Below are positions 1 to 64,000 of a DNA stretch of 64,000 nt, piece by piece. Within the stretch, counting starts at the first letter, position 1. Each line of letters opens with the position of its first letter. Location: positions 6,324,001 to 6,388,000 of the forward strand of contig NZ_CP011273.1 in assembly GCF_001610895.1 (NCBI RefSeq). Reading direction: 5' to 3'. Below the pieces are notes generated by a model, which saw only the letters and a program-made list of their open reading frames with translations, was not told where the DNA came from and made no database searches. The stretch comes from Planctomyces sp. SH-PL62 (GTDB lineage Bacteria > Planctomycetota > Planctomycetia > Isosphaerales > Isosphaeraceae). The translations under genes and the position numbers were made by a program.

Positions 1-3000
1 TCCGCGCGGGGGATGCGTTCGGTCTGGTTGGCGCCGGTGAGGAGGACGTATTCGTCGGCGGTCTCGCCGCGGAGGAGGCCGTTGACGACCTTGCCGTCGG
101 CGGTGGCGATGATGACCGGCTCATAGCTGCGGACCAGGCTGGCGCTGGGGTAGAGGATGGCCTCCAGCAGGTCGCGCTCGGTGCGGACGCCGCCGATCCG
201 GGTCAGGTCGGGGCCGAGGTCGCCGCCGCGATAGCCGATGGCGTGGCAGGTGGTGCAGGCGGCCTTGTCGCCCTGGAACACGAGCTGGCCGCGACGGACG
301 TCGCCGCCGGTCATCTTGCCGAGAAGCTCGTCGAGCCGCGCCTGCTGCTTGGCGGCGTCGGCGTTGAGGCGGTTGTAGAGGGCCTCGGCCGCCCGGTGGG
401 TGTCGGGGCCGAACTTCGCCAGGTGGAGCTTGAGCGCGTCGACCCGGAGGCTCGACAGGGCCGCCGAGCCGGACAGGGCCTCGACGAGCTTGACGCCGAG
501 CGCATCGTCGGTCTGGGCGTCGAAGGCGGTCAGCAGGCGGTCGACCTCCAGGGGGCCGGCGTCGCGCAGAGCCGCGACCAGCTCGGCGAGTTGCTCGGGC
601 GCGAGCCCGGCGCGGGCCAGGACGTCGGCGGCCAGGCCGCGAGCGGCGACCGTGCCGTCGGGATCGAGCTGGGTGAGCAGGAAGGCGAAGGTCTCCGGGG
701 CGACCCGGGAAAGGCCGCCGGGGACGGCCGCCAGGGCCTCGAGGCGGCCGTCGGCCGGGAAGTCCTCGCGGCCGGCGAGGGCCATGAGGGGCACCGTCAG
801 GGGCTTCCCCTCGTCGGGTGTCGGGGCCAGGGCGCGGGCCGTCGCGACGGCCTGTCGCGCCAGATCGGCGTCGGGCCCGGAGAGGATCGCGGCCAGGCCG
901 GCGATCCAGGCTTCGGGGAGGCCCTTCTGGCGCACCTGCGCCAGGGCCTTCAGGGCGCTGCGGCGGGCCGTCGCCGGGGCGGAGCCGACGAGCGTCTCGG
1001 CGAGCAGGTCGCGCACGGCCGGCGAGGCCGCGTTGCGGGCGAGCTGGCTTTCCAGGCCGGCGCGGTCGGCGGGGTCCAGGTCCTCCCGCTTCAGCCGGTC
1101 GGCGAAGAACCCGGCGAGGGCCTGGCCCCACTCGGGATGTCGGCCGATGATCCAGGCGGCGGCCTCCTTCACGCCGGGGTCGGCGTCGGCCAGCATCGCG
1201 GCGGTCTTGCGGGGGTCCAGGGCGCCCCCTTCCATCTGATCGACGGCCATCAGGGCCGCTCGCCGCACCCGAGGGTTGCCGGACTCGATCGACGGGGCGG
1301 TCGCCTCGGGGTCGTCGAGCTGGATCAGGGCGTAGGTCAAGGCGTGGTGGAGGAAGCGGTCCTCGGCCGAGACGTCGTCGAGCGCCTGGATGAGCGACGA
1401 GATCGCCGCCTTGTCGCCGATGCGGCCCAGGGCCTCGGCGGCCACGCGGCGGTTGAGCGGCGACGGGCCCTCCAGCAGCGCCACCAGGGGCGCGACCGCC
1501 TGGGGGTCGCGGGTCAGGCTGACCACGTTGGCGGCGGCCTGCCGCACCGTCTCGTCGCCGTCGGCCAGGCCGATGCGGGCGACGGCGCGGGCCTCGGGGG
1601 CGTCGATCCGGGCCGACGCCCAGACCGCGTTGCGCCGGGCGACGTCGATCCGGTCGTGTTCGACGACCTCGATCAGCGTCGGCGTCGCGGCGGCGCCGAG
1701 CTTGCCCAGGGCGTCGACGGCCCGCCGCCGCACGGCCGGCCTCGGGTCGCAGAGCAGCGGCGCGAGATCCGCCGGGGGGAGCTTCGCCCACTCGACCAGC
1801 CGGCCGTAGGGGTCGGCGACATGGGGGGCGTCCTTGCGACGGACCCGGTAGATCCCCCCCAACTCGTCCGGCTTGGAGAGCTGCGAGGTCGGGCAGCAGA
1901 GCTTGTACCAGCCCCCGGTGTCGATCACGATCAGGCTGCCGTCGGCGTCCTCGATCACGTCGGTCGGGTGGAAGTCCAGGTCGGGGCTCGTCACGAAGTC
2001 CTCGTCCTTGGTGGCGAACGTGGCCCCCGACGGCTCCAGGACGTGCCGGCCGACCTTGTGCAGGTTGAAGTAGCAGGCGAACAGGACGTCCCGGCCCGCC
2101 GGCTCCAGCGAGGTCGACTCGACGCACATCAGGCCCGAGGGGGCCGCGGGGCCCATGTGCAGCAGCGCGGGCATGACGCCGGGTCCCGTCCACTGGTGCG
2201 AAGGGGCGTCGAGGACCCGATTGACCTTGCCGTAGATGCCGCCGTAGACCGCGTGGATGAGGCCGTCGCGGAAACCGCCGCCGGGCTGCTGGAGGAACGT
2301 CGACGACAGGACCCGTTCGCCGCCGGGGAGGAACGCGACGTCGACCGGGTTGTCCATGCCCCCGGTCAGCACCGGCTCGATCTCCGAGCCGTCGGGGCGG
2401 GACCGGAAGATGTGCGACGCGCTGGTGACGAACGGCTCCTTGCCGGGACGGCCGTAGGTCTGCTCGGCGAACGCCCCCTTGGTCCAGTAGATCCGGCCGT
2501 CGTGCCCCGGATAGGGGCCGTGCAGGTCGTTGGCGCAGCCGGTGAGGGTCTTGCCCTGGAACCACTCGACGCGCTCGTCGGCCACGCCGTCGCCGTCGAC
2601 GTCGGTGAGCTTCCAGATGCTGGGCGGGGCGGCGACGTAGAGCGAGCCGTCCAGCCACATGGTCCCCTCGGGGAACATCATCCCCTCGGCGAACACCACC
2701 TGCTTGTCGTACACGCCGTCGCCGTCCGCGTCCTCCAGCCGGACGATCCGGTGGGGCTTCTTCTCAAGCTGGATCTCGACCTTCTCGTTCGACCCCGACG
2801 AGTCGGCGACGTACAGCCGACCCTGCTCATCGAAGGCCGCCGTGATCGGCCGGTCCACCAGCGGAGCCCCGGCGACCCGCTCCACGCGGAAGCCCTCCGG
2901 GACGACGAGCTTCCGCCCCGCCGAGGGCTCGCCACCCTCCCCCGCCCTCGCCCCCACGCCCGCCGAGGCCGCGAGCAGCCCGCAACCGATCAGACCGACC

Positions 3001-3032
3001 ACGCCGTGCCGCCGCCGCATGCGCATCATCAT
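1..3032 (-). CDS. PVC-type CxxCH cytochrome / HEAT-repeat membrane-bound dehydrogenase-like protein (3' end beyond window)
   Basis: The frame is open from an ATG cluster at 3032 to the left edge, so about 1,010 residues are visible and the stop lies outside. After a hydrophobic leader (residues 1-30) comes a region of about 370 residues resembling the sorbosone/glucose-dehydrogenase-type propeller of planctomycete proteins, with blocks such as LYVADSSG and VFAEGMMFPEG. Alanine/leucine-rich HEAT-like repeats follow (about 400-900). Near residue 926 is a haem-binding CTTCH motif (plus-strand 243-257) followed by GPDLTRIGG, the usual C-terminal cytochrome c domain. In this family the protein is exported and thought to act in redox or sugar-oxidation chemistry; the substrate is unknown. 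Three in-frame ATGs (3032, 3029, 3026) make the exact start uncertain and no strong ribosome site is visible. Large ORFs on the opposite strand here are codon-bias shadows. Confidence 0.9.
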   Translation of the reverse strand, partial: MMMRMRRRHGVVGLIGCGLLAASAGVGARAGEGGEPSAGRKLVVPEGFRVERVAGAPLVDRPITAAFDEQGRLYVADSSGSNEKVEIQLEKKPHRIVRLEDADGDGVYDKQVVFAEGMMFPEGTMWLDGSLYVAAPPSIWKLTDVDGDGVADERVEWFQGKTLTGCANDLHGPYPGHDGRIYWTKGAFAEQTYGRPGKEPFVTSASHIFRSRPDGSEIEPVLTGGMDNPVDVAFLPGGERVLSSTFLQQPGGGFRDGLIHAVYGGIYGKVNRVLDAPSHQWTGPGVMPALLHMGPAAPSGLMCVESTSLEPAGRDVLFACYFNLHKVGRHVLEPSGATFATKDEDFVTSPDLDFHPTDVIEDADGSLIVIDTGGWYKLCCPTSQLSKPDELGGIYRVRRKDAPHVADPYGRLVEWAKLPPADLAPLLCDPRPAVRRRAVDALGKLGAAATPTLIEVVEHDRIDVARRNAVWASARIDAPEARAVARIGLADGDETVRQAAANVVSLTRDPQAVAPLVALLEGPSPLNRRVAAEALGRIGDKAAISSLIQALDDVSAEDRFLHHALTYALIQLDDPEATAPSIESGNPRVRRAALMAVDQMEGGALDPRKTAAMLADADPGVKEAAAWIIGRHPEWGQALAGFFADRLKREDLDPADRAGLESQLARNAASPAVRDLLAETLVGSAPATARRSALKALAQVRQKGLPEAWIAGLAAILSGPDADLARQAVATARALAPTPDEGKPLTVPLMALAGREDFPADGRLEALAAVPGGLSRVAPETFAFLLTQLDPDGTVAARGLAADVLARAGLAPEQLAELVAALRDAGPLEVDRLLTAFDAQTDDALGVKLVEALSGSAALSSLRVDALKLHLAKFGPDTHRAAEALYNRLNADAAKQQARLDELLGKMTGGDVRRGQLVFQGDKAACTTCHAIGYRGGDLGPDLTRIGGVRTERDLLEAILYPSASLVRSYEPVIIATADGKVVNGLLRGETADEYVLLTGANQTERIPRA

Positions 3033-3331
3033 GAGGACGAGATCCCAGGAGGGAATGTTCAAGAGTCAGCTTATCTGTTCTAGCCAGCCCGCCCCCATGC
3101 GTCAATCGGGACGGCCTCCCGACGCAATCCTTTCGGAACCGGGCGGGACGCTCGGATCTCCAGCCGCGCCGGGCGTGGCCGGGGATCGTCGGATCGCGGA
3201 TTTCCGGGTCGGGGTGGTCTCCAACATCTGTTGCAGACCCCGGCCGTCGCGTATCCTCGCGGGTGTTCGGTCGAGATGGAGGATTCCGGACGATTCTCCC
3301 GAGAAGGCGATCCGGCGGAGGACGAGCGACG

Positions 3332-4174
3332 ATGACGACGAGGCGAAACGTGCGGTACGGCGTGGTGATCGCGGTCGGGCTGCTGGCGACGTCGGCGATG
3401 ACGACGGCGGCCAGGGCGGACGGGCCGTTTCCGGACGCGAACCTGGAGACGGCGGTTCGGGCGGTGCTGAAACACGAACCGAACGTCGAACTGACCGATG
3501 AGAAGTTGCAGAACGTCTACATCCTGGAGGCGGTCGGCAAGGAGATCAAGGACCTGACCGGGCTGGAGAAGTGCAAGAACCTGGCCCTGCTGCGGCTGTC
3601 GAAGAATCAGGTCGCGGACCTCAAGCCGTTGAAGGATTTGAAGAACCTGCAATCGCTGGACCTGGCGGAAAACCAGGCGGCCGACCTGACCCCGCTGGCC
3701 GAACTGAAGGGCTTGCAGTATCTTGAATTGTCGAAGAATCAGGTGGTCGACGTCGCCCCCCTGGCCGGCCTGACCGAGTTGAGCGCGCTCTACCTGGGCG
3801 GGAACAAGATCGAGGACGTCAACCCGCTGGCGACGCTGACCAAGTTGGCCTCGCTGTCGCTGGGGGGGAACCGGATCAAGGACGCGGGCGCGCTGGAGAA
3901 GTTGACGAAGCTGTCGACGCTCGACCTGCGGGACAACCTGATCGAGAACCTCGGGCCGCTCACGAAGCAGCCGGACCTCAAGCTCCTGATGCTCGAACGC
4001 AACCAGATCAAGGACCTGACGCCCCTGATCGACGCGGCGAAGGCCGACGCCGCCGGCGCCAAGCTGTTCGCCCCCTATCTGCGGATCTACCTCGACGGCA
4101 ACCCGCTGCCCGAGGCGGACCGCGCCCCACAACTGGAGGCCCTCAAGGCGACGGGAGTTCGCGTTGAAGGGTGA
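3332..4174 (+). CDS. Secreted leucine-rich-repeat protein
   Basis: A 280-residue protein. An N-terminal signal peptide (charged MTTRR start, hydrophobic core, cleavage likely after ARA near residue 30) precedes about eight internalin-type 22-residue leucine-rich repeats with the LxxLxLxxNxIxDLxPL pattern, spanning roughly residues 70-250. Such repeats normally form a protein-binding solenoid outside the cytoplasm. The start at 3332 is chosen because GGAGGA sits 9 bases upstream and the signal peptide begins there; a longer in-frame start at 3263 has neither. The stop codon overlaps the beginning of the PiT transporter gene, so the two are probably co-transcribed. The binding partner cannot be read from the sequence. 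Confidence 0.88.
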   Translation: MTTRRNVRYGVVIAVGLLATSAMTTAARADGPFPDANLETAVRAVLKHEPNVELTDEKLQNVYILEAVGKEIKDLTGLEKCKNLALLRLSKNQVADLKPLKDLKNLQSLDLAENQAADLTPLAELKGLQYLELSKNQVVDVAPLAGLTELSALYLGGNKIEDVNPLATLTKLASLSLGGNRIKDAGALEKLTKLSTLDLRDNLIENLGPLTKQPDLKLLMLERNQIKDLTPLIDAAKADAAGAKLFAPYLRIYLDGNPLPEADRAPQLEALKATGVRVEG

Positions 4175-4176
4175 AC

Positions 4177-5574
4177 ATGACCGATTTCCTCGACGCTTTC
4201 GGACGTCTTGACGCGCAATCCGCCCTGATCCTCGCCGTCGCCCTGGCGATCGCCTTCGGTTTCGAGGTGGTCAACGGCTTCCACGACACGGCGAACGCCG
4301 TGACCACCGTCATCTACACCCGGACCCTGAAGGCGACGCCCGCGGTGCTGTTCTCGGGCTTCTGCAACTTCCTCGGCGTGCTGCTGGGGGGGACGACGAT
4401 CGCGTTCAGCATCGTGCACCTGCTGCCGGTCGACCTGCTGATCGACGCCGCCTCGCGGTCGGCCGTCGTGATGGTCCTGGCGCTCCTGATCGCCGGGATC
4501 TCGTGGAACCTCCTGACCTGGTGGTTCGGGATCCCGGTCTCCAGTTCGCACACGCTCATCGGCGCGATCCTGGGGGTGGGCCTGGCCAACGGCCTGATGA
4601 GCGGCCGAGGGCTGGGGGCGGGGGTCGACTGGGAGACGGCGGGCGAGGTCGGCCTGGCGCTCCTGATCTCGCCGGCGATCGGCTTCCTCGCGGCGGCCGT
4701 GCTGCTGCTGGCGGCCAAACGGCGCATCCCCGACCCCGAGCTTTACGCCCCTCCCCCCGACGATCCGGCCGCCCGGCCGCCGCGCTGGATCCGCGCCGCG
4801 CTGCTGACGACGTGCGGCGGCGTGAGCCTGGCGCACGGGTCGAACGACGGCCAGAAGGGGATGGGGCTGATCATGCTCGTCCTGATCGGCCTGCTCCCCA
4901 CCGGCTTCGCCCTCAACCTCGACGGCGACGACGGCGCCGCTCGGGCGCGGGCCGCCGCGACCGAACTCCGCGCAGGCCTGATCGCCGAGCCCTCGCCGAT
5001 CCACGGCGTCGAGATCGGGCGGGTCGACGAGGTCCTGGCCCGGCTGGACGGCCGGACGTCGCTCCGAGAGGTCCCCCACGAGGAACGGATCGCCCTGCGG
5101 AACCTGATCTGCCAGGTCGACCGCGCCCTGGAGCGCGATCAGGACATCCTCTCGGACGGCCGCGTCGCGGCGATCGAGGGCCCCCGGCGGCGGCTCCGAA
5201 CGGCGATCGAGTACGTCCCCGGCTGGGTGGTGGTCGGCGTGGCCCTCTGCCTGGGGGTCGGCACGACGTTCGGCTACAAGCGGATCGTCCACACGGTCGC
5301 CGAGAAGATCGGCAAGACCCACCTCACCTACGCCCAGGGCGCCAGCGCCGAGGTCGTCGCGATGGCGACGATCGGCGTGGCCGACATCGCCGGACTCCCG
5401 GTCAGCACCACCCAGGTCCTCTCTTCAGGCGTGGCCGGGACGATGTGGGCCAACGACTCGGGCGTCCAGTTCGCCACGGCTCGCAACATCGCCCTGGCCT
5501 GGCTCCTCACCTTCCCCTGCTCGATGCTGGCCTCCGCCGGGATCTTCGTCTGCGGCCGGCTCGCCCTCAGGTGA
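4177..5574 (+). CDS. pit: Inorganic phosphate transporter, PiT family
   Basis: About 465 residues with ten or more hydrophobic segments. Both halves carry the duplicated PiT signature: NGFHDTANAVTTVIYTRTL near residue 30 and LAHGSNDGQKGMG near residue 225. The C-terminal block GASAEVVAMATIGVADIAGLP with PVSTTQ matches the family. PiT proteins import metal-phosphate using the proton or sodium gradient across the inner membrane. The central hydrophilic insertion (about residues 250-345, LDGDDG onward) is the cytosolic loop. GAAGGG lies 5 bases before ATG 4177, so I prefer that start; GTG 4171, which overlaps the preceding stop, is an alternative. The gene overlaps or abuts the LRR gene, indicating translational coupling. 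phoU lies about 30 kb away rather than beside it. Confidence 0.93.
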   Translation: MTDFLDAFGRLDAQSALILAVALAIAFGFEVVNGFHDTANAVTTVIYTRTLKATPAVLFSGFCNFLGVLLGGTTIAFSIVHLLPVDLLIDAASRSAVVMVLALLIAGISWNLLTWWFGIPVSSSHTLIGAILGVGLANGLMSGRGLGAGVDWETAGEVGLALLISPAIGFLAAAVLLLAAKRRIPDPELYAPPPDDPAARPPRWIRAALLTTCGGVSLAHGSNDGQKGMGLIMLVLIGLLPTGFALNLDGDDGAARARAAATELRAGLIAEPSPIHGVEIGRVDEVLARLDGRTSLREVPHEERIALRNLICQVDRALERDQDILSDGRVAAIEGPRRRLRTAIEYVPGWVVVGVALCLGVGTTFGYKRIVHTVAEKIGKTHLTYAQGASAEVVAMATIGVADIAGLPVSTTQVLSSGVAGTMWANDSGVQFATARNIALAWLLTFPCSMLASAGIFVCGRLALR

Positions 5575-5692
5575 TCCCGCGCCGACGAGCGACCGAGATC
5601 CCCCGCCGGCCCTCCTCTCGGGAGCGCCACGCCTTCCGGGAAGGGGTTCGGACGGTCGGGATCGAGTCGGGCCGGTTCGTCTCGGCCGGGCC

Positions 5693-5905
5693 TCAGCGCA
5701 CCATGGACCCCTGCTCGCCGAGCGGGTGCGCCGAATGCAGCATCGAATGCCGCAGGTTGGGCGCGGCGCCGCTGCGAGGGGTGATGACGACGACCGGATT
5801 GTTCTCGGACGCGAGGTAGTCGCCCACGATCGGGGTGAAGTACACGACGCCCACCGTGAGCACGATCAGGCCGACCCAGATTGCCAGATCACCGAGTTGA
5901 CGCAT
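5693..5905 (-). CDS. Small single-pass membrane protein, unknown function
   Basis: A 70-residue protein with one strongly hydrophobic segment (about residues 7-27, IWVGLIVLTVGVVYF) and a short polar tail. Start at 5905 is supported by AGGAGG (complement of 5914-5919) at ordinary spacing; the longer in-frame ORF to 6019 has an arginine-rich, unlikely N-terminus. I do not recognise a family. It is transcribed toward the PiT gene and is separated from it by about 120 bases with no other feature. Confidence 0.6.
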   Translation of the reverse strand: MRQLGDLAIWVGLIVLTVGVVYFTPIVGDYLASENNPVVVITPRSGAAPNLRHSMLHSAHPLGEQGSMVR

Positions 5906-6354
5906 GGCCGCCGCCTCCTGTTTCGTTTCGTCACATCCCTCGACCAGACCGGAACTCGCCCGAGGCCGCCTTCGCCGCGCTCCGAGGTCCGGACCACTCG
6001 GTCTCCATTCTTTGAACACCGAACCTTCATAACAAGGTCGCGCGTTTTCGTCTCGGTCCGTTTCGCACGTCCCGCGTCGGGGAAGTCGGCGGCGATTCTT
6101 CCAGCAAAAACCGATCCAAACCGATACGGGTCCGAAATTCCGTCCCTCGGCTCCCGGTCGCCCCGTCGGCGGGAGCGGGTGGTTTTGCCGCCCGTCGGGA
6201 TGTTCTATAACAGAGTAGACGGCGGGTCGACTTCCGCAGTGCGAGGCGGCCGTAATTCAGGGTCGCGTCGGCGTCGATCTCGAAGGTGCGAAGGTGCACG
6301 TCCGCGATCTGGGATCTCTCGCGGAGCCATGAGCCCGCCGGGGAGGATTTCGCG
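5906..6354. other. Intergenic region between divergent genes
   Basis: No credible coding frame is visible in this 449-base stretch. It must hold the divergent promoters for the small membrane protein and the glycosidase-like gene. A weak -10-like TATAAC occurs near 6204 with TTGCCG about 15 bases before it; the spacing is short, so this is only suggestive. Confidence 0.4.
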
Positions 6355-9300
6355 ATGCGCGGTTGGATTCTCATCATGGGCCTGGCGGTTCTCGGTGCGG
6401 GGGGCCCCCCGGCCGATCCCCTGCTGGTCCGTCCCGACAAGACGGCGTGGAACCTGGACGAGGTGGGCCTCTACCGGGTCGGCTTCGCGTACCGAGGGCA
6501 ACCCGAGGTCGACTTCCCGGTCGGCTGGTCGGGCCGGTTCGACGAGCGTTCCGGCGTGACCCTGGCCGCCGACGGCCTCCGCAACGGCCGCGCGGCGGTG
6601 CTCCAGCACTCCCCCTGGCAAGGCGGGACCGGGACCACCTTCCAGGAATTCCACGTCCAGCTCCCCGCGGCGAAACGGATCATCCTCGAAGGCGCCACGG
6701 CGCTTCGCGAGGACGGCGTCGGCAAGTCCGACGGCGTCGGGTTCCGCGTCCTGGCCGACGGCAAACCGCTGCTGGACGAGCTGCGCACCGACGCCGCCTG
6801 GAAACCTTTCGCATTCGACCTGACAGCCAAAGCGGGCCAGGTGGTCGTCCTAAGATTCGAGACCAACTGCGGCCCCCAGGGGAACGCCAGCTTCGACTTC
6901 AGCCTCTGGTCCGGCCGCAGGCTCGTCCTCGACGGCTTCCAGCCCCCCCAGGTTTCCCACCCCGCCCCGCCGCCGGTCGTCTTCCGAGGGCTGGCGTCGA
7001 AGCCGGACCGGGGCCTCGCCCCGCCGGCGACCTCCCCGACGAAGGTCGACTGGAGGCGCGAGGGGGACGCCTTCGTCCTCCGCTCGACCGACGATTACGG
7101 CTCGTTCGCCTTCCGCTGGACGCTCCCCGCGATCGCCCCCGAAGCCGGCGCGCCCGCCTCCAACCTGAGCGAGACCGGCGTCCTGGGGGGATTCGTGCTG
7201 GAGGCCGACCGCAAAGGCGCCCCGACCGCCCGCGTCCCGCTCGCCACCACGGCCCGGATCACCTGGACCGGCCCGGCGCGGCCGCGCGAGGCCCGCTGGG
7301 AGGAAACGGCCGACGGGCCGATCCTCGTTCGTACGTTCGAGGTCGACGGCCAACTCGCGACGCTCCGCGTCAAGGGAACGATCGCCGGCCGCAGCCTGGC
7401 CCTCGACGCGGCCCTCGACCGTCCGGTCGTCGAGCAGATCGACGCCGGCTCGTGGGGGCCCGTCGCCAGCCGTCGCGACGTGCCGACGCCTTATTACGAC
7501 GGCACGGTGTCTTACCTCCCGGCCGAGGACCTGTTCGTCTCCAGCCAGGTCGACTGGACCGACTCCGCCGCCTCACGCATCGAAACGACGCGCGCGGATT
7601 ACCTGGCCCTCACCGACAAGACCCGCATCACGCCGACCGAGCGGTTCCTCTACTCGGCCGCCTGGAACATCGACGAGGTGCTGCCGAACATCCCACACCG
7701 GCCCTCGGCGTACATCAAGGAGCTGTCCGACCGGGTCGTCCTGGACATCTGGGGAGGCCGCTACGCCGACATCGCCGGGAAGCTGGAGGCGCTGCACGAC
7801 GCCGGGCTCGAACGCCTGGCGGTGATCATCCACGACTGGCAGCGCAGCGGCTACGACAACGCCCTGCCCGCCCACTTCCCCGCCGCCGAGGACAAGGGGG
7901 GCGAGGCCGGCATGCGGACCCTCAAGGCGACGGGCGAGCGACTGGGCTACCTGATCGCGCTGCACGAGAATTACGTCGACTATTACCCGAACTTCGAGGG
8001 CTTCGACGAGAAACACATCGCCGTGGACTCCGAGGGGAAGCGGCAGAACGCCTGGTTCCATCCCGGAAACAAGATCCAGTCGTTCGCGATCAAGCCGACG
8101 GCTATGCTTGATCTGGCGAAGACCCAGTCCCCGGAGATCCATCGCCGATACGACACGAAGGCGAGCTTCCTCGACGTGAACTCGTCGGTCCCACCCTGGT
8201 TCCACGTCGACCAGCAGGCCGGGCTCGACGGCGCGGGGACGTTCCAGCGGGTGCGCCGGGCGCACCGCGAGGTCTGGGATTTCCTCCGCGAGACCCACGG
8301 CGGGCCGGTCTTCGGCGAAGGAAACCACCACTGGTACTGGAGCGGCCTGCTCGACGGCGCCGAGGCCCAGTTCGGCTCGGGATGGCCCGGCGACGCGGGC
8401 CTCGACGCCCCCCTGTTCGTGGACTTCGACCTCCTGAAGATCCACCCGCTCCAGTTCAATCACGGCATGGGCTATTACGAGCGGTGGTGGGACAAGGCGC
8501 GGGTGCCCCAGGGCTCGCTGCCGCCGGTCGCCGTGCTCGACCAGTACCGGGTGCAGGAGGTCGCCTTCGGCCACGCCGGGTTCCTCGGCGGCAACGCCTG
8601 GGCGTCGGTCCCGCTGGCGTGGCTGGAATACAACCTGCTGGCGCCGGTCATGCCCCGCTACGCCGCGTCGGCGGTCACCCAGATCCACTATGAGCGCGAC
8701 GGCCGCTGGGTCGACGCCTCGGCCGTGGTCCGCGACGGCGGCGCGACGCCCGACGCCTGGAACCGCGTCCGCGTGCGGTATGACGGCGGCCTGACCCTCG
8801 TCGCCAACCAATCGGCCGACCCCCTGAAGGTCGAGGGCGCGGAGCTTCCCCAGTTCGGCTGGCTCGCCCGCGCCGAAGGGCTGACCGCCGGGACCACCCT
8901 GCGCAACGGCGTCGTGACCGACTCCGTCGAGACCCCCGATTCGTTCTTCGCCAACGCCCGGTCGGCCGGCGACTGGAATTTCTCGGGCGTCCGCCGCGTG
9001 CAGCCGACCGCGACGTTTCGCCAGACCGGCCCTCGAACCTTCTCCGCCGCCTACGCCTGGAAAGTCCGTGAGCCCCTGAAGGAAGACTTCCACACCTTCG
9101 TCCACTTCGGCAAGGTGGGCGAGGACGACACGAAGATCCTCTTCCAGCAAGACCACGGCCTGGCCAGGCCCACAACCGAGTGGAAGGCCGGGACGACCGT
9201 CGACGACGGACCGTACACGATCCGAATCCCCGACGTCCTCCCCGACGGCGACTACGCCTGGATGATCGGCCTTCACACCCCCAGCGCGGGCCGGGTGGCG

Positions 9301-9699
9301 CTGGAAGGGCCGACCGACAAGACCGGCCGCAACCTCCTGGGCGTCGTCCGCGTCTCCGACGGCGGCAAGACCCTCCGCTTCAAGCCCGAAAAGGACGTCG
9401 CCACCGACCGCGCGGCGATCAGTCTGGTCAACTTGAACAAGGAGGGCAAGATCGTCGACTTCGGCCCGATCAAGACCGACGGCGGCGTCTCGATCCGCAA
9501 GGTGGGGAACGACTGGGTCGCCCACGTCTACCCGCGGGACCGCGCGTTCTCGCTGCAACTCGACATGACCCGCTTCGGCAAGCCGACCGACGTCCGCGCC
9601 GAGGACGGCTCCACCCCCCGCGTCTCGCCAACCTTCGACGGCCGCTGGATGCGGATCAAGCCCAACGGCGCCCGGAGCTACCGCTGGCCCGCGGGCTGA
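6355..9699 (+). CDS. Large secreted glycoside-hydrolase-like protein
   Basis: A 1,114-residue protein with a signal peptide (residues 1-22, MRGWILIMGLAVLG). Residues about 30-200 look like a carbohydrate-binding jelly roll (SFDFSLWSGRRLVLDGF). The centre (about 440-800) has TIM-barrel-like blocks such as LERLAVIIHDWQRSGYDNA and LGYLIALHENYVDYYP. Candidate catalytic carboxylates are Asp607 in FLDVNSSVPPW and Glu655 in FGEGNHHWYWSG, an arrangement reminiscent of GH101/DUF5696-type retaining glycosidases. The C-terminus contains beta-rich domains. The start is set by GGGGAGGA seven bases before ATG 6355. I infer an exported enzyme acting on complex glycans; the exact family and substrate are not assigned. 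Confidence 0.75.
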   Translation: MRGWILIMGLAVLGAGGPPADPLLVRPDKTAWNLDEVGLYRVGFAYRGQPEVDFPVGWSGRFDERSGVTLAADGLRNGRAAVLQHSPWQGGTGTTFQEFHVQLPAAKRIILEGATALREDGVGKSDGVGFRVLADGKPLLDELRTDAAWKPFAFDLTAKAGQVVVLRFETNCGPQGNASFDFSLWSGRRLVLDGFQPPQVSHPAPPPVVFRGLASKPDRGLAPPATSPTKVDWRREGDAFVLRSTDDYGSFAFRWTLPAIAPEAGAPASNLSETGVLGGFVLEADRKGAPTARVPLATTARITWTGPARPREARWEETADGPILVRTFEVDGQLATLRVKGTIAGRSLALDAALDRPVVEQIDAGSWGPVASRRDVPTPYYDGTVSYLPAEDLFVSSQVDWTDSAASRIETTRADYLALTDKTRITPTERFLYSAAWNIDEVLPNIPHRPSAYIKELSDRVVLDIWGGRYADIAGKLEALHDAGLERLAVIIHDWQRSGYDNALPAHFPAAEDKGGEAGMRTLKATGERLGYLIALHENYVDYYPNFEGFDEKHIAVDSEGKRQNAWFHPGNKIQSFAIKPTAMLDLAKTQSPEIHRRYDTKASFLDVNSSVPPWFHVDQQAGLDGAGTFQRVRRAHREVWDFLRETHGGPVFGEGNHHWYWSGLLDGAEAQFGSGWPGDAGLDAPLFVDFDLLKIHPLQFNHGMGYYERWWDKARVPQGSLPPVAVLDQYRVQEVAFGHAGFLGGNAWASVPLAWLEYNLLAPVMPRYAASAVTQIHYERDGRWVDASAVVRDGGATPDAWNRVRVRYDGGLTLVANQSADPLKVEGAELPQFGWLARAEGLTAGTTLRNGVVTDSVETPDSFFANARSAGDWNFSGVRRVQPTATFRQTGPRTFSAAYAWKVREPLKEDFHTFVHFGKVGEDDTKILFQQDHGLARPTTEWKAGTTVDDGPYTIRIPDVLPDGDYAWMIGLHTPSAGRVALEGPTDKTGRNLLGVVRVSDGGKTLRFKPEKDVATDRAAISLVNLNKEGKIVDFGPIKTDGGVSIRKVGNDWVAHVYPRDRAFSLQLDMTRFGKPTDVRAEDGSTPRVSPTFDGRWMRIKPNGARSYRWPAG

Positions 9700-9795
9700 G
9701 TCGGGCCGATATTCCAGGAATGCTTCGCGGCGCCCCGCTCGCCCGACCCGTGGCCCGGTCGGGCGAGTTTCGCAAGGGGCTCCCGGCGACCTCGG

Positions 9796-9827
9796 TTGAC
9801 AAGAGGCCCCCTCTCGGCCGATTATTC
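9796..9827 (+). promoter_or_regulatory. Possible sigma-70 type promoter upstream of the ECF sigma gene
   Basis: TTGACA at 9796-9801 is followed after 18 bases by GATTAT/TTATTC (9820-9827), about 110 bases before the chosen start of the sigma factor gene. A perfect -35 in a GC-rich background is notable, but the -10 is imperfect. Confidence 0.35.
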
Positions 9828-9933
9828 AGGGGTCCCAAGGGTCCATCGGCGGGGATCGTCGGAAAAAGGCCCGGCGAATCTTCCAACGCGTCCCGCTCAT
9901 GGGGCGTACGATGGTTTGTGGGGAGAGGACGCG

Positions 9934-10710
9934 ATGCCGAACCGGATCGAAGACGTCGTCCCCCCATCCCCCGACGGTCCCGATTTCGGGCCGGGGTCGA
10001 CGAACTCCACGACCGGCGGTGCGAACTCCGGCCGGAGCGAAACCCCGGTCGAGGAAAGGGACGCGTCGACGACGATGAAACCCTTGCAGACCTTCGCGCC
10101 GGTCGCGACGCCGCAGGTCGACGACGAGGGAAACCTCAACGACGCCTGGCTGGTCGAGCGCACGAGGCGAGGCGATCACGCGGCTTTCGGCGTCCTGGTG
10201 CGACGATACGAGCGGAAGCTGATCCGGGTGCTGGCGCGCCTGGTCCGCGACCCCGAGATCGCCCGCGACCTGGCGCAAGAGACGTTTTGGCGGGTCTTCA
10301 ACCGGCTCGATCGGTTCGACACCGGCCGGCGGTTCGGCCCCTGGCTGTTCCGCGTCGGGGTGAACCTGGGGCTCGACCATCTCCGACGCGGTCGGGGAGA
10401 ACCGCCGCCGACCTCCATCGACCGGGCCCGCGGCGACGACGGGGCCCCCTTCGAACTCCCCGACCCCGACCCCCGGATCCGTGCCGAGGTGGCGCAGGAG
10501 GTCCAGTTCATCCTGGCCCAACTGCCGGTCTCCTACCGGACGATCCTGGTGCTTCGGGACCTGGAAGGATTCTCCTCGTCGGAAGTGGCCGCGATCGTGG
10601 GAAGGCGTGAGGCGACGATCCGCTGGCGGCTTTCGAAGGCTCGCGAAAAATTCCGCCTAATCTGGGAGCGCCGTCAGGACGAGGCGCAGGAGGCAGCCAC
10701 GGACGGCTGA
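9934..10710 (+). CDS. ECF-type RNA polymerase sigma factor
   Basis: A 258-residue sigma-70 family protein. Region 2 is clear (GDHAAFGVLVRRYERKLIRV, then DLAQETFWRVFNRLDRFD and FGPWLFRVGVNLGLDHLRR), and region 4 follows (LPVSYRTILVLRDLEGFSSS with helix-turn-helix EVAAIVGRREATIRWRLSKA). The roughly 70 residues before region 2 are polar and disordered, longer than usual for ECF factors. The start at 9934 has GGGAGAGGA 5-13 bases upstream; an internal ATG at 10075 is a weaker alternative. The next gene, 9 bases downstream, is a zinc-finger anti-sigma factor, so the pair forms a classic sigma/anti-sigma module probably responding to envelope conditions. Confidence 0.93.
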   Translation: MPNRIEDVVPPSPDGPDFGPGSTNSTTGGANSGRSETPVEERDASTTMKPLQTFAPVATPQVDDEGNLNDAWLVERTRRGDHAAFGVLVRRYERKLIRVLARLVRDPEIARDLAQETFWRVFNRLDRFDTGRRFGPWLFRVGVNLGLDHLRRGRGEPPPTSIDRARGDDGAPFELPDPDPRIRAEVAQEVQFILAQLPVSYRTILVLRDLEGFSSSEVAAIVGRREATIRWRLSKAREKFRLIWERRQDEAQEAATDG

Positions 10711-10719
10711 CGACCGATC

Positions 10720-11592
10720 ATGAAAAAAACGCCGGACGAGACAGCGTGCGACTGGGTCCGTCACCGACTCCCGCTCCTTGCGGAAGGTGAGGACGAACCC
10801 GCGCCCGACGCGGAGTCGGCCCCGGCCCGCGCCGAGCGGCTCGCCGTCGAGGACCACCTCGACGCCTGCGGAGACTGCCGGGACCGCCGGGACCGCCTGG
10901 CCCAGGCTCTCGACCTCCTCGGGGCGGCGGCGGCCGAATCCCCGGTCGAGTCCCACGTCCCCTCGCTCTGGCCCGCCCTCCAGGCGCGGATCGAGGAGCA
11001 AGCCGAGGCCCGCGCCCGTCGCGCCGGCCGTCGCCGCTCCGGCGCGGCGGCGAAAACCCCGCTGGAACGGGCCGCCTCCCGGCTCAACGGCGCCCGAGAC
11101 GACCTGCCGCTGCAACTGGCCTGGATCGGCGATACGGCCCGCGAGGATTCCATCGCCCGCGTCCGCGCCTCGGCGGGCCTCGACCGCCTCCTCCGATCCC
11201 TGGCGAGCCCCGCCGGCGCGCTGGCCGCGGCCGCCCTGCTGGCGCTCGCCGTCGGCCTCCCCCTGGCCTCCCGCCACCGCGATCAGGCCGAAGCCCGGAT
11301 CGACGCCGCCTCGGCCCCGCTGCCGATCCTCATCCCGTCGGCCCCGCTCGACGTCTCCCCCCTCCTGGCCGACGCGATCGAGCCGCCCGACGGGCTCCAG
11401 GACGCCGAGCCGGTCGATCTCGCCGACGACGACCGGATCCTGGCTCGGAACACCGAGCCGCCGCTCCAACCCGACGGGCTGACCGTCGACGCCCCGAGAT
11501 CAAGGCCGACGCCCTCCCCCGCCGTCCGCTTCGACCTGGAGCGCGGGACCCCCATGCCCCCCGACTCCCGGATCGACAAGCCGGCGTACTAA
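10720..11592 (+). CDS. Membrane-anchored zinc-finger anti-sigma factor
   Basis: A 290-residue protein. Near the N-terminus is the HxxxCxxC zinc motif of ZAS-type anti-sigma factors (HLDACGDC, about residues 46-53). A hydrophobic segment around residues 163-180 (ALAAAALLALAVGLPLA) would anchor it in the membrane, leaving a Pro/Asp-rich outer tail. It starts 9 bases after the sigma gene and should hold that sigma factor inactive until a signal arrives. The degenerate trypsin/PDZ gene that follows could be the sensor side of this system; that is inference from position. Confidence 0.85.
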   Translation: MKKTPDETACDWVRHRLPLLAEGEDEPAPDAESAPARAERLAVEDHLDACGDCRDRRDRLAQALDLLGAAAAESPVESHVPSLWPALQARIEEQAEARARRAGRRRSGAAAKTPLERAASRLNGARDDLPLQLAWIGDTAREDSIARVRASAGLDRLLRSLASPAGALAAAALLALAVGLPLASRHRDQAEARIDAASAPLPILIPSAPLDVSPLLADAIEPPDGLQDAEPVDLADDDRILARNTEPPLQPDGLTVDAPRSRPTPSPAVRFDLERGTPMPPDSRIDKPAY

Positions 11593-11732
11593 TTGATCGA
11601 CCACGCGAGGGGGGATGCAAGGGCGAGGCCCGGTCCATCCCCCCGCCGCATTCCCGCCCGAACGTCGACCGACCGAGAAGCGTCCCGAACGTCCGGGGCG
11701 GCCGATCGCCCCACCATCGAGACCCCGCAACC

Positions 11733-13345
11733 ATGGATCGTCGGGACGCGTCGGTCAGGAACCGCCTGATCCTCTGGCTCGCCAGCGGGCTGTTCTTCGC
11801 GGCGCTCCTCCTGACGGCCTCCCTGTCGTGGTCGCCGCCGAGGCCCGCCCGGGGAGACGCCACGGCCCCGGCCGACGCGTCCCAGGCGTTCGCCCGGTGG
11901 CTGGAATCCTCCGGGGTGCTGGAGGACGGCCCGCCGATCGCCGCGAAGTCCGGGGGGACGCCCGGCGCCGCGACGACCGCCGCCGCACCCTCGACGCACT
12001 CGACTTCCTCGGCCGAATCCCCGGCCCGGCGCGGACGCGAACAGGAGGACGACGAGGTCCTGTTCGCGGCGATGGAGCAGCTTGAGCGACGGCTCGCCGC
12101 CGGGATGGGCCGCGCCCGAGAGTCGGTGGTGGCGCTCGAATATACGGCGGCCGAAGGGCCCGTCGACGCGCGACGGGCCGCCGTGGGAGTCGTGATCGAC
12201 GGTCCCCACGGCGACGTGCTCTCGGTGCGGATCGACCGCCCCTCATCCCCCCCGAACGAACTCGACGACGACCCCTCGCCGATCGTCGCCCGGGACGCGT
12301 TCGGCCGTCGGCACCTCGCCCGCTGGATCGCCGCCGACCCCGAGACCGGCCTGACCTTGCTGGGGATCCCCGCCGGCGTCCTCCGCTCCATCCGGATCGC
12401 CGATGAGGGGCCCACCCTGGGAAGCCAGGTCTTCGTCGTGGGCAACCCGTTCGGCCTCGGCCATTCCGTCAGTCGAGGACAGATTTCCGGCCTGAACCGC
12501 TCGCTGAAGCTCCACAACCTCCAGCTCAACGGGCTGATCCAGGTCCAGACCCCACTGTTCCCCGGCGACAGCGGCGCGGCGGTCGTCAACTACCGGGGCC
12601 AATGGCTGGGACTGATCCGCGGCGGCCTGGCCCCTCCCTCGCAAGACGAAGCCGCGACGACGGCGACGGCGACAGTGACCGCGACCCAGACGGCGACGCC
12701 CGGCCGCGGCAATGATCTGGGCTTCGCCGTCCCCGCCGAGGACGCCCTCTGGGTCGCCTCGCAACTCCGCAAGCAGGGCCGGGTCGATCGCGCCTATCTG
12801 GGCGTCCGCCTGGAAGCCGACGCCCCCGGCGCGGTCGAGGCCGAGGGTGCCGCGCTCCGCGACGTCCTCCCCGACACGCCCGCCGCGAAGGGGGGGCTCC
12901 AGGCCGGCGACCGAGTCCTTTCATTCGACGGCCAGCCTATCCGCACGGCCCTCGACCTCACCGAACGGCTCGACCGCACCCCGGCCGAGAAGTACGTCCG
13001 CCTCGAAGTGGTCCGCGCCGACGGCCCCCAGCGCCAGCAGCGCAGCGTCTGGATTCAGACCACCCGCCGCCCCGCCGCCCCGCCTCCCCCCACTCCGGTC
13101 GTGGTGCCGACTTCCGCCACGGCCCCCGCGCCCCCTTCGCCCCCGGCCCCTCTCCCCCCTCGCAACCGCAGCCCAAGCCGCTCGGCGAGCCGGTGCCGCC
13201 GCCTCGGGCCGAGGAGCTGCAAAGCTCGCTCCCTCGGGCCGTCGTGGAGCGTCTCGACCTGCTCGAACGGCGACTCGAACGCCTGGAACGCGCCGAGCCC
13301 CCGCCCAGGCCGGCCGGGGCGGCGGCGGACGCCCCCCAGCCCTGA
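11733..13345 (+). CDS. Degenerate trypsin-like/PDZ (DegP-like) membrane protein, frameshifted near its 3' end
   Basis: An N-terminal membrane segment (residues 10-30) is followed by a linker, a trypsin-fold domain (about 110-350) and a PDZ domain (about 370-450, LGVRLEADAPG and LQAGDRVLSFDGQPI). The serine site FPGDSGAAVVN is present, but the DegP histidine position reads GDVLSVRID and the aspartate position reads DPETGLTLL instead of DxxTDLAVL, so the triad looks lost. The reading frame runs past its natural end. In another frame the sequence after 13160 encodes PKPLGEPVPPP followed by the coiled-coil-like VVERLDLLERRLERLERAE and a stop at 13343-13345. One C appears to be missing from the C6 run at 13154-13159. 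Without correction the ORF reads on to 14129 as shadow sequence overlapping the flippase gene. Confidence 0.8.
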
Positions 13346-13458
13346 GGGGCCGTCGGGATCGGGGTTCCGGCCTTTCGGGGGGGCCGTTATGATGCGGCCC
13401 TCTGATCATCTTTGCGGAGCGCACCGGATTGTCTTCGCCGCCGTCGAGGAAGGACCCC

Positions 13459-15051
13459 GTGAGTACAGCACCAACGACATCCACGGCCCCTCCGCGCGCG
13501 TTGCCTCCCGTCCTGGGACGACTCTTCAGCGGCACGCTCTGGCTGGCGATCCGCGTCCCGCTCCAGATCGTCTTCTCGCTCTGGACGACCCGGCTCATCC
13601 TGGAGACGATCGGCAAGGACCAGCTCGGCGCCTACAGCTTCGCCTGGGGTTTCGGCTTCCTCCAGATGCTCTTCGAGTTCGGCGTCAGCTCGGCCCTCCA
13701 GCGCCAGATCTCGCAGCACTGGACGAACGGGGACAAGGAGGGGGTCCGGCGGACCGTCGCCTGCGGCCTGACCTTCTACACGGCCACCGCGCTGGTCCAG
13801 GTCGTCGCCCTGCTGGCGATCACCTACCTGGCGCTCCCCTACTCGGAGTATCAAGGGCACTCGGCCTACGACCTGATCGTCAAGCTGCTCTGGCTCCAGA
13901 TCATCACCGCCCCTTGCTACGGGTTCTCGGTCGTGGTGTCGAGCGTCCTCCAGGCGGCCCGGCGATACGAGTTCATCCCCCGCATCGAGTTCGGGATCAC
14001 CATCCTGCGGTTCCTGGCCCTGCTGATCGGGCTCAAGAGCGGCGTGCCGTTCTTCTGGGTCGTCGTGATGCAGACCGCGATCCAGGTCGGCCTGGGGCTG
14101 GGGCCGGCGGTCTGGGTGATGACCCGTGAGCTGGGCCAGTCGCTGACCTTCCGCGGCGCCCGCTGGGAAGACTACAAGGCGCTGGGGCACGTCAGCTTCT
14201 ACATGGCGCTCATCCAGGTCAGCGTGATCCTGGCCGACAAGGTCGACACCACCATCCTCGGCTTCGTGATCCCCGACCCGGGGCAGGCGAACGCCGTGTA
14301 CGACGTGGTGAGCAAGCCGTTCTTGCAGCTCCGCCAGACCGGCTGGATGCTGGCGTACATGGTGATGCCCGCCGTCGCCAGCCTGATCGCCGCCCGCGAC
14401 GAGCGGAGCCTGGAGCGCGTGAAGTACGACGGCACCCGCATGCACATCGCCGCCATCCTCCCCATCGGCCTCCTGGGGTTCCTCTACGCCGCGCCGTTCC
14501 TGACCCTCTGGGTCGGCGACCGCCTGGGCCGCCCCGCGGCCGACGTCGCCCCCCTGATGCGGCTCTTCCTCACCGCCGCGATCCCCCTGATCCTGTCGGT
14601 GCCGGTGCAGATGGCCATCGGCTTCAACAAGATCCCGGTCATCGCCCTGGCGGCGCTCGGCGGGGCGGTCGTGAACCTGCCGGTCAGCTATTACCTGGCC
14701 CGGCAGATCGGCGTGGCGGGCGTGATCTGGGGGACCGTTTTGACGACGTTCGCCTCGAACCTGATCATCCCCGGCATCTACGTCTCGCGGGTCCTGGCGA
14801 TCGACTTCCGAGAGTTCTTCCGACGCACCCTGGCCCCCCCCCTCGCCGGCGCCGCCGCCCTGGTCGCCGCCTGCTGGCTCCTGAGCCTGGCCTTCCCCGT
14901 CACCTTCCCGGGGACGACCCTCGCCACCCGCGCCGCCCCCCTGCTCGTCCACCTGGGCGTCGGCACGCTCGCCTACCTCGTCGGCTACCTCCTCACCCCC
15001 AACGGCCGCGACGACCTCTCCCAGCTCCGGAACAAGCTCCGCAGGGGGTGA
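13459..15051 (+). CDS. Polysaccharide/oligosaccharide flippase (MOP superfamily, Wzx-like)
   Basis: A 530-residue integral membrane protein with about 14 hydrophobic segments, beginning LPPVLGRLFSGTLWLAIR and containing DQLGAYSFAWGFGFLQMLFE, typical of polysaccharide-biosynthesis exporters. Family members flip lipid-linked oligosaccharides across the inner membrane for surface polysaccharide or glycoprotein assembly. The start is GTG 13459, preceded by GAGGAAGGA at good spacing; a TTG at 13429 lacks a ribosome site. It follows the sigma/anti-sigma/trypsin-PDZ genes and may be part of an envelope-response regulon. No glycosyltransferases lie beside it. Confidence 0.88.
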   Translation: MSTAPTTSTAPPRALPPVLGRLFSGTLWLAIRVPLQIVFSLWTTRLILETIGKDQLGAYSFAWGFGFLQMLFEFGVSSALQRQISQHWTNGDKEGVRRTVACGLTFYTATALVQVVALLAITYLALPYSEYQGHSAYDLIVKLLWLQIITAPCYGFSVVVSSVLQAARRYEFIPRIEFGITILRFLALLIGLKSGVPFFWVVVMQTAIQVGLGLGPAVWVMTRELGQSLTFRGARWEDYKALGHVSFYMALIQVSVILADKVDTTILGFVIPDPGQANAVYDVVSKPFLQLRQTGWMLAYMVMPAVASLIAARDERSLERVKYDGTRMHIAAILPIGLLGFLYAAPFLTLWVGDRLGRPAADVAPLMRLFLTAAIPLILSVPVQMAIGFNKIPVIALAALGGAVVNLPVSYYLARQIGVAGVIWGTVLTTFASNLIIPGIYVSRVLAIDFREFFRRTLAPPLAGAAALVAACWLLSLAFPVTFPGTTLATRAAPLLVHLGVGTLAYLVGYLLTPNGRDDLSQLRNKLRRG

Positions 15052-15146
15052 GAAGGCTCCATCGTCTACCCAGGTGCAACCGGCCCGACCGCGAGCGACC
15101 ACGGGCCATGGACCCGCCTAACAATTCGTTATTTTCCAGAATTATA

Positions 15147-15176
15147 TTGACACGCCATCAGCGGACCAGATATTCG
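15147..15176 (+). promoter_or_regulatory. Probable promoter upstream of the lipoprotein/DUF1559 operon
   Basis: TTGACA (15147-15152), an 18-base spacer and TATTCG (15171-15176) lie in a locally AT-rich patch (about 15120-15190), unusual against the GC-rich surroundings. This is about 150 bases before the lipoprotein start. The remainder of 15052-15323 shows no coding frame. Confidence 0.45.
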
Positions 15177-15323
15177 TAATTCCTGTGATTCCATGCAACA
15201 CCTCCGCGACGTGAAATGGCAAGCGGACGTCGTTGAATCTCTCCCCTTCCTGAGAATTCCCCGCCGCGCCGCGTCGTGAAATTGAGGCGTCATGCCAATC
15301 GACCGTCCCAGGGGTGCCCGACC

Positions 15324-15830
15324 ATGCGACGTTGGTTCCGCCTACCCGTCGTTTTGATGCTCGCCGGCTGCGGCCCCGCGACCGATGATCGCCGGCCGGG
15401 CCTGGGGCGGGTCGAGGTCGTCGAGGCGGGCACGCCGGCGGCGTCTCAACGGACCGTCGAACCGAAACTCGACTTCGTCACGCCGGCTCCGGGATCGGTG
15501 TTTCCCCCCGGGACCTCCGTCGAATTCAGGGCCTTGCTCGCCCTGGCGGCCGGCGAAAGGTTGCCGACCGTGATGCAACTGCTCGTCTTGAATGGCGACG
15601 ACGTCATCATACAGACGGGGAAGGTCGCGGTGGACGATCGGGACGACCAGGGGCGATACAATCTGTCCGGACGAATCGTCGCGCCCGCTGCGACGGGCCG
15701 ATACAAGATTCGCATCCAGATGTTCTGGTCGAAAGTGGTGAGAGAGGGGGCTGCGGCCGGGGAGTCCAGGGATACGGTCGTCGACTCGCACGCCTTGCCG
15801 TTCCAGGTAAGCAAGAAAGGGAAATCGTGA
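15324..15830 (+). CDS. Small exported lipoprotein, unknown function
   Basis: A 168-residue protein with a lipoprotein signal: MRRWFRLPVVLMLAGC places a lipobox (LAGC) at Cys16. The mature part contains a beta-sandwich-like block (FVTPAPGSVFPPGTSVEFRA, about residues 50-70) compatible with an Ig-like or carboxypeptidase-regulatory fold. A longer in-frame GTG start at 15276 would bury the lipobox, so 15324 is preferred. Its stop overlaps the GTG start of the DUF1559 gene by four bases, which is typical of planctomycete DUF1559 operons. Function unknown. Confidence 0.75.
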   Translation: MRRWFRLPVVLMLAGCGPATDDRRPGLGRVEVVEAGTPAASQRTVEPKLDFVTPAPGSVFPPGTSVEFRALLALAAGERLPTVMQLLVLNGDDVIIQTGKVAVDDRDDQGRYNLSGRIVAPAATGRYKIRIQMFWSKVVREGAAAGESRDTVVDSHALPFQVSKKGKS

Positions 15831-16786
15831 CGTCCCGGGCCCCGGAACGACGGGAGAAGGCGCGACGGCCTGGATTCACCCTCATCGAAATCGCCGTCGT
15901 CGTGGTCGTCATCGCACTCCTGATCGCGCTGCTCGTCCCGGCGGTGCAATCGGCGCGCGAGGCCGCGCGACGGGCGCAGTGCTCGAAGAATCTGGGCCAA
16001 CTCGCTCTCGCGATCCATGCCTATGAATCGTCGGTCGGGACCCTCCCCATGGGGACCTCCGGGACGACCTTCTCGCTCCACGCGGCGATACTTCCGCATA
16101 TGGAGCAATCCACACTCTATTCGTCGATCAACTTCAGTATCAACGGCGTCCACCCCCCTGCGGAGAATCGTACGGCGGCGGAGACCACGGTGGGCGTCTT
16201 CCTGTGTCCCTCGGACTCCCATCCGGGAGGCGCCGGGGCCAGCACCAACTACGCCGGGAACGCCGGTGGGGGGGTGCAGAAGTATGGTCGGAACGGTTCC
16301 TTCGTCGGAGCCGGCGAGCGGCCCCCGCGATCGTCGGACTTCACCGACGGGGCGGGGAACACGAGCTTGATGGCGGAATGGCAGGTCTCGGGAGGTTCCC
16401 TCAGGAATCGCGAGCGGCTCCGGGCCGTCTTCGCCACGCCGAGGCCGCTGATGGAGCCCGAGGAACTCGAAGAGTTCGTCGAGTCGTGCCGAGGCCTGGA
16501 TCTGGAGAACGCGAAGCTGGGCCCGCCTCGCAAGGGGCGCAACTGGCTGTTCGGCGACATGGGATGGACGCTTTACAACCACACGAACACCCCGAACGGC
16601 AACACCTGCACCAACGGGACCGCCGTCCAGAAGGGAGCCTGGACCGCCGGGAGCGGCCATTCATTCGGAGTCAACGTGAGCTTCGCCGACGGCCACGTGC
16701 AGTTCATCCACGAGAATATTCATCGCGAGGTCTGGCGTGCACTGGCGAGTTGCAACGGCCGAGAAATCCTCCCCTCGTCATTCTGA
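15827..16786 (+). CDS. DUF1559 pseudopilin-like protein
   Basis: A 319-residue protein with a type IV prepilin N-terminus: the basic leader ends RRPG, followed by FTLIEIAVVVVVIALLIALL, so prepilin peptidase would cleave after the glycine. The DUF1559 body follows (AREAARRAQCSKNLGQLALA), with the C-terminal H-x9-DG motif seen as HSFGVNVSFADGHV. These proteins are greatly expanded in planctomycetes and are likely surface or secretion-system pseudopilins; individual roles are unknown. It begins at GTG 15827, overlapping the lipoprotein stop. It is one of three such genes here (also 28926 and 30972). Confidence 0.92.
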   Translation: MTSRAPERREKARRPGFTLIEIAVVVVVIALLIALLVPAVQSAREAARRAQCSKNLGQLALAIHAYESSVGTLPMGTSGTTFSLHAAILPHMEQSTLYSSINFSINGVHPPAENRTAAETTVGVFLCPSDSHPGGAGASTNYAGNAGGGVQKYGRNGSFVGAGERPPRSSDFTDGAGNTSLMAEWQVSGGSLRNRERLRAVFATPRPLMEPEELEEFVESCRGLDLENAKLGPPRKGRNWLFGDMGWTLYNHTNTPNGNTCTNGTAVQKGAWTAGSGHSFGVNVSFADGHVQFIHENIHREVWRALASCNGREILPSSF

Positions 16787-16983
16787 GGTGGGCTGGCTCG
16801 TTTGTGCGAAAGGACGCCGGGTCTTTTTACGACTCATGGATGTCTCTCCTCGCCTCAGGGCGATGCTGGTCGGAGAGGAATTCGTTAGGCCTCTGAATTC
16901 GGTTGCGTCTTTGACCGGGAGCGGTGCCGGATGCCCCTGACGAGGCTCCCCACATCGTTCTCAAACTTGAAAGGGATGCTCAA

Positions 16984-17463
16984 ATGGTGAAGTAGACAAT
17001 CCTCCGCAAGCCTGCCGCCGTCATCGTAGCCATGTCGATCACGCTGTGCGTTCCCGCGATCGGCGGCTACACCGTTACCATCGGCGTGCCGATCGCCGAC
17101 AGCAACTGGACGGAAGGCCTCGACGCCAACGTTACTGGTAATGCGGCATGGGCTGCGACGGACAAAAGCGTGACGTCTTTTGAACTCTACCTTCACTCAT
17201 ACAGTGAGGAAGGCGCCATCACTAGCACGACGACGGCGGAGCGGGGGGATCTGGACGGTTCGGAGGAACGGATTCTCTCCTTCGGCACTCCGCTCACCCT
17301 CACGCGGAATACAACCCCTCCGGCCCCTCCTATCCCACCGGATCCTGCACCGAGCCCCTCAGACTACTACATCGAAGTCATCCCGATGGTGAAGGATTCG
17401 CCGGCGGCGGACGGAGCCGTGAAGGCGTTCAGGAAGATCCAGATCTACCAGAAGGCTGAGTAG
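16984..17463 (+). pseudogene. Small secreted protein with a stop codon inside its signal peptide
   Basis: From ATG 16984 the frame reads MVK, then TAG (16993-16995), then TILRKPAAVIVAMSITLCV and PAIGG, which is a textbook Sec signal peptide if the TAG is read as a sense codon. AAAGGG lies about 10 bases before this ATG. The remainder (17032-17463, 143 residues from the internal ATG) is a beta-rich, low-complexity-tailed protein containing PPAPPIPPDPAPSPSDYY. Local GC is lower than in the neighbours. If only ATG 17032 is used, the product keeps a hydrophobic stretch but loses the charged n-region. It could be a recent pseudogene, a start-site change or a sequencing error. It follows the DUF1559 gene. 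Family not recognised. Confidence 0.6.
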
Positions 17464-17521
17464 CAGCAAACGAGGAGCCGCCGTCGCCCGCCGGCGCTGG
17501 ACGCCAACAGGCTCTCTCGTT

Positions 17522-18865
17522 TCACATCACCTTGGCCACCACCAGGGTCTGGTCGTCGTAGGGGTCGATGGGGCCGGTGAAGGCGTCGACGGCGTCGAGG
17601 ATGGCGTCGACCATCTGTTTGGCCGGGAGGGAGCAGCGCCCCAGGATGGCGTCGAGGCGTTCGAGGGTGAACTGATCGCCGCGCGCGTTCATGGCTTCGG
17701 TCACGCCGTCGGTGTAGAGGACCAGGACGTCGCCGGGGACCAGGGTCACGGACGACTCATCGAAGGCGAGGTCGGGGAACAGGCCCAGGGGAGGCCCGCC
17801 GACGTCTTCGAGCGACAGCACGGTCCCCTCGGAGCATCGCCGGATGCGCGGGGGGTTGTGGCCGGCGCAGGCGTAGGTGAATTTCCGGGTCGCCGGGTCG
17901 TAGATGCCGTAGAAGGCGGTGACGAACACCTCGTTGTCGGCGGTGTAGCTCGCCGTCAGGCGGTCGTTGACGTGCTTCAGCAGGGCGGCCGGCGGGTCGG
18001 GGTTCCCCGGGTGGCCGTGGACCAGGCTGTGGAGGATCGCCATCATGACGGCGGCCGGGGTGCCGTGGCCGCTGACGTCGGCGATCATGAACCCCCATCG
18101 GCCGTCGGGGAGCGGGAAGAAGTCGTAATAGTCCCCCCCCGCCCATTGCGAGGTCCGATAGAACGTCGCCAGTTCCACGCCGGGGATCGCGGGGAGCTTC
18201 TTGGGGAGCAGCGAGCGCTGGATGTCGGCCACGACGCGAAGCTCGCGGTCGACCACGTCGTACGCCTGCTTGAGCCGCTCGTTCAGGACGAGGTTCTGGG
18301 TGGCGCGGCCGAACAGGCCGCTGATCCAGAACCGCTCCGGGAACTTGTCCGGCTCCCACGCGCCGGGCTCCTTGCGAAGGGCGACGACCATGTTCAGGCC
18401 GACCCCCTGGTCGAAGTGCGGGATCGCCATCAGCGACCGCTGTCCTTCCAGGTGCTCGGCCGCCGGCTCGTCGGGCGCGAGGATTTCCGAGATGTCGTCG
18501 AGGATCCTCGGCTCGTCGCCGTAGATCAGCTCGGCGAGCAGGCCTCCTTCGAGGACCGGCAGCTTCTCGGGCTCCTTCCAGGGGTTCACCTCTTCGGTCC
18601 AGATGCTCGACCGGGTGATCCGATACTTGGGGTACTCCAGCCCTCGGCGGCTGAGCGAGACCCAGCGGTCCGAGGGCATGATCTGGCGGACCCGGCGGCC
18701 GTAGCTCCGCACCATCTCCTGCGGGTCGTGATGCGTGCTCATCTCCCGCATCATCTCGGCGACCTCGGCGAGTCGGGCCTGCGAACCGTCCCCCCCCCAG
18801 GCGGGCGGCGGCGACTCGACCGGAAGCGATCCCGTCGCGGCGGACGTACTCTCGGTGGATGGCAT
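17522..18865 (-). CDS. PP2C/SpoIIE-type serine phosphatase with sensor domain (RsbU-like)
   Basis: A 447-residue protein. Residues about 30-200 form a GAF-like sensor region, and a coiled-coil linker (RLKQAYDVVDRELRVVADIQ) leads into the SpoIIE phosphatase domain. Key motifs are AGGDYYDFF, the metal-binding IADVSGHG, YACAGHNPP and the C-terminal VLYTDGVTEA. Such proteins dephosphorylate anti-anti-sigma factors (STAS proteins) in partner-switching pathways that control sigma factors or second-messenger outputs. No STAS or RsbW partner is visible nearby. The gene is divergent from the thioredoxin gene across a 269-base gap. Confidence 0.9.
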   Translation of the reverse strand: MPSTESTSAATGSLPVESPPPAWGGDGSQARLAEVAEMMREMSTHHDPQEMVRSYGRRVRQIMPSDRWVSLSRRGLEYPKYRITRSSIWTEEVNPWKEPEKLPVLEGGLLAELIYGDEPRILDDISEILAPDEPAAEHLEGQRSLMAIPHFDQGVGLNMVVALRKEPGAWEPDKFPERFWISGLFGRATQNLVLNERLKQAYDVVDRELRVVADIQRSLLPKKLPAIPGVELATFYRTSQWAGGDYYDFFPLPDGRWGFMIADVSGHGTPAAVMMAILHSLVHGHPGNPDPPAALLKHVNDRLTASYTADNEVFVTAFYGIYDPATRKFTYACAGHNPPRIRRCSEGTVLSLEDVGGPPLGLFPDLAFDESSVTLVPGDVLVLYTDGVTEAMNARGDQFTLERLDAILGRCSLPAKQMVDAILDAVDAFTGPIDPYDDQTLVVAKVM

Positions 18866-19134
18866 GGTTGGATCTCGTTTCGCGTCGTTCGGGCCGTGTC
18901 GATCGCTGGTCGTTCCTCATTCTACCCCGCTCGTCGAGGGCGGGAACCGCCGCGTCCCGGACCGCCGACGCATCCCCCGTCCGCATCCCGGCTTCGGGAT
19001 CCCGACGCCCTCGACGGGGGCGACGCGGTTCCCGACGCCCGTCCCGGCGCGTATGATGGAATCCGCGGGCGATCGTCCGCCCGGTCTCGCCTATCAGGGC
19101 CCGTCCCCAGACCCCCAGCCATCGCATCGCGACC

Positions 19135-20028
19135 ATGAACGACACCCCCGAAACGGCCGTCCCGACGCCCCCCTCGGACTCCCCCTACATCCTCGACGCG
19201 ACGACCGAGACGTTCGCCGCCGACGTCGTGGAACGCTCCAAGACCACCCCGGTCGTCGTCGACGTCTGGGCGACCTGGTGCGGCCCCTGCAAGCTGCTGG
19301 GGCCCGTCCTGGAGAAGCTGGCGCGGGAGTACGACGGCAAGTTCGTGCTCGTGAAGGTCGACTCCGACCGCTCCCCCGAGATCGCCGCCAACCTTCGCGT
19401 GCGGTCGATCCCCACGGTCTTCGGCGTCCGCGACGGCCAGATCCTCGACTCCTTCGCCGGCGTCCAGTCCGAATCGTTCCTCCGCCAGTGGCTCGACCGC
19501 CTCCTCCCCTCGAAGGCCGAGAGCCTCGTGAACGCGGCCCGCGCGCTGGAGGCCTCCGACCCCGAAGCCGCCGGGGCCCGCTTCGCCGAGGCCCTGACCC
19601 TCGACCCCGACCTCACCCCGGCGCGGGTCGGCCTGGCCCGGCTGGCGATGGCCGCCGGCCGTTTCGACGAGGCGCAGGCCGCCGTTCTCGAGCTGGAGCG
19701 CCGCGGGTTCCTGGAGCCCGAGGCCGAGAAGCTCAAGGCCGAGCTGGTCCTGAAAGCCCAGGCCGAAGGCGGGTCCGACGTCGACTCCGCCCGCGCCCGG
19801 GCCGAAGCCTCGCCGGCCGACAAGACGCTCAAGCTCCGCCTGGCCGAGGCCCTCGCCGCCGCCGGGAGCTACGACGAGGCGCTCGCCATCGCCCTGGACC
19901 TCGTCGAGACCGACCGCAAGACGACCGGCGAGGCGGCCCGCAAGCTGATGCTCGCCGTCTTCCAGCTCCTCCCCGACGATTCCGCAACGGCCTCCGAGTT
20001 CCGCCGTCGGCTGTCGTTCGCCCTCTGA
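19135..20028 (+). CDS. Thioredoxin-domain TPR protein (CnoX/YbbN-like)
   Basis: A 297-residue protein. The thioredoxin fold (about residues 15-125) has the active-site WCGPC with cysteines at 49 and 52 and the cis-proline region RSIPTVFGV. A helical TPR-like C-terminal half follows (AAGARFAEALTLDPDLTPAR and similar). The layout matches the CnoX/YbbN chaperone-redox family, except that this protein keeps both redox cysteines. It likely protects or reduces cytoplasmic proteins. It is followed after 38 bases by rpe in the same direction. Confidence 0.9.
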   Translation: MNDTPETAVPTPPSDSPYILDATTETFAADVVERSKTTPVVVDVWATWCGPCKLLGPVLEKLAREYDGKFVLVKVDSDRSPEIAANLRVRSIPTVFGVRDGQILDSFAGVQSESFLRQWLDRLLPSKAESLVNAARALEASDPEAAGARFAEALTLDPDLTPARVGLARLAMAAGRFDEAQAAVLELERRGFLEPEAEKLKAELVLKAQAEGGSDVDSARARAEASPADKTLKLRLAEALAAAGSYDEALAIALDLVETDRKTTGEAARKLMLAVFQLLPDDSATASEFRRRLSFAL

Positions 20029-20066
20029 TCCGCCCCGATCATCCGTCCGCACGGAGACCTCTCCCG

Positions 20067-20753
20067 ATGAACCCCCGACCCGACGACGACAACCGGATCA
20101 AGATCGCCCCGTCGATCCTCTCGGCCGACCTGGCCAGGCTGGCCGAACAGGTGGCCGAGGTCGAGGCGGCCGGAGCCGACCGGATCCACGTCGACGTGAT
20201 GGACGGCCGGTTCGTGCCCAACATCACGTTCGGCCCGGTGCTGGTGAAGTGGCTCCGGCCGGCCACCACGCTCCACCTGGAAGCCCACCTCATGATCGCC
20301 GCGCCCGACGACTTCCTCGAAGCCTTCGCCGAGGCCGGGGTCGACTCGCTGATCGTCCACGTCGAGGGGGCGCCCCACCTGAACCGGACGGTCCAGCGCA
20401 TCAAGAGCCTGGGTCTTCGGGCGGGCGTCGCGATCAACCCCGCCACCCCGGCCGTGATGCTCGAAGAGATCCTCCCCGACCTGGACCTCGTGCTGGCGAT
20501 GACCGTGAACCCCGGCTTCGGCGGCCAGTCGTTCCTGCCGGGGACGCTCAAGAAGATCCGCACGATCCGACGGATGATCGACGAGATCCGGCCCGGCTGC
20601 GAGCTGGAAGTCGACGGCGGCGTCGACGTCGAGACCGCGCCTCGCCTCGTCGAGGCCGGTGCCCGCGTCTTCGTCGCCGGCTCGTCCGTCTACGGCGCGG
20701 CCGACGGCCCCACGGCCGGCATGCGCCGGCTCGCGCAATCGCTCGGACTCTGA
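20067..20753 (+). CDS. rpe: Ribulose-phosphate 3-epimerase
   Basis: A 228-residue TIM-barrel enzyme interconverting ribulose-5-phosphate and xylulose-5-phosphate in the pentose-phosphate pathway. Family motifs are clear: IKIAPSILSADLARL at the start, VDVMDGRFVPNITFGP (metal ligands), HLEAHLMI, VNPGFGGQSFLP and LEVDGGVDVETAP. The length is normal. The start at 20067 follows GGAGA; the same frame is open far upstream but that part is shadow of the thioredoxin gene. It sits between the thioredoxin-TPR gene and a TPR gene. Confidence 0.96.
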   Translation: MNPRPDDDNRIKIAPSILSADLARLAEQVAEVEAAGADRIHVDVMDGRFVPNITFGPVLVKWLRPATTLHLEAHLMIAAPDDFLEAFAEAGVDSLIVHVEGAPHLNRTVQRIKSLGLRAGVAINPATPAVMLEEILPDLDLVLAMTVNPGFGGQSFLPGTLKKIRTIRRMIDEIRPGCELEVDGGVDVETAPRLVEAGARVFVAGSSVYGAADGPTAGMRRLAQSLGL

Positions 20754-20806
20754 TCCAACGATGTGAACACCCCTTCAAGACCGCCCCGATGATTGAGGAC
20801 CGCCTC

Positions 20807-21217
20807 ATGACCGACCCCGCCGAGCTGGCCGCCGAGATCGAGGAGCTGTGCGACCTGGGCGTGGACCTCGCCGACGCGGGGAACCTCGTCAAGGCGCTCG
20901 AAGCCTACGAGGCCGCCTGGGAACTCCTGGCCGATCCGGCCCACGAGCAAGAAGGCTCCGCCTGGATCCTGGGGAACATCGGCTACGCCAAGTTCCTCCA
21001 GGGCCATTACCTCGCCGGCCGCGACGACCTCGCCCGCGCCCTGACCCTCCCCGGCGGCGGCGGCAACGCCTTCCTCCACCTCCGCCTCGGCCAGTGCCAC
21101 TTCGAGCTAGGCGACCTCGAACCCGCCGCCCAACACTTCCGCTTCGCCTTCGCCATCGAAGACGAGGCCGTCTTCGTCGACGAGGACCCGAAGTATCGGG
21201 CGCTGCTGGACGGATGA
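20807..21217 (+). CDS. Small TPR protein
   Basis: A 136-residue helical protein with tetratricopeptide-like repeats (NLVKALEAYEAAWELLADP and AFLHLRLGQCHFELGDLEPA), suggesting a protein-interaction role. The start at 20807 has GAGGA seven bases upstream; an earlier in-frame ATG at 20789 lies before that site. It is 53 bases after rpe and probably in the same transcript. No partner can be named from the sequence. Confidence 0.75.
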   Translation: MTDPAELAAEIEELCDLGVDLADAGNLVKALEAYEAAWELLADPAHEQEGSAWILGNIGYAKFLQGHYLAGRDDLARALTLPGGGGNAFLHLRLGQCHFELGDLEPAAQHFRFAFAIEDEAVFVDEDPKYRALLDG

Positions 21218-21281
21218 CGAACCGAACACTCTTTCAATCAATCGACGCGAGGGAAACCGGGGAAGCTGAGGACCGACGGAT

Positions 21282-22931
21282 ATGACGAAGTCTTGGCGTT
21301 GGATCGCGGCGGGGCTGGCGGTCGCGGCGGTCGCGGCGGTGGACGCGCGGGCGCAATCGGCGCCGCATGCGAAGAAGGTCGGCGTGGAACTGGACGGGGT
21401 GGGCGACGGCGGTCGCGCGCGGCCGTTCGTGGACCTGGCCCGGACCCTCCGCGGATGGACGAAGATCCAGGGCGAAGGCCCCGCGCCGACCGACGCGAAA
21501 GGCTGGCCGACGACCGACGCGCGAACCGTCCTGTTCGACATCCGCCCGGTCTTCGCCTGGGCTCCGCCGATCGACGACCCCGAGGCCTACCAGCCCGACT
21601 GGAGCGGCCCCTATCCGTTCGCCTTCCACGGCCGCGCCGAAGTCGCCGTCGCCGAAGGCCCCGGCTGCCGCGTCGAAATGGTCAAGTATGACGAGCCGTC
21701 CAACACCACCACGGGTCGGATCGTCGTCCCCAGGGAGTGCGGCATCCTGGTCGTCTCCTTCACGAAGACCCGGCGCGACGCGGAGGCCCCGGAAGGCTCC
21801 GGGATCACGGCCCTCCGCATCATCCGGCCCGGCTACCCGGCCGATGCGAAGCAGGTCTTCACGAACGAGTTCCTCCGCAGCCTGCGGCCCTTCGCCGTGC
21901 TTCGCTACATGGACTGGCTGGAGACCAACCACAACCCCGGCTTCTACGGCGACGCCGGCCGCCACGCGCTCGAATGGGCCGACCGCCGCCCGGCCGACTA
22001 CGCGACCCAGGCCGGCACGTCCGACGGCAAGTACGGCGTGGCCTGGGAGTACATCGCCGCCCTGGCGAACGAGACCGGCAAGGACCTCTGGATCAACGTC
22101 CCCGTCGCCGCGACCGACGGCTATGTCCGCGAGCTGGCGAAGTTCCTCAAGGCCGAATTGAAGCCGGGGCTGAAGCTCTACGTCGAGCACTCGAACGAGG
22201 TCTGGAATTTCGGCTTCCCGCAGTACATCTACAACAAGCTCGCGGCGATCGACGAGGTCGAGCGAGGAGGCTCGCCCCTGAACGCCGACGGCTCGAAGGA
22301 CCAGGAGGCGTGGGCCCACCGGCGGCACGCCAAACGTCTCGTCGAGATCGGCCGGACCTTCCGCGAGACCTTCGGCGCGGACCAGGCCGACCGCATCCTC
22401 CCGGTCTACGCCTCGTGGGCGATCTCCCCGAAGGCCCACTACGCCGACGTCCTCGACTGGGTGAAGGCGACCTACGGCGAGCCCCGCGAGCACTTCCACG
22501 CCCTCGCCGACGCCTCTTACTACAACGTGGGCAAGGCCGCCAAGGACGCCAGCCCCGAGCAGCTCGTCGCGGCGATGCGCGCCAGCTCCGACGCCAACCT
22601 CGCCCATCGCATGAAGATCCGCGAGATCGCCGATCGCTACGGCGTGAAGCACTTCCAGTACGAGATCGGCCCCGACGTCGGCGGCGGCGACCCGACCAAC
22701 GTCGGCAATCGGATCCTCGCCAACCGCCTCCCCGCCATGGAGTCGCTGCTGCTCCACGACGCCGTCGACAACTGGTTCGACCGCGGCGGCGATCTTTATA
22801 TGTACTTCGCCCACATCAGCGCCGCCAGCCGCTACGGCTGCTGGGGACTGAGCGAGGACGTCGACCAGCTCGACACCCCCAAGTGGCGAGCCATCTACAA
22901 GCTGACGGGGACCGCGCCGCCGGATCGATGA
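21282..22931 (+). CDS. Secreted glycoside-hydrolase-like protein (clan GH-A type)
   Basis: A 549-residue protein with a signal peptide ending near ARAQ (residue 25). The central region resembles a GH5-like TIM barrel, with candidate acid/base Glu306 in VEHSNEVWNFGFPQ and candidate nucleophile Glu461 in FQYEIGPDVG. A beta-rich domain precedes it. Similar planctomycete proteins are often labelled cellulose-binding or hypothetical. It faces the GH127-family gene convergently, inside a stretch of exported hydrolases (21.3-28.7 kb). The catalytic assignment is by motif position only. Confidence 0.7.
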   Translation: MTKSWRWIAAGLAVAAVAAVDARAQSAPHAKKVGVELDGVGDGGRARPFVDLARTLRGWTKIQGEGPAPTDAKGWPTTDARTVLFDIRPVFAWAPPIDDPEAYQPDWSGPYPFAFHGRAEVAVAEGPGCRVEMVKYDEPSNTTTGRIVVPRECGILVVSFTKTRRDAEAPEGSGITALRIIRPGYPADAKQVFTNEFLRSLRPFAVLRYMDWLETNHNPGFYGDAGRHALEWADRRPADYATQAGTSDGKYGVAWEYIAALANETGKDLWINVPVAATDGYVRELAKFLKAELKPGLKLYVEHSNEVWNFGFPQYIYNKLAAIDEVERGGSPLNADGSKDQEAWAHRRHAKRLVEIGRTFRETFGADQADRILPVYASWAISPKAHYADVLDWVKATYGEPREHFHALADASYYNVGKAAKDASPEQLVAAMRASSDANLAHRMKIREIADRYGVKHFQYEIGPDVGGGDPTNVGNRILANRLPAMESLLLHDAVDNWFDRGGDLYMYFAHISAASRYGCWGLSEDVDQLDTPKWRAIYKLTGTAPPDR

Positions 22932-23006
22932 CCATCCACCCGAGCCGAGCCTCCGCCCCTGCCCTCGCCGAGCGGGGGGCCGGGGCGGGCCGGCTTCGCG
23001 AGGTCG

Positions 23007-25397
23007 TCAGTCGTCCTCGGCCTGGTCGACCTTCCACTCGTGGACGCCGGCGGCCCAGCCGTCCTGGAGCTTGACGACCATGCGAAGGGCGTCGGTGGAG
23101 ACGGGGGCGAAGGCGACGGCGTTCCAGCCGTCCCTGGCGACGCCGTAGGGGGACTCGGCGGCGACGGGCTTCCAGGTCTCGCCGTCGCGATACTCGATCC
23201 GCCACGAGGCGGGGACGCGGCACTCGCCCCGGCCCTCGTCGTCGAACCAGTAAACCCGCACGCCCTGGATCGTCCGGGGGCCGGGCCAGTCGTACTGGAC
23301 CCATTCCTCGGTCCCCTTGCGCGGCCACCAGTGGCAGTTGGCCTGGGGCTGCTCGCCGCTGCTTTTGGGCTCGATTCCGTCGCGGACGGCCTCGGGCTGG
23401 CAGTTGGAGCTGACGAACGACATCGACACCCGCGCCCCGCGTTCGCCGGGGCCGGCGATCGTCGGCCTGGGCTCGGTGGGGAGCCAGACCTTCATGGGGC
23501 CGGGCTTGCGGTTGTCCCAGGCGTAGTACGGGACGGCCCGGATCGGGACCGGCGCGGCGTCGGGGGCGGCCTGATAGAGCGTGCGATCCCAGTTCGTCTC
23601 GGGCACGCTCTTCGCGGTCCCCTTCAGGACGACCACGCCCCCCAGGAGGTCGGGGGCCTTTTCGGGCGCCAGCTCGGCGTCGCGCGGAAGATACAGCGTC
23701 GCCAGGTCGGCCTCGTGGTCGACCCCTTCCAGGCAGTAGACGACCGGCCCGCGCTGGATCGCCAGCAGGCCCTCGTCGTTCTTGACGTTCGGATTCGCGG
23801 CGACGCGGCGGACGGGCATGGGGAGGTCGAGCGTGACGACGTCGCCGTCCTTCCACGTCCGACTCACCACGAAGTAGCCGCGCTCGATCGGCGGCGACGA
23901 GACCGGCTCGCCGTTGACGGCCACCGCCGCCCCCCGACACCAGCCGGGGACGCGGAGCCGGAACGCGAAGGTCGTCGCCGCGTCGACCTGGGGCCGGATC
24001 GTGACCTTGCCGTCCCAGGGGTAGTCGGTCTCCACGTCCACCTTCACGTCATGGCCGTTGAACGCCGCCTTGACCGACCCCTGGATGTAGAGGTTGATCC
24101 AGAGGGCGTCGGCGTCGATCGCATAGGCGTACCCCCCCAGCGAGGCCAGCGTGCGAGTCACGTTCGGCGGGCAGCAGGCGCAGCCGAACCAGTCGGAACG
24201 GTGGTGGCCGCCGTCGCTCTCCAGCGGATTCACATAGAAGAATTTCTTGCCGTCGAGCGAGACGCCCGCCAGCACGCCGTTGTAGAGCGATCGCTCGTAC
24301 ACGTCCGCATACCGCGAGTCGCCGTAGAGGAGCCCGAGCCGATGCGCCCATTGCGCCAGCGCGATCGACGCGCAGGTCTCCTGATACGCGGTGCGATTGG
24401 GGAGGTCGTAGTTCTCCGTGAATCCCTCGTTGGCGGCGCTCGACCCGATGCCGCCGGTGACGTACATATTCTTCTCAGTGGTATTGCGCCAGACGTGGTC
24501 CAGCATCTTCAGCAGGGCGGCGTCTCCCGTGCGGGCGGCGACGTCGGTGGCGCCGCTCATCAGATAGCACGCGCGGACGGCGTGGCCCTTGATGTTCTTG
24601 TGGTCGCGGATCGGGACGTCGTCCTGGAAGTAGGCCCCGTCGTACTTCGCCGGGTCCTGGCCGTGCTCGACGGCGAAGAAGCGGCTGCCGCGATTCGCCA
24701 CGAAGAAGCGGGCGAGGTCGTGATACCGCGCCTCGCCGGTGGCGTCGCCCAGCTTGATCAGGGCCAGCTCGATCTCGGGATGGCCGGGGTATCCCATCCG
24801 CTTGCCGGGGCCGAACGTGGCGTCGATGTGATCGGCCAGCTTGCGCGCGACGTCCAGGAACGTGGTCTTGCCGGTCGCGCGGTGATGGGCGACGGCCGCT
24901 TCGAACAAATGGCCCGCGCAATACAGCTCGTGATTATCGCGCAGGTTGGTCCAGCGGCGATCCAGGTCGTTGACGATGTACCAGGTGCTGAGATAGCCGT
25001 CCGGAAGCTGCGCCGCGGCGATCAGGGCGATCGCCTCGTCGAGCGCCTTGTCGAGCGCCGGGTCGGGGTGGGTCGCCAGCGAGTACGAGGCGGCTTCGAG
25101 GGCCTTGTAGAGGTCGGAATCGATGAAGATCGGCCCGCGATAGCCCTCCTTGGCGCGGTTCGCGGCCAGGACGAGGTCGTCGAAGTTGCCGTATTCCTTG
25201 AGCCGTGCGAGGCTCATCGGGACCGAGGCCGTCCGGTTCGTCTCGCGACGAGGGCCCCAGAAGCCGTCGCGGATCTCCACGTCGGTGAACGGGACCCCCT
25301 TCAGCTTGACAAGCGGCGGCTCCGCTCCCGGAGACGAGCCGGCCCCCAGGCCGATCAACGCGCAACCGATCAGGGCGCGCGGCCAGAATTTCGCCAT
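23007..25397 (-). CDS. Glycoside hydrolase family 127 (DUF1680, beta-L-arabinofuranosidase-like), secreted
   Basis: A 796-residue protein with a signal peptide (MAKFWPRALIGCALIGLGAG). The alpha/alpha barrel begins with FTDVEIRDGFWGPRRETNR. Zinc-cysteine active-site motifs of GH127 are present: YQETCASIALAQWAHRL carries the Glu and Cys ligands and WFGCACCPPNVTR (near residue 404) supplies the paired cysteines including the nucleophile. The C-terminal 150 residues (RGARVSMSFVSSNCQ onward, with EEWVQYDWPGPRTIQG) look like a discoidin-type carbohydrate-binding module. It probably removes beta-L-arabinofuranose units outside the cytoplasm. AAGGA precedes the start at normal distance. Confidence 0.9.
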   Translation of the reverse strand: MAKFWPRALIGCALIGLGAGSSPGAEPPLVKLKGVPFTDVEIRDGFWGPRRETNRTASVPMSLARLKEYGNFDDLVLAANRAKEGYRGPIFIDSDLYKALEAASYSLATHPDPALDKALDEAIALIAAAQLPDGYLSTWYIVNDLDRRWTNLRDNHELYCAGHLFEAAVAHHRATGKTTFLDVARKLADHIDATFGPGKRMGYPGHPEIELALIKLGDATGEARYHDLARFFVANRGSRFFAVEHGQDPAKYDGAYFQDDVPIRDHKNIKGHAVRACYLMSGATDVAARTGDAALLKMLDHVWRNTTEKNMYVTGGIGSSAANEGFTENYDLPNRTAYQETCASIALAQWAHRLGLLYGDSRYADVYERSLYNGVLAGVSLDGKKFFYVNPLESDGGHHRSDWFGCACCPPNVTRTLASLGGYAYAIDADALWINLYIQGSVKAAFNGHDVKVDVETDYPWDGKVTIRPQVDAATTFAFRLRVPGWCRGAAVAVNGEPVSSPPIERGYFVVSRTWKDGDVVTLDLPMPVRRVAANPNVKNDEGLLAIQRGPVVYCLEGVDHEADLATLYLPRDAELAPEKAPDLLGGVVVLKGTAKSVPETNWDRTLYQAAPDAAPVPIRAVPYYAWDNRKPGPMKVWLPTEPRPTIAGPGERGARVSMSFVSSNCQPEAVRDGIEPKSSGEQPQANCHWWPRKGTEEWVQYDWPGPRTIQGVRVYWFDDEGRGECRVPASWRIEYRDGETWKPVAAESPYGVARDGWNAVAFAPVSTDALRMVVKLQDGWAAGVHEWKVDQAEDD

Positions 25398-25612
25398 GAG
25401 GATGTTCCTTGATCAGAATTCGTCGTCCGTGGGTCGCGTCGGTCGCGCGCACGAAAGGGTCCGCCCAGGCGCGATCAGCGCCCCGATGCGGTCCCCGACA
25501 TCGACGATATCCTGAGGCCGTCCACGGCGACACCCCCGCCCCGTCCTCGGCCCCATCGATCGCCCGCCCCGTTCCTCGTCGGCCGGGGGACGGGCGTCGC
25601 GGCGTCGTCGGC

Positions 25613-26953
25613 TTACTTCGATTCGGAGAGGAACTCGGACAGCACGCGGCCGGTCGCGTCCTCCAGCGGGGCGCCCAGCAGGTGGGCGACGGTGGGGGCG
25701 ACGTCGACGTTCTCGACGGTCGGCAGCTTCGCGCCGGGCTTGATCCCCGCGCCCGAGACGACGAACAGGGCGTTCATGTTGGGCTCGGTCGAGAGGTAGC
25801 CGTGGGTCCCCTTCTGGGAGTGCTCCTGGACGAACGCGTCGCCATTGACCGCGCCGCCGACTCCGTAGCCTTCCTTCGCGGCGATGATCACGTCGGCCAT
25901 CCCCGAATGGTCTTCGGGCTTCGGCAGCCCGTAGCGGGGGAAGTCCTCGGGGTCGATCACGGCCGCGACGCCCTCGGCGCCTTCGAACAGCCGGCGGACG
26001 GTCTTGCGGTCCTCGTCCCTGGTGGCCGGGTCGGTCAGGTAGACCATGCCGATGCCCCCCTCGGGGACGACGAAGGCCCGAGCCGAGGCGACCTTGTCGC
26101 CGTCCATGGTCAGCAGCCCTTCCTTGCGGAGGATGGCGTTGGGGCGGAGGGTCTTCGAGTTGGCGATGAAGCCGTGGTCGGCGAGGACGAACACCGTGGT
26201 CTTGTCGCGGAGCCCGGCGTCGTCGATCGCCTGCACGACCTTGCCGACCAGGGCGTCGAGCTTGCCTGCCACGGCGCGGCCCTGGGGCGTGTTCGGCCCG
26301 TGCTGGTGGTGGGTCGAATCGAGTTCGAGGAGGTGCAAGGCCAGGAGGTTGGGCTTGCGCTCGCGGATCAGCATGGCGGCGGCTTCGGTCCAGGCTTCAT
26401 CGCGGCCCCCGCCGCCGCCGCGCTCGAACTTCTCGGTCAGGCCGGCCTTCACCAGTTCATCCTTGAGCCGGGGCGTGGTGTGCTCAAGGGCGTTGGGCAC
26501 GTCCGGCCAGTTGGAGTCGAGGCTCTCCGAACCCGCGGTGCACGGCCAGTTGACGGCGGCCGAGGTCAACCCGTTGGGCTTGATGATGTCGAACAGCAGG
26601 GGGACGCGGACCAGTTCCTGCTGCGTCTTCCGGGGATCGACGACTGTGGGGGCGCCCGCCGTCCGCTTGGGGACGCCGTTGTAGAGGACCCCGTGCTTCT
26701 CAGGCCGGACGCCCGTCATCAGGGTCGTGTGGTTGGGCCAGGTCACCGACGGATTGGAGACGTGCATCCCCTCGGCCGTCGAGGCTCCGGCGTCGCGGAG
26801 ACCGCGGATCACCGGCAGCGAGACCTCGGGGTCGTCCAGGTACCACGCCGGGAAGCCGTCCAGCGAGATGACCACGACGTGGCGGTCGGAATCGGCCGAA
26901 GCCCGGCCGACCGTCGCCAGCGCCAAGGCCGCGAGGCCCAAGAATCGCAACAT
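25613..26953 (-). CDS. Alkaline-phosphatase-superfamily nucleotide pyrophosphatase/phosphodiesterase
   Basis: A 446-residue protein with a signal peptide (MLRFLGLAALALATVGRASA). Metal-binding and catalytic motifs of the type I phosphodiesterase/NPP branch are visible: VVVISLDGFPAWYL at the start, nucleophile Thr in SVTWPNHTTLMTG, LELDSTHHQHGP, VFVLADHGF and KGTHGYLST. It would hydrolyse phosphodiester or pyrophosphate bonds in the periplasm; the natural substrate is unknown. It lies 215 bases upstream of the GH127 gene, same strand. AAAGGAG precedes the start with long spacing. Confidence 0.9.
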   Translation of the reverse strand: MLRFLGLAALALATVGRASADSDRHVVVISLDGFPAWYLDDPEVSLPVIRGLRDAGASTAEGMHVSNPSVTWPNHTTLMTGVRPEKHGVLYNGVPKRTAGAPTVVDPRKTQQELVRVPLLFDIIKPNGLTSAAVNWPCTAGSESLDSNWPDVPNALEHTTPRLKDELVKAGLTEKFERGGGGGRDEAWTEAAAMLIRERKPNLLALHLLELDSTHHQHGPNTPQGRAVAGKLDALVGKVVQAIDDAGLRDKTTVFVLADHGFIANSKTLRPNAILRKEGLLTMDGDKVASARAFVVPEGGIGMVYLTDPATRDEDRKTVRRLFEGAEGVAAVIDPEDFPRYGLPKPEDHSGMADVIIAAKEGYGVGGAVNGDAFVQEHSQKGTHGYLSTEPNMNALFVVSGAGIKPGAKLPTVENVDVAPTVAHLLGAPLEDATGRVLSEFLSESK

Positions 26954-27250
26954 GGAAACACGTTCTCCTTTTCAAGCTTTGCAGCGTCGATCCGATTCGG
27001 CGGCGGCGAGACGCCCGCCCTCTCGCAAGGGTACAGCCCCCGCGACCCCCGATAAACCCCTCGGGCCCCCACACGGGGGGGGTCTCTCGAAAACTTCATA
27101 CGTCTCGACGAGCTTTCCGCGCCCGACGGCCCCCCGCGACGGCGGGGCTGGCGTGTTGACAGGCGGGCTCGCGCGGCGTCTCATCGGGGGCGGCCGCGGC
27201 CCGTCGAGGGGTCGCGGGGCGGATCACCGACTTTTCATCCTGGCGGGACC

Positions 27251-28714
27251 ATGAAAACACATCGGCTTATTCGGATCTTTGCGGCGATCGCGGCGCTCGC
27301 CCCGGCGGCTTCCGGCGGTGAGGCCCAGGCCGCGGAACGGAGCTTCCGCGCCGGAGCGGCGATCATCGATGTGACGCCGTTCCTGGACGAACCCATCGTC
27401 GGCAACTTCGGCACGCCCCCGGCCGCCTACGTCCACGACCCGCTCCATGCCAGGGCCCTGGTGCTCGACGACGGCGCGACCCGCCTGGCCTTCGTGGTCG
27501 TCGACAGCGTCGGCGTCTCGCGCGAGGTCTTCGACGCGGCCCGCAAGCTCGCCTCGGAGAAGACGGGCATCCCGGAGGCGAACATCCTGGGGTCCGCGAC
27601 GCACACGCACTCGGGCACCAGCGGCCGGTCGGACCACTTCCTCAAGCCCGACCTCGAGCTTTCCGAGTACCAGAAGTTCCTGAGCCGTCGCATGGCCGAC
27701 GCGATCCGGCTGGCCGCCGGCAACCTCGCCCCGGCGAAGATCGGCTGGGGGTCCGTCGACGCGCCCGAGCACCTGTTCAACCGTCGCTGGCTCCTGAAGC
27801 CGGGCGAGACCGTGAACGACCCGTTCGGCGGCGTGGAGCTCGCCCTGATGAACCCGGGGGGCAATCCCAAGATCCTCGAACCGGCCGGGCCGACCGACCC
27901 GCAGGTCGCGTTCTTCGCCGTGCGGGCCCCCGACGGCCGGCCGATCGCGCTGCTGGCCAATTACTCGCTGCACTACGTCGGCGGCGTGCCGTCCGGGCAC
28001 ATCTCGGCCGACTACTTCGCGGTCTTCGCGCGGAAGCTCGGCGAGCGGCTCGGCGCCGACCCGCTCCACGACCCGCCGTTCGTGGGCGTGCTCTCCAACG
28101 GCACCAGCGGCGACGTCAACAACATCGACGTGCAGGGCCCCCCGCCCGCCACGCCCCCCGCCGCTTATGAGAAGTTGACCGCCGTCGCCGACGACCTGGC
28201 CGGGCGGGTCGCCGAGGCTTACCAGGGCGTCGAGTTCCGCGATTGGGCCCTTCTGGCCGCCGCCGCCCGCGAACTTCCCCTCAAGACGCGCAGGCCGACC
28301 CCCGAGCAGATCGACTACGCCCGCAAGGTCCTGGCGAAGCCCGAAGACGCCCCCAAGCACCACGGGCTGGAGCGCTTCTTCGCCCAGCGCACGCTCGACC
28401 TGGTCGACGCCCCCGACGAGGTCTCGGCGCGGCTCCAGGCCTTCCGCATCGGCGACCTCGGGATCGCCGCGATTCCCTTCGAGGTCTTCACCGAGACCGG
28501 CCTGGAGATCAAGGCCAGGAGCCCGTTCAAGGCGACGTTCACGATCGAGCTGGCCAACGGCTGCTACGGCTATCTCCCCACGCCCCGACACTTCCCGCTG
28601 GGCGGCTACGAGACCTGGATGGGGGTGAATTACGTCGAGCCCGAGGCCGCCCCCAAGATCGTCGCCACGCTCCTCGACCTGTTCGCCGGCCTGGAAACCA
28701 CGCCCACCCCTTGA
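27251..28714 (+). CDS. Neutral/alkaline ceramidase-like exported hydrolase
   Basis: A 487-residue protein with a signal peptide (about residues 1-25). It has the neutral-ceramidase N-terminal domain signature: FRAGAAIIDVTPF, the metal-binding SATHTHSGTSG, and LLANYSLHYVGGVPSGHISADY with further histidines, plus GTSGDVNNIDV. It lacks the C-terminal Ig-like domain of full ceramidases, as do many planctomycete paralogues. It probably hydrolyses an amide or ester outside the cell; ceramide itself is not certain. It is divergent from the phosphodiesterase gene. Confidence 0.85.
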   Translation: MKTHRLIRIFAAIAALAPAASGGEAQAAERSFRAGAAIIDVTPFLDEPIVGNFGTPPAAYVHDPLHARALVLDDGATRLAFVVVDSVGVSREVFDAARKLASEKTGIPEANILGSATHTHSGTSGRSDHFLKPDLELSEYQKFLSRRMADAIRLAAGNLAPAKIGWGSVDAPEHLFNRRWLLKPGETVNDPFGGVELALMNPGGNPKILEPAGPTDPQVAFFAVRAPDGRPIALLANYSLHYVGGVPSGHISADYFAVFARKLGERLGADPLHDPPFVGVLSNGTSGDVNNIDVQGPPPATPPAAYEKLTAVADDLAGRVAEAYQGVEFRDWALLAAAARELPLKTRRPTPEQIDYARKVLAKPEDAPKHHGLERFFAQRTLDLVDAPDEVSARLQAFRIGDLGIAAIPFEVFTETGLEIKARSPFKATFTIELANGCYGYLPTPRHFPLGGYETWMGVNYVEPEAAPKIVATLLDLFAGLETTPTP

Positions 28715-28925
28715 CGACGACCCCCCGCACCCTGGATTCGGCGGCGGCGGTCGATTTTCCGCCGCGAACGGATGATTTTCCGCCGCCGCCGCCTCGATCC
28801 GCCTTGTCGGCCCCAGACGCAACCTTCGACCTGAAAAGGTTTTGGGGTATCTCGCAGCCTCGGCGCGGTGATTGCGTTGGCGATCCCAAGGTTCGCCGCA
28901 CGCCATCCCTTCCCGAGGTCCGTCC

Positions 28926-29948
28926 ATGAAGCGTCGCCGAGGTTTCACGCTGATCGAATTGCTGGTCGTGATCGCGATCATCGCCGTGCTGATCGCCTTG
29001 CTGCTGCCGGCCGTGCAGGCGGCGCGCGAGGCCGCGAGGCGGATCCAGTGCACGAACAATCTCAAGCAGATGGGCCTGGCGCTGCAGAATTACATCAGCG
29101 CCCTGGGGGCCTTGCCGATGACCCTGGCGATCTCCGGGAAGGGGACGACCGTGACCTGGACGAACTCGTGGGGCGCCCACTCGCGGGTCCTGGCGTTCTC
29201 GGAGCAGGGCAACCTGTACGCCAACTGCAACTTCGCGGTCGACATGCAGACGCCGATGAACACCACGGCGACGGCCGTCGTGATCCCGTTCTTGATCTGC
29301 CCGAGCGAGAACAAGCCGACCGTCCGCCCGACGTCGGGCGGGGCCTACGGGGTCGCCAACTACGCGTACTGCGGCGGCGACTGGTTCGTCTGGGGAGGGA
29401 TCGCCAGCCCGATGAGGAACCGGACCGCCTTCGGCGTCAACCAGAGCCGGAGCCTCGCGGAGTTCGCCGACGGCACCAGCAACACGCTCCTGATGTCCGA
29501 GGGGAAAGCCTACCTGACGTACTATCGCGACTGCCCGACGTTCAGCCTCGTCAACGACCCGAACAACGTCCCCGCGCCCGACGCCGACCCCTACGCCGTC
29601 CTGCCGGAATACCTCGGCGGCTGCACCGTCCGGGTTGACGAGGGCCGCACGCAGTGGTTCGAGTCGGGCGTCCACCACAACGGCTTCACCACCGCCTGGC
29701 CCCCCAACAAGAAGATCCCCGGCGGCCCGAACAAGATTTACGCCGACCTCGACATCAATTGCAGCCGCGAGAAGCTCGGGCGGCCCTCGTTCGCCGCCGT
29801 CACCGCCCGGAGCTACCACCCCGGGGGCGTCAACGCCCTCCTGGCCGACGGCTCCGTCCGGTTCGTCAAGGACTCGATCAACGGCTGGACCTGGCGCGCG
29901 CTGGGGAGCGTCGCCGGCGGCGAGGTGGTCTCGGCGGACTCGTACTGA
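28926..29948 (+). CDS. DUF1559 pseudopilin-like protein
   Basis: A 340-residue protein starting MKRRRG followed by [20 protein letters not shown], a prepilin cleavage site and hydrophobic helix. The DUF1559 hallmarks [20 protein letters not shown] and the C-terminal [16 protein letters not shown] (H-x9-DG) are intact. The start at 28926 is chosen for the prepilin leader and a GAGGT element upstream; an in-frame start at 28872 would add an atypical 18 residues. It probably forms part of a surface pseudopilus or secretion assembly; the specific role is unknown. Confidence 0.92.
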
Positions 29949-30019
29949 CGCGGCCCCGCGGGGAGGGGCGGTCGAGGACGCTCCCCGACTCGGCCGTTCC
30001 CGCGGGACGCGGCGAACCG

Positions 30020-30433
30020 TCAGTGCAGGAGCTGATAGTAGCGGCCCAGCCCCGGCGAGGCGTTCGACATGGCCGACCAGGTCCAGCGGTCGTAGGCGTG
30101 ACCGTACGCCCGGCCCTGGTAGGTGAAGGTGTCGTTCGGGCCGTACGGGACGTAGGTCCGCGCCGGGTTGGGGAAGTCGATGTAGTAGCTGTAAGGATGG
30201 ATCGGGCCCGACTGCGCGTTCGTCGGCGCGCCCGGGACGACGGGGCTCGCCAACCCGTCGAGCGTCCCCTGGAATGGGGCCGCGACGGGCGAGCCGACGC
30301 CGACGCCGCCGACGGCCGTCGCGCCGCAGGGGCAGGGAGTCGACGCCGCGACCGGCTCTTGCGCCGAGACTCGCGCCGACGCCGCCGCGAGGCCCGCCAG
30401 CATCCCCAGCGCGAACAGCGATGACTTCAACAT
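30020..30433 (-). CDS. Small secreted protein, unknown function
   Basis: A 137-residue protein with a signal peptide (MLKSSLFALGMLAGLAAASA, cleavage near ARVSAQ). The mature part contains CPCG followed by a glycine/valine-rich segment and an aromatic C-terminus (YVPYGPNDTFTYQGRAYGHA). GGAAG lies before the ATG at 30433. Family not recognised. It is convergent with the preceding DUF1559 gene. Confidence 0.65.
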   Translation of the reverse strand: MLKSSLFALGMLAGLAAASARVSAQEPVAASTPCPCGATAVGGVGVGSPVAAPFQGTLDGLASPVVPGAPTNAQSGPIHPYSYYIDFPNPARTYVPYGPNDTFTYQGRAYGHAYDRWTWSAMSNASPGLGRYYQLLH

Positions 30434-30575
30434 AGGTGCTTCCTCTCCAGGTGCTCGAATCAAGAAAACCGACAGCTCACCTTGCCCATGTAGTATAGGC
30501 TTCGCATTTTCCCAGATGCACCGGGCGTCCGGCTTTTATGAGCCGAGTCGAGCGTCGCGAGTCTCGCCGCGCATC

Positions 30576-30610
30576 AAAAACGGCGGACCTCCCCGAGAGG
30601 AGGGCCGCCG
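30576..30610 (-). terminator. Rho-independent terminator after the small lipoprotein gene
   Basis: On the minus strand the arms CGGCGG-CCTCC and GGAGG-CCGCCG form a near-perfect GC-rich hairpin with one internal mismatch, followed directly by TTTTT (plus-strand 30576-30580). It lies about 33 bases past the stop of the lipoprotein gene at 30643. Confidence 0.8.
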
Positions 30611-30642
30611 CGGGTGAGAGGGGCCGGGTTCGGGCGGCGGGC

Positions 30643-30870
30643 TCAGGGGGTGGCCCCGGCTTCCGGCTTCGGGGTGGCCTGGGGGGGCATCTTCCCCTGT
30701 TTCTTGGTCTTGGCGAATTCGCGGTACGCCTGGCCCTGGCTGGCGGCCTCTTCCTGCTTGATGGGGGCGCCCTGCTCCCCGTCGGCGCCGTCGCAGCCGG
30801 GGAGCACGGCCAGGACGCCGGAAAGCGCGACGATGAGGGCGGAGGCCGGGACGATTCGGAAAGCTCGCAT
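30643..30870 (-). CDS. Small lipoprotein, unknown function
   Basis: A 75-residue protein with a lipoprotein signal: MRAFRIVPASALIVALSGVL then LPGC, placing the lipid-modified cysteine near residue 26. The short mature part is Lys/Gln/Pro-rich (AYREFAKTKKQGKMPPQ). GAGG precedes the ATG at 30870. It follows the DUF1559 gene at 30972-32042 after a 101-base gap on the same strand, a common pairing in planctomycetes. A strong terminator follows it. Confidence 0.7.
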   Translation of the reverse strand: MRAFRIVPASALIVALSGVLAVLPGCDGADGEQGAPIKQEEAASQGQAYREFAKTKKQGKMPPQATPKPEAGATP

Positions 30871-30971
30871 GCACAACCTCGATTCGGGTGGTGCGACGGC
30901 CCGCGCCGAGGGTCGGTTCGGGAGCGGCCGGGCCGTCGCGGGGTGATGGCGCGTGGTGGCGCGACGACGGC

Positions 30972-32042
30972 TCAGTAGGCGTCGGAACCGACGGTCTCGC
31001 CGCCGTCGCGACTCCCCAGGGCGTACCAGGTCGGCCGGGAGACGGAGTCCTTGACGAACTTCACCGAGCCGTCGGCGAAGAGGACGTTGACGCCTCCCGA
31101 GTGGTTGCTCTGGGCGCCGACGGTCCAGGACTGGTCGAGCCCGCAGCCTTCGCAGCCGAACTGGCAGGAGCCGAACCGGTACTGGCCGTCGTTCGGCGTC
31201 TGGATCGTCTGGAAGAGCGAGTACGCCCGGGCGCCGAAGCCCCAGAGTTGGCCCTTGTTGCTGGCGATGTTCAGGCTGTTCTTGAAGGCGTCGGCGCAAT
31301 TCTGCAAGCCCCTGGCGATCAGGTCGGGGCGGGTCGCGGCGTTATACATGACGATGCCGGGATCGGAGACGCCTCGCGTGCTGTTGCCGCGATGACCATT
31401 GCCGACGTTGTCCTTGCCGGTCAGCGACTCGGAATAGGCGATGGTGTTGGACGTGCCGTCGGGGATGTCGGCCATCCCATAGGTCATGAAGTAGGTGAAG
31501 ACGCCCGTGCTGCCGGTCGGCTTGCAGTTGGGATTGATGCCTCCCCAGCAGTCGTTGGTCATGAAGTCGGTCGTCGTCCCCACCGAGGCGTAATAGTTGT
31601 TGAGGTTCGGTCGCCCGGCGTTGCCGTCCGAGGGGCACATGAACGCGCTCAGGCGCGTATTGGCCACCGTACTGTTGACCTGGTAGCACGGGTCGCCGTA
31701 GGGGTTGATGCCCCACGAGAAATTGGCCGCCGAGTAGAGCGCCGTCTGCTCCAGGTAGGGGAGCAAGAGCGCGTTGGCGCCCCACGACGCCCAGATCAGG
31801 TCGCTGTCCCCCGGCCAGTCCTTGGCGTTCTTCGACGCCCCCTGGGGGAAGGTGTTGGTGGTGCTGTGGTAGTTGTGCATCCCCAGCCCGATCTGCTTCA
31901 GGTTGTTGATGCACTGGGAACGACGGGCGGCCTCGCGCGCCGCCTGCACGGCCGGCAGCAGCAAGGCGATCAACACGGCGATGATGGCGATGACCACGAG
32001 GAGTTCGATCAGCGTGAAGCCGCGCGCGCCACGAGTAGACAT
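30972..32042 (-). CDS. DUF1559 pseudopilin-like protein
   Basis: A 356-residue protein. The leader MSTRGARG precedes [40 protein letters not shown] and the C-terminal HSGGVNVLFADGSVKF complete the DUF1559 signature. Start 32042 has GGAGG on the minus strand a few bases upstream; the ORF extends to 32192 without support. The last residues (SRDGGETVGSDAY) closely parallel those of the protein at 28926 ([13 protein letters not shown]), indicating related paralogues. Confidence 0.92.
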   Translation of the reverse strand: MSTRGARGFTLIELLVVIAIIAVLIALLLPAVQAAREAARRSQCINNLKQIGLGMHNYHSTTNTFPQGASKNAKDWPGDSDLIWASWGANALLLPYLEQTALYSAANFSWGINPYGDPCYQVNSTVANTRLSAFMCPSDGNAGRPNLNNYYASVGTTTDFMTNDCWGGINPNCKPTGSTGVFTYFMTYGMADIPDGTSNTIAYSESLTGKDNVGNGHRGNSTRGVSDPGIVMYNAATRPDLIARGLQNCADAFKNSLNIASNKGQLWGFGARAYSLFQTIQTPNDGQYRFGSCQFGCEGCGLDQSWTVGAQSNHSGGVNVLFADGSVKFVKDSVSRPTWYALGSRDGGETVGSDAY

Positions 32043-32417
32043 GAAGGAACCTCCGCTGCGAAGACGCAGGCTCGCAATGCGAGTCGGGGAGAAGTGACCG
32101 ACCGGACGAGATGGGACGTCATGCGATGTGGTGCGATTCGCAAGCCGACGTCCCGATCGGGATCGTCCGCATCGACTCGCTTCAATCGTCATATCCGAAG
32201 CTCTAGATTCGGAATGAATGAGGATGAGCCATGGGCACGCCGAGAGTCAAGACCCCACACGCCCGAGTTCATTAGGACGTCCCGGTCGGCGCGCGTGCGG
32301 CCTGGCGAGCAGGCCGTGTCCGACGGGTTCCCCGCGGGCCTCGCAGGCCTTAGAATCGCGGGACCCGCGAGCCCGCGACCGCCTCGGGGAGACGACCGCA
32401 ACGACAGCGAGGTTGGC
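32043..32417. other. Divergent intergenic region
   Basis: A 375-base gap between the DUF1559 gene (-) and the M61 peptidase gene (+). The part near 32160-32280 is less GC-rich than its surroundings, as expected for promoters, but I see no confident promoter or structured element and no coding frame. Confidence 0.4.
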
Positions 32418-34328
32418 ATGAATCCGATCCGACGGCGACCCCATCCGTCCACCTTGTTCCTCTGGTGCCTCATGACGACGCTCCCCGCCGCGGCCTCGGA
32501 CGCGCCCGCCCCCGCCCCCGCGTCCGCCACCGAGCCGATCCGTTATTCCGTGCGGTTCCCCGCCCCCCAGACCCATTACGTCGAGGTCGAGGCCCGCATC
32601 CCCGCCGCCGGCAAGGCCGACGTCGAGCTGATGATGCCGGTCTGGACCCCGGGTTCGTACCTGGTCCGGGAATACGCCCGGGGGATCGAGGGCTTCGCCG
32701 CCCGCAAGCCCGACGGCTCGGCCCTGGAGGCCGTCAAGAGCCGGAAGAACCGCTGGAAGATCACGACCGGCGGGGCCGACGAGGTCGTGGTGGCGTATCG
32801 GGTCTACGGCCGGACGATGGCCGTGCAGGCGAACTGGATCGACTCCGCCTTCGCCATGCTCCAGGGCGCGGCGACGTTCGTCACCCTCGCCGACGGCGTC
32901 GCCCGGCCCCACGAGGTCGTCGTCGATCCGGCGCCGGGCTGGAAGCAGAGCGTGACGGCCCTCCCCGCCGCGCCGGGGGGCAAGCCCCACCACTACGTCG
33001 CCGCCGACTTCGACGCGCTGGTCGACAGCCCGATCTACGCGGGCAATCCGGCGCTCTACGAATTCACCGTCGACGGCGTCCCCCACGTCCTCCTGAACGA
33101 GGGCGAGGGGGGCCTGTGGGACGGCCCGCGATCGGCCCGCGACGTCGAGGCGATCGTCCGCGCCGAGAAGGCGTTCTGGGGCTCGCTCCCCTACGACCGC
33201 TACGTCTTCTTCAACATCCTGGGCGAGTCCGGCGGCGGCCTGGAGCACAAGAACTCGACCGTCCTGATGGCCAGCCGATGGGCCACCCGGACCCGTTCCG
33301 CCTACCTCGCCTGGCTGAACCTCGTGGCCCACGAGTTCTTCCACACCTGGAACGTCAAGCGGATGCGGCCGGTGGAACTGGGCCCGTTCGACTACGAGAA
33401 CGAGGTCCACACGCCGAGCCTCTGGGTCGCCGAGGGGACCACCAGCTATTACGACCGCCTGATGGTCCGCCGGGCCGGGCTCTGCAGCCTCGCCGAATAC
33501 CTGGCGGGCGACCCCCCCTCGGCCGGGGAAGACCGGACGATCAACGACGTCGAACGGCTCCAGACCACGCCCGGACGCCTCGTGCAGTCGCTGGAGGAGT
33601 CGTCCTACGACACCTGGATCAAGTTCTACCGCCGCGACGAGAACACCCCCAACACCCAGGTCAGCTACTACGTGAAAGGCGCCGTCGTCGCCTTCCTGCT
33701 CGACGCCGAGATCCGCCGCGCCACCAACGACGCCAAGAGCCTCGACGACGCGATGCGGCTGGCCTACTCGCGGTACTCCGGCGACAAGGGCTTCACCTCC
33801 GAGGAGTTCCAGAAGACGGCCGCCGAGGTCGCCGGGACCGACCTGTCCGAGTTCTTCCATCGCGCCCTGCGGACCACCGACGAACTCGACTACGCCCGGG
33901 CCTGCGACTGGTTCGGCCTCCGCTTCGCCAAGGACAGGCCCGAGAAGAAATCCGACGCCGACAAGGAGAACGAGAAAGACAAGGACAAGCCCGCCAAGGC
34001 CTGGCTGGGCCTGACCACCAAGACCGAGGACGGCCGCCTGATCGTCGCCCACGTCCGCCGCGAGACCCCCGGCTTCGACGCCGGCTTCAACGTCGGCGAC
34101 GAGATCCTCGGCGTCGGCGACGACCGCATCCCCCCCTCGCAATGGTCCAAGCGGCTCGAAGCCTTCCGGCCCGGCGACAAGCTCTCCATCCTCATCGCCC
34201 GCCGCGACCGCTTCCAGCGCCTCGACGTCGTCCTCGGCCAGGAGCCCCCCCGCGTCTGGACGATGGAACTGATCCCCGACCCGACCGACGCCCAGAAAGC
34301 CCACCGCAAAACCTGGCTCGGCGAGTAA
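32418..34328 (+). CDS. M61 family metallopeptidase with PDZ domain
   Basis: A 636-residue exported protein (signal peptide about residues 1-27). After a beta-rich N-terminal domain (YSVRFPAPQTHYVEVEARIP) comes the zinc site HEFFH at residues 305-309 with the third ligand Glu339 in WVAEGTTSYYD, typical of M61 glycyl aminopeptidases. A PDZ domain lies at the C-terminus (WLGLTTKTEDGRLIVAHVRR, then FNVGDEILGVGDDRI). A short charged linker rich in Lys/Asp/Glu separates the two. GAGG lies before ATG 32418. The same frame is open far upstream over antisense DUF1559 sequence, which is not part of the gene. Confidence 0.93.
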   Translation: MNPIRRRPHPSTLFLWCLMTTLPAAASDAPAPAPASATEPIRYSVRFPAPQTHYVEVEARIPAAGKADVELMMPVWTPGSYLVREYARGIEGFAARKPDGSALEAVKSRKNRWKITTGGADEVVVAYRVYGRTMAVQANWIDSAFAMLQGAATFVTLADGVARPHEVVVDPAPGWKQSVTALPAAPGGKPHHYVAADFDALVDSPIYAGNPALYEFTVDGVPHVLLNEGEGGLWDGPRSARDVEAIVRAEKAFWGSLPYDRYVFFNILGESGGGLEHKNSTVLMASRWATRTRSAYLAWLNLVAHEFFHTWNVKRMRPVELGPFDYENEVHTPSLWVAEGTTSYYDRLMVRRAGLCSLAEYLAGDPPSAGEDRTINDVERLQTTPGRLVQSLEESSYDTWIKFYRRDENTPNTQVSYYVKGAVVAFLLDAEIRRATNDAKSLDDAMRLAYSRYSGDKGFTSEEFQKTAAEVAGTDLSEFFHRALRTTDELDYARACDWFGLRFAKDRPEKKSDADKENEKDKDKPAKAWLGLTTKTEDGRLIVAHVRRETPGFDAGFNVGDEILGVGDDRIPPSQWSKRLEAFRPGDKLSILIARRDRFQRLDVVLGQEPPRVWTMELIPDPTDAQKAHRKTWLGE

Positions 34329-34334
34329 CCCCAG

Positions 34335-34378
34335 CCCCCTCCGGTCGAAGCAGCCGGCCGAAGGCCGGATGAGGGGGA
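34335..34378 (+). repeat. Partial copy of a dispersed palindrome-forming intergenic repeat
   Basis: This stretch just after the M61 gene contains GCCGGCCGAAGGCCGGATGA followed by GGGGG, matching the core of the repeat pairs at 50037-50214 and 62363-62478. It can form a hairpin and may act as a transcription end for the M61 gene. Confidence 0.5.
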
Positions 34379-34486
34379 CCATCATCAGAGTCGCAAGAGC
34401 CGCCGCCGGGGCCTAGAATGGTGGCGGCCCGGGACCTTGGGTCCGTCGCGCGAGACGGCGGGGTCGGGGCGGCTTTTGCGGCGGCG

Positions 34487-35467
34487 ATGATGGCCTCGTC
34501 CAACCTCCAGATCCTTCGATGTCCTCCCGACGACCGGGCCGAGGCGCTCGACGTGTTGTATCAGGGCCTGGAAGGCTGGGCCCGCTCCGCGCTGGTCGCG
34601 CAGGCGATGGAGGACGGGCTGGCGGGGCGCGTCGACCTGTCGGGGCTCTGGATCGCGAGGCGGGGGGGCTGGACCGGGTCGGGCCGGATCGTCGGCGTGC
34701 TGCTGTCGCAGACGCTGCCGGGGCGAGCGGCGGCGGTCTGGGCGCCCCGGATCGCGACGGCCTGGGGGCGGGCCGAGATAGCCGCCGAACTCGTCCGGGG
34801 GGCGCTCGACGGCCTTCGGGAGTCGGGCGTGGCCGTCGCGCAGGCGGTCCTCGACGGGTCGGGCGACTCGAAGGGTGGGCGCGACCTGGCCCGGGGGGGG
34901 ATGCCCCGGATCACCGACCTCGTCTATCTGCGACGTGACGCGGCGACCCCCGCGCCGGTCGCGCTTCGGCCTTCGCCCGAACTGGAATGGCGGGGGCTGG
35001 ACGACGTGGGCGAGGCCGCGTTCCTGGACGCGCTGGCGGCCACCTACGCCGGCAGCCTGGACATGCCCGAGCTGGAGGGCGCGCGGCCGATGGAGGACGT
35101 GGTGGCGGGGCATCGCGGGGCGGAAGGCTTCGATCCCACGCGCTGGCGGCTGGGCCGCGACGCCGACGACCCCGAAGCCCGCGCCGTGGTTTTGCTGGCC
35201 GACGCGCCCGACCGGGACGCGTGGGAGGTCGTCTATCTCGGCCTGACGCCCCGGGCGCGGGGGCGAGGCTTCGGCGTGCAGGCCGTGACGCACGCGCTGG
35301 CGCTGGCCCGGCCGCACGCCTTGGCGGTCGAGCTGGCGGTCGACGTGCGGAACCACCCCGCGGCCCGGCTCTATCGCGAGACCGGCTTCGTCCCGTTCGA
35401 CCGGCGGGCGGTGCACCTCGCGGTCCTGTCGAGGGTCAACGGCGGCCCAGCGGCTCGCCTTCCTTGA
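34487..35467 (+). CDS. GNAT family N-acetyltransferase
   Basis: About 326 residues. The C-terminal half has the GNAT acetyl-CoA loop (VVYLGLTPRARGRGFGVQAV, the R/Q-x-x-G-x-G/A pattern) and the later NHPAARLYRETGFVPFDR. The N-terminal half may be a second, degenerate GNAT fold. The substrate is unknown. The start is uncertain: ATG 34487/34490 or an upstream ATG at 34418, none with a strong ribosome site. Its 3' end overlaps the convergent phoU gene by 32 bases. Confidence 0.85.
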   Translation: MMASSNLQILRCPPDDRAEALDVLYQGLEGWARSALVAQAMEDGLAGRVDLSGLWIARRGGWTGSGRIVGVLLSQTLPGRAAAVWAPRIATAWGRAEIAAELVRGALDGLRESGVAVAQAVLDGSGDSKGGRDLARGGMPRITDLVYLRRDAATPAPVALRPSPELEWRGLDDVGEAAFLDALAATYAGSLDMPELEGARPMEDVVAGHRGAEGFDPTRWRLGRDADDPEARAVVLLADAPDRDAWEVVYLGLTPRARGRGFGVQAVTHALALARPHALAVELAVDVRNHPAARLYRETGFVPFDRRAVHLAVLSRVNGGPAARLP

Positions 35468-36155
35468 GGTAGAGGACCACCTCGGCGATCCTTGCGGCGT
35501 GGTCGGCGATCCGCTCCAGATTGCGGGCGGTGCTGACGAACCGGAGCCAGGCGTCGACCCGCCCCGGGTCGTCGACGATGTCGCGCTTCAGGCCGGCGAC
35601 CACCTTGCGATAGACCCGGTCGACGGCGTAATCGGCGTGGATGACCTCGCGGGCGAGGTTGACGTCGGCGCGGGTCAGCGCGTCGAGGCCGCGGCGGACC
35701 TGATCCAGGGCGGCCGTCGCGAGGTTCTCCAGGGGCTGGGGGATCGGGAACGCGCGGGGGTCGTCGGCGAGCTTGCCCACCCGCTTGGCGATGTGCCGGG
35801 CCAGGTCGCCCAGACGTTCGAGGTCGCCGTTGATCCTGAGCACGGCGGCCACCCGCCGAAGGTCGGAGGCCACGGGCTGGTGCAAGGCCAGGACGCGCAC
35901 GCACTCGCGCTCCAGCGTCACCTCCCACTGCTCGACGTCGGGCTTGCGCAGGCGGATCTCTTCCGCCAGGGCGACCTCGCCGTCGCAGAGCGCCTGGATG
36001 CTCCGCTCCAGGTCTTCCTCGACGATCGCCGCCAGGCGGAGCACGTCGGCCCAGAGCGTCTCCAGGTCGCGCAGGAAGTGCCGCCCGACCGAGGTCCTCG
36101 GCTCGTCCCAGGATGTCGGAGACGGCGAAACGGCCGTCTTCGGATTCTCTCGCAT
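35436..36155 (-). CDS. phoU: Phosphate-specific transport system accessory protein PhoU
   Basis: A 239-residue all-helical protein with two PhoU repeats; the metal-binding motifs appear as INGDLERLGDLARHIAKR and STARNLERIADHAARIAEV, the expected E/DxxxD clusters. PhoU represses the Pho regulon and restrains phosphate uptake. No pst or phoR/phoB genes are adjacent, so here it may work with the PiT transporter at 4177 or with genes elsewhere. GAGGG precedes the ATG. It converges with the acetyltransferase gene and overlaps its last 32 bases. Confidence 0.95.
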   Translation of the reverse strand: MRENPKTAVSPSPTSWDEPRTSVGRHFLRDLETLWADVLRLAAIVEEDLERSIQALCDGEVALAEEIRLRKPDVEQWEVTLERECVRVLALHQPVASDLRRVAAVLRINGDLERLGDLARHIAKRVGKLADDPRAFPIPQPLENLATAALDQVRRGLDALTRADVNLAREVIHADYAVDRVYRKVVAGLKRDIVDDPGRVDAWLRFVSTARNLERIADHAARIAEVVLYLKEGEPLGRR

Positions 36156-36394
36156 CGCCCTCGCCCTCGCCGAAACCGCTCGCCCGACTCGACCCCCGAT
36201 TGAAGGTTACGGGATCACCGCCGTGGGAACAACCGTCGATCTGAAACCTGAATCAAGAATTCACATTTGAGATCGGGGGCCACGGAACCGGGGGCGGCTG
36301 GGGGATCGGGGAGGGGGCTCCTTCGCGTCGATTCCCTCTCGGCGGAGCGGGACGGCCGGTGGCGTTCGGTCTCGTTTCGCGCTTCGAAACGGGA

Positions 36395-36428
36395 AGGGCC
36401 CCGGGGCTCGTCGAGCGCCCGGGGCCCT
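36395..36428 (-). terminator. Probable terminator hairpin after the Ala/Pro-rich protein gene
   Basis: Arms AGGGCCCCGGGGC (36395-36407) and GCCCGGGGCCCT (36417-36428) are almost perfectly complementary with a 9-base loop, located 27 bases beyond the stop of the minus-strand gene at 36455. The following T-run on the minus strand is short, so termination may be partly rho-dependent. Confidence 0.6.
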
Positions 36429-36454
36429 GGTTCGATGCGGTTCGATCCGTCGGC

Positions 36455-38707
36455 TCAGTACTTCATGCCCTTGAGCGCCGGGCCGGTGCCGTGGAGGGGG
36501 AGATAGTACATGTCGGTCGGGATCTTGTCGCCGGGACGCCAGTAGCCGAGGTCGTACTGGGCCTCCCACGGGGGATCCATGACCACGGCGTAGGGCAAGG
36601 TGAGGATCTGGAAGGCGAACTGGCCGATCGAGGCGAACGGCTGGGCGATCTGGTTCCGCTGGGTGCTCTGCTTGTGGTTGTCGACCGGGTAGGAGAGGAA
36701 CCGGCCCATGGGCCCGATGTAGTTCTCGACGCTATGGCCGTAGCGTTCCAGCATGGGGTCCTGGAAGTAGAGCGGCAGGTGGCAGGTCGCGGCGGCGGCC
36801 CAGTACTTGCGCTGGGGGCTCCAGGCCCGGGCGCCGAGCGGGACCCAATCCTCGGGGACGGGCACCGCGCCGATGGGCCGGGCCTCGGCCGGGCTGGGGG
36901 CGCGGCTGATGTCGATCTGGGTCTGGGCCCGGTTGTCCGAATAGGTCCCGGCCGGTGCGTCGGGCTCGGTCGTGATCGTGGGGTCCGTCGCCATCGGCTC
37001 CTGCACGGCGCGGCGGGCGTCCCGACCGCGAGCCTCTTCCTCCTGCCTCCTGGCGAGTTCCTCGACCCGCTGTTCCAGGTCGGGCGTGAGGATCGACGCG
37101 GGCGCCCCCCGACTGGGGACGAAGCCCGAGCCGGACGGCGCGGTCGGGGCCGGCGTGAACTCGGGCGCCATCACGGGAGCGGGCGCGGGTTCCGGCGCCG
37201 GAGCCGGCGTGGGCGACAGCGGTTCCGAGTCCTCGGACGGCAGGGTCGGCAGGCTTTCGGCCGCTTCGGGCAGGCTATCCTGGATTTCGGCTTCCGCTTC
37301 GACCGGGGCCGAGGCCGGGGCCGGGGCGGTTTCGGCCAGAGGAGCGGGTTCGGGCGCGGCGACCGGCGCGGGTTCGGTCATGGCTTCGGGGACGGCCCGG
37401 CCGACGGCCTGGTCTTCCTCCGGGAGCAGCGGCAGGTCGTCGTCGGCCTGGACGTCGGCCGGCTCATCGTCGGCCTGGGCGTCGGCCGACGTCGCCGCCG
37501 GCGTCGCGGTCGCGGTCGGGGATTCGACCATCTCGCCGAGGTCGGCCGGGAGGGCGGGGAGGTCCAGGGCCGGGTCGTCGAGCTGCATCGGCGCGACCTG
37601 GGACGGCGCGGCGTCCAGGCTGGGCGCGAGCGGCTCTTCCGCGACGGGGGCGGGGGCCGGGGCCGCGGCCTCGGCGTCGGGCTCGGCGAAGACCGTGGTT
37701 CCGCTTCGGGGCGCCGGGGCGACCGGGACGGCCACGGCGGCGGGCTCGGGCTCCTGGGGCGCCAGATCGTCGGGGTGTTCCAGCTCGATCGGCGCCGGGG
37801 CCGGGGCCGGTGCCGGTGCCGGTGCCGGTGCCGGGGCGGCGGCCCTGGGGCTGGCGGACCGGGTGACGGCCGGGTCGAGGGCCGAAGGGGCGTCGAGGGT
37901 CGGGAACGGCGCGGTCAGGTCGGCCTGGGCCTCCTCGGCGGCGTTGCGTTCCTCGGGCGCGGCGACCGGAGCGGGCGCGGCGGCGAGGGCCGGGGCCGGG
38001 GCTTGCGTGGCGGCGGGCTCGATCCGGGTGACGGGGGGCGCCGTCGGCATGGCGTCCAGGCTGGGCGGCTCGTCGACCGTCGCCGTCGCCGGTGCGGGGG
38101 CCGATCGGAGGGCCGAGGGGCCTTCGGGGATCTCGGGGAGCGACGCGGGGGCCGAGGCGACTCGCGACGGGGCCCGTCCGGCCGGGGAGGGCGCGGGGGC
38201 CTCGGCGCCGGCGAGCTGGATCGGCTCGGCGCGGTCGTCTCCCTCGCGGGAGGCGGCGGGGCGGGCCTTGGTCCGCGAGTCGGCGACGGCCGGCTCGGCG
38301 GCGGCGGCCGGGGCGAAGCCTCCGGAGCGGAGCGAGCGACGGCTCAGGGCGTAGGGCCGCTCCGAGCCGATGGCCTCGCGGGTGCCGCGCTGGGCGCGGT
38401 CCAGGGCCTGCTTGAGCTTGGTCCGCTCGGGCTCGTTCAGCTCGGCCTGGCGCTTCTCCGCCTCGCGGAGATACTTCAGCGCCCGTTCGAACTCCTGGTA
38501 CTCGATGTAGTCCAGGCCGTTGCGGAGGAGGTGTCGGGCGCCCCGCGCGGCGGCCATGCCGAAGCCGGCGTCGGAGTCCCCGGCCGTGCCGGAGCCCGGG
38601 CCGGGCGCGTTCCCCGTCGGCGGCAGGGACTGCTGGGCCGAGACCGTCGTGGCCGAGAGGACGGCCCCGAGGATCGTCGTGGTCAATGCCGAGGTAGTGC
38701 GACGCAA
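36455..38707 (-). CDS. Exported Ala/Pro-rich protein with TPR-like N-terminus, unknown function
   Basis: About 750 residues. The start is a TTG at 38707 preceded by AGGAGG with a 6-base gap; it gives MRRTTSALTTTILGAVLSAT and a signal peptide ending at SAQQ. An earlier ATG at 38959 lacks a ribosome site. Residues about 45-100 are helical and TPR-like (NGLDYIEYQEFERALKYLRE). The long middle is low-complexity, rich in Ala, Pro and acidic residues, with an (AP)n run encoded by hexamer repeats. The last 120 residues are folded and aromatic (CHLPLYFQDPMLERYGHSVE, then WRPGDKIPTDMYYLPLHGTG). This resembles a cell-wall-spanning linker tethering a C-terminal domain. Function unknown. Confidence 0.75.
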   Translation of the reverse strand: MRRTTSALTTTILGAVLSATTVSAQQSLPPTGNAPGPGSGTAGDSDAGFGMAAARGARHLLRNGLDYIEYQEFERALKYLREAEKRQAELNEPERTKLKQALDRAQRGTREAIGSERPYALSRRSLRSGGFAPAAAAEPAVADSRTKARPAASREGDDRAEPIQLAGAEAPAPSPAGRAPSRVASAPASLPEIPEGPSALRSAPAPATATVDEPPSLDAMPTAPPVTRIEPAATQAPAPALAAAPAPVAAPEERNAAEEAQADLTAPFPTLDAPSALDPAVTRSASPRAAAPAPAPAPAPAPAPAPIELEHPDDLAPQEPEPAAVAVPVAPAPRSGTTVFAEPDAEAAAPAPAPVAEEPLAPSLDAAPSQVAPMQLDDPALDLPALPADLGEMVESPTATATPAATSADAQADDEPADVQADDDLPLLPEEDQAVGRAVPEAMTEPAPVAAPEPAPLAETAPAPASAPVEAEAEIQDSLPEAAESLPTLPSEDSEPLSPTPAPAPEPAPAPVMAPEFTPAPTAPSGSGFVPSRGAPASILTPDLEQRVEELARRQEEEARGRDARRAVQEPMATDPTITTEPDAPAGTYSDNRAQTQIDISRAPSPAEARPIGAVPVPEDWVPLGARAWSPQRKYWAAAATCHLPLYFQDPMLERYGHSVENYIGPMGRFLSYPVDNHKQSTQRNQIAQPFASIGQFAFQILTLPYAVVMDPPWEAQYDLGYWRPGDKIPTDMYYLPLHGTGPALKGMKY
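37794..37835. repeat. Tandem hexamer repeat encoding (Ala-Pro)n
   Basis: Seven consecutive GCCGGN hexamers (GCCGGG, GCCGGG, four of GCCGGT, GCCGGG) lie inside the Ala/Pro-rich gene and encode alternating Pro-Ala on the minus strand. Length variation by slippage would stay in frame. Confidence 0.85.
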
Positions 38708-39060
38708 GCCACGCCTCCTTGCTTTCCTGGAACGCGCGACGCCTCCGGACGGAGGATCTCCCCCCCGCCCCCGACGCGCCGGCTCGTCAACGGACCCGGC
38801 GACGACGACGCGAGGATCGCGCCAATCTGGGCCGGGTCGGAAACCGTCGATGCTGCTTCCCACGATTCCGTTCGCGGGGCTCCCGCCCGCTCCCGATCCC
38901 GATCGGGAGGCCGGGGGGACTTCCTCGACTTCGACTACGACTTCTGAGACCGAGACCACGATGGGTCGTGAGACTTCAAACGGACGCGGATCGCGTCCGG
39001 CTTCCCGAGGTTCGGGTCGGCTTTCCCTGGGAGGCGCCGGCCCGTCCTCGGGTTTTGGAT
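38708..39060. other. Intergenic region between guaB and the Ala/Pro-rich gene, with a hairpin
   Basis: No coding frame is convincing in these 353 bases. At 38981-38999 the arms CGGACGCG and CGCGTCCG flank GAT; on the minus strand this hairpin, 62 bases after the guaB stop, is followed by TTTG and may terminate guaB transcription. The promoter of the Ala/Pro-rich gene must lie between it and 38708 but is not distinct. Confidence 0.45.
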
Positions 39061-40566
39061 TCAGACCGAGGGCCGGCCCCCTTCGGATTCGCCGGTGTAG
39101 GTCGAATAATTGGGGGCTTCCTGGGTGATGGCGATGTCGTGGGGGTGGCCTTCCTGGACCGAGGCCGCGGTCACCTGGATGAATCGGCTGCGGGTCCGCA
39201 GGTCGTCGATCGTCCGGGTCCCGCAGTATCCCATCCCGGCCCGCAGGCCCCCCACCAGCTGGAACACGTATTCGGCGAGGGGGCCCTTGTAGGGGACCCG
39301 CCCCTCGACGCCCTCGGGGACGAGCTTCTGGGACGCGGTGCCCTTGCCGTCGACCGGCCAGGCGGCCTCCTGGCGATAGCGCTCATGCGAGCCCTTGGCC
39401 ATGGCGCCCAGCGAGCCCATGCCGCGATAGGCCTTGAAGCTCCGACCCCGGTAGATGATCATCTCGCCCGGGCTCTCGGCCAGGCCGGCGAACAGGCCGC
39501 CGATCATGACGCAATGGGCGCCGGCCGCGATCGCCTTGGTGATGTCTCCCGAGTAGCGGATCCCGCCGTCGGCGATGACCGGCGTCCCGCTGCCGATGGC
39601 CTTGGCCGCCGCGGCGATCGCCGTCATCTGGGGGACTCCCACCCCGGAGACCACCCGCGTGGTGCAGATCGAGCCCGGCCCGATCCCCACCTTCACCGCG
39701 TCGGCCCCGGCGTCGGCCAGGGCCTTGGCACCCTCGGCGGTGGCGACGTTCCCGGCCACGACCTGGATCTCGAACTCGCGCTTGATCCTCCGCACGGTCT
39801 CGACCACGTTCTTGCTGTGCCCGTGGGCCGAGTCCACCGTCAAAACGTCGACGTCCGCCTCCAGGAGCGAGGCGATCCGCTCATAGTCGTGGACCCCGAC
39901 CGCCGCCCCGACCCGCAGCCGCCCGCGAGAATCCTTGCAGGCGTTGGGATACCGGTGCAACTTGTCGATGTCCTTGATCGTGATGAGGCCCTTCAGTCGA
40001 TAGTCATCGTCAACCAGCAGAAGTTTCTCGACCTTATTCTTCATCAAAATCCGGTCGGCTTCTTCCAGGCTGGTGTCGGCCGGGGCCGTGACCAGGTTCT
40101 CCCGCGTCATGACCTCCTCGATCCGGAGCTCGCTCGACTCCAGGAATCGCAGGTCGCGGCGGGTGAGGATCCCCTTGAGCCGGCCGCCGACGGTGATCGG
40201 CACGCCCGAGATGTTGTGCCCGCTCATGATCTGGCGGGCCTCCCCCACCGTGGCGTCGGGCGGCAGCGTGATCGGGTCGACGATGATCCCGTTCTCGGAC
40301 CGCTTCACCTTGTCGACCTCGCGGGTCTGCTCCTCGATCGACATGTTCTTGTGGATGACCCCCAGGCCCCCCTCCTGGGCCAGCGCGATCGCCAGCTCGG
40401 CCTCGGTCACCGTGTCCATCGGGGACGACAGGATCGGGATGTTCAGCGCGATCGAGGAGGTCAACTGGGTCCGGACTTCGACCTCGCGAGGGAGGTGATC
40501 GGAGTATCCCGGTTCGAGCAAAACGTCGTCGAAGGTGATGCCTTGATAGGCGATGCGGTCGTGCAT
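39061..40566 (-). CDS. guaB: Inosine-5'-monophosphate dehydrogenase
   Basis: A 501-residue enzyme that oxidises IMP to XMP with NAD, the committed step to GMP. Motifs include [13 protein letters not shown] at the N-terminus, two CBS domains (about residues 95-210, containing [20 protein letters not shown]), the catalytic loop [18 protein letters not shown] with Cys301, the IMP-binding [13 protein letters not shown], and the flap Arg-Tyr in SHERYRQ. Length and order are normal. ATG 40566 matches the conserved N-terminus; a longer in-frame start at 40617 would add atypical residues. An inverted repeat lies in its leader at 40609-40627. Confidence 0.97.
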
Positions 40567-40608
40567 CGGGAAAAGCTCCGGCTTCAAGCCCGACCCGCAG
40601 GCCGAACG

Positions 40609-40627
40609 GCGCCACACGATGTGGCGC
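40609..40627 (-). promoter_or_regulatory. Perfect inverted repeat in the guaB leader
   Basis: GCGCCACA (40609-40616), CGA, TGTGGCGC (40620-40627) is a perfect 8-base dyad with a 3-base centre, about 43 bases upstream of the guaB start codon. It could be an operator or a leader-RNA hairpin. No known purine riboswitch consensus is apparent. Confidence 0.45.
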
Positions 40628-40929
40628 GATCTTCAACGATCGACGATTTCAAGACGGACAAGACGTGATTTCTGGTCGGGCCCGGGGTCGTCGATCGAGG
40701 TCGGGGGATCTGGTGCCTTTCCTTCGACATTAAACCCGCAGCCGTCGGAATCGACAAGACCAACCGCCTCGACGACCGCCGCTCTCGGTCGCGGGACGCC
40801 CGAAATCGCGCCCGTTCGTTCCCAATCCCGGCGGGGCCGGGGCCGATTTTGGTTTTTGTGCTCCGGCCTCCGCTGTACTACGCTCTGAGGGAGAGTCGCG
40901 TTGATCGAGGTCGAATCGGGAGCCGTCGC

Positions 40930-41997
40930 ATGAATCGTCGAACAGGGATCATGGTGGGGCTGGCGCTGGCGTCGCTCGCGGCCGGGGGACCGGCCGAGGC
41001 GCAGATGATGTATCCCGGCGGATACGGCGGCTACGGCATGAGCGCCTGGGGGGCGGACCCCGGCGCGGGCTTCATGGCGGGCCTGGGGGCCTATTCGCGC
41101 GGCCGGGGCGTGTACGCGGTCGAGAAGGCCCAGGCCGACGCCCTCAACCTCCAGACCATGATCAAGTGGAACCAGGCCCTCCGGGTGCGGCAGGCCCAGC
41201 TCCGCGCGGACAAGGCGAAGGCCGACGCTCGGCGCGACGCCGAACGCCAGGAGCGAGTGGACGTGGGCGAGGAGCGCGACGGCACCACGCTCAACACGCT
41301 GCTGCTGGCGATCCTCGACTCCGACCCCGGCGCGGCCCACGCCGGCCGCACGGCCACCCCCCTGAGCGCCGCGGCGATCCGCGAGATCCCGTTCGAATGG
41401 GACAGCGAGGCCGTCACCCTCTGCCTGGACCAGATGACCGGCGAGGGCTCGCTCCCCGGCCTGCTGGCGGGCTCCGAGTACCAGGCCGATCGCGACGCCC
41501 TGCGCAAGGCGGTGACGGCGGCCCTGGCGGAAGACGTGAAGGGCCCGGTCTCGGCGGAGACGCTCCAGCGGGTGCGCGACGCCGTGGCCGGCTTCCGCGC
41601 GAGCTTCCAGAAGCACGCGGCCGACTTCGAGCCGGGCTACCTCGACGCGAAGAACTTCCTCACCACCCTCGACGGCCTCTCCCGGCTGCTGGACGACCCC
41701 AGCATGAAGGCCCTGCTCAAGGAACTCGACGCCGGCGGGGAGCGGACCGTGGGCGACCTGATCGCCTTCATGAACGCCTTCAACCTGCGGTTCGGCCCGG
41801 CGACCACGGAACGCCAGGCGGAGATCTACTCGCGGCTGATCCCGGCCCTCGCCGCCGTCCGCGACGCGGCCGTCGCCGCTCGCACCGTCGCCCCGGCCCC
41901 CGCCGACCCCAGCGGCGCGGCCCTCCGCGCGGCGGCCACCGACGCCTTTAAGGGGATGAGCTGGAAGGAGCTCGACGCCCACGCCCAAAGCCGCTGA
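40930..41997 (+). CDS. Exported helical protein, unknown function
   Basis: A 355-residue protein with a signal peptide (MNRRTGIMVGLALASLAAGG, cleavage near AEAQ) and a Gly/Tyr-rich start to the mature region (YPGGYGGYG). The remainder is charged and helical with a probable coiled coil around residues 70-115 (RVRQAQLRADKAKADARRDA). GGGAG precedes ATG 40930. I do not recognise a family, although similar proteins appear to be common in planctomycetes. The 363-base gap before it is shared with guaB, and no convincing promoter for this gene was identified there. Confidence 0.7.
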   Translation: MNRRTGIMVGLALASLAAGGPAEAQMMYPGGYGGYGMSAWGADPGAGFMAGLGAYSRGRGVYAVEKAQADALNLQTMIKWNQALRVRQAQLRADKAKADARRDAERQERVDVGEERDGTTLNTLLLAILDSDPGAAHAGRTATPLSAAAIREIPFEWDSEAVTLCLDQMTGEGSLPGLLAGSEYQADRDALRKAVTAALAEDVKGPVSAETLQRVRDAVAGFRASFQKHAADFEPGYLDAKNFLTTLDGLSRLLDDPSMKALLKELDAGGERTVGDLIAFMNAFNLRFGPATTERQAEIYSRLIPALAAVRDAAVAARTVAPAPADPSGAALRAAATDAFKGMSWKELDAHAQSR

Positions 41998-42061
41998 CGG
42001 TCGCGGCCGTCGCGGGCTGGAGCGGCTCGGCGCCGGGGCCACGCTCGGAAGTTCGGGCGCC

Positions 42062-42358
42062 TCACGGGATCGCGGCCCAGAAGAAGCAGAAGACCGCCGC
42101 GATCCCGATCAGCCACGCCAGGCCGCGGACGTTCGTCAGGTTGGACCGGCCCCCGGTCGCCGCGGCGACGGCCCCGCTCATGCCGAGGAAGGACCCCAGC
42201 AGGCCCCCCTTCACGACGATCCAGACCGCGTCGAGGTCGGTCGCGCCGCGAAGGGCCGCCCAGGCTGCGCCGAGGGCCACTCCGACGAGCAATCCGGCGA
42301 TGGGGATGAATGCGGCCCGCGCCGCCCCCGCGTTGAGCCACCGTGCGAGCTGTTCCAT
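42062..42358 (-). CDS. Small three-helix membrane protein, unknown function
   Basis: A 98-residue protein with three hydrophobic segments (about residues 16-36, 46-66 and 78-97; the last is GLAWLIGIAAVFCFFWAAIP). GAGGAG stands seven bases before the ATG. It starts 25 bases after the stop of the P-type ATPase gene, same strand, so it is probably co-transcribed and might assist metal export; this is only positional inference. Confidence 0.65.
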   Translation of the reverse strand: MEQLARWLNAGAARAAFIPIAGLLVGVALGAAWAALRGATDLDAVWIVVKGGLLGSFLGMSGAVAAATGGRSNLTNVRGLAWLIGIAAVFCFFWAAIP

Positions 42359-42382
42359 GTCGGGCTCCTCGCGTCCGTCCGG

Positions 42383-44293
42383 TCAGGGCGATCCGTCGCG
42401 GGGTTTCGAGGCGTAGTCGGTGAGCGTGCGGGGGGCGGCGGCGGCCCGCAGGGCGTTGAGCACGGCGACGACGTCGATGACCTCCTGGGTGATGGCCCCG
42501 GCGGTCGGCGGCAGCCAGCCGGCCGCCGCGACGCCCATGCCGATCAGGCTCAGCGCCATGCCGCCGACGGCGCTTTGCAGCGCGATGGTCCGCATCCGGC
42601 GGCCGATGTGCAGCAGCTCGTCGACCCGCTCCAGCGAGCTTTCCAGGATCACGGCGCCGGCGGCCTCGGCGGTCACATCGCTGGCCTGGCCGAAGGCGAT
42701 CCCCACCGTCGCGGCGGTCAGGGCCGGGGCGTCGTTGATCCCGTCGCCCAGGAACACGGTGTCGGCCTTCGCGGTCTCCTGGCGGACCAGGGCCAGCTTC
42801 TGTTCCGGGCTCTGGCCGGCGTAAACCTCGTCGATCCCCACCTTCTCGGCCAGGTAGCGGACCTCGCTCTCGCGGTCGCCCGAGACCATCAGGACGCGGT
42901 CGAAGCCGTGCCGGGGGCCCAGGTGCTTGATGAACGACCGGCCCTCCGCGCGGGGCTCGTCGCGGAATCGGAAGGTCGCCGCGTAGCGGCCGTCGACGAG
43001 CGCGACGCACTCCAGGCCCCCCGCCTGCGGCGGCATCCCCGCGGCCGACTCCGGCGCCTCCGCGGCGAGCTTCTTCCGGCTGGTCACCCGGATCGTCCGG
43101 CCGCCGACCTGGCCGCGCAGCCCTTCGCCCGGCCGCTCGCTCACCGCCTCGGCCTCCTGGTGGGGCAGCCCCGCCACGTCCGCGGCCTCGATCATCGCCG
43201 AGGCCAGCGGGTGCCGGGAATAGCGCTCCAGGCTCGCCACCGCCGCCAGGGCCTCGTCGCCGGTGAAGCCCGGCGCGGGGTGGATCTCGGTCAGCTTCGG
43301 CTGTCCGTAGGTGAGCGTCCCCGTCTTGTCGAAGATGGCGACCCGGCAGGTCCCCACCTTCTCCAGCACCGCCGGGTCCTTGATGATGATCCCCCGACGC
43401 GCCGCCAGCGACACCGCGCCGATGATCGCCGTCGGGATCGCGATCAGCAGCGGGCACGGGGTCGCCACCACCAGCACGGCCAGGAACCGCGTGGCGTCGC
43501 CGCTGAGCGCCCAGGCCGCCAGCGCGATCGCCATGGCCAGCGGCGTGTAGATCGCGCCCAACTGGTCCCCCAGCCGCCGCAGTTGCGGCCGACGCTGCTC
43601 CGACTCCCGCATGACCTCCATGATCTTGGCGTACCGCGAATCGACGGCCGATTTCTCCGCCCGGATCGTCAACGCCCCATCGCCGTTGACCGCCCCGGAG
43701 AGCACTTCCGACCCGGCGGCCTTGGGGAGCAGGTAGGGCTCGCCCGTCAGGTACGCCTCGTTCATCGTGCTCCGGCCTTCGAGCACCACGCCGTCGACCG
43801 GGCAGGTCTCGTGCGGGAAGACGACCAGGGCGTCCCCCACCGCCACCTCGGCCAGCGGTACGTCGACCATGGCCCCGTCCACCTTGCGATGCGCCAGCGA
43901 CGGCATCCGCTTCGCCAGCGCCTCCAACGCGTACGACGCCCGGCGCACCGCGTAAGCCTCCAGCGCCTGCCCGCCGGAAAGCATCAGCACCACCAGCGTC
44001 CCGGCGAGGTATTCCCCCAGGATCACCGACGTGACGATGGAGATCCCCGCAAGCAGGTCGGAGCTGAAATCCCAGCGCACCAGGCGGTTCGCCAGGCCGA
44101 GCACCAGCGGCGAGCCGCACGCCAGCGCGATCCACAGCGGCACGTCCTGCGCCGACGCGCCGAACACCGTCCCGCCCCCCCCGAAGCCGAACCGGAGGAC
44201 CAGATGGATCGCGATCGCCGCGACGGCGATCGCCGCGATCACCATCTCCAACGATCGCAGGGACGCGAGGAATTCCGAGGTCGTTCGCTTCAT
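42383..44293 (-). CDS. Heavy-metal-translocating P1B-type ATPase
   Basis: A 636-residue ATPase. It lacks an N-terminal metal-binding domain and begins with membrane helices ([20 protein letters not shown]). The actuator TGEP is in [14 protein letters not shown], the transmembrane metal site is TPCP (residues 278-281, [13 protein letters not shown]), the phosphorylated Asp322 is in [12 protein letters not shown], the P1B-specific HP dipeptide is in [10 protein letters not shown], and [10 protein letters not shown] closes the P-domain. A TPC site points away from typical Cu (CPC) pumps; the metal is not assignable. ATG 44293 is preferred; the ORF track to 45175 upstream is shadow of the hydrolase gene. 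It lies 29 bases after the serine hydrolase gene. Confidence 0.92.
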
Positions 44294-44322
44294 GGGTTCC
44301 CGCCGATCCGCATTCACGACGT

Positions 44323-45795
44323 TCACTCCGCCGCGCCGACGAGCGCCGCGCCTCGGGTCGCGCCGAAGCCGACGTTGACCTCGGGGTCGAGGGTCGCCCG
44401 GTCGCCCTCGAACTTGATGCGGTAGGTGACGTGGAACGGGGTCTGGATGAGGACGACCCGGGCGGTCAGCACGTCGTCGGCCGTCCACGCGGCGGCGGCG
44501 GCGACGGGTTGCTCCGGGAACCCGCCGAGCGCGGCGCGGGACTTGACCCACTCGCCCCGCCCGCAGGGGATGCGGTGCTCGGCGCCGTCGACGCGGAGGA
44601 CCAGCGTGGCCGCGCCTTCGCCCGGCTCCAACTTCAGCGATTCCAGCTTCCGGGGGTTGTCGCCGAACTTGAAGGTCCGGCCGGCCGCCTTCACCGACGA
44701 TCCGGGCGTCGCGGCCCCCTCGGGCGCCCGCAGCGTCAGGCCCTTGAGCGTGGCCGTCAGCGCCTCGCGGGCGTCCGGGTCGGCGGGGAGCGGGGCGTCC
44801 GCGAAGGCCGGCAGCAGCCGGTCCCAGACGAGGTCGAGGACGGCCTGCATGTCCTTCACGCCGCTGGTGATCGCCAGCACGGCGTCTTGCTCGGGCATGA
44901 CCAGGCAGTACTGGCCGAAGGCCCCGTCGCCCCGGTAGGCGCCGTGGCGGGCCCGCCAGAACTGGTAGCCGTAGCCCTGCTCCCAGTCGCTCCGGGGATT
45001 GCTCCCGTTCGAGGTCTGGAGCGAGGTCGCCGCGGCCACCCACGACTCGGGGACGAGCTGCTTGCCGTTCCACCGCCCTTTCTGGAGGTAGAGCTGCCCG
45101 AACTTGGCGACGTCCTCGGTTTGCACGCTCAGGCCGTAGCCCCCCAGCGAGACCCCTTGCGGGCTCTCGCCCCACGACGGATCGTCGATGCCCAGGGGGT
45201 CGAACAGGCGGGGGCGGAGGTAGTCGAGCACGGTTTGGCCGGTCGCCTTCTGGACGATCGCCGAGGCCATGTAGGTGCCCGACGTGTTGTACAGGAAGTG
45301 CGTCCCCGGCTTGTGCGGGACCGGATGGGCGAGGAAGACCTTCGTCCAGACCTCCCCCTCGGGCCGTTTGGGCTCGTCCTGATGGCCCGTCGACATCCGC
45401 AGCAGGTCGCTCACCCGCATCGCCTTGAGGTTGGCGTCCGGGTTCTCGGGCGCGTCCTCGGGGAAGAACTTCAGGACCGGGTCGTCGACGCTCAGCTTCC
45501 CCTCGGCGACGGCCAGGCCCACGGCGGTGGCGGTGAAGCTCTTGCTCAGCGAGTAAAGCTCATGGCGAGTCTCGGCGTCGTAGGGCGCCCACCAGCCCTC
45601 GGCCACCACCCGGCCGTGGCGGACCAGCATCACGCTGTGGAACGAATCGATCCCGTCGGCCGCGAGCACGAACTCGCGGAGGGCCTTCGACGACACCCCC
45701 TGCGCCTCGGGCTCGCTCCTCGAAAGGGGCTCCGACCCGAACGCCAGGGCCCCCAGGCACGCGAACAGTCCCGCCGCCCAGCCGATCCGCTTCAT
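44323..45795 (-). CDS. Serine hydrolase (class C beta-lactamase / penicillin-binding-protein-like), exported
   Basis: A 490-residue protein with a signal peptide ([20 protein letters not shown]). The SxxK catalytic motif is Ser82-Leu-Ser-Lys85 in [16 protein letters not shown]. The YxN-type motif appears as [12 protein letters not shown], and [20 protein letters not shown] fits the third conserved region. Such proteins are periplasmic esterases, peptidases or carboxypeptidases. The C-terminal 130 residues form an extra beta-rich domain. It precedes the P-type ATPase gene by 29 bases; no functional link is obvious. Confidence 0.9.
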
Positions 45796-45892
45796 CGCCG
45801 CGCCCTCCCATCCCGGTCTCCTCGCCTCGACGCAACGCCCATTGGACGCCCGGCGGCGGCGCGGATCAAGGGGCGCCCCCCGTCGGGGGGGG

Positions 45893-47173
45893 TCAGGAGC
45901 GGAGGGCTTCCTTCAAGGCGCGAAGGATGTAGCGGTTCTCGGAACGGGTGCGGGAGGCGACCCGGATGAACTTGCCGGGCTCCAGGCCCTTCTTGTCGTC
46001 GCAGGCGCGGGCGTAGACGCCTCGGCGGACGAGCAGGCGGCAGATGAGGTCCTCGGCGGTCAGGTCGTCGCGACGGAGTTCGACCAGCGCGAAGTTGGCG
46101 TGGCTGGGGTAGACGTGGACGCCGGGGAGGGTCGTCAGCGCCTTGAAGAACCGCCGGGTGTGGCGGATGTAGTGGACCCGCTTCCGCTCGTAATCGGCCT
46201 GGAAATCGGAACGGGAGTAGAGGTCGAAGAAGTATTCGGCCAGGCCCGACGAGTTCCAGAGGTAGCCGTTGTCCAGCAGCGACTTGACCCGCTCCGGGGC
46301 CATCACGGCGTAACCGGCGCGGATGCCGGCGACGCCGAAGTCCTTGGACATGCTCTTGACGACCATCAGGTTCGGGAACCGGCCGATCTCGTGGGTCAGG
46401 CTGCGGTAGGCGAAGCCGTCCCCCTCGCAGGCGAAGTGGAGGAAGCTCTCGTCGACGAGGACGTTGGGCACCTCGCGCATCTCTTCGAGCATGGCGACAA
46501 GCTTCGCGTACGGGATGTAGCCGCCGTCGGGGTTGTTGGGGTTGATCAGGACGACGGTGTCCGGCTTCTCCCGGCGCACGGTCTGGAGGTACTCGCCGAT
46601 GTCCAGCTGGAAGTCGTCCTGCTTGCGCACCACGTTGTACACGACCTGGGTGTCGGGCCGGACGAACTCGTGGTAGGGGGAGAACGTGGGGAGGTTCACC
46701 AGGATCTTGTCCCCGGTGAAGCGGTGGAGGATCGCCTGGATGATCTCGATGGCGCCGTTGCCGATGAACAAGCGGTCGGGCGAGAGCCCCAGCCCGCTCG
46801 CCAGCTTGTCGGCGATCACCCGATTCTGCGACGGGTAGAACTCCAGCAGCTTGCGGAGCTTGCCCGGCCGGATGATCTCGCGATAGAGGTTGTCCAGGAA
46901 CAGCTCGGTGGCGTAGGGGTTGGAGAGGAAGCAGGCGTCCACCCGCATCCGCAGCTCGGGGATCATCTTGAGGATGGTCGGCGCGCTGGGGGAGTGGGAG
47001 CCGGCCTCCTTCTTGAGCTGCTTGATCCGGTCGGCCAGCGCCGTCTCTCGGGACGACAGCGGTCCTCGGCGGATGACGGGCCGCACCCGCGCCTCCAGCC
47101 ATCGCGCCGAGACGCCCAGGTCGAACGGCCGGGGCTTCCGTGGTTGCAGCCGATTCGGGGTCTGACCGATCAC
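45893..47173 (-). CDS. PLP-dependent aminotransferase (histidinol-phosphate aminotransferase-like, class I/II)
   Basis: About 426 residues with a fold type I aminotransferase pattern: FIGNGAIEIIQAILHRF, INPNNPDGGYIP (cofactor-contacting Asn/Asp), and the Schiff-base Lys277 in VVKSMSKDFGVAGIRAGY. The C-terminal RVASRTRSENRYI supplies the carboxylate-binding arginine. The long N-terminal region (about 60 residues) is unusual for HisC. The start is GTG 47173, preceded by GAGG at 5 bases; the ORF extends to 47407 without support. The gene sits alone, so the true substrate is uncertain. Confidence 0.88.
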   Translation of the reverse strand: MIGQTPNRLQPRKPRPFDLGVSARWLEARVRPVIRRGPLSSRETALADRIKQLKKEAGSHSPSAPTILKMIPELRMRVDACFLSNPYATELFLDNLYREIIRPGKLRKLLEFYPSQNRVIADKLASGLGLSPDRLFIGNGAIEIIQAILHRFTGDKILVNLPTFSPYHEFVRPDTQVVYNVVRKQDDFQLDIGEYLQTVRREKPDTVVLINPNNPDGGYIPYAKLVAMLEEMREVPNVLVDESFLHFACEGDGFAYRSLTHEIGRFPNLMVVKSMSKDFGVAGIRAGYAVMAPERVKSLLDNGYLWNSSGLAEYFFDLYSRSDFQADYERKRVHYIRHTRRFFKALTTLPGVHVYPSHANFALVELRRDDLTAEDLICRLLVRRGVYARACDDKKGLEPGKFIRVASRTRSENRYILRALKEALRS

Positions 47174-47477
47174 GTCCACCTCGGTTTGGTTCTCGAGCGA
47201 CGGCCCCCCGCGACGAAACGGAACTCGTCCGTCGAAGGGGGGTTGCGCAACCGACTGGCTCTCGTCGCCAGGCCCTGGGGAGACCCGGACGCGACGATCC
47301 GCTCCCGAAGCGCGGGACCGATCCCACCCGAGGGCCCTCCCCCGCCGAGTCGATCCCCTCTCCCGAAGCCCACCGGACATCCTAGGATGTCCGAGGCTTC
47401 TCATCAAGCACTTCGATCCCTCGGGCGACCTTCAAAATCGCCACGCCTGAGCCGATCCCCGGCCCGGCCCGCGCCGG
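47174..47477. other. Intergenic region containing a perfect 20-bp palindrome
   Basis: No gene is credible in these 304 bases. The palindrome CGGACATCCTAGGATGTCCG at 47374-47393 is perfect and loop-free. It lies about 100 bases after the metalloprotease stop and about 200 bases before the aminotransferase start, so it could be an operator for the latter or an element ending the former. Confidence 0.6.
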
Positions 47478-48266
47478 TCACGTCCTCCCGAACGTGGGGC
47501 GGGCGGCGATCCGTTGCGGGTCGGCGCCGTTCAGTTTCCGGAGGCCGCCGGCGGCCGACCATCGCCAGACGCCGTGGGGGCCGAAGTCGACGTAGAGCCA
47601 GCCGTCGGCGGCCCCGACGAGGCCCTCGGGGTTCGCCGGGTTGAGCCGGGTGAAGGCGTCCTGGCTTCGGCTCCAGGACCAAAGGCCGTCGGCGCCGAAA
47701 TCGACCGCGAGCGTCCCCCAGGGGGCCGGCGCGAAGCCTTCCGGGTTGCTCGCGTGCAATCGATGGAAGCCGCCGGCCGGGGTCCAGAGCCAGAGCCCGC
47801 TGGGGCCGAAGTCGACGTAGAGCGTCCCGGCGTCCCCGACGACGAAGCCTTCGGGATCGGCCGCGTTGATCTGCCGGAAGCCGTCGGCGGCGGCCCAGCG
47901 CCAGAGGCCGAAGCGCTCGTAGTCGACGTACAGCTCGCCCGACGCCCCCGCCGCGAAGCCCTCGGGGTCGGCCCCGCTCAGGAGCTTGAAGCCGTCGGCG
48001 GCGGTCCAGCGCCAGAGGCCGAAGCGGCCGTAGTCGACGTACAGCTCGCCGTCCGGGCCGGTCGCGAGGGCTTCGGGGTCGGCCGCGTTGACCTGGCGGA
48101 GCCCGCCGGCCTCGGTCCATCGCCAGACGCCGAACCCGCCGTAGTCGACGTACAGGGAGCCGTCGGCGGCGACGACGAGGTCTTGCGGGTCGGCCGCGTT
48201 GATCTGCCGGAAGCCGCCGGCCTCGGACCATCGCCAGAGGCCGCTCGCGCCGTAGTCGAGGAACAG
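47478..48266 (-). repeat. Seven tandem 111-bp repeats encoding 37-residue blades
   Basis: Within the metalloprotease gene, consecutive units begin LFLDYG, LYVDYG, LYVDYG, LYVDYE, LYVDFG, LAVDFG and LYVDFG, each followed by a G-x-W-x-W block about 9-13 residues later. Six units are 37-38 residues and the last is the C-terminus. Confidence 0.85.
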
Positions 48267-49916
48267 GGGGTGGAGGTTCGGCGGCGGGACGGCGGCCGTC
48301 TCGATGATCGTCAGGGAATAGTCGTGGCCCTGGCTGCGGGCGCCCTCGACGTTCGACGCGCCGTCCCCGAAGGCGACGCGGAAGCCGGGATCGGCGATCG
48401 CCTCGTTCGGGGCGACGGCGGCCGGGCCGACCGATCGGGCGATGCGGACGTAGTACGCGGCCGTCGCCTGGGCGGTGAAGTTCAACGCGCCGTAAGCGGC
48501 CGAGCCGCTCATCGCCGCGACCCGTCGACCCTGGGCGTCGTAGACCGCCGCGACGCTCGCGCCGGGGAGGCCCCCCGCGGCCGGGAGGGCCGTCGTGATC
48601 GCGTAGCTCGCGCCCGCGACGGCGTCGATCCGGTAGTAGTCGGCCGCGGCCCCGGCCAGGGTCGTCTCGCGGGCGTACGTCCCACCGGCGAACGGCACGG
48701 CCTGCGAGGCCCCCGCGATCTGGTGCGGCTCGTCGCCGGCGCGGCCGGTCAGGGTCGCCTCCAGATAGAAGGCCGGGGACGAGGCCGAGCCGGTCCAGGG
48801 GGTCGTGAAGGTGTAGTCGCGTTGATCGAACGCGCTCGCGCCGACCCAGTAGCGACCGCCGACGGGGAACGTGTACGTGAGGTCTTCCTTGCCCGTCGCG
48901 GCGCCGGGCGAGTCGTCGTCGCGGAGGATCTCGCGGCCGGATTCGTCGAAGATCTTCAGGAAGCTGTCCGCCCCACGCTCGGCGGCGATCGAGCCGTCGA
49001 GGGTGCGGAGCCGGAGGGTGTCGCCGGCCAGGACGTCGAGCCGCATGAGGTGGACGCCCCGCGAGGGGACGACCTTGACCCGCGCCAGGCCCTCCCCCTG
49101 GCCGCCGGTGAAGAGGTCGAAGTCGCGGACGAAGCTCGCGCCGGCCGGGGGCGTCGCGACGACGCTCCAGCCGAAGTCCCGGAGGAATCCCCATTCCAGG
49201 TCCGTCAGCTCGGTCCGCTCGCCCTGCATCGTGACGGCGTTCATGATCGAGGGGACCTGGGCGGCGACGTGCGACCCGCTGACCGGCACGGCCGCGCCGC
49301 CGTTCGCGGCCCGGGCGTCGGGGCCGATGAACGCGCCGTTCTGGAGGAATCGGGCGAACGTCGGCTGGCTCGACAGGAAGCCCAGCGCGTGCAGGAATTC
49401 GTGGCGGGCGACGGTCGGGAAGTCGACCTGCGAGCCGGTCAGCCCGGCGGTCGAGGCGCCGAAATACCAGCTCGTGCTGCCGTCGTCGTCGAACTTCAGA
49501 TAAGTGACGTCGGGCGCGTAGTCGTTCGCCCCCTGGCCTCGCATCGCGTTGTTCTGGGGGAGCGAGTAGAACGCCCCCCCCTGGGCGATGCTGTCGGTCA
49601 GGGCGTCGCCGTAGGCGTAGACCTTGAGGGTGTCGGCCGCGACGCTCGTCCGCACCGTCCGGCCCCCGGAGGCCGTCTCCAGGGTGTAGTTCGCGGTCGG
49701 GACCGCGGCCAGCGTGTCATTCAGCCGCGCGGCGATCGCGCCCAGCGTGGACTCCAGCGCCGCCCGCCGATCCGCCGTGAAGAACCCCGAAGCGTCGAGC
49801 GAATAGTCGATCGCCAGCGAGACCGCCATCAACCGACGATCCTCCAGCGCCTCGCACCCCGGCGCAATCCCCCGACGCCCCCGCCGCCGATCGCCCCCTC
49901 TTCCCATCTTCGCCAC
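47478..49916 (-). CDS. Secreted metalloprotease with LEDRRL sorting motif and seven-repeat C-terminal domain
   Basis: About 812 residues. The N-terminus is basic and carries APGCEALEDRRLMA, the planctomycete LEPR-XLL-type export/sorting motif. The peptidase has HEFLH (residues 172-176, RHEFLHALGF), but the third metzincin ligand position is Ser rather than His/Asp. A pre-peptidase C-terminal-like beta domain follows (about 260-540). The last 263 residues are seven 37-38-residue repeats of the form LYVDYGxxGLWRW-GGFRQINAADPEG, plausibly a seven-bladed propeller. I place the start at GTG 49916 (AGGGGGGG five bases upstream); ATG 50012 is the longest alternative. Encoded alone, probably surface-located. 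Confidence 0.8.
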   Translation of the reverse strand: MAKMGRGGDRRRGRRGIAPGCEALEDRRLMAVSLAIDYSLDASGFFTADRRAALESTLGAIAARLNDTLAAVPTANYTLETASGGRTVRTSVAADTLKVYAYGDALTDSIAQGGAFYSLPQNNAMRGQGANDYAPDVTYLKFDDDGSTSWYFGASTAGLTGSQVDFPTVARHEFLHALGFLSSQPTFARFLQNGAFIGPDARAANGGAAVPVSGSHVAAQVPSIMNAVTMQGERTELTDLEWGFLRDFGWSVVATPPAGASFVRDFDLFTGGQGEGLARVKVVPSRGVHLMRLDVLAGDTLRLRTLDGSIAAERGADSFLKIFDESGREILRDDDSPGAATGKEDLTYTFPVGGRYWVGASAFDQRDYTFTTPWTGSASSPAFYLEATLTGRAGDEPHQIAGASQAVPFAGGTYARETTLAGAAADYYRIDAVAGASYAITTALPAAGGLPGASVAAVYDAQGRRVAAMSGSAAYGALNFTAQATAAYYVRIARSVGPAAVAPNEAIADPGFRVAFGDGASNVEGARSQGHDYSLTIIETAAVPPPNLHPLFLDYGASGLWRWSEAGGFRQINAADPQDLVVAADGSLYVDYGGFGVWRWTEAGGLRQVNAADPEALATGPDGELYVDYGRFGLWRWTAADGFKLLSGADPEGFAAGASGELYVDYERFGLWRWAAADGFRQINAADPEGFVVGDAGTLYVDFGPSGLWLWTPAGGFHRLHASNPEGFAPAPWGTLAVDFGADGLWSWSRSQDAFTRLNPANPEGLVGAADGWLYVDFGPHGVWRWSAAGGLRKLNGADPQRIAARPTFGRT

Positions 49917-50036
49917 GGCGTCCCCCCCTCGCGATCCCCAGCCCCCGGCCCTTCCCCGACCGTCGACCTTTCCCCTCATCGCGGACGAATCGAAGATACC
50001 GACAGTGTTCATCCCTCGTCGCCCCCTGTATGAAAG

Positions 50037-50214
50037 GTCTTCCCCCCTCGCGGGGGAGACGGACCCCGGAGGGGTTAGATGAGGGGGCGACGAGCGCGAC
50101 AGCCATCGGGATTCGCAGCCCGACCGCTTGAAAGGCCGAAAGTCATCCTGCTCGTCACCCCCTCATCCGGCCCTGCGGGCCACCTTCCCCCGCGAGGGGG
50201 GAAGGACGTTAGGG
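50037..50214. repeat. Inverted pair of about 60-bp intergenic repeats
   Basis: Copy A (50037-50097, plus) and copy B (50149-50214, minus) share TTCCCCCCTCGCGGGGGA at one end and GATGAGGGGG followed by GACGAGC at the other, so the whole region can fold into a long cruciform with a roughly 50-base centre. Related copies lie at 34335-34378 and 62363-62478. It lies upstream of both the metalloprotease and the cytochrome gene. Confidence 0.75.
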
Positions 50215-50336
50215 ACTGAACCGGGATCTCGACGAAGTCGCGCCCGTTCGGAAGCCTAGCTCACGGATCGCGGATCGTCGGATACAATGGCGATCGGCTT
50301 GTGGGAAGCGGGCGTGAGAGGGATGGGAGGTGGGTC

Positions 50337-52099
50337 GTGCGGTCGAGCATCGGGGGATCGATCGGGGCCTTGGTCGCGGCGGTGCTCGCGGCCTGGCCCT
50401 GCGGGGCGACGGCCGAGCCGCCGAGGCGGCCCGAGGCGCTCTTGCTCGTCGACGGCGGCGCGCGGCTGCTGGCGGCGAATCGGGGGACCGGCACGATCTC
50501 GGTCGTGGACCTGGCGGGGCGTCGCGTCGAGGGCGAGTTCCCGATCGGGCGCGGGCCGGTCGACCTGCGGGCGACGACCGACGAGGGGGTCTGGCTGGCG
50601 GTCGACCGGGAGGCGGGCGAGGTCGTGCTGCTGGTGCGCCGCGACGGGGCCGTCCGCCGCGCGGGCTCGGTCGTCGTCGCGGCCGACCCGGTCCGCGCCG
50701 CGGTCTTCGGCGACGGCCGCCGCGCCCTGATCCTCTCGCGAGGCTCGCGCGCGGCGACGTTCGTGGCCTGGGACGGCGCGGAAGGCCCGCGCGTCGTCGC
50801 GAAGGTCGACCTGCCGTTCAGCCCTCGCGAGGCGGCGGCGCTGCCGGGCGACGGGCCGGCGTCGATGGTCGTCGCCGACGCCTTCGGCGGCCGGCTCGCG
50901 CTGATCGACCTGGAGGCGAAGGCCTGCCGCAAGGTCTGGACCCTCCCCGACCACAACCTCCGGGGCCTGGCGATCGCCCCCGACGGCCGAAGCCTGGCGA
51001 TCCTGGCCCAGAACGCCACGCCGACCGCGCGGACCTCGCGCGACGACGTCGAGTGGGGCCTGCTCGTCCGGAGCTGGATCCGGCTCCTCCGGGTCGACGA
51101 CCTGCGCTCGGAGGGGACCACCGACGAGTCGCTGCTGGCGAACTCCCGCACGGTCGCGCTGAGCGGGGTGGGCAAGGGGTCGGCGGACCCGTCGGCCCTG
51201 GCGTTCGGCCCCCGCGGCGAGGTCGTCGTCGCGATGACGGGGGTGGACGAGGTGGCGTCGGCCCTGGCCCTGGGCGAAGCGTACGAGCGGCTCAAGACGG
51301 GCCGGGGGCCGTCGGCCCTGGCGACGTCCCCGGACGCGGCGACGGCCTACACGGCCGACGCCTTCGACGACGCGATCACGGTCCTCGACCTGGAGGCGGG
51401 GCGGATCGTCGCTACCATCGCACTCTCGGCCGACGCCGGCCCGGACGGCCGCCGCAAGCCGGCGACACTCCTGGAGGAAGGCGAGGCCCTCTTCCGCGAC
51501 GCCAGGCTCTCCGAAGACGGCTGGATGAGCTGCCAGACCTGCCACACCGACGGCCACACCGCGAGCGTCCTCATCGACACCCGCGGCGACTCCTCCTACG
51601 GCGCGGCCAAGCGCACGCCCACGCTCCGGGGCGTCGCCGACACCGGCCCCTGGGGATGGCTCGGCAACATGCAACGGCTGGAAGACCAGATCCACCTCTC
51701 GCTCACCACCACGATGCGCGGCCACGAACCGAGGCCCCGCCAGGTCGAGGCCCTCGCCGCTTTCCTCCGCACGTTCGACCCGCCCGCCCCCGAAACCCCG
51801 ACCGACGAGAAAGCCGTCGCCCGGGGCCGCGCGATCTTCGAAACCGAGCGCTGCGACGCCTGCCACGCCGCCCCGACCTACACCACGCCCCGGACCTACG
51901 ACGTGGGCCTGGAAGACGCGGTCGGCAATCGCGACTTCAACCCACCCTCCCTGCTCGGGGTCGGCCGCCGCCCGGCCCTGCTCCACGACGCCTCCATCCC
52001 CACACTCCCCGACCTCTTCCGCCAGGCCCACCACCCCGACGGCGCCCCCCGCCCGACGACGCGATCGCCGATTTGACGGCGTTCCTCAGGTCGCTGTGA
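50337..52099 (+). CDS. Di-haem cytochrome c with N-terminal propeller, frameshifted at its 3' end
   Basis: An exported protein (signal peptide MRSSIGGSIGALVAAVLAAW). Residues about 35-360 are YVTN-type beta-propeller repeats (TISVVDLAGRRVEGEFPIGR; ITVLDLEAGRIVATIAL). The C-terminal 200 residues resemble di-haem cytochrome c peroxidases, with CQTCH and CDACH, RTPTLRGVADTGPWGW and an AFLRTFDPP segment. GTG 50337 has GGGAGG six bases upstream. In the given frame the protein ends at 52076 with an aberrant tail, whereas adding one C to the C6 run at 52045-52050 restores PDDAIADLTAFLRSL and a stop at 52097-52099. Likely role: periplasmic electron transfer or peroxide reduction. Confidence 0.82.
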
Positions 52100-52114
52100 G
52101 CGAGTCAGCCCCGC

Positions 52115-53048
52115 TCACGCCCCGTCTTCCTCGAAGAAGTCGTTCGAGACGTCCTTGAGGGCGTAGGTCTTGGTGGTCGTCACGCCCAGGTCGTGCTCGA
52201 TCATCAACTCCGCGAGCCGGTCGCCGTCGACCAGCACGACCTTCTTCCCCTCGATGCGCTGGATGTAGTCCGCGCCGTCCCTGGTGAACGTGGAGGTGGT
52301 CAGGATGACCCCCTTTCGCGCCCGGTAGTAATCCATGCTGCCGACGAACTGCTGGACGACCGGTCGCCCCACCGGGCCGTCCCAGCGCTTGGCCTGGATG
52401 CAGACCACGTCGAGCCCCAGCTTGTCCTGCCGGATCACCCCGTCGATCCCGCCGTCGCCCGCCTTCCCCGTCACGCTCCCGTGCCCCGCCACCCCGCCGT
52501 AACCCATCGCCATCAACAGGCGGACGACCACGCTTTCGAAGAAGCCCGGCGAGCAGGTCCTCAAACGACTCAGGAGCTCCTCCGCCGTCGCCCGCACGAT
52601 CGACTCATAAGCGGAGTCGATCAACTCGTGCGGCGTCTGTTCCTCCTCGACGACCTTGGCGACGGGCGACGATTCGGTGGTCTCGTCTAGGTGTCGGGGT
52701 TTGGCCCGTTCTTTTGAAGGCGATGTATGAAGGAAATCGCGTTAGGAACTTGACGTCGATCCGTGCCGGTCCCTCCGCAAGGACGCTACGTCCCAAGTCC
52801 GTGATGCGAACCCGCCCTCTCATGGGATATTCGACCAACCCCGCAAACTTCATGTGCGACCGCGCCCAACTCACGCGGTTCCCTATCGTCGTTTGCTCGT
52901 CGCTTGGGACGCGATGTTCCCGTTCCTCTTCCGTAAGTCCGAACTGATCGGCGATCGCGATCGTCAATTCGTGACTGCTCCAATTCCGCCCGTCCGCAAG
53001 AAGCTTGAGTACCGGCAGCATGATCGTCTGGAAATCGGGGATCGCCAC
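52115..53048 (-). pseudogene. mrr: Mrr-type restriction endonuclease, split by a one-base frameshift
   Basis: The 5' part (53048 to about 52716) encodes the Mrr N-terminal winged-helix domain, beginning MAIPDFQTIMLPVLKLLADG and ending FLTRFPSYIAF. The 3' part (about 52711-52115) encodes the Mrr catalytic domain, with ELIDSAYESIVRATAEELLS, AGDGGIDGVIRQ and CIQAKRW (the D...QxK nuclease site). Between them an A4 run (plus-strand T4 at 52712-52715) seems to contain one extra base: removing it joins IAFKERAKPRHLDETTESS to the catalytic part. The start is GTG 53048 with GAGG seven bases upstream. Mrr enzymes cut methylated or foreign DNA. Whether the break is real decides if the cell has this activity. 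Confidence 0.75.
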
Positions 53049-53506
53049 GGCCGGGCCTCGCATCGGGACAACGCGTCAATCGCGGGGTGTGCTGGGGGTC
53101 TCGGGGCGTGCCCCTCCCACCATCCATTTATACAGCATGGTCTCCCCTCGGGGCTCGTCCGCCTCTCCAACGCGTCGTTCGGTCCCACTGTGGATATGGA
53201 GGGAGCCTTGCGCCGTGGGCTCTCGAAGGCCCTCCGCAGACATGCGGGATACACCGCGAGCATGATCGAAAGTCGCCGAACGAACCCAATTTCCGCGCCG
53301 CTATTTCGACCCCAACCTTAAACTGAACCGCAACTTATGTCCGACGGCTTCATTCCCGGCCCGGCGCGATCGAAGCCAATATGGGGCGTCGGGATTTCCC
53401 GGGATCGGCGATTCTGAATAAAATTAAATCCAGGCGGCTCTCGTTCGACCGGGAGGTCCTGGTCGTCGAGGGGTGCGAGTGGGCGGGGAAATCCTGGAGA
53501 GCGTCG
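53049..53506. other. Intergenic region, possible degraded repeat
   Basis: These 458 bases between mrr (-) and the DUF1003 gene (+) have lower GC and no convincing gene. Around 53270-53325 one frame reads ERTQFPRRYFDPNL and another NEPNFRAAI, phrases I associate with a degraded dispersed repeat of planctomycete genomes; this is tentative. Confidence 0.35.
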
Positions 53507-54076
53507 ATGGGTCCGATTCGTTCGATTGATGAGTTGACGAGCCAGAACATCGCGATTGTCGCCAAGATGGAGGAGGATTCGCGGAACGTCCGCACGCGGG
53601 GCGAGCGCCTGGCCGACGCGATCGCCGCGCTGGTCGGAAGCTGGACGTTCATCCTGATCCAGACGACGCTGCTGTCGGTGTGGGTGCTGCTCAACCTGCT
53701 GGCCTGGTCGCGGCACTGGGACCCGTATCCGTTCATCCTGCTGAACCTGATGTTGTCGTTCCAGTCGGCCTACGCGGCCCCGATCCTGATGATGAGCCAG
53801 AATCGCCAGGCCCGGCTCAGCGAGCGCCGGCACCACCTGGACCTGCAGGTCAACATGCTGGCCGAGCAGGAGACGACCGAGATCCTCCGCCTCCTGCGAG
53901 TCTTCTGTGAGAAGAACGGCATCGCCCCGGACGACGACCGCGAGTCCCTGTTCGAGGAGGACATCCACCACGACGACATCATCCGTCGGATCGAGTCGGA
54001 GCTGGAGCCGAGGGTCGACCCGGCGAGCAACCCCACGGCCGTCCCGAGGGCGTCGGCGAACGGGACGGCCTCCTGA
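53507..54076 (+). CDS. DUF1003 membrane protein
   Basis: A 189-residue protein. The core ADAIAALVGSWTFILIQTTL, with the following helix (WVLLNLLAW) and PYPFILLNLMLSFQSAYAAP, is characteristic of the DUF1003 family of inner-membrane proteins with two transmembrane helices. The C-terminal part is charged and helical (HHLDLQVNMLAEQETTEILR). GGAGAG lies six bases before ATG 53507. Function unknown; some relatives have been linked to ion or toxin responses. It lies 131 bases upstream of the kinase-nicotinamidase gene, in the same direction. Confidence 0.88.
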   Translation: MGPIRSIDELTSQNIAIVAKMEEDSRNVRTRGERLADAIAALVGSWTFILIQTTLLSVWVLLNLLAWSRHWDPYPFILLNLMLSFQSAYAAPILMMSQNRQARLSERRHHLDLQVNMLAEQETTEILRLLRVFCEKNGIAPDDDRESLFEEDIHHDDIIRRIESELEPRVDPASNPTAVPRASANGTAS

Positions 54077-54207
54077 GGGCCGGATCGGTCGGGTCGGGTC
54101 GAGAAGGCCCCCGGCGCGCGGTTTTGCCGCCCCGGGCCGTCCGGCGGTAGGGTAGACTTGGAGTTTGGAGCGTCCCCGCCCTTCCCCGCCGCCGACCGAG
54201 GTCCGCC

Positions 54208-55785
54208 ATGGCCGACGACCCCTTCTTGAAGAACCCCAACGTGGGGCGATGCCGGCTGATCTCCCGGATCGGCGAGGGGGGGATGGGGGTCGTCTATCGG
54301 GGCTGGCACGAGGACCTGGACCTGCCGGTCGCGGTCAAGTTCCTGCACCCGGATCGGGTGGCGGAAGGCCGGGGGGCGGATCGGTTCCTCCGCGAGGCGA
54401 GGCTCGCGGCGAGGCTGAACCATCCGGGCCTGGTGCGGGTCTTCGACTGCGGCCAGGTCGACGGGCGGTCGTACATCGTCATGGAGTATGTGGACGGCCA
54501 GGGGCTCGACGCCCACATCGCCGAGCGTCAGGCGGTGGGGGTGGACCGCTCGTTGCAGATCGCCGAGGAGGCGGCGCGGGCGCTCGCCGAGGCCTGGACG
54601 CAGGTGGGGGTGATCCACCGCGACGTCAAGCCGGCGAACATCCTGCTGACCTCCGGCGGCCAGGTGAAGCTGGCCGACCTGGGGCTGGCGAAGGTCGCCG
54701 AGACGGCCGCGGACTCCACCGACGCCACGATGGCGTTCGCCAGCCGGACCGAGGCCGGCACGTCGCTGGGGACGCCCGCGTACATGCCGCCGGAGCAGTT
54801 CCTCGACGCCGCCTCGGTCGACCTCCGGGCCGACGTCTACGCCCTGGGGGCGACGCTCTACCACATGCTCGCCGGCCGCCCCCCGTTCGAGGCCGACGGC
54901 CTCTTCGCCCTCCTTCGACTCATCGAGCGCGAGGACCCGCCGCCGCTCCCCCCGCACGTGCCGCTGGCCGTCGAGCAGCTTGTGGCCCGAATGATGGCGA
55001 AGAAGCCCGGCGACCGCCACCAGTCCTACGCCGAGCTGATCGACGACCTCCACGCCGCGCAGCGCCCGGCGGAGGCGAGCCCGCCGACCCCGACCCCGAC
55101 GCCCCGCCCGTCGCCGCGGAGCGGGGTCTCGGCGATCATCCCGGCGGCGAGGACGGCGGGAAGGGCGATCCACTCGGCCTCGCCGAGCGAGAACCGGGTG
55201 CTCCTGGTGGTGGACGTGCAGAACGACTTCTGCCCCGGCGGCGCGCTGGGCGTCCCCGGCGGCGACGAGCTGCCGGCGATCATCAACAAGCTCTCCCGGC
55301 GGTTCGCCCACGTCATCCTGACCCAGGACTGGCACCCCGAGGACCACCTCTCGTTCGCCTCGTCCCACCCCGGCGAGAAGCCCTTCGCGGCGATCGAGCT
55401 CCCCTACGGCCCCCAGGTCCTCTGGCCCGACCACTGCGTCCGCGACACGACCGGGGCCGAGTTCCACCCCGATCTGAAGGTGGAGAACTGCCAGCTGATC
55501 ATCCGCAAGGGCTACCACCGCGAGATCGACAGCTACTCCGCGTTCTTCGAGAACGACCGCTCCACTCCCACGGGCCTCGCCGGCTACCTCCGCGAGCGCG
55601 GGCTCAACCGGCTCTTCCTCGTGGGCCTGGCGACCGATTTCTGCGTGGCCTACTCCGCCCTGGACGCCCGCCGCCTGGGCTTCGAGGTCTCCGTCATCGA
55701 ATCCGCCTGCCGCGGCATCGACCTCGACGGGTCCCTGGAAGCCGCCTGGGAGCAGATGGAGGAGGCCGGCGTGACCCGGGCGTGA
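54208..55785 (+). CDS. Ser/Thr protein kinase fused to a nicotinamidase (PncA-like)
   Basis: One uninterrupted 525-residue ORF. Residues 15-285 are a PknB-type kinase: glycine loop IGEGGMGVVY (21-30), Lys44 in VAVK, HRDVKPAN (137-144, catalytic Asp139), DLG at 157-159 in place of DFG, and GTPAYMPPEQ. A Pro/Ser/Thr-rich linker spans about 286-328. Residues 331-525 match isochorismatase-fold nicotinamidases: Asp336 in VVDVQNDFCPGG, metal ligands Asp374, His376 and His380 in QDWHPEDH, Lys434 in IIRKGY, and Cys479 in TDFCVAYSALDARR. The D-K-C triad and metal site look complete. Nicotinamidase turns nicotinamide into nicotinate for NAD salvage. There is no transmembrane segment, so the protein is probably cytoplasmic. 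The linker has no methionine that would offer a clear separate start. Confidence 0.92.
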   Translation: MADDPFLKNPNVGRCRLISRIGEGGMGVVYRGWHEDLDLPVAVKFLHPDRVAEGRGADRFLREARLAARLNHPGLVRVFDCGQVDGRSYIVMEYVDGQGLDAHIAERQAVGVDRSLQIAEEAARALAEAWTQVGVIHRDVKPANILLTSGGQVKLADLGLAKVAETAADSTDATMAFASRTEAGTSLGTPAYMPPEQFLDAASVDLRADVYALGATLYHMLAGRPPFEADGLFALLRLIEREDPPPLPPHVPLAVEQLVARMMAKKPGDRHQSYAELIDDLHAAQRPAEASPPTPTPTPRPSPRSGVSAIIPAARTAGRAIHSASPSENRVLLVVDVQNDFCPGGALGVPGGDELPAIINKLSRRFAHVILTQDWHPEDHLSFASSHPGEKPFAAIELPYGPQVLWPDHCVRDTTGAEFHPDLKVENCQLIIRKGYHREIDSYSAFFENDRSTPTGLAGYLRERGLNRLFLVGLATDFCVAYSALDARRLGFEVSVIESACRGIDLDGSLEAAWEQMEEAGVTRA

Positions 55786-55989
55786 ACCGGCCCCGCCGCC
55801 CCCCGCGCCCTCGACGCCGGGAGGGGCCGTCGTCGGGCCTCGAATCGACCCGAAATCCGAGGGCTGGGCTTGCTTGTGCGGGGCCGGGGCGCTCGGCATA
55901 ATCGACCCGTCGATCGCCGGCGCGACGAACCCGACTCTCCGTCAACCGGGCGTCGCCGGCTTCCCTATTTCGGACTGCAGAGAAGCATC

Positions 55990-58530
<2,541 letters not shown>

Positions 58531-58633
58531 GGCCGCCCCCACCCTCCCCCGATCCCGCACCGCGCCCCCTCGCCGCGCCCGGAACCCGGCGCCGCGAGGG
58601 GGCGTTTCCGCGCGCCGACCGCCCGGATCGCCC

Positions 58634-58674
58634 TTGACCTCGCGGCCAACTGTACTAACATAGTTAATACAGTT
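58634..58674 (+). promoter_or_regulatory. Promoter with overlapping GntR/YtrA-type operator
   Basis: TTGACC (58634-58639) and TAACAT (58656-58661) with a 16-base spacer form a plausible promoter. Overlapping the -10 is a palindrome: AACTGTA (58648-58654), 13 bases, TACAGTT (58668-58674). YtrA-subfamily regulators bind sites of the same 13-base-spaced form, so this is very probably the autoregulatory operator of the adjoining regulator gene. Confidence 0.8.
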
Positions 58675-58690
58675 ACCGAGAGGAGGCGGC

Positions 58691-59095
58691 ATGCAGTACG
58701 AGATCAGCGGCGCGAGCCGCCTGCCGATCTACCAGCAACTGGCCCGGCAGGTGCGCGAGGGGATCGCCCGGGGGGACCTGAAACCCCAGGACCAGCTCCC
58801 CTCGGTGCGGCAGATGTCGCGAGACCTGGTGGTCAACCCGAACACCGTGGCCCGCGCGTATACCGAGCTGGAGCGCGAAGGCCTGGTGACGAACCGCCCC
58901 GGGCGCGGCGTGTTCGTCGCCGAGCCCCGCGCCGACCTGACCAGGGACGCGCGCCGGAAGCGGCTGACCGAGTCCCTCGACCGGCTGCTGACGGAGGCGG
59001 TGAACCTGGGCTTCTCGGAGGACGAGGTCGCGCGGCTCGTGGCGACGCGATCCCGGCGGTTCCGCTGGAATCCGCCCAAGCCGACCCCGAAATGA
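58691..59095 (+). CDS. GntR family regulator, YtrA subfamily
   Basis: A 134-residue protein. The winged helix-turn-helix covers residues 10-75 (LPIYQQLARQVREGIARGDL, SVRQMSRDLVVNPNTVARAY, ELEREGLVTNRPGRGVFVAE). Only a short helical C-terminus follows, as expected for the YtrA subfamily, which regulates adjacent ABC transporters. AGAGGAGG directly precedes ATG 58691. The four genes through 62264 are closely spaced or overlapping. The palindrome at 58648-58674 should be its binding site; a ligand is not evident. Confidence 0.92.
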   Translation: MQYEISGASRLPIYQQLARQVREGIARGDLKPQDQLPSVRQMSRDLVVNPNTVARAYTELEREGLVTNRPGRGVFVAEPRADLTRDARRKRLTESLDRLLTEAVNLGFSEDEVARLVATRSRRFRWNPPKPTPK

Positions 59096-59116
59096 AATGA
59101 GCGGAGGGACCCGGCC

Positions 59117-60073
59117 ATGACGTACGCGATCGAGACCGATCGCCTGACGAAGGATTACGGCGCCCGGCGGGTCGTCGACGGCCTCGCCCTGCGCGTCCCG
59201 ACCGGGAGCGTCTACGGGTTCCTGGGCCGCAACGGGGCCGGCAAATCGACGACGATCAAGATGCTTTTGGGGATGGTCCAGCCCACCTTCGGGCGGGTGG
59301 AGCTGCTGGGGCATGAGCTCTCGACGCTCGCCCCGGCGGTCCGCGAACGCATCGCCTACCTTGCGGAAGGGCAGCCGCTCTACGGCTGGATGACCGTCGC
59401 CGAGGCCTCGCGATTCGCCCGCGCCTTCCACCCCGACCGGTGGGACCAGCGGATGCTCGACCAGATCCTCGACCACTTCGAGATCCCCGCGCGGGCGAAG
59501 GTCCGCCGGCTGTCGAACGGCCAGCGCGGCAACCTCGCCCTGGCGCTGGCCATCGCCCCGGACCCCGACCTGCTGATCCTCGACGACCCTACGCTGGGGC
59601 TCGACACGGTCGCCCGCCACGACTTCCTGCTGTCGCTGATCCACCTGGTCCAGCGCGAGGGGCGGACGATCCTCTTCAGCTCGCACATCCTGGCCGACGT
59701 GGAGCGCGTGGCCGACCGCGTGGGCATCCTCGTCGACGGCGTGCTCCGCGTCGACTGCCCCACCGATCGCTTCAAGGAGGCGGTGAGCAAGGTCGTCCTG
59801 GAGTTCGCGGGGAGGCCGCCGGCGTTCCCCGGCTGCACCGGGCTCGTCCAGGCGTGGGAGGTCGGCCGCCGGCTGGAACTGGTGGTCGTGGACTTCGGCG
59901 AAGACCAGCGCCGGGTGGTGGAATCGCTCGCCCCGCTCTCCTGGGACGTGGCGGCGCTGAGCCTGGAAGACGCGTTCGTCGCCTACACGCGAGGGCCCCG
60001 GCGGTCGCTCCCCGTCTTCGACGACGGCCCGCCCGAGGCCCCCGCGGCCGTCGTCGATCGGGGGGCCGCATGA
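59117..60073 (+). CDS. ABC transporter ATP-binding protein
   Basis: A 318-residue ATPase: Walker A GRNGAGKST, signature LSNGQRGNLALALA, Walker B LLILDDPTLGLD (with Asp where the catalytic Glu usually stands), and H-loop FSSHILADVE. It resembles YtrB/CcmA-type exporters controlled by YtrA regulators. It starts 21 bases after the regulator gene, and its stop overlaps the next gene's ATG as ATGA at 60070-60073. The Glu-to-Asp change at Walker B could slow hydrolysis. The transported compound is unknown. Confidence 0.93.
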   Translation: MTYAIETDRLTKDYGARRVVDGLALRVPTGSVYGFLGRNGAGKSTTIKMLLGMVQPTFGRVELLGHELSTLAPAVRERIAYLAEGQPLYGWMTVAEASRFARAFHPDRWDQRMLDQILDHFEIPARAKVRRLSNGQRGNLALALAIAPDPDLLILDDPTLGLDTVARHDFLLSLIHLVQREGRTILFSSHILADVERVADRVGILVDGVLRVDCPTDRFKEAVSKVVLEFAGRPPAFPGCTGLVQAWEVGRRLELVVVDFGEDQRRVVESLAPLSWDVAALSLEDAFVAYTRGPRRSLPVFDDGPPEAPAAVVDRGAA

Positions 60074-61560
60074 GCATGAACACGCGCAAGTCTTCGCTGC
60101 CGGGTGGCCTCGTCACCGCCGCCGTCCTCGCGACCGGCTTCGGCACCGTCTGGTTCGCCCTCGCGGCATGGCTGGGGACCAGCGTCTTCGAGGCGAGCTG
60201 GGCGAAGGTCCGGCTCCCTCGCGAGATGCTCGTCGTCGCCCTCGACGGCGAGCCGCTCATCATGAGCCAGCCAATGGACGACCTGTCGCAGACGACATAT
60301 CGCGACCTGAACGGCGTGTCCCGCGACGGGGATGAGCTGAGACAGCTTCCATCGACCCCGATCTACGGCGAAGGGAGTTTCGCCGGCCCCCCGACGACAT
60401 CCTCGCGGCCGACCTGGCCGGACCGGGTGAAGGTCTTCCGCAACGAGTCCAAACCGGCCGAACTCTGGTACTTCGTCCACGACGGCGAGCCCGACGGCTC
60501 CGGCGTATTCGTCGGTTACGAGCGTGTGAGCAACCGTCGGATCGGCCACATCGGCCTGGCCGGCTTCCGCGAGGGTCCGCCCCCGCCTGAGGAGCGGATC
60601 CCGGTGAGCGGACGGGCGGTCATGGGGTATGCCTACTGGAGTTCCCTGCCGATCCTGGCCGCCTACCCGAGGAGTCTGGATCGTTATCGCACATTCCCCG
60701 GCGACCTCTCCCCGGATCTCGTCCACGTCCCTTCCGGGAACGCCCTGCGCGTCGTCGACCTCGGAACGCGGAAGGTCGCGACGGTCTTCGAGGCCTCGGA
60801 GCCGATCGTCGCGGTCGGCGTGCCGGCCATCGGCATGTATAACGGGGGGAGCAAGGCCGACTGGGAACGTCCGGTCCTCGTGCGGACGGCGAGCCGGATC
60901 CACAAGCTCGACCACCGGTACAAGCACCTGGGGGCGTTCGACGTCCCAGGCGACGTCCCCCCCGGCACCCTCCTCTCCTGGTATGAGACGAAGGACGGCC
61001 GGTCCACGGTCGTCGCCGTTCGGGCGGCGACGGACCAGGGAATATTCGGCGTGGCCGAGAGGGACGAGCGCATCGACCGGCTGTCGCCCGACGGCGGCAT
61101 CCAGGAGACGCTCGACGTCGCCTTGAAAACCGGAATCGAGCGGCGGGAGGGATGGCAGGAGTCCGCCGTGATCGCGCTCGCCCTGCCGACGCCCGCGCCG
61201 ATGGCCGCGGTCGGCTGGCTGACCTTGGGACCGGCAGCGGCGCCGGGGCGAGCGGCCCAGATGAGGCGCTTGCTGCCCGCCCTGGCGGCGGTCCTGGCCT
61301 TCGCGTTCCTCCTGGCCGCGGCGGCCTGGCGGCGGGGCCGCGGGTTTGGACTCTCCGGGCGCGAGCGAGCGGCGTGGGCGGCCTTCGTTTTGAGCTTCGG
61401 CCTGCCGGCCTTCGTCGGCTTCCTGCTCCATCGTTCCTGGCCGGCCCGGGTCCCCTGCCCGCGTTGCCGGGCGCGATCCCCCCGCGACCGCGACGCCTGT
61501 CTGGAATGCGGGGCGCCCTTCCCGGCCCCGGCCCTGCTCGGAACCGAAATCTTCGCCTGA
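60070..61560 (+). CDS. Membrane protein with large extracytoplasmic domain and C-terminal zinc ribbon, unknown function
   Basis: A 496-residue protein. A first hydrophobic helix (about residues 12-35) is followed by about 350 residues of beta-rich soluble domain (WYFVHDGEPDGSGVF; KVATVFEASEPIVAVGVPAI). Two more helices lie near 405-420 and 435-450, and a tail bears CPRCRARS-RDRDACLECG, a double CxxC zinc ribbon. No family recognised. It overlaps the ATPase gene by four bases and is followed 23 bases later by the permease, so it is probably an integral part of this transporter, perhaps a sensing or accessory subunit. Confidence 0.8.
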   Translation: MSMNTRKSSLPGGLVTAAVLATGFGTVWFALAAWLGTSVFEASWAKVRLPREMLVVALDGEPLIMSQPMDDLSQTTYRDLNGVSRDGDELRQLPSTPIYGEGSFAGPPTTSSRPTWPDRVKVFRNESKPAELWYFVHDGEPDGSGVFVGYERVSNRRIGHIGLAGFREGPPPPEERIPVSGRAVMGYAYWSSLPILAAYPRSLDRYRTFPGDLSPDLVHVPSGNALRVVDLGTRKVATVFEASEPIVAVGVPAIGMYNGGSKADWERPVLVRTASRIHKLDHRYKHLGAFDVPGDVPPGTLLSWYETKDGRSTVVAVRAATDQGIFGVAERDERIDRLSPDGGIQETLDVALKTGIERREGWQESAVIALALPTPAPMAAVGWLTLGPAAAPGRAAQMRRLLPALAAVLAFAFLLAAAAWRRGRGFGLSGRERAAWAAFVLSFGLPAFVGFLLHRSWPARVPCPRCRARSPRDRDACLECGAPFPAPALLGTEIFA

Positions 61561-61583
61561 GGCGACCACTGCGGGAGACGACC

Positions 61584-62264
61584 ATGATCCTGGCCCTCGT
61601 TCGGAAGGAATGGCGCGAGACGCGGGCGTTTGTCGCCCTGGCGCTGGCCCTCTTCCTGGTGTACGCGAACAACCTGACGGGGCTGGGAGGCCCCGTGCTC
61701 CGGGCCGCCGCGAACCTGATTCCCGGGATGGGGGGCCCGACGCCCGAGGTGCCGTTCGTGCAGGGCAACTTCGGCTCGATGCTGTTCTTCATCGGCGGTC
61801 TGCTGGCGATCGCCCTGGGCTTCCGGCAGTCGGCCTGGGAGCCCAGCCAGGGCACGGCGCTCTACCTGCTTCATCTGCCGTTGCCGCGCCGGACGATCGT
61901 CCTGACGAAGCTGCTGACAGGCGTCGGCCTGCTGCTGGCGTGCGGCCTGGCGCCGATCCTGCTGTACGGCGCGTGGGCCGCGACGCCGAGGACGCACCCC
62001 GGCCCGTTCGCGTGGTCGATGACCGGCGAGGCGTTCCGGGTCTGGGCCGTGCTGCCGCTCGTCTACCTCGGCGCGTTCGCCAGCGGCCTCCGCCCGGCGC
62101 GCTGGTTCGGCTCGCGGCTGCTGCCGCTGGCGGCGGTCGCCCTCCCCGCCTCGATCGCCGCCCTCGCGCCGAACTGGCGTCTGATCGGCCTGCCGACCCT
62201 GGCGCTCGCGGCCGCGGCGTTCGTGGTCGTCATCCTCCGGGAGGCCGAGACGCGGGATTATTGA
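61584..62264 (+). CDS. ABC transporter permease
   Basis: A 226-residue protein with six hydrophobic segments, beginning MILALVRKEWRETRAFVALA, the usual start of ABC-2 type permeases. LLHLPLPRRTIVLTKLLTG is the conserved cytoplasmic coupling segment. GGGAG precedes ATG 61584. It is last in the regulator-ATPase-zinc ribbon-permease operon and should form the membrane channel with the ATPase at 59117. The substrate is unknown. Confidence 0.85.
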   Translation: MILALVRKEWRETRAFVALALALFLVYANNLTGLGGPVLRAAANLIPGMGGPTPEVPFVQGNFGSMLFFIGGLLAIALGFRQSAWEPSQGTALYLLHLPLPRRTIVLTKLLTGVGLLLACGLAPILLYGAWAATPRTHPGPFAWSMTGEAFRVWAVLPLVYLGAFASGLRPARWFGSRLLPLAAVALPASIAALAPNWRLIGLPTLALAAAAFVVVILREAETRDY

Positions 62265-62617
62265 GGGCGGCTCCGGAAAGCCACTCACGGGTAAGGTGCT
62301 GGCACCCCTCCCTTTCAGCCTCTTGGTGCTCTTGCAATCCCCGAAAGTCGTACCGCCAAGCATCCTTCTCCCCTTGTGGGGGAAGTCGGCCGAAAGCCGG
62401 ATACGGGGGAATCCCACCAGCTTCCGGTCGCGCGTCCCCTCATCCGTCGCGGCGCCTCGTCCCGCGAGAGGAGCAGGATGAACACGTGCTCGCATTCTGG
62501 TATTTCCGACAGAGCGGAGAGAAGCGATGGGCCTCGTCCAGACTTCTGAGCGACAGGACGAGGCCCCAGGCGGCCGGGATGATCTCGACGATCCCGGCCG
62601 CGTCCGCCGAGAGCCCG
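62265..62617. other. Intergenic region with inverted dispersed repeats
   Basis: These 353 bases contain no credible gene. Copies D (62363-62410, plus) and E (62435-62478, minus) of the same repeat family as at 50037-50214 face each other here and could terminate the ABC operon and the convergent acyltransferase gene. Confidence 0.6.
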
Positions 62618-63817
62618 CTAACCGACCGAAGGCAGGAGGCTGGGCGCCCCACACGGCGTCGGCGCCGTGGAGGAGGGAGGGGGCGAATGAAACCGGCGTC
62701 GGAGGGTCGCCATCACCGGCTTCTCGAAATAGAAGGTGGTGGCGGTCGCCAGGATGATCGACGCCGCAATCGCCAGCGCGATGGAAACGATCGGCGAGAG
62801 CCCATACCTCTGCGCGTTGTAGATGATATGAAACCCCAGGACCGAATGATTCAAATACAACGAATAAGAGATGGCCCCCAGGAACACCGGAACCTTCCAT
62901 CGAAGGACGCCGAGCCGCCCATTCGTGGCCAGCATGACGATAAGCGCCAACACGGCTCCAACGACCAGCTCCTTGCCGGCCTCGTGGCGAGCCGGATCCT
63001 GAGTGTAGGTCGCGAAGAGGCTCAGCACGGCGACGACGACGTAGGCGGGGCGGGGCGTCTCTCGCATTTTGTAGATGAGCACACCGACCAGCATGTAATG
63101 GATGTAGTCGAGCGCCAGGGCGGATCTCAACCAGGGCGACACGGGATTCGGCCGGTAGCGGCAGCAGAGCCCGTCGATCGCGCCGATCACCACGAGGCCG
63201 CAGAGCATCGGGACGATCCAGTCGAGCTTCTTGTAGAAGAGAAGCAGTAGCACGACGACGTAAAACGTCATTTCCAGGCCGAGCGTCCAGTAAGTGCCGC
63301 TGAGCGACGCGATATGAAACCAGCCCTGGACCATCGAAACGTCGGCCGCGGCCCGGCGGAAGAGGCGGCCCCAGCCGATGAATTCTCTTGGGCCCGGCGT
63401 CAGCGCGATCAGGAGCACGACGAACAGCAGGGATGCCCAGTAGGCCGGGTAGAGCCGGATGAAGCGGGACTTCGCGAAGTCAAGGGGATCCCGCTTGCGC
63501 TCGACGCTCATCAAGACCACGAATCCGCTGATCAGGAAGAAGAGCTGGACTCCATACATCCCATATTGGAACGAGAAAGGGAGAGGCGCATTGTAGGAGA
63601 AGAAGTCTCGATAACACGTCGTGTAATGATAGAAGACGACCGCGATGGCGGCGATTCCCCGCAGGCCATCCAGATCGTGGATCCGCATCCCCTTCGGCTT
63701 CGCTTCGAGCGGCGCGACGATGGACGCGGAGGGCGTCGCCGTGAGACTCGCGGCGAGTCTCGTGGGCTCGCCATCGGATTCGCTCAGCGGGATCGCTCGC
63801 TTATTTTGGATTTCCAC
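62618..63817 (-). CDS. Acyltransferase-3 family membrane protein
   Basis: A 399-residue protein with about ten hydrophobic segments. The family motif appears as IHDLDGLRGIAAIAVVFYHY, with catalytic His, and the conserved arginine segment DFAKSRFIRLYPAYW. Members O-acetylate or otherwise acylate sugars of surface polysaccharides, lipids or peptidoglycan. The start is probably GTG 63817; an internal ATG at about 63688 just before the first motif is possible. The roughly 180 bases to the window edge hold no recognisable gene. Confidence 0.9.
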   Translation of the reverse strand: MEIQNKRAIPLSESDGEPTRLAASLTATPSASIVAPLEAKPKGMRIHDLDGLRGIAAIAVVFYHYTTCYRDFFSYNAPLPFSFQYGMYGVQLFFLISGFVVLMSVERKRDPLDFAKSRFIRLYPAYWASLLFVVLLIALTPGPREFIGWGRLFRRAAADVSMVQGWFHIASLSGTYWTLGLEMTFYVVVLLLLFYKKLDWIVPMLCGLVVIGAIDGLCCRYRPNPVSPWLRSALALDYIHYMLVGVLIYKMRETPRPAYVVVAVLSLFATYTQDPARHEAGKELVVGAVLALIVMLATNGRLGVLRWKVPVFLGAISYSLYLNHSVLGFHIIYNAQRYGLSPIVSIALAIAASIILATATTFYFEKPVMATLRRRFHSPPPSSTAPTPCGAPSLLPSVG

Positions 63818-64000
63818 CGGTCTCTGGGCCTCTAATCTCCGGCGTCGTCATCTCTTTGGGCGAAGACGGACGCGTTCGCCCTCGACCCTGGCTCGACATC
63901 TCCCCCATAACGTCCCCCTCCGAATATTGGACCGTCGTACTGGGCGATTCCTTGCACGAACGACTCGATTCAGCATTGCACCGATTATCAGGATCACCAT

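What the first reader, a model, noticed from the sequence alone, without database searches (positions are those of the whole stretch)
54208..55785. Ser/Thr kinase fused in frame to a nicotinamidase
The ORF joins a complete PknB-type kinase (Lys44, Asp139, Asp157) to a complete nicotinamidase (Asp336, Lys434, Cys479; metal ligands 374, 376, 380) through a Pro/Ser/Thr-rich linker. I know of no described enzyme with this arrangement. It would put NAD salvage directly under a kinase module, with the linker a plausible autophosphorylation target. The DUF1003 gene upstream and the membrane pyrophosphatase downstream are in the same direction, so PPi/NAD metabolism could be linked; that part is inference.
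Basis: partly seen in the sequence, partly recalled or inferred. Interest (0 to 1): 0.82.

Follow-up and report, generated by a model that had tools for sequence, protein, structure and literature searches.

The report
Protein kinase fused to a nicotinamidase
Some planctomycete bacteria make one protein that joins a signalling kinase to the enzyme that breaks down the vitamin nicotinamide; the fusion is real, old and maintained, but what the kinase does to the enzyme is untested.

Summary
ORF 54208-55785 (+) encodes a 525-aa protein: a complete Hanks-type Ser/Thr kinase (about residues 13-283), a low-confidence linker, and a complete PncA-type nicotinamidase (328-525) above the NCBIfam equivalog cut-off. 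It is neither a frameshift nor an assembly artefact. The fusion, with its catalytic residues, is intact in 16 sequences from at least five family groups of one planctomycete class. The kinase halves form one clade (100/98), so a single fusion is the simplest reading. Both halves are under purifying selection.

In two lineages the nicotinamidase of this clade stands alone; in one, the start and linker flank a clean loss of the kinase. No kinase of this clade was found without its nicotinamidase in the class sample. The kinase-less copies changed at 8 and 10 residues invariant in the fusions (fused rows: at most 4). I read the nicotinamidase as the core and the kinase as its regulator; this is inference.

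The proposed NAD/pyrophosphate operon is not supported. NAD salvage fits the window genome (PncB present, no other nicotinamidase found), but three fusion-bearing genomes show no PncB; there, nicotinamide removal or sensing fits better. I found no published description within limited searches. New variant of a known kind.

The parts
54208..55785 (+). Kinase-nicotinamidase fusion gene, 525 aa plus stop
   Evidence: full-length alignments of 9 and of 16 fusions
54197..54201 (+). CGAGG, ribosome-binding-site-like, six bases upstream of the ATG; also upstream of the start in the five other same-genus copies
   Evidence: upstream listing
54244..55056 (+). Hanks-type Ser/Thr kinase domain, residues 13-283: Lys44, Glu63, HRD Asp139, DLG Asp157
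   Evidence: Pfam and NCBIfam, PknA/PknB alignments, AF2 model and Foldseek
54748..54750 (+). Thr181 in the activation loop, aligned with an activation-loop Thr of M. tuberculosis PknA/PknB; conserved in the fusions aligned
   Evidence: its role is recalled
55063..55188 (+). Pro/Ser/Thr-rich linker (residues 286-327), variable, ending in a short conserved stretch (IP near 311-312, P-x-ENR at 326-330)
   Evidence: pLDDT < 50 at 293-324
55189..55782 (+). Nicotinamidase domain (residues 328-525): triad Asp336, Lys434, Cys479; metal ligands Asp374, His376, His380, His409
   Evidence: PRK11609 equivalog; alignment with nicotinamidase 2wt9; AF2 block pLDDT mostly 94-98; TM 0.92-0.95 to 2wta/2wt9
53381..54076 (+). 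DUF1003 gene, 131 bp upstream, same strand; not part of a conserved neighbourhood
55870..58530 (+). Membrane pyrophosphatase gene downstream (real start may be the ATG near 55990); downstream of the fusion in 3 of 18 loci only

Best explanation
This is a soluble bifunctional protein in which a PncA-type nicotinamidase carries its own Hanks-type kinase on a flexible tether. Shown by sequence: both domains are complete, conserved and under purifying selection, and the trees point to one fusion event. Inferred: the nicotinamidase is the functional core, hydrolysing nicotinamide to nicotinate. The kinase is a regulatory attachment that autophosphorylates in its activation loop (Thr181). It then tunes the attached nicotinamidase, in cis or within an oligomer, or a partner held near it, in response to a signal not yet known. 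Where PncB is present, this would set the flow of nicotinamide into NAD salvage. Where it is absent, it would set nicotinamide removal only.
For: Two complete domains. Catalytic residues kept in the fusions aligned. dN/dS 0.08-0.35 for the kinase and 0.05-0.27 for the nicotinamidase in six pairs. The 16 fused kinases form one clade, 100/98; the nicotinamidases form one clade with two kinase-less members nested in it (the AU test rejects the 16 fused alone, p 0.015). Nicotinamidase without kinase exists: G028 with a clean loss, and G305. Kinase of this clade without nicotinamidase was not found in a class draw of 397 genomes at E <= 1e-60, six candidates scored per genome; the next kinases are 40-46% identical. 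The kinase-less copies have 8 and 10 changes at the 109 positions invariant in the 16 fusions; leave-one-out for fused rows gives at most 4, mean 1.4. The window genome has PncB and NadA, and its only other hit in the nicotinamidase part is a YcaC equivalog.
Against: No activity or phosphorylation data exist. The AF2 model does not fix the domain orientation (pTM 0.56), so there is no structural evidence of contact. The linker is poorly conserved. The kinase was lost in G028, so it is dispensable there. Three fusion-bearing genomes (G052, G146, G097) show no nicotinate phosphoribosyltransferase, which weakens the salvage reading. Faster change after kinase loss could also come from relaxed selection on the whole gene; it rests on two rows, compared with positions invariant in 16 rows while the leave-one-out control uses 15. 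Support for the 18-row nicotinamidase clade is only 87/39 (93/87).
Confidence: 0.42

Rival explanations
1. Nicotinamide-sensing kinase: the nicotinamidase is the input domain. Its substrate occupancy or turnover switches the kinase, which signals nicotinamide level (NAD breakdown) to other targets.
For: A kinase whose only recognised partner domain is an enzyme that binds nicotinamide. In three genomes without detected PncB the product has no known salvage route, so sensing or removal fits better. No kinase of this clade was found without its nicotinamidase in the class draw.
Against: The catalytic residues of the nicotinamidase are kept, where a pure sensor could lose them. The nicotinamidase persists without the kinase in two lineages, so it has a job of its own.
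Confidence: 0.27
2. Simple tether: two independent activities share a polypeptide, for co-expression or co-location, with no regulation between them.
For: Poorly conserved, low-confidence linker and undetermined domain placement. Clean loss of the kinase in G028 leaves an intact nicotinamidase frame.
Against: Joint retention in five family groups with the same domain order. Nicotinamidase positions invariant in fusions drift after kinase loss.
Confidence: 0.23
3. Nicotinamide removal: the main role is relief of product inhibition of NAD-consuming enzymes, not NAD salvage, with the kinase adjusting that. (Overlaps with the readings above.)
For: NadA was found in 16 of 17 fusion-clade genomes, so salvage is probably not the only NAD source. 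G052, G146 and G097 show no PncB.
Against: Twelve of the 15 fusion-bearing genomes searched do have a PncB. NAD-consuming enzymes were not surveyed.
Confidence: 0.15
4. Artefact: assembly error, frameshift read-through, or an internal start giving a separate nicotinamidase.
For: Start-type codons occur near the start of the nicotinamidase domain in all 16 copies; GTG is at residue 331 in 11 of 16 and at residue 334 in 12 of 16.
Against: Intact fusions in 15 other sequences, including single-contig genomes. No one position has a start-type codon in all 16, and matches to AGGAGG at residue 331 are 3-4 of 6.
Confidence: 0.03

Closest known systems
Bacterial nicotinamidase/pyrazinamidase PncA (NCBIfam PRK11609; PDB 2wt9/2wta, Acinetobacter)
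   Same: 58-60% identity over the domain, same triad and metal ligands, fold TM 0.92-0.95
   Different: PncA is a free-standing enzyme; here it is the C-terminal half of a kinase fusion
PknA/PknB-type Hanks Ser/Thr kinases
   Same: 33-37% identity, catalytic motifs and activation-loop Thr
   Different: PASTA kinase equivalog cut-off not met (248.6 against 450 bits); an enzyme domain stands in place of the membrane and PASTA regions
Other bacterial kinase fusions (Table 2 of PMC1262709: kinase+pectinesterase, kinase+guanylate cyclase, kinase+HSP70 in Pirellula)
   Same: Hanks kinase joined to an unrelated C-terminal module
   Different: No nicotinamidase or isochorismatase is named in that paper's main text
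Free-standing nicotinamidases of other planctomycetes
   Same: Same enzyme family, mostly 42-62% identical; a second, more distant group at 39-47%
   Different: No kinase attached. The fused clade groups instead with three alphaproteobacterial PncAs and four free copies of family group f15 (100/100)

Membership tests
Nicotinamidase (PRK11609 equivalog) | Score above the curated cut-off over the whole domain | tested here: met
   215.3 bits against 174, residues 329-523 of 525
Nicotinamidase (PRK11609 equivalog) | Asp/Lys/Cys triad and metal-binding Asp/His/His/His (assignment by recall of PncA) | tested here: met
   D336, K434, C479, D374, H376, H380, H409 invariant in 9 fusions and aligned with 2wt9
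Nicotinamidase (PRK11609 equivalog) | Hydrolysis of nicotinamide | not testable with these tools
   needs an enzyme assay
Hanks-type Ser/Thr kinase (PF00069) | Score above cut-off; Lys, HRD Asp and DFG-type Asp present | tested here: met
   150.1 bits against 31.7; K44, D139, D157 invariant in 9 fusions; DLG in place of DFG
Hanks-type Ser/Thr kinase (PF00069) | ATP-dependent phosphorylation of Ser/Thr | not testable with these tools
   needs an assay
PknB/Stk1 PASTA kinase (NF033483) | Equivalog cut-off, with C-terminal PASTA region | tested here: not met
   248.6 bits against 450, profile positions 7-278 of 563 matched; C-terminal half is nicotinamidase
Conserved operon with pyrophosphatase/DUF1003 | Same neighbours across relatives | tested here: not met
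   pyrophosphatase in 3 of 18 loci; DUF1003 in no cluster of three or more loci

The most novel reading that the evidence does not exclude
A cytoplasmic Hanks kinase that reads NAD turnover: its fused nicotinamidase is an enzymatically active nicotinamide receptor whose occupancy gates the kinase. This would be a vitamin-B3 sensor kinase and a direct wire from NAD breakdown to protein phosphorylation, used even where nicotinate cannot be salvaged (no PncB).
Probability: 0.22. Interest if true: 0.78.

Novelty: new variant of a known kind. Interest (0 to 1): 0.5.

Why it matters
For most bacterial Hanks kinases the input is not known (recalled). Here the likely input or target is built into the same chain and has a simple, assayable activity, so kinase control of (or by) NAD metabolism becomes directly testable. 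The natural kinase-less orthologue in G028 is a ready control. Three genomes that hold the fusion but no detected PncB also raise the question of what a nicotinamidase is for when its product has no known use.

Tried and rejected
Rejected: assembly or frameshift artefact (intact in 15 other sequences). Rejected: a conserved internal start. Rejected: conserved operon with pyrophosphatase or DUF1003. Rejected: further kinase-nicotinamidase fusions among nicotinamidase hits with long open frames: eight such loci (L169-L174, L238, L239) had no kinase match beside the nicotinamidase.

Inconclusive: vertical inheritance against horizontal spread. In the 16-row full-length tree family group f1 is one side of a branch only at 65/18, while the one fused genome of genus g7 nests inside genus g1 at 100/98. 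Rows used and dropped: the nicotinamidase trees hold 16 fusions, the two kinase-less copies and 23 free rows picked from the loci held. Three viral nicotinamidases with long branches, present, were left out; two of them fell inside the fork that holds the fused clade (20 rows, 92/86). The broken copies L167 and L168 are in no tree. Clade support depended on the rows: 87/39, 93/87.

In the plasmid collection no place covered 80% of the query. The phylum search sampled 392 genomes. PF04095 is a weak probe here: it gave only E 1.4e-4 for G160, whose PncB scores 7.9e-153 with TIGR01513, so PncB absence rests on three searches together. Eight full-text searches listed no paper whose title or abstract start describes this fusion; most listed papers were not opened, and papers outside that open-licence library were not searched.

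Full report
What is there. The ORF at 54208-55785 (+) is a single open frame of 525 codons. Pfam and NCBIfam place a Hanks kinase at 18-271 (E 1e-43) and a nicotinamidase at 329-523 (PRK11609 equivalog, 215.3 bits, cut-off 174). The best solved relatives are PknA/PknB for the first half and the Acinetobacter nicotinamidase 2wt9 for the second. The AlphaFold2 model (45-row alignment: window, two fusions, 24 kinases, 18 viral nicotinamidases) gives two mostly confident domains (mean pLDDT 84) and low confidence at 166-191 and 193-202 (activation-loop region) and 293-324 (linker). Its pTM of 0.56 means the relative placement is not determined. Foldseek's first 22 hits are 2wta/2wt9 and bacterial kinases such as PknA, PknB and PknI.

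Distribution. Fusions were found intact in 16 sequences: the window; the five other same-genus genomes held (G001-G005); G059 of genus g7 (the same contig as named record L041, Aquisphaera insulae, judged by equal contig length and coordinates); G014 and G031 (g10); G052 and G146 (family group f2); G160 (f5); G097 (f8); G177 and G308 (f3); and the MAG record L042. In G308 the first aligned residue is 4 and its start was not settled. In the family, 10 of 45 genomes have a nicotinamidase match at E <= 1e-30: nine fused, one free. In the class sample, 126 of 397 genomes match at E <= 1e-20; 15 are intact fusions. Other hits were judged by open-frame length, and the long frames by search; none of the eight checked was a fusion. 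In the phylum sample, 36 of 392 genomes matched at E <= 1e-40, and the only fusions seen were the window genome and G052, of the same class.

One origin, then losses. The 16 kinase halves form one clade against 33 other kinases (100/98). The nicotinamidase halves form one clade together with two free copies, from G028 and G305 (87/39; 93/87 with three alphaproteobacterial PncAs added). The AU test rejects a clade of the fused rows alone (p 0.015), so the free copies are best read as kinase losses. In G028 the ORF holds a start MPDDPSK, like the MSDDPYL start of many fusions, and runs on into a linker-like stretch and the nicotinamidase: the kinase is cleanly gone. In G305 the contig ends 60 bases beyond the reading frame and stops precede the nicotinamidase; G305 is not among the matches of the kinase search (where genomes without a match are mostly not listed), and that assembly is only 75% complete. 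G204 and G161 hold broken remnants. The converse, a kinase of this clade without nicotinamidase, was not seen: of 21 class genomes with a kinase match at E <= 1e-60, 15 are fusions, one is the G204 remnant and five are 40-46% identical kinases; six candidates were scored per genome.

Constraint. Six pairwise comparisons give dN/dS 0.08-0.35 (kinase), 0.05-0.27 (nicotinamidase) and 0.25-0.89 (linker); in one pair the kinase value slightly exceeds the linker's. Of 109 nicotinamidase positions invariant in the 16 fusions, the free copies differ at 8 (G028) and 10 (G305); leave-one-out counts for the fused rows are 0-4, 22 in all over 16 rows. This suggests, without proving, that part of the nicotinamidase is held by the kinase partnership. 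D379 and N329 changed in both free copies.

Metabolic setting. In the window genome the fusion is the only strong nicotinamidase hit. The other hit in that part is a YcaC equivalog (384.5 bits, cut-off 310). There is a PncB equivalog (539.5 bits, cut-off 503). NadA is found in 16 of 17 fusion-clade genomes; the miss is G305. A TIGR01513 PncB is found in 12 of the 15 fusion-bearing genomes searched and in both free-copy genomes. G052, G146 and G097 have none by TIGR01513, by PF04095, or by a search with the window genome's own PncB, which did find those of G031, G177 and G160. G052 and G146 are single-contig assemblies at 99-100% completeness. So nicotinate made there has no known route back to NAD that I could find, which counts against a pure salvage reading.

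Neighbourhood. Of 18 loci compared (window, 14 intact genomes, L042, the truncated L167 and the kinase-less L160), the pyrophosphatase lies downstream in 3 (the window, G001, and G003 at greater distance), all of genus g1. The DUF1003 gene is in no cluster shared by three or more. Some loci end close to the gene, so neighbours could be missed there. The gene looks like a separate unit.

Mechanism. The best reading is a nicotinamidase with a built-in regulatory kinase; the main rivals are a nicotinamide-sensing kinase and a plain tether. Loss of kinase but, in these samples, not of nicotinamidase, intact active sites in both halves, and drift after kinase loss favour the first. The PncB-less genomes favour sensing or removal of nicotinamide in those lineages. 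None of this shows phosphorylation or enzyme activity.

Novelty. Kinase fusions with other modules are a known kind (PMC1262709, section 6 read). Two surveys of bacterial and planctomycete kinases do not name isochorismatase or nicotinamidase in their main text (find passages), and eight searches of the open-licence library listed no paper evidently about this pair. Supplementary domain tables could not be read, so the pair may be tabulated somewhere.

Noticed in passing
window 52115-53063 (-): An Mrr-type restriction endonuclease appears split over two overlapping frames (Mrr_N in one ORF, Mrr_cat in the next), suggesting a frameshifted or two-part gene.
   Followed up: no
G052, G146, G097 (genomes holding loci L158, L165, L162): Fusion-bearing genomes without a detected nicotinate phosphoribosyltransferase, although NadA is present.
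   Followed up: partly
L167 (G204) and L168 (G161): Broken remnants of the fusion gene: L167 lacks both ends, L168 has a decayed nicotinamidase part only.
   Followed up: partly
nicotinamidase tree, L138, L140, L141, L144: The fused nicotinamidases and four free ones of family group f15 group with three alphaproteobacterial PncAs rather than with the 19 other planctomycete enzymes in the tree (100/100), which may reflect an old transfer between phyla.
   Followed up: partly
L192-L216 (viral contigs): 25 loci on viral contigs encode relatives of the nicotinamidase domain, 31-53% identical; possibly phage NAD-salvage genes. Their surroundings were not examined.
   Followed up: no
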